From Thoreauomyces humboldtii (taxonomy: Eukaryota > Chytridiomycota > Chytridiomycetes > Spizellomycetales > Powellomycetaceae), in NCBI GenBank assembly GCA_027596035.1, contig JADGJA010000472.1:1-17479 (forward strand): DNA of 17,479 nt, in the 5' to 3' direction. Made by a program: the position numbers and the translations under genes. Within the stretch, counting starts at the first letter, position 1. The number at the start of each line of letters is the position of its first letter. Under the pieces are notes generated by a model that saw only the letters and a program-made list of their open reading frames with translations, was not told the origin of the DNA and did no database searches. This document shows, piece by piece, positions 1-17,479 of the stretch.

Positions 1-221
1 GGTTGCCGCTGCTGCGCTATACCAGGGGAGGAGCTTAGTCAGCCACGACCTTCGTGAGTTGTGACGATATACCGGTACCCTTTTTCCCGTTTTGTTTTTC
101 TTTTTTTTTCGACACGTTCAAGTTGCTAAACGAGACGCGGTCGCCGTTTTCCAATTCTTCATGCGCGATACTCTCCATCCTTCAGAAGACTTTGGATTGT
201 TGCATAAAGCCATTGCTTTCG
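1..221. other. 5' flank of the CC2D2A-like gene
   Basis: No coding exon was recognised here. The stretch at about 77-115 is strongly pyrimidine-rich on the plus strand (long T runs), as is common just upstream of fungal start codons. The plus-strand frame entering from position 54 is open into exon 1, but the first in-frame ATG is at 222. Additional 5' exons upstream of the window edge cannot be excluded. Confidence 0.4.
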
Positions 222-3200
222 ATGGAATCTCATTCAAATTTCAATTTATCTCGGAATCGTTCACGGCTTCGTGGCAAATCGAATAGTCGTTACCTGCTTA
301 GAAGGGCTTCCACCACATCTTTATTGGATTCAAGCGCCACAAAAGCACGCGATGTGAGGGAGATCATTGCAGCCTCGATTTACTCGATGTAACGCTAAAT
401 CAATCACGCTCCAGGCTCTGTCCAATGAAAATGAACCTCCGAGCGAAACCCGAGGATATGCGACAGGGCTGTCCACAAACACAGCCTCCCGCCGAAAGAA
501 CAAGATAAAGCGCAAAGACCCTTTGGTCGAGATTTACGGAGAAGATGTAGATAGGGATGAAGAAGGGAAATGGACCGATGTGGGTATGTTCCAGCAATCC
601 GACCAAAACTGCATTCTGAGAGGCTGATGTTGGCCTGCAGCTTTCGAGAGGCTCAAGCAAAAGGCCGAGACGAACATGATCGAAGCATACGTCCACAAAG
701 AAAGGAGCGTCGACGTGTCAGCCGACCACATCACAGACGTTCATGTAGGATTCTCTTTCCAATTTGAGGCCTTCTGATATGTGCAATGGCTGACTCTCCC
801 ATGCTGGTAGCGCTTGCTATTTCATCCAGACTTCATCCTTCTCTCTTACAATGTCGACAGAAGCCGCTTTCAGGTATGCGTTACTCTTCTGCTTTGCTTG
901 TTTCACGCCATGATCTTAGGCTGACACTTCTGATAGACGATGCATTCGGCAGCAAATGATGGTTTCTACGTGCCCAACCCGCCATCGACATCGCCGCGGA
1001 ACCTGGAGAGAGTAGAGAAGCGTTTGATCGCCACGGAACCCAATGCGTAGGATACCCGCTGTTATGTCACTTTGATATCCAGCGCTGACTTGTCCATAAA
1101 CAGAGGTATCCAGTGGTTCGATCCGTCTTCGTGCTTGAACGTTCAGCCGGACCCCCTGGCTTTGGAGCCTCGACGATTCATACGGCCAGAGCCTACCATA
1201 TTATGGCACAACATGAGGACTTACCCCGATATGTTCTACGATGCGGAAGGAAGTTTGCCGGACATGCAAGCTGACGAGCTTGCACTGACAAGACTCGTGA
1301 AAGCGGTGCCCTCACCTTTCGCCTCAGTCGAAGATAGTCCGCTGGAGACCTATACTCTGGCTTTCGAGATTGGTACGCTCAGTCTTCAAGATCATCCATG
1401 GATGTCAGACGAGATGAAACTGGCCCGGAGCTTGGAGAGCAACGTCTCCACTCTCTCGGAGCGCGCTCGTGGTCATATCATAGAGAATCTCGACAGAGAG
1501 CTGCTCAAGCTCAGGACGGAATACCAGGCTCGGCAAAGCACACGTCCTAATCCGCTCGGTCCGCAAACCCCGGCTTTGGGGCCTGACGGCATATATTGCG
1601 CACGTCCCGCTATGAGTGAGGAGTCTCAAGCGGACGAGACGCTAAACGAAGTCAAGCTCCGGCTTCAGCTTCTGGACCGCATCAAGAAAACTAGACAGCT
1701 GAGAAACACTGAAGCCCAATGCGATCTCCTGCTCGAATTTCGGATACTCCAGGACTGGGAACATCTCCAGGAGATTCGTACCACCAAAGGATTTTCTGCT
1801 ACAGCGGTGGAGATACAGGTTCATACTAGTATACCAGATCCGGATGAGGTACTTTCACAAACCTAGCTGTGCCCCGGAGCGAGGCAATCATCTCAGTTGT
1901 ATTGTTGAGAGTAGGTCACAAAGTGGTTCGACACCGAGGTTGAAAACGAGCTCACCGATTTGTGTGAGACTCGAAATCTCAGCAACCTGCAGCTCCGCTT
2001 GCTCACATTGTCAGATACTGAGGAAACTGTTGGGGAGAAGAATCGCTATCAAAAGTCAGAAAGAAGGAAAAGCAAATCGACCAATGCACGAAAGCAATCG
2101 TTACGTGCACGGTCCAGTGATGATATGACAAGTGGCCAACTGAGGGCCTTAAAGAATAGGATTGTTGAGGTGAGCATAGCTAGGCTCCAACAAGGGTTTA
2201 GCGGCAATCAGGACCTAATTCATCCGTGCAGAGACTGGAAGCGAGTTATAGAGCCGCAGGGTCTCCGAAGTTCTCATTTCGATGCGTTCAATCGAGAGGT
2301 GCACAACCTTTCCAGGACGTAACACTGGTAGAGTATAAGCAGAAGATCAAAGCGGCTTCACAAAGTTACTGACGTTCATCTCAGCTTAGCACCATGCAGC
2401 CAGCTCCTCCACAGCTGTCTCTGCGCATCCTGTACAATAGAAAGGAGATCACGCGTACGGCACACCACTCTATCGATTTGCCATCATCAACGGTGAAGTT
2501 CGTCTATCTGTCTCAAAGCTTCACAAGATTTGATCTACCGAGCATCAAAGCCGCACGACGGAGGAGAAACGAGCATGGACTTTTGTTCGCGGTGGAAGTC
2601 AAGGAGGTGCCGCAAATCATAGAAATAGAAATATACGAAACGGTATCTTTTCCGGTTTGAGTGAATTTTTGACGCCCGCGCGCAACTTATCCCCTTGATA
2701 TCCTTAGACACTTCTAGGAGATTCAGTGTTTGCGACAATTCCCGTACCAGTTCCGGCGTCCACTGACGCTGCTCAGTCGATTGATCGTGAACCCAGCTCT
2801 CTTCAATTCGCTGGACGCTTCAACAAGTTTCCGGAAAAGTGGTCATCCGGAGCACTTCGTGTCTCTTGCGCATGGGGCGCCGACAGCTCCGGCAGAATCC
2901 TTGGCCCAACTTCTACAGGGTCAGTAGTCTTATTTGAAGAATGGCAAGGATGACATTCTGAACGTGTAAAGTTTTGGAACGTCCTAGACGAGAACGACCG
3001 TCTCCCGGTCACGAACTCGCTCTCGCAAGCTTGCTGCGCCCATCGGGGGTTCTGAACGCTTGGAAAGCTTGGGTACGTGGTGACTTGTAGTCAAGTCTAT
3101 GTAATCGCCGTTAACTCATATCGGCCGCTCAAAGCAATGGGACCAAGAAGCTTCGAGAGATCCCAACGATCCTCGCACGCAAAGTTCGTGTCAATTACGG

Positions 3201-5959
3201 CTTTTTGGGAACTTGACAACAGCGCAAGCTGCAAGTTTCCAGAAAGAGCACTTTCGTCTCGAGATTCCGCGATGGATACGCACTATGTCCTGGGACTTGA
3301 AGGTTCGGCTTGAACGCAATCTCTTGATTATGGTTGGATTTGCTTGCTGATTAGCAAGATACCAGGGCGATAGTCATAGGATTGAAGCACGCTTCCGATT
3401 GTTGACTACCCGCAACATTAAACGCGCGCTGGGCGCCAGCTGCGCCTCCTTGGCGATCCCTTTGCAAGATCATGAAATCGAGGCTAGTCTCGTGCAGGAG
3501 ATGAACCGCAGTGAAAATCAGGTAGGTTATGTGCACTTCAGGCATCTTTTCCGTTTTGCGGCTTTGACAGGTAAGGGTAACGCTGTCAATAGCTCCAAGA
3601 CCCTGCTCCACTTACCGACGAGATTTTCCCGGGGTCGGTCATGTCACTTGGACCGCCGCAACCAAGGGTCTTCCAAGATGATGTCCCGCTATTGCGACGG
3701 CTCCGCAGTCACCCTCTCCTTCGACGCTCTCATCAGCCTCGGGCAAAGCGCCACGAGGACTATATCCGAGAAGAGCGTTTGCTGCCGGCACCCGATGAAA
3801 AACTGTTTTTCGCCGATTGGTTCAACACTCGCCGCCCCCTCTGTCCTTCACGAGATGATCGACGTGCATTGACTGTCGTGGGAGATCAAGTGGAAAACTG
3901 CAAGCTTCTGATACATGTGTTACGAGGCACCAACATCCCCGCGCGGAAATACGGAACTGTCAGTGATAATCAGGAGCAGATGGTACCGTTTTACCTTGGC
4001 AAAATTGCCGCAGATGTCATCCAAAACTCCTGACAGATTTTGTTTCAGATGGTGAGACCATTTATTCAGGCCCAATTCCAAGGGGATATCTGTCGAACTA
4101 CAGCTGCAGAAGGCTCGAATCCACAGTGGAATCATACGTTGAGTCTAGATGTTCTTCTTCCCGAAGACCCGTTCCGAGGGGGTGCCAGAGATGCTGGTGC
4201 GGAGCTAGTTCGCATCGACATATTCGACGAGATAGCCGTCAATCTCCTGCAGGTAGCTATTCTGCCTTCTTTTCAGTTTGGTATAAGTACCTACTTATCT
4301 AGTCTGCAGCTCGAGGATCGAAGTCGATTTGTTCATGAAAGAAATGACCGTGCATGGATTGGTTCCGTCACGATACCTTTCGCTACAATTCAGCAACAAG
4401 TCCGAGTACGTATATCCGGAGCGAATAGTAGCTGCATGGTCGGGGTTGACGACCAACCAATTTCGATAGCTTGCAGGAGCTTTTCATGTAGCGTTACCGC
4501 ACGCTCTTGTCGGATACAAAGACTCTGGCGAAAAAGTAGCCCCAGCGAGTGCTGCCCAGGTGACAAGTCTTCAGATGTTCATCACGGTGGATCCTCCGAC
4601 AGCCCCTCCAGACCCCGAAGATCTTCAGGTGACTCCTGGCCCAGCTTAAAATCTTCTGTTTCTGCCGAGGTGTTGCTCATGTAATTTAATTCAGCTGGAG
4701 CCGCTAGATCCTCCATTCCTGCAACGTGCGTCGGTAAAGTTTCAATCAAGCCTCCCTAGCTCTGCTCAAAAGCGAGGCTCATCAACCATTGTGGAGACGC
4801 TATCCGGGCACACCGCTCTTGCAACTCGATACATTCGACCGCAAAAGCCTCCTTCGACCCTCCCGCTAGAGTTATATGCGCTACTCCGCTACGTATCTCT
4901 GATTCCATACCTTCCCACCAACTCGCTGTATTCTCGCAATGTCTGGCTGACCTCGGATCAGCTCTTGAGTCTCGGTGCTGGCGGCTCCGTTGAGCACGCT
5001 ATCCTTCTCTGCAACTTTTTCCAATGCTGTCCCCGGATACATCGAAGTCAGGTTGTGCTCGGGAAAGATGTACCTGGCAGGAGCATAGCCTGGGTTCTCT
5101 GTGCCGCACTCGAGGATCAGCGACCCATGCTCTGGGATCCGCTGGAAGGGAAGAGCTGGGACAGCAACGATGTTCAGTGTCCGCTTCTGGAGATTTCTCA
5201 GATCTTCGATCAAACCAATGTGTGTCCCTTTCGAAGACTTTCGCTGCTATAACAGGAGCACCTAACATCTCTCTTTTAGATATGGGTTAACACCCAGCTA
5301 CATTGCGACCCAGCGCGTATGAAATTTGATCTCGAAGTAGCCCGCCACTGGCGACCCTTCTTTCGACAGGGTATTTCAAGTGCTGAGACTCAAAGCATCC
5401 AAGTAAGGATGACAAAATCCCCACGCCTCACAAGCAACGTTTTCTGACCATTTTCTAGTCTGAGCAGCTTATTTACCAACCGGCAGATCCGACGAAAATA
5501 ATTGATCGACAGGTCCGGCTGGAAAAGCTTCTCATCAACAGCATCGAAGACTGGAGGGGAACTCGTCTCACACGCTGGAATAGGTAGGTCAAGAGGAATC
5601 AACTCTAAAGCACAAGTCAGAAGCTAACGTTCATCAGACTTGCATCCCGCACTTTCACAGGCGCCCTGGCACACATGGAAACCAGTCTTCTTCAGAGCAG
5701 GCCTGGCGAGCGAACATCCGACATTTTGGCCCGAAATTCCGATTTTAACAAACTCAGCGCGGTCTACGATCTACGAGGAGGTCCGCTGTCATTTCCATAC
5801 ACCGACACGGGCGCAATTCTCAGCGCCGTGCGAGCCACTGACATACACAACTGCGATGACGGAGAGTGCGAGTTTGCATGTGGAGTGTATTTTTGCGGTT
5901 ACGATGGAGACGTTTCGGGAGTCTGGATATGGGTGGCATGCTTATTCCGAAAACGGTGA
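222..5959 (+). CDS. CC2D2A: CC2D2A-like ciliary transition-zone protein (C2 plus transglutaminase-like fold), 21 exons
   Basis: In animals CC2D2A belongs to the MKS module of the ciliary transition zone and acts in the gate at the base of the cilium or flagellum. Exons read here: 222-353, 415-583, 641-744, 811-873, 937-1046, 1104-1848, 1915-2169, 2212-2298, 2385-2642, 2708-2919, 2988-3072, 3135-3302, 3366-3521, 3593-3982, 4049-4252, 4310-4409, 4477-4628, 4695-5219, 5280-5402, 5459-5583, 5638-5959. All phases agree and give 1494 residues; human CC2D2A is about 1620. The N-terminal third is charged and helical, with HPWMSDE and EYQARQ motifs typical of the family. The VFATIPVPVP segment and DPNDP motif follow. 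A C2 domain starts near residue 951 (LLIHVLRGTNIPARK, then VRPFIQAQF, TTAAEGSNPQWN, DIFDE). The C-terminal transglutaminase-like region has RYVSLIPYLP, SVEHAILLCNFF, LTRWNR and the terminal VWIWVACLFRKR, all closely matching the animal protein. Many introns carry CTGAC or CTAAC before the acceptor. Least certain are the start (ATG at 222), the donors after exons 3 and 14, and a possible extra intron in exon 9. Confidence 0.93.
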
Positions 5960-6161
5960 TGTATGCACGTCTCGGCAATGGACGACAAACACGGAGGAGG
6001 TCCTTCTTGATCCTGGTTTCCCACGCAAGTTTGCCTGCTGCTCCCGCTTCTGAATATGGCGTCTCTGAGTTGCGCATCTTCCAGTTTGATCCCCAGCACA
6101 TAAGAGACTGGCTTTAGCAACGGATTACCGGCTCCGGTTCTCTCATGCTGCGGTTCTCACA
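5960..6161. other. Convergent 3' intergenic spacer
   Basis: This 202-nt gap separates the stop of the CC2D2A-like gene from the stop of the small minus-strand gene, so it should hold both 3' ends. No further gene or RNA was recognised in it. Confidence 0.5.
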
Positions 6162-6571
6162 TCAACTTCCGTCAGTGTGGCTCGTCGCCGCGACCGAAGC
6201 TGCATGACGAGCAGATCTCCGCAACGGCTGCGAATCAAAGCGCATTGGATGAGCAGGGGGTGCTTTCGTCTTCTTGGACGACGGCTTCTCAGGCTTTGCG
6301 CTGTCTGTAGCCGGAGCGGTTGACGGTCCCTTACAATACAAGTGTCTTAATAGGAAGATATTGTTCCTTCAAGCGTCTAGTTCAAAAACATTACCGCAGT
6401 ATGGTTCGCCTCAGGAGCTTTGTGCTTCGCTTTGTTCACGATTGCTAGACCTCCAACGGAAACCCACCAGGAGACCTGTGGATTGTAAGAGTAACGTTTC
6501 TTCAGAGCCTCGAGAACGTCGTCGCTGAGCGGACACTCTTCGTCGCTGAGCATCTGCGAGCTACTTGACAT
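6162..6571 (-). CDS. Small hypothetical protein, two exons, 114 residues
   Basis: Read on the minus strand, exon 1 is 6571-6395 (59 codons) and exon 2 is 6329-6162 (55 codons plus TGA). They are joined in phase 0 across a 65-nt intron (GTAATG donor, TTGTAAG acceptor). The protein begins MSSSSQMLSDEE with an acidic, Ser-rich segment. A short conserved-looking core follows (ALKKRYSYNPQVSWWVSVGG, about residues 22-41). It ends in a Pro/Lys/Ser-rich tail with RFDSQPLRRSARH. The WW-containing hydrophobic stretch is too short for a normal transmembrane helix. An in-frame TGA lies upstream of the ATG, supporting this start unless there is an unseen upstream exon. I do not recognise the family. It is convergent with the CC2D2A-like gene. 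The evidence is the consistent splice phase, the fungal-type intron and protein-like composition. Confidence 0.55.
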
Positions 6572-7150
6572 GCTTGAACCTGTCGACCTTCTTTCTGTAT
6601 GCCCAGACTCGCAAGTATATCACAAGTACGCTGTGTTTTGCTCAGAGAGCGTGGGAACCAAGGTGAAAGCCTAAGGACGGTCTTCGGTGAACTCAACCGA
6701 GCGTAGACGGCGCTGTCGGTTTTCCTCTGCGTTGAGGGCGTTGAGGCAATCAGGTACCGCTAACTTAGGATCGCCTCGTTTCTAGATCGAGACCAACGGC
6801 AAAGTCACGGATACCCGAGAAGCCGAATTTTCATCAGATTCCATGTAATCACAGAACATAAGGACTCGAAGAACTAACAGACGTTGAAAAGAGCTTTTTG
6901 ATCGTTTCATACTTCACCACGATGCGAATGACTAAAATCGGGGTTGCTGACTTGCTTTCCTTCTACTCAGGCAAGTCTTACATGTGACTTTCCAGCAAGA
7001 TTAAGACCAGCCATAAGCAATACCTTCATCAAGGCATTGTATACATTGTATTCAAGAGGCACAGCCAGGCCGCGGGGACATCCCAAAGCTGCTAGGTAGG
7101 AAATTGGACAGCTTTCTGTGCGGGATGCGCAAGCTTGAGCTTTACTGGAA
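6572..7150. other. Region without a confident gene
   Basis: This is the presumed promoter and 5' flank of the small minus-strand gene, followed by sequence of mixed composition. Short open frames exist on both strands, but none has protein-like composition together with splice support. Nothing further was recognised. Confidence 0.4.
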
Positions 7151-7232
7151 CTCAATGAATCTAGCAGGAATCTGGACGCCGTATCAATTGTTTGACTATC
7201 GCCGGCGTCCAGACTCCTGCTATGTTCATGAG
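7151..7232. repeat. Short imperfect inverted repeat (pre-miRNA-sized hairpin)
   Basis: The 20-bp arms at 7162-7181 and 7203-7222 are reverse complements with one mismatch (left arm tagcaggaatctggacgccg). They are separated by a 21-nt loop. Weaker pairing continues outward into 7151-7161 and 7223-7232. The fold would be about 82 nt. It lies just outside the large palindrome that follows. Confidence 0.75.
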
Positions 7233-7299
7233 GGCGGACTGCCGCCGGTGAGGCGCCGCCAGCACTGCCAACATGGGAACTCAGCAAGAACGTCACATC

Positions 7300-7444
7300 C
7301 CCCAAAACTGGACAAACTCTACCCGGGTACTCGGGGGTCGTCGGCCATCGTCTTGGGTGGAGATATGTCGTCCGCCATGTGGATCGAGGCATGTCTCCAA
7401 TCCCTCCTTCCCCGACGCGCCCGTGCAGCCGGCGTACCTATGCC
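7300..7444 (+). repeat. Left arm of a large inverted repeat; inverted partial copy of the HExxH gene's last exon
   Basis: Positions 7300-7400 are the reverse complement of 7586-7686 over 101 bp with a single difference (in the ccatgtgg/ccacgtgg context). Similarity then continues, weaker and gapped, to about 7444, pairing with 7534-7585. In plus-strand frame this arm still reads the same peptide as the last coding exon of the minus-strand gene (SPKTGQTLPGYSGVVGHRLG). It is not attached to any recognisable upstream exon, so it is a gene fragment rather than a second gene. The high identity suggests a recent duplication with inversion, or gene conversion between the arms. Confidence 0.9.
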
Positions 7445-7475
7445 GCGAAAATACCACAAGAAAACTACCTTAATC

Positions 7476-8913
7476 TCACGAGATCAAAGCGGAGAACATC
7501 GCCGAAAGGGGTAGCAGATGGTATCTGTACGCAGGCATAGGTGCGCCAGCTGCAAGGGCGCCCGGTGTTGTCGGAGAAGGTGGGGTTGGAGACATGCCTC
7601 GATCCACGTGGCGGACGACATATCTCCACCCAAGACGATGGCCGACGACCCCCGAGTACCCGGGTAGAGTTTGTCCAGTTTTGGGGAATGCGATGGCTGC
7701 GAGTGTCGGAATGCCTGCCCAAAAAGCTGCACTCAGGAGGGTGGTCAGATGACAAAGAGGTACGAGGCGGAGGGACTGGTCCACATCCTCAAACGTCAGA
7801 GCGAAGATTTCCTGGAATAAGAAAATGAAGGAAAAGTAGAAGTTAAGTAATGCATGATGAAAGCTGGAAAAGCGACCAGAGACCCACCGGCCTTCCTTTG
7901 ATGAGCCGGTCGTCGGACACGATTCCAGTGACTCCCCCCAAAATGTTCAATTCCCATGCTTCGCCTGCCTCCCCGTGAAGGATTCCATGGGGAGTTCCCC
8001 AAGCGTTGCCATTTGGCTGCAAAGTGTTCGCAAACCCGAGCCTGCAAAGAATGACAACATTATATACGTCGCTGTGATCGAACACGCTGCAGTTTCTGCA
8101 ATGACTCACTTGAACTGAAGCATATGAGCCAGTTCGTGCATGACGACGAAGGGCGAACTCGTAGGCAAGGATTACGGCTTCCGTCGGGTTGCTGGGAGCG
8201 CACATTGCCCTGAACAGGCGCCCGGATATCAAGATGGTGACAGGGCCCGCGGTGTTGAGGAGCGTCATCCCTTCCCACGATTCCGACTCGACAGCGTCTG
8301 AGACGGCAAGCAGGGGCCAATTGGCGATGATCTGACCTCGAATCTGTGGAGCAGTAAGAAGAGGTGTTGCCCCGCGTCCGCTGGTATGGCTGGTTAGATG
8401 AATGACTTCCAGCCTGGTGGAGGGCTCTGTGGCGGGGATCGGCAGGCACTGCGGTTCGACGCGGGACCGGCGAACGGTCCCCTTTCGAGTCTGACACACA
8501 GCGTGTGTTCCTGTGCGGTTGCAAAGCTCGACATGACCAGCTTTGGCACCTACGAGTACGGGACGGTTCCACGTTGCGCAGTTGTTACGAAGCTTGCGTG
8601 TCGTCCTCGTTCGGTTTCGAATTCGTTCGGATGTGGCGTGGGAACTTCGGCGCTTCGCTAGCAAATGCACGGAGGCAGTAGTCGTAGATCGTTGTGCTGG
8701 GTGTCCGTGCGGCGGTCTGGATCTTTCCCTCGACAGCTGAAGCGGAGAGACGTGGCTTTCTGCATCACGTGCAATGGTCGTGGGTAGGGTGTAACACAGG
8801 ATGTCTGTAGTATTATCGCGTGCAAAGACAATGTGCAATGAAGGCCCAACGCGAGCTATGCTCCACTCAATACAGCTAATTTTTCGCTCACAAACGTTAA
8901 AATTTGTCAGCAC
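7476..8913 (-). CDS. Putative HExxH zinc-peptidase-like protein, about four exons
   Basis: The best model on the minus strand is 8913-8204, 8157-8110, 8041-7888 and 7811-7476. This keeps phase throughout and gives about 415 residues. The central exons carry SPFVVMHELAHMLQFK, an HExxH zinc-binding and catalytic motif near residues 244-248. About 27 residues later comes HGEAGEAWELNILGG, whose acidic residues could supply the third zinc ligand. This pattern recalls uncharacterised fungal HExxH proteins, but I cannot name a family. The last two introns have good signals (GTGAGT...TTTGCAG; GTGGGT...TTATTCCAG with CTTAAC). The first intron (8203-8158, 46 nt, GTGCGC...ACGAG) is weak and was inferred because the frame must shift between the well-formed upstream segment (SESWEGMTLLNTAGPVTILI) and the HELAH exon. 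A real frameshift is the alternative. The N-terminal 150 residues are Arg/Thr-rich and of doubtful reality, and another intron may lie near 8345-8410. The last exon contains an inverted-repeat arm. Confidence 0.6.
7534..7686 (-). repeat. Right arm of the large inverted repeat, inside the last exon of the HExxH gene
   Basis: This is the partner of 7300-7444. The core 7586-7686 is 101 bp long. The arm is coding sequence of the minus-strand gene, whose stop codon is at 7476-7478, in the 89-nt spacer between the extended arms. The gene runs from right to left, so its transcript would pass through this arm, the stop codon and then the left arm, giving a self-complementary 3' end. Confidence 0.9.
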
Positions 8914-9082
8914 GTATCATATATGCATTCCATATATATATATAAACAAACAAACGACCGCGGTTTCGACCGCTGAGTAGAATGTCAGCCTAAAAGCACC
9001 CGCTTCGCAGCTCGACCCGCGCTTGCATCAGGCAGCCTCCACCCGCGCATCCCCTCTTGCGATCGATCCCGTACCCTGCACA
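8914..9082. promoter_or_regulatory. Divergent promoter region between two putative peptidase genes
   Basis: This stretch of 169 nt separates the proposed start codons of the minus-strand HExxH gene and the plus-strand serine protease. It contains an alternating AT tract (8933-8946, tatatatatataaa) followed by an AAACAAACAAAC run. The tract lies 137 nt before the protease ATG at 9083, a reasonable TATA-box distance with a leader of about 100 nt. It is only about 20 nt from the ATG at 8913 on the other strand, suggesting that the true minus-strand start may be further downstream. Confidence 0.5.
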
Positions 9083-10309
9083 ATGTCCAAGTACCCGACA
9101 ATCCTGATCCCGGCCGAGGACGAAGGCGGCGGTTTCCATTTGGCGCAGTTCTACGAGCAGGAGACGGCGCTGCGCTTCCGCGGCAGCAGTGTGCCTCTGG
9201 GCTGGAAGTTCGCCTATCAGTACAACCCGGAAAAGAGGAAGCTCACATACAGTGCGAAGTACCTCGAAAAAGTTCATAACGATGCTATCAAAGTCAACGA
9301 CTACGACAACCCATACGGCGCCTTGATGGTTAGGGGCCCAAAAGATATGGGTCCTTTCTTGCAGGCTACCACGGTGCTCCTCCGCGTTACGGGCCCATCC
9401 GAAGACGAGGCCGCAACCCCCCCGTCATTCCATGGAACGGCATTCTATGTATCACCCAGCATCCTCCAGACTGCTCGCCATAACATCCAGCCGATGGAGA
9501 ACGTTTCAGCTGCACGTCTCCAGTTCCGGACCTCTCACAATACCTCCGACAGCAATGCCTTGGTGCGGGGTTTCAAAGCTTCCCCTATCGAAGCCGCCGA
9601 CGACTCCGCGAATCTACCAGAGCACCTGCGACACATGCTTCCGGCTGAGGGATCCGAGGATGAAGACCCTGTGGATCACTCAGCTTGCAAATATCAGAGC
9701 GATTTTGCCTTCCTTTCGAGCAGCCGGGCGTGCTTGAAGGTTCTGGTGCCTGGAGTCCCGAGCAGTCCCACCGCCTTTATTGTCGCTGCCGGATACCCAG
9801 GCGCACCAAGAGCCAAAGACGCCTTGGCGGCCGCATCCTCCAAGCTTTCGACGTTGCGCCACGACGTCGATCTATACGCGAATGAACTTACCACCATGAC
9901 AGCGAAGCTGGGACGGCTGTTTCGCGAAGACGTCTTGAACGTCTCACCCGGCTCGATCGTCACGCCCGGTCAACGAATCTCAACGCACGACTGCACGACA
10001 CTGCCAGGCTATTCCGGAGGGCCCCTGATACCAATCGCCACCCCTGGCGTCTTCATCGGTCACCACATTGCGGGGTCATTGGCGGTGGATGCCGATCAGA
10101 ACCTTTTCCTGGCTGCGACGCACCCCGCATATGTGACTCACTATCGGACGCACGTCCTTCCATCGCTGCTGAAAGCCCTCGGCGAAGACCCGGACCTGCT
10201 GACACAACCGCAGAAAAGGTGCTTCTTGGAATGGTTGGAGATCACGTGCGGCGTCGCTGGACCAGACCTTGTAACTGCCATGACCGCCGCCTGCTTTGAT
10301 CGATCATGA
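9083..10309 (+). CDS. Trypsin-like serine protease, intronless, no signal peptide
   Basis: The 408-residue frame has the three landmarks of a chymotrypsin-fold protease in order. The His site is FHGTAFYVSPSILQTARHNI (catalytic His about residue 133). The Asp is in QSDFAFL (about 207). The Ser site is LPGYSGGPLIP (about 311), followed by FIGHHIAGS, the strand that normally lines the specificity pocket. The spacing between His, Asp and Ser is wider than in trypsin, with acidic inserts before the Asp. The start was set at ACAATGTCC (9083), which has an A at -3; an in-frame ATG at 9023 would add 20 residues. Neither start gives a hydrophobic signal sequence, so the enzyme is probably intracellular or a housekeeping-type trypsin-like peptidase rather than a secreted digestive one. 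Substrate is unknown. It is divergent from the HExxH gene. Confidence is high for the fold and moderate for activity. Confidence 0.82.
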   Translation: MSKYPTILIPAEDEGGGFHLAQFYEQETALRFRGSSVPLGWKFAYQYNPEKRKLTYSAKYLEKVHNDAIKVNDYDNPYGALMVRGPKDMGPFLQATTVLLRVTGPSEDEAATPPSFHGTAFYVSPSILQTARHNIQPMENVSAARLQFRTSHNTSDSNALVRGFKASPIEAADDSANLPEHLRHMLPAEGSEDEDPVDHSACKYQSDFAFLSSSRACLKVLVPGVPSSPTAFIVAAGYPGAPRAKDALAAASSKLSTLRHDVDLYANELTTMTAKLGRLFREDVLNVSPGSIVTPGQRISTHDCTTLPGYSGGPLIPIATPGVFIGHHIAGSLAVDADQNLFLAATHPAYVTHYRTHVLPSLLKALGEDPDLLTQPQKRCFLEWLEITCGVAGPDLVTAMTAACFDRS

Positions 10310-10649
10310 ATACCCTGTTTGATTCGTTAAGACCATTCGCGTGGGAGATCACTCCACTGGTTTTTGTTTCTGTATGTTTGTTCGCACCTGTTTGGGTTTT
10401 TCTTTACTGTGCTTTTTTTGTGCCCTCTCTAACCCCCCACCGCTGTTTTCTGTCTAAAATGATTCATTTGACGCGCGTCTCCACTCGTACCATTCTAAAA
10501 ACCATGCTTTTCTGGGACATCGATGTCACAGTGCATACCATAGGTACTCCTGGGGCGCCGGGTGCCCCACCGAACATTGGGAACCATGAGGTGGGTCCTC
10601 CTGATCCTCCATCAGGTGGTCCCCTTTCCTACACCGCTTAATTCCCTCT
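10310..10649. other. T-rich 3' region of the serine protease gene
   Basis: No confident gene is seen. The sequence after the stop is T-rich on the plus strand, as expected for a 3' UTR. Two small inverted repeats occur: ggggcgccgggtgcccc (about 10553-10569) and CTGAT...ATCAG around 10600-10616. Either could fold at the transcript end. Confidence 0.35.
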
Positions 10650-10759
10650 TTATTTCTGCATCAACCGGGTTTTTAGGCCCCCACACATCCATCTCCCCCC
10701 CACTTCACGACATACATCTCCAGCACTTATCTTATTTCGTCTTTTCATTAATCCACTGT

Positions 10760-11162
10760 CTACAAGCTTGTTCGCGCTGTGCTGTGCCCGGAGAAGAGAG
10801 AAATGGGATTGCACATCGTTGGAAAGGATCCGCAGTCCCGCAGGCCCAGCGCTGGGGTGCTTCGCAAGAGCTGCGTGAGGAGGGCTAAGCCGGCCCTCAG
10901 AACCGGGTTGTTCGCAGGACCCGTCGACGCGCCGGTGGAGTCGTTGGGCCATTGCATCTGTGCAGCGGGCCAATCGCAGATGAGAGGCAATGTCGCAACC
11001 GTGGCAAGAGTCTAAAAAAGAGAGACCTGGTAAGGATGCAGTGAAAAATGAAGCTGTTGAGGGGGGCAATGAACTCCAGACCTGGCCTGTGAGAAGCACT
11101 TCGAAGCCCTGGATCATAGCCGGCTTTGTTCGGATAGACATGGATTTGAAAGGATTACGCAT
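10760..11162 (-). CDS. Weak candidate gene, two exons, about 110 residues
   Basis: On the minus strand an ATG at 11162 opens 27 codons (exon 11162-11082, including KPAMIQGFEVLLTG). A 70-nt intron (11081-11012) with an excellent TCTCTCTTTTTTAG acceptor but a weak GTCTGG donor joins it in phase 0 to 11011-10760, which adds 83 codons (including TLATVATLPLICDWPAAQMQ). Without splicing, a different frame stays open down to 10650 and would give about 171 residues. I recognise no family and the composition is not strongly protein-like. The support is only the phase-consistent intron and the high G+C of this block. Confidence 0.25.
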
Positions 11163-11171
11163 CGTTAGCAA

Positions 11172-11855
11172 TATGAAAGGGGGAGGAGGCAGTGACGGAT
11201 GAGGGATGGAAGTCGTTGCTAGTGGCTTTTATAGAAAACCCGACCGCCTCGCCTGCTCGCCGATCGAGCACGGACGTGGAGAGTGTGGAGAGCCGGGAGA
11301 CCCTTCCGCCCCTATCCTCGCGATCAAAATCACACTCCCACAGGGTGCCGGAAGGGTGTCGAAAGAGGGATGAGACAGTGAAGGAAAATGGAACAGACAC
11401 GTACCTGCTCCTGGATGGTGGCAGTAGTAGCATGGCTCTCAGAAGGGTTTCCGGGTACACGCTTGCAAGACCGCCCGTCTCCCCGAATTATTCGTTTGTG
11501 TTTGCGGATGCTCATTTGTACGATAGACAACGAATGAAGAATCTAAAAGATGATGGGGAGATCCCTTTAAAGGGACGCAATATATCAGCGTACACAAGTA
11601 GGGGCGCTCTGAGCCGCAAACTCAACTCGAGGAGGAGTTTTGGGAAGGGATCAGTCGAAAGTTTCGAAACCAGCCACCGCGTTGCCGGTGACTTGAATTA
11701 CCGGGTACCCGGTACCGGTAACTTGGAGTTCGTCCGATATGCCGGACAGAGCGCCTTGGACCTCATTTCGCTGCCCAGCATTGTCCCCGAACAGCTTTGT
11801 GCATCTCGCAGCGCACGGACGAAACCCAATGCTAACCGCGCTCGCTTCGGAAAAC
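11172..11855. other. Upstream region of POLD2 without a confident gene
   Basis: Open frames exist on both strands, but their translations look like chance (Arg/Ser-rich, no conserved motif). The right part should hold the POLD2 promoter. Apart from the repeat at 11685-11730 nothing was recognised, and no perfect MCB element (ACGCGT) was seen near the start. Confidence 0.4.
11685..11730. repeat. Small palindrome and 30-bp-spaced direct repeat upstream of POLD2
   Basis: CCGGGTACCCGG at 11701-11712 is a perfect 12-bp palindrome. It lies between two related direct copies: ccggtgacttgaatt at 11685 and ccggtaacttggagtt at 11715, with starts exactly 30 bp apart. A second GGTACC and an ACCGGT overlap the palindrome. 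This could be a paired transcription-factor site about 130-170 bp before the POLD2 start, but no known factor is implied. Confidence 0.5.
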
Positions 11856-13875
11856 ATGGATCGCAGCTCTGAGGGGTTCGTCGCAAAGTCTGGCAACCAC
11901 AAGTCGGTCCGTCTTTTCTGACGCAACCTTTCTGCTTCCAGCTGCCTGGAATCTTTCCTGGAAACCCCAGCCGCCGGAGAAGACTCGAACGACAAGCTTC
12001 AACGAGGTTCCGTAAGGATTGCAGTCGATGAAGATAGATTTAAGGTCAAAGAACGAAACTACACGCAGCAGTATGCGGGTATATACTACATGCGACTCAA
12101 CATGCTAAGGCCAAGAGCCATGGCAGCCGCGACAGAACGGTGGGGGAAAAGCGAATGTATGTGGGTTGCCATGCAGAGCTCCTGGATCTCTGCTAGCTCG
12201 CTGAGTATGGTCTTTTCAGCAAACCCAACCTTGGTGTCGAAGGTCCTCGACGTGCTCGCCGGTCAAGTGTGCTACATTGTCGGGACCGTCTACGTCGACA
12301 TGCCGCTCAAACCCAACATTTTGGACGAAGTCACTCAAGAAGTAATCCCCATTTGTGTCCCTCTCTTCTAGGCGTTCTCTCTGACGCTGATTTCGCTCGC
12401 ATAGCATTGGATCATTGCCCCACCACCACGGGAAAAGTACGCCACAGAGGAGGACACGGTGGTTCTTGAAGACGAGTCGGGTCGTGTGAAGCTTACGGGC
12501 GCCATCCTAAAAAGCACCATGCTGGTCACGGGTAACGATCTTCAGAAACCCTCGGCCTTCTAGCTAGCGGCATGATCTCACTCGAGCCTGGCTTTTTCAG
12601 GCATTGTGATGGCTGTGTTGGGATGCGAAACGGCAGCGGGCGAGTTCGAAGTTGTCGATATCTGTTATCCAGCCTTGAAACCACAAAAACCGTTTCCCGA
12701 CGCGACCGGTAAACAATACGCAGTCTTCCATATCCTCGAAGGGACCTCTGATGGAGAAGCTATTACCTTCTTAGAGGATAAGTTTGTGGCGCTTGTGTCT
12801 GGCCTGAGCATCGGAGCCGACGACGTGGGCCTCGAACTACAGCTTCTTACCGATTACCTCACCGGCGAGATCGGCACCACGCAAGTAAGTTTCTGCGCAC
12901 TAGTCTTGAAAGGTTTGATCTGTCACTTACAGCGGCCCGAACAGGATCAAAAGCAGAGCGCAAGCATCGTGCGTGTAGTGATTGCTGGCAACAGCGTCTC
13001 GAAACCAAAGCCTGTTGCGGACGACAAGCGACCGGTGCGGCGCGAACGCGATTTGTGATGCAAGTGGCCGAACCTAACCTGACTCTCCTCTAGACTCGCA
13101 ACAAATACGGCGCCGAGACAGCTATGTTTGATGCCGGGCCTCTGAAGGAACTCGATAGCTTTCTCGCCGAGATTTGCGAAACCGTGTCCGTCGACCTATT
13201 GCCAGGACCGACCGACCCAGCCAACTACTCTCTACCCCAACAGGCTATACATTATGCCGTCTTTCCCAAAACGTCGCGATATTCCACATTCCATCCCGTG
13301 ACGAATCCTTACGAGGCCGAGATTGAAGGCGTGAGGTACGTTGGCGACGTACTGGACTGCGGTATTTGAGACTGATCCAGTACCTCGGAAATTTGCAGTC
13401 TTCTTGCAACCTCTGGTCAGACACTCGATGACATCTTCCGGTTCGTTGCAAGCGAAGATCGCCTTAGCATGTCGGAGAAGACGTTACAATGGTCACACCT
13501 AGCACCCACCGCGCCGGATACCTTATGTACGTGGCGTCCGTTATATGGTCGCCGACGCCAGACTGACCGATCGATTCTTTCTCAGGGTGCCATCCTTATA
13601 AGGAAGATGACCCCTTCGTTTTGAAAAACAGGCCAAATATCTACGTAATAGGGAATCAACCAAAGTATCAAACGTCCGTTATCGAAGGTAAGAAGGTGTC
13701 TTGCTCTCTTTGTCCCAGCACTAAGCAGGTGGCTGAAGCCGTTTGATGCAATGCAGACCAGCTCGGGCGCACGCGCGTTGTTATTCTGCCCTCCTTTGCG
13801 GCATCGAGGACCATTGTCCTCGTGAACCTGCGAACATTAGAAGTTTCGCCGGTGAACTTCCTCACCCAGTTCTGA
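11856..13875 (+). CDS. POLD2: DNA polymerase delta small (second) subunit, POLD2/Pol31/Cdc1
   Basis: POLD2 is the B subunit of DNA polymerase delta: an OB fold plus a phosphoesterase fold that has lost catalysis. It bridges the catalytic subunit to the third subunit in the nucleus during replication. Exons: 11856-11902 (uncertain), 11942-12156, 12220-12341, 12405-12531, 12601-12708, 12775-12884, 12945-13034, 13094-13335, 13399-13526, 13586-13687, 13757-13875. The total is about 469 residues, like human POLD2. Landmarks in order are NYTQQYAGIYYMRL, VDMPLKPNILDEVTQE, APPPREKY, VVLEDESGRVKL, VMAVLGCE, KFVALVSGL, VRVVIAGNSVS, PGPTDPANYSLPQQ, VTNPYEAEIEGV, TSGQTLDDIFRF, APTAPDTLWCHPY and VNLRTLEVSP. 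The first exon is the weakest part: ATG at 11856 with a 39-nt intron (11903-11941), or a donor at 11876 giving a 66-nt intron; both keep phase. An alternative acceptor at 12932 would add four residues. Confidence 0.95.
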
Positions 13876-14274
13876 GATCATTGGCACACTGATATGACCT
13901 TGTGGTACATTCACACGAGACTGTGGCAGCATATGCGGTTGTGCCACGACCGCTTCACGCAGGGAATCACGTTTTAGTGTCTATTTTTTTTTGTCAATGC
14001 TGCATATCGTGGGGGAAAAAAAAAAAGAAACGCCGCTCAGCTCATGAACCGCTCAGCGGCTTCTCCACCGACATTCATGTTTTTTCTCCTAGCATAGTCG
14101 ACAGCGCCGTATGGCCCACGATGTCCGTCCTAAAGCTTGATAGGTCGGGGAATCGTGAAAGCGCTACTCAGCTCCAGCCGGAAGTGGTGGACGTGTTTAC
14201 TTGCTCCTCCCACGGTGGACATGTTCTTTCCGACATAGTCATGGAGGTAATCAGTCGAACTAGTTGACATACTG
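13876..14274. other. Intergenic region between POLD2 and the small TATA-driven gene
   Basis: This is about 400 nt with no recognised gene. It contains a T9 run (about 13983) and an A11 run (about 14015) soon after the POLD2 stop, likely part of its 3' end. A 9-bp direct repeat, CCGCTCAGC, occurs twice around 14032-14056, separated by tcatgaa. The outer GCCGCT and AGCGGC can also pair as a 6-bp stem. The remainder is upstream sequence of the next gene. Confidence 0.4.
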
Positions 14275-14281
14275 TATAAAA
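14275..14281 (+). promoter_or_regulatory. TATA box of the small gene
   Basis: TATAAAA, followed by G, lies 107 nt before the ATG at 14382. It is the clearest TATA consensus in the window and implies transcription starting around 14305-14315 with a leader of about 70 nt. TATA boxes this clean are typical of inducible or strongly expressed fungal genes. Confidence 0.6.
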
Positions 14282-14381
14282 GCCGATGGGGTGTCGGTCT
14301 TCCGGCCTTGTTCATCACACTCACACCACCTGCACAAACCAGACAATCCTTGCCAACAGAAGCGACTTTACAGAACGAGCA

Positions 14382-14804
14382 ATGCAACCTTCGACACCGC
14401 CTCCCTCCTACGCTCTCGAGTGCCCAGCATACTGCCCAGGCCCCTCGTCGTATCCCGCAAAGAAAACCAACGCAGCCGATCCCCACCACGCCTCTGTCCG
14501 TCTGCCATCGCACGGTCTCGGTCTTTCTCCAGACAGCAGTGATCGTCTGAACGACTTCATGCGCTGGGGCATCGCGCCTCCTTCCAGGGCATCCCCATCC
14601 AGCAAAAAGCGAGCTCCCAAGAGCAAGCCTGCCCACACCGACAGCCCCTCTGCCCCGCGCACCCCCGCAGACCGCGCTGGCGTGACGCATAAAGATGTCC
14701 GCACCCACTTCAACAACTTCCTATTCGCTGGATGGGCACCGCCGTTGATGGTCATGCAAAAACAGAAGTCAAAGTCAAACAAGGTCGAAGTCTTAAAGTG
14801 CTGA
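14382..14804 (+). CDS. Small Pro/Ser/Lys-rich hypothetical protein, 140 residues
   Basis: A single exon starts at ATGCAACC (14382) and ends in TGA at 14804. The frame is open further upstream, with another ATG at 14286, but that one would be almost at the expected transcription start behind the TATA box, so 14382 is preferred. The N-terminal third is rich in Pro, Ser, Tyr and Cys (MQPSTPPPSYALECPAYCPG). The middle holds SSDRLNDFMRWGIAPPSR, the most structured-looking part. A basic Ser/Pro-rich linker follows (SSKKRAPKSKPAH). The end carries DVRTHFNNFLFAGWAPPLMV and a KQKSKSNK tail. No transmembrane segment, signal peptide or known domain is seen, and I do not recognise it. A 192-codon frame on the opposite strand overlaps it but has a chance-like composition. 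Confidence 0.55.
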   Translation: MQPSTPPPSYALECPAYCPGPSSYPAKKTNAADPHHASVRLPSHGLGLSPDSSDRLNDFMRWGIAPPSRASPSSKKRAPKSKPAHTDSPSAPRTPADRAGVTHKDVRTHFNNFLFAGWAPPLMVMQKQKSKSNKVEVLKC

Positions 14805-15302
14805 TCCTTCAACGACCCGAGCACGCACTCTTGGCAACCCCTTGTATAATCCCGCACCCTACTTTCCTATCTTTTTTGGCTTCTACGACTTTAATACATG
14901 ACTTTTGGGACTTTTCTTACTCACATAATCGTACTTTGCTCGATGGGCTCTGTCGAATCCTCTTTTTATCTAACGTGCGCTATACCCCACTAACCTGCGT
15001 AGTTCCTGAAGGCAAAAAAGGACATGCTGTGGAACTACTGACTCGAACGATCCCATAGGGACTGTATGCCATGTCTGAGCTGAAACGGGGAATGTACATC
15101 CGAAAACGTGGTCGCTTGTTCGTGCATCTCTCGAGGCTCCACGGGAACTTCACGATCCAGTTACGGCCATGCACCTGTCATTACCAGGCAATCAATCAGA
15201 AAAAAATAAAAAAAGCACGGGGAACGTCCATCTCGTCGCTCCGTGACCCCCAAGAAAAACAGGAAAACAAAAATCACAAATGTCAGTGGCCTGGATTCGA
15301 CA
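14805..15302. other. Convergent 3' intergenic region
   Basis: This lies between the stop of the small plus-strand gene and the stop of the minus-strand universal stress protein gene. It holds A-rich and T-rich tracts (for example aaaaaaataaaaaaagc near 15200) that may be 3' UTR and polyadenylation signals. No gene, tRNA or other structured RNA was recognised. Confidence 0.45.
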
Positions 15303-17091
15303 CTATACGACCGCGTAGAACCCATCGCGATGTCCACCATGCGAGCTCGTCGACGTGCCGGACCCCACGTCACTGCCAGGCGTAGTGCAGCCGATATTCC
15401 CTCCGTGCACCAGCATCAGCGGTATCTCGTCTCTGGGTCCCGATGCTGACCGAACCACCGTGACGGGTTGCAGGGCGTGATCGAGGCAAAAGGCAGCCAC
15501 CGAGCCGCATTGGATCGATGTGGATGCGGAGGTTGTCTGGGAGGTCGGACTGTATGAGGGGAAATAAAAAAGTTAGATCGCATGAAACCCGGTGTCTCGA
15601 ATCTGGAGTACAGCTTGTTACCGTTTGATGGCGCCCAGCCCCCGATTCCCGAGGACAAGGCGGTCTGCCTGTAGCTCACTGGACTACAGAAGCAACCGAA
15701 AACAGTGTTAGAAAACGTTTGAAAAGGAAAATGATTGTTCAAGAATGGATTCCTTTCGCACCAGCAAACACAACACGTCCCTTGGCTGCCCAATCTTGAC
15801 TTTGGCTGTTACGGCCACGTCATTCGTGTCAGGAGCAAGCCTTCGTAACCGGGGGATGTAGTGGTCTAACAGCTTTGATGCCTATTGCAGTTCAGAGTAT
15901 ATCAGCACCATTGTCTTTTGGTCAACTGCTCTTCATCGCATGTGCAAAACATACATGATCCTTTAGCTCCATCTCCAGATACCGAGTTCCGTTCAGCTGA
16001 TCCGCAACGTACTGAGCTTTTATGCTGACCTCGTCCAGTATCCTCGCGACGACGAGGTTGTCCCCATGGCGAAGCGCAAATTTCGCCGTCCAGTCGAAAG
16101 CACCGCTGGAATGGGGAGACCCATCGATCCCAACCAGGAAAGTCTGCCGTCTACTGGTAGACCGTGAACGTTGCTGCTGCAAAGGTTTCGCTTGGGGCTG
16201 AACGGAAAAGCTTTTTGGTAGCTCTGGTAGGACAGGTGCAGAGTCGTTCACATCCCAGGCTGTGGCAGTGGTTTTTTTCGGTGATATCTGATGAACATGG
16301 CGAGAGTGCGGTGGGACGGGTGGTGGCGTCTTCGATCCGGCTCGATAGGAGGAAGTGGCGGGCGAGGACAAAGTTGATGGTGGGGATGGTAGGGATGCTT
16401 CCAGATCATCTGGATCCAGATCCATCGGTGTAGGCATCTCCAGGACGGATCGAAGCGGTCGGGTCCGGCGAGGGAGGGAGCGCGGCGAAGAAGGTGGAGC
16501 GCCTTGAGAAGGGCTTCGGTGGTGTTGCTGCTGCGAGTGCTCGCTCGAGGATGGGGATGGCGATCTTCTTTGTAAAGGGTGTGGCTGAGGACGTGGAGGC
16601 TGCGCGGAAGGTGCGGCGACGGAGGTGTCCTGTCCTGTACGACGACTTCCGACCGGTGATTCTGGCCGACTACCTGTTGACGGTCGTGCTTGTGGCTGCT
16701 GCTGTGATCCTAGCGGAGGAGTAGCGGCCCTTCGTAGATTCTCACCATAGGAGTTTGGGCTGGAGGCTGGTGGGGAACGCATTGGCGGCGGCGGCAACGG
16801 TACAGCATAGACCGGAGTCGAAGGCAGGGACCAGAGAGCTGTGGGTGGCGACTCGCCTCCACTGCTGGCAATAGATGGCCTTCGTAACCTATGCTTGGTT
16901 TCGATCAAAGGTCGTACATCATGTTGCTGGGACAGCTGTGGTTGAGAGCCCAGATGTGACACCTCGCTTGCCAGAGGGTGATGATCCGACGGTAGGGGCA
17001 GCGAAGCTCTTCGCGAGAGCGACAGACTAGGCGGAACAGGCGACAGCATCGCCGCTTTCGAAGAGTATATCGTAGATGACATGGCATGCAT
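15303..17091 (-). CDS. Universal stress protein (UspA-type) domain with a long disordered N-terminal region
   Basis: Exons on the minus strand are 17091-15955, 15881-15762, 15683-15622 and 15549-15303, giving 521 residues with consistent phases. Two introns have CTAAC-type branch motifs. Residues 1 to about 315 are low-complexity (Pro, Ser, Gln, Arg; PLPPPPMRSPP, SQQQHH), with SP/TP sites typical of phosphorylated disordered regions. The Usp domain occupies about 317-490: QTFLVGIDGSPHSSGAFDWT, then VVARILDE, then ADRLVLGNRGLGAIKR, then CGSVAAFCLDHALQPVTVVR. This is the usual alpha/beta nucleotide-binding fold, and fungal members often have such extensions. The normal G-x2-G-x9-G-S/T ATP-binding spacing is expanded: GNRG is followed by 20 residues, not 9, before GS, and the insert sits at the start of the last exon. 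A Gly/Ser/Thr-rich tail follows. The start could also be the ATG at 17082. Function is probably stress signalling, but the partner is unknown. Confidence 0.87.
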
Positions 17092-17479
17092 AGATCCTGT
17101 ACATGCGTAGAGAGATACTGATCAGGGAAAGAACCAGAACCCAAAGATGGAACCGGAGGATGTTGAGGATATGGGGAAAGGCGAGAACCAACCAGTATCT
17201 TGATTTGCTTACTGTGTCCTCATTCATGGACCCTTCCGAGACGTGAAGCAGAGTGACGGCCCCCCTCCCATGTGGTGGGTGAACCGTCGTTGTTGCCCAC
17301 CTATAACCAGACCACCCACCCAGGCGGCTTTCTTAGCGGAGTTTCTTTCCCGCTGACTCAGAACCCTGTCGAACCCTTTTACATTTGATCACCCACCAAA
17401 GTAAGTGAAGCCAAAGTAAGCGTGGGGTTTTTTTAATAGCGCTAACTACCCCGGAGGTATCCTGCCTCTGCCTCTACCC
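17092..17479 (-). promoter_or_regulatory. Upstream region of the universal stress protein gene, with a possible 5' UTR intron
   Basis: On the minus strand a candidate 116-nt intron (17212-17097; GTAAGC donor, TGTACAG acceptor) ends 5 nt before the ATG at 17091, suggesting a spliced 5' UTR. An upstream ATG at 17227 would then begin an out-of-frame upstream ORF overlapping the main start. Further out lie several CCACCC boxes (17311-17322, 17391-17397). GGTGGGTGA (17274-17282) and TCACCCACC (17389-17397) are exact inverted copies. CCAAAGTAAG occurs twice (17396 and 17411). Confidence 0.4.
17354..17360. promoter_or_regulatory. TGACTCA element (Gcn4/AP-1-type bZIP site)
   Basis: TGACTCA is the consensus site of fungal Gcn4/Cpc1 and AP-1-like bZIP factors. 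It lies about 265 bp upstream of the universal stress protein ATG. A 7-bp match can occur by chance, so this is a suggestion, though a stress-responsive bZIP site would suit the gene. Confidence 0.35.

What the first reader, a model, noticed from the sequence alone, without database searches (positions are those of the whole stretch)
7300..7686. Near-perfect 101-bp self-complementary hairpin at the 3' end of the HExxH gene
The last coding exon of the minus-strand HExxH gene contains 7586-7686, and an inverted copy with a single difference sits at 7300-7400, downstream of the stop codon. Any transcript extending about 180 nt past the stop would fold into a long double-stranded RNA linking coding sequence to its own 3' UTR, with the stop codon in the loop. 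In a fungus with Dicer this could produce small RNAs that silence the gene or related paralogues. The high identity implies recent origin or ongoing gene conversion.
Basis: partly seen in the sequence, partly recalled or inferred. Interest (0 to 1): 0.75.

Follow-up and report, generated by a model that had tools for sequence, protein, structure and literature searches.

The report
Inverted copy of a gene's tail
In a chytrid fungus, the last part of a little-known gene has been copied backwards just behind the gene, so an RNA read through both would fold into a long double-stranded hairpin; it is probably a copying accident in a fast-changing gene family, but could be the seed of a small-RNA switch.

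Summary
In detail: 7300-7400 and 7586-7686 are reverse complements with one mismatch in 101. The inverted repeat is longer than stated (124-nt arms 7293-7416/7570-7693, 95%; weaker homology to about 7468/7521). The genome is Thoreauomyces humboldtii (Chytridiomycota). A third partial copy on contig C107 continues into the gene beyond the palindrome, and a paralogue on C115 supports the reading frame. So the right arm is the gene's own last exon and the left arm an inverted duplicate in its 3' flank, not a MITE. Identity is patchy (1/101 mismatches in the core, 6/50 plus gaps further in), as expected if one arm was rewritten from the other. The genome has Argonaute, tandem-RNase-III (Dicer-like) and RdRP genes, so a read-through RNA could be diced. 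No 21-mer of the arms occurs in the eight other family loci tested; only the C107 fragment shares any, so silencing of paralogues is not supported. The gene's frame appears broken just before HExxH. A paralogue on C662 carries an unrelated inverted duplication of its own CDS end, over the stop codon. Most likely this is mutational turnover in a birth-and-death family that incidentally makes a potential hairpin-RNA precursor. No RNA data were available.

The parts
7293..7416 (+). Left arm: inverted duplicate of the gene's last exon, in its 3' flank
   Evidence: 124 nt, 95%
7570..7693 (-). Right arm: original copy, inside the last coding exon of the minus-strand HExxH-family gene
   Evidence: C107 homology runs past its outer end into the gene; paralogue supports the frame
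7300..7400 (+). Core of left arm, 1 mismatch in 101 with 7586-7686
7586..7686 (-). Core of right arm
7417..7468 (+). Diverged inner extension of left arm (substitutions, gaps)
   Evidence: translated match to about 7468
7521..7569 (-). Diverged inner extension of right arm
7476..7478 (-). Stop codon of the gene, in the loop
7476..7811 (-). Last coding exon of the HExxH-family gene
7812..7887 (-). Predicted intron
   Evidence: GT..AG
7888..8041 (-). Coding exon; 49-51% identical to the C115 paralogue over the matched part
8042..8109 (-). Predicted intron
   Evidence: GT..AG
8110..8157 (-). Exon with the HExxH motif
8158..8203 (-). Frame break before HExxH: a weak 46-nt intron or, more likely, a frameshift (removing it leaves an 18-residue gap against paralogues)
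8204..8586 (-). Upstream coding part of the HExxH-family gene (start not determined)
7155..7229 (-). Second, separate hairpin 247-321 nt past the stop (20-bp continuous stem); only itself found in the genome search

Best explanation
It is a local inverted duplication: part of the last coding exon of an HExxH-family gene was copied in reverse into the 3' flank of the same gene. The copy was later partly rewritten so that a 101-nt core is again almost perfectly complementary, most simply by DNA-polymerase template switching (snap-back synthesis) or gene conversion between the arms. The family shows birth and death, with fragments on several contigs, and a paralogue (C662) shows an independent, nested inverted duplication of its own CDS end. 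The hairpin is therefore most likely a mutational by-product. If a transcript runs about 180 nt past the stop it would be expected to form a duplex of well over 100 bp that the Dicer-like enzymes of this fungus could cut. The small RNAs would match this gene and the C107 fragment, so any effect would be mainly self-silencing in cis. Shown: the repeat, its origin from the gene's own exon, the patchy identity, the RNAi genes, the second case. Inferred: template switching, dicing, self-silencing.
For: Right arm is gene: C107:13185-13367 matches window 7591-7773 at 93%, past the palindrome's outer end into the exon, and the C115 paralogue has VTMLSGAFWAGTPS where the window has TTLLSAAFWAGIPT in the same frame. 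Left arm is the duplicate: its homology stops at 7293 and the search with 6900-8000 found no other copy of its flank. In the 103 nt shared by all three, the arms differ at 3 positions from each other and at 6 each from C107 (counted). Patchiness: 1/101 mismatches in the core, 6/50 inside, Fisher p 0.0055; a stretch that clean arises by uniform scatter of 9 mismatches in 158 columns with p 0.011, gaps ignored. C662: 45-nt arms with 1 mismatch, 31-nt spacer holding a further partial inverted copy, stop codon within the arm, -91.7 kcal/mol, z -12, not found elsewhere. RNAi genes. Template switching as maker and homogeniser of inverted repeats is described in PMC8794818 (abstract) and PMC8604942 (abstract and passages).
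Against: No ancestral sequence without the duplicate is available (no relative is held), so the event cannot be dated or its junctions checked. In the passages of PMC8604942 that I saw, inverted-repeat arms of 7 to 16 bp and spacers up to 70 are discussed; this one is far larger. One more case among five other family 3' ends is not by itself a significant excess (p 0.08-0.21). C115, C1 and the C354 C-terminal copy have no strong 3' inverted repeat. No transcript or small-RNA data.
Confidence: 0.6

Rival explanations
1. A functional young hairpin-RNA (endo-siRNA) locus: the 3' read-through transcript is diced and the siRNAs repress this gene and transcripts over the C107 fragment, kept by selection because this family needs silencing.
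For: Piwi, RdRP and paired RNase III genes present; very stable hairpin; 23 21-mer positions of C107 match the arms, longest run 31 nt; none of ten poly(A)-like hexamers before the left arm's end; a paralogue has a similar architecture. Drosophila hpRNAs with arms from an exon of a neighbouring gene are known (PMC10317233, passages).
Against: No 21-mer match in 8 of 8 other family loci tested. The C107 fragment shows no sign of purifying selection (4 synonymous, 10 non-synonymous differing codons, 4 and 7 without the last three codons, which lie past the end of homology) and no gene was shown there. No expression data. Host gene seems broken.
Confidence: 0.2
2. A MITE or fold-back transposable element inserted over the gene's end.
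For: Palindromic shape; a partial copy elsewhere.
Against: The C107 copy has one arm only and continues into the gene instead; the right arm is coding sequence with a supported frame; genome DNA search found 2 contigs only (that search skips very common words).
Confidence: 0.04
3. Assembly artefact (chimeric or snap-back join).
For: 823-contig assembly; snap-back artefacts are known in amplified libraries (recalled).
Against: The arms differ at 6 of 124 positions and diverge further inside with gaps; an artefact would be expected to be identical.
Confidence: 0.06
4. The stem serves as an RNA element of the 3' UTR (3'-end formation, stability, localisation) rather than a Dicer substrate.
For: Hairpins lie at or past the stop in C415 (two), C662, and a 17-bp one in C1.
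Against: The C1 hairpin is within background (31.9 bits, against up to 36.5); C115 and the C354 C-terminal copy have none; the arm sequences of C415 and C662 are unrelated; no Rfam match at gathering score in the window.
Confidence: 0.1

Closest known systems
Inverted-duplication origin of plant miRNA genes (model of Allen and colleagues, as told in PMC3237417; passages)
   Same: A gene segment next to its own inverted copy gives a hairpin with extended similarity to the gene
   Different: Here the duplicate is joined to its own source gene's 3' end with the stop codon in the loop; no small RNA shown; a fungus
Drosophila hpRNA loci, e.g. D. simulans hp58 (PMC10317233; passages)
   Same: Inverted fragment of an exon of a nearby gene; RNAi genes present; fast-changing gene families
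   Different: hp58 is a separate locus one gene away from its source, recognised from RNA data; here one arm is the gene itself and nothing is shown beyond sequence
Template-switch mutations at inverted repeats (PMC8604942, abstract and passages; PMC8794818, abstract)
   Same: Make reverse-complement copies and homogenise the arms
   Different: The cases in the passages I saw are much shorter; here arms are 124 nt
Coding palindromes of Nematomorpha mitochondria (PMC6649704; abstract)
   Same: Long inverted repeats overlapping coding sequence
   Different: There both arms code for conserved protein in organelle genes; here one arm is non-coding flank
Phytophthora 21-nt small RNAs from inverted repeats and gene families (PMC3804510; passages)
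   Same: Inverted repeats and families with pseudogenes as small-RNA sources in a microbial eukaryote
   Different: Sequenced small RNAs there, none here

Membership tests
Endogenous hairpin-RNA (hpRNA) locus | Long inverted repeat able to form extended dsRNA | tested here: met
Endogenous hairpin-RNA (hpRNA) locus | Host has Dicer and Argonaute genes | tested here: met
   (domain matches; helicase and PAZ domains of the Dicer-like genes not tested)
Endogenous hairpin-RNA (hpRNA) locus | Transcript spans both arms | not testable with these tools
   no RNA data; only absence of ten tried poly(A)-like hexamers before the arm's end
Endogenous hairpin-RNA (hpRNA) locus | Dicer-dependent small RNAs from the arms | not testable with these tools
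   no small-RNA data
Endogenous hairpin-RNA (hpRNA) locus | A target in trans with small-RNA-length complementarity | tested here: inconclusive
   C107 fragment matches (23 21-mer positions); 0 of 8 other family loci match; no gene shown at the C107 fragment
MITE / fold-back element | Both arms occur together at several unrelated sites | tested here: not met
   one palindrome found; C107 has one arm plus gene flank
Template-switch inverted duplication | Reverse-complement copy adjacent to its source | tested here: met
Template-switch inverted duplication | Patch of higher identity inside a diverged inverted repeat | tested here: met
   (limits chosen after the fact)
Template-switch inverted duplication | Ancestral state without the copy seen in a relative | not testable with these tools
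   no relative of this genome is held
Known HExxH metallopeptidase family (Pfam) | Profile match | tested here: not met
   0 of 4 members match any Pfam family at E up to 1; no match among PDB sequences at E up to 1

The most novel reading that the evidence does not exclude
Members of a fast-evolving, so far orphan HExxH gene family of this chytrid repeatedly acquire an inverted copy of their own CDS end behind or across the stop codon. Their transcripts thereby carry built-in dsRNA tails that feed Dicer and hold the family in check by self-silencing.
Probability: 0.1. Interest if true: 0.75.

Novelty: new member of a known kind. Interest (0 to 1): 0.4.

Why it matters
If diced, it would be a natural self-silencing gene in an early-diverging fungus caught near its birth: source exon, inverted copy and RNAi genes in one genome, with a second independent case in a paralogue. 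It would make the birth of hairpin-RNA genes testable in a chytrid. If not diced, it is still a clear example of how inverted duplication and arm rewriting build long hairpins at gene ends.

Tried and rejected
A fourth intron (7763-7715), which would put the right arm in another frame, was rejected: the C115 paralogue aligns with the unspliced frame across it. MITE and fold-back element rejected on the C107 copy. Rfam: nothing at gathering score in the window. Plasmid DNA collection: no match. Homologues outside the species: none at E up to 0.1 with the four-member alignment; two T. humboldtii proteins only (only the 7995 candidates sharing most words were scored). Structure prediction of P0001 with a 2-sequence alignment was useless (mean pLDDT 30.1), so no fold search was made. 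The codon comparison between C107 and the window was uninformative (4 synonymous, 10 non-synonymous differing codons, the last three past the end of homology). A C354 hairpin (44.6 bits) was not counted as a family 3'-end case because it lies about 1.3 kb upstream of the family fragment there. The background sample is 22 loci that I chose: RNAi-gene loci, eight contig starts and C107, which itself holds two family fragments (one inside the sample); about 1.6 kb is counted twice through overlaps, and further overlapping RNAi loci were left out.

Full report
OBSERVATION. With seed 12 and minimum 20 nt the window holds one inverted-repeat pair, arms 7293-7416 and 7570-7693; a smaller hairpin at 7155-7229 shows with shorter words. 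Within the pair 7300-7400 and 7586-7686 differ at 1 of 101 positions. Gapped alignment extends the homology inward with substitutions and an 8-nt gap to about 7454/7527, and a translated search to about 7468/7521. The minus-strand RNA 7270-7715 folds into one long stem, -352.5 kcal/mol, z -29.7, 0 of 100 shuffles as good.

ORGANISM. The window is the whole of contig C415 of a 20.67-Mb, 823-contig genome. My gene model on contig C115 is 100% identical over its 325 residues to nr protein HKX48_003162 of Thoreauomyces humboldtii, on a contig of the same length, 30,660. A second family protein, HKX48_000007, lies on a 136,349-base contig, the length of C1. This is a chytrid, Spizellomycetales.

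WHICH ARM IS THE ORIGINAL. A third copy, C107:13185-13367, matches window 7591-7773 at 93%: the right arm plus 80 bases of the gene beyond the palindrome. A protein search extends this to C107:13171-13374. The frame of the last exon is supported by the paralogue on C115, which aligns across the same stretch, and the C-terminal ends of the window, C1 and C662 proteins also look alike (PLSAMFS, PLKALFS, PPLGSIF). The right arm is therefore the gene and the left arm its inverted duplicate. In the 103 nt shared by all three copies the two arms differ at 3 positions from each other and at 6 each from C107 (counted).

STATE OF THE GENE. Three introns were used to join the exons, but the one just before HExxH (8158-8203) has a weak donor, and taking it out leaves an 18-residue gap against the paralogues. 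A frameshift is more likely, so the gene may be a pseudogene. No protein record for it came back in three searches (the query carried a C-terminal end that I later rejected). The family has no Pfam or PDB-sequence match.

THE FAMILY. HExxH-bearing members lie on C415, C115, C1 and C662. Fragments lie on C354 (three places), C107 (two places) and at the end of C185. No homologue outside T. humboldtii came back (capped candidate list). C662 has its own inverted duplication: 45-nt arms with 1 mismatch, spacer 31 nt with another partial inverted copy, the CDS end and stop codon within the arm, z -12. It shares no 21-mer with the window's arms and was found nowhere else. Of six family 3' ends that I could read (C415, C662, C1, C115, C354:7228, and the degenerate C107:22380), 2 carry a strong inverted repeat. 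C1 has only a 17-bp hairpin about 110 nt past its stop, within background. In 125,862 bases of 22 other loci the strongest inverted repeat scored 36.5 bits; this sample is not random, includes C107 with one family fragment, and counts about 1.6 kb twice. Leaving out the index case, one in five others is suggestive only (p 0.08-0.21, assuming about 2 kb per locus).

HOW IT AROSE. Mismatches are uneven: 2/7 at the outer end, 1/101 in the core, 6/50 inside (Fisher core against inside 0.0055; clean-stretch simulation 0.011). One older duplication followed by rewriting of one arm from the other explains this. Template switching is described as making and homogenising inverted repeats (PMC8794818, abstract; PMC8604942, abstract and passages). 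The nested copies in C662 fit repeated snap-back synthesis. This step is inference.

WHAT IT COULD DO. The genome has Piwi-domain matches on six contigs, RdRP on two and RNase III pairs in single open frames on C306 and C716, with a further pair of matches in separate frames on C88. A read-through RNA would thus meet an apparently complete RNAi system. Possible targets by 21-mer identity are this gene and the C107 fragment; none of the eight other loci holding family members or fragments that were tested has a match (L037, L044, L048, L045, L060, L065, L072, L073). No purifying selection is seen on the C107 fragment. Silencing of paralogues is therefore not supported, and self-silencing is possible but untested.

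COMPARISON. It resembles the inverted-duplication route to plant miRNA genes (PMC3237417, passages) and Drosophila hpRNAs born beside their source gene (PMC10317233, passages). It differs in that one arm is still the coding end of the gene itself. Searches of the paper library for chytrid small RNAs, hairpin RNAs and inverted duplication, fungal endogenous hairpin RNAs, template switching at inverted repeats and chytrid palindromes showed no listed title or abstract start describing this arrangement. I saw listings, and abstracts or passages of the papers named, not whole papers, so absence from print is not shown.

VERDICT. A real structure with a well-supported origin, most likely a by-product of template switching or conversion in a fast-turning gene family, with a modest chance of being a nascent hairpin-RNA gene.

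Noticed in passing
window 7155-7229: A second hairpin past the first (20-bp continuous stem, z -8.6), only itself found in the genome search.
   Followed up: partly
window 1051-6053, + strand: Open frames of what may be one gene, with a CEP76 peptidase-like domain (PF24656, 62.8 bits) and a C2 match below cut-off, resembling the ciliary protein CC2D2A (name from recall); it would converge tail to tail with the HExxH gene.
   Followed up: partly
window 8981-10306, + strand: Trypsin_2 domain protein (28.5 bits, cut-off 27.6), divergent from the HExxH gene.
   Followed up: no
window 15922-17121, - strand: Universal stress protein domain behind a long proline/serine-rich N-terminal part.
   Followed up: no
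window 12576-13058, + strand: Weak matches below cut-off to DNA polymerase delta and alpha/epsilon small-subunit domains.
   Followed up: no
L047:2902-2958 (C354, about 3992-4048): A 57-nt hairpin (44.6 bits) upstream of a family fragment, stronger than anything in the background sample.
   Followed up: no
C354:7228-7563 (L060): A family C-terminal end that continues in frame into unrelated sequence, perhaps a fusion.
   Followed up: no
C107:13171-13374 and C107:22380-22733: Two fragments of different family members about 9 kb apart on one contig; the second match has an in-frame stop.
   Followed up: partly
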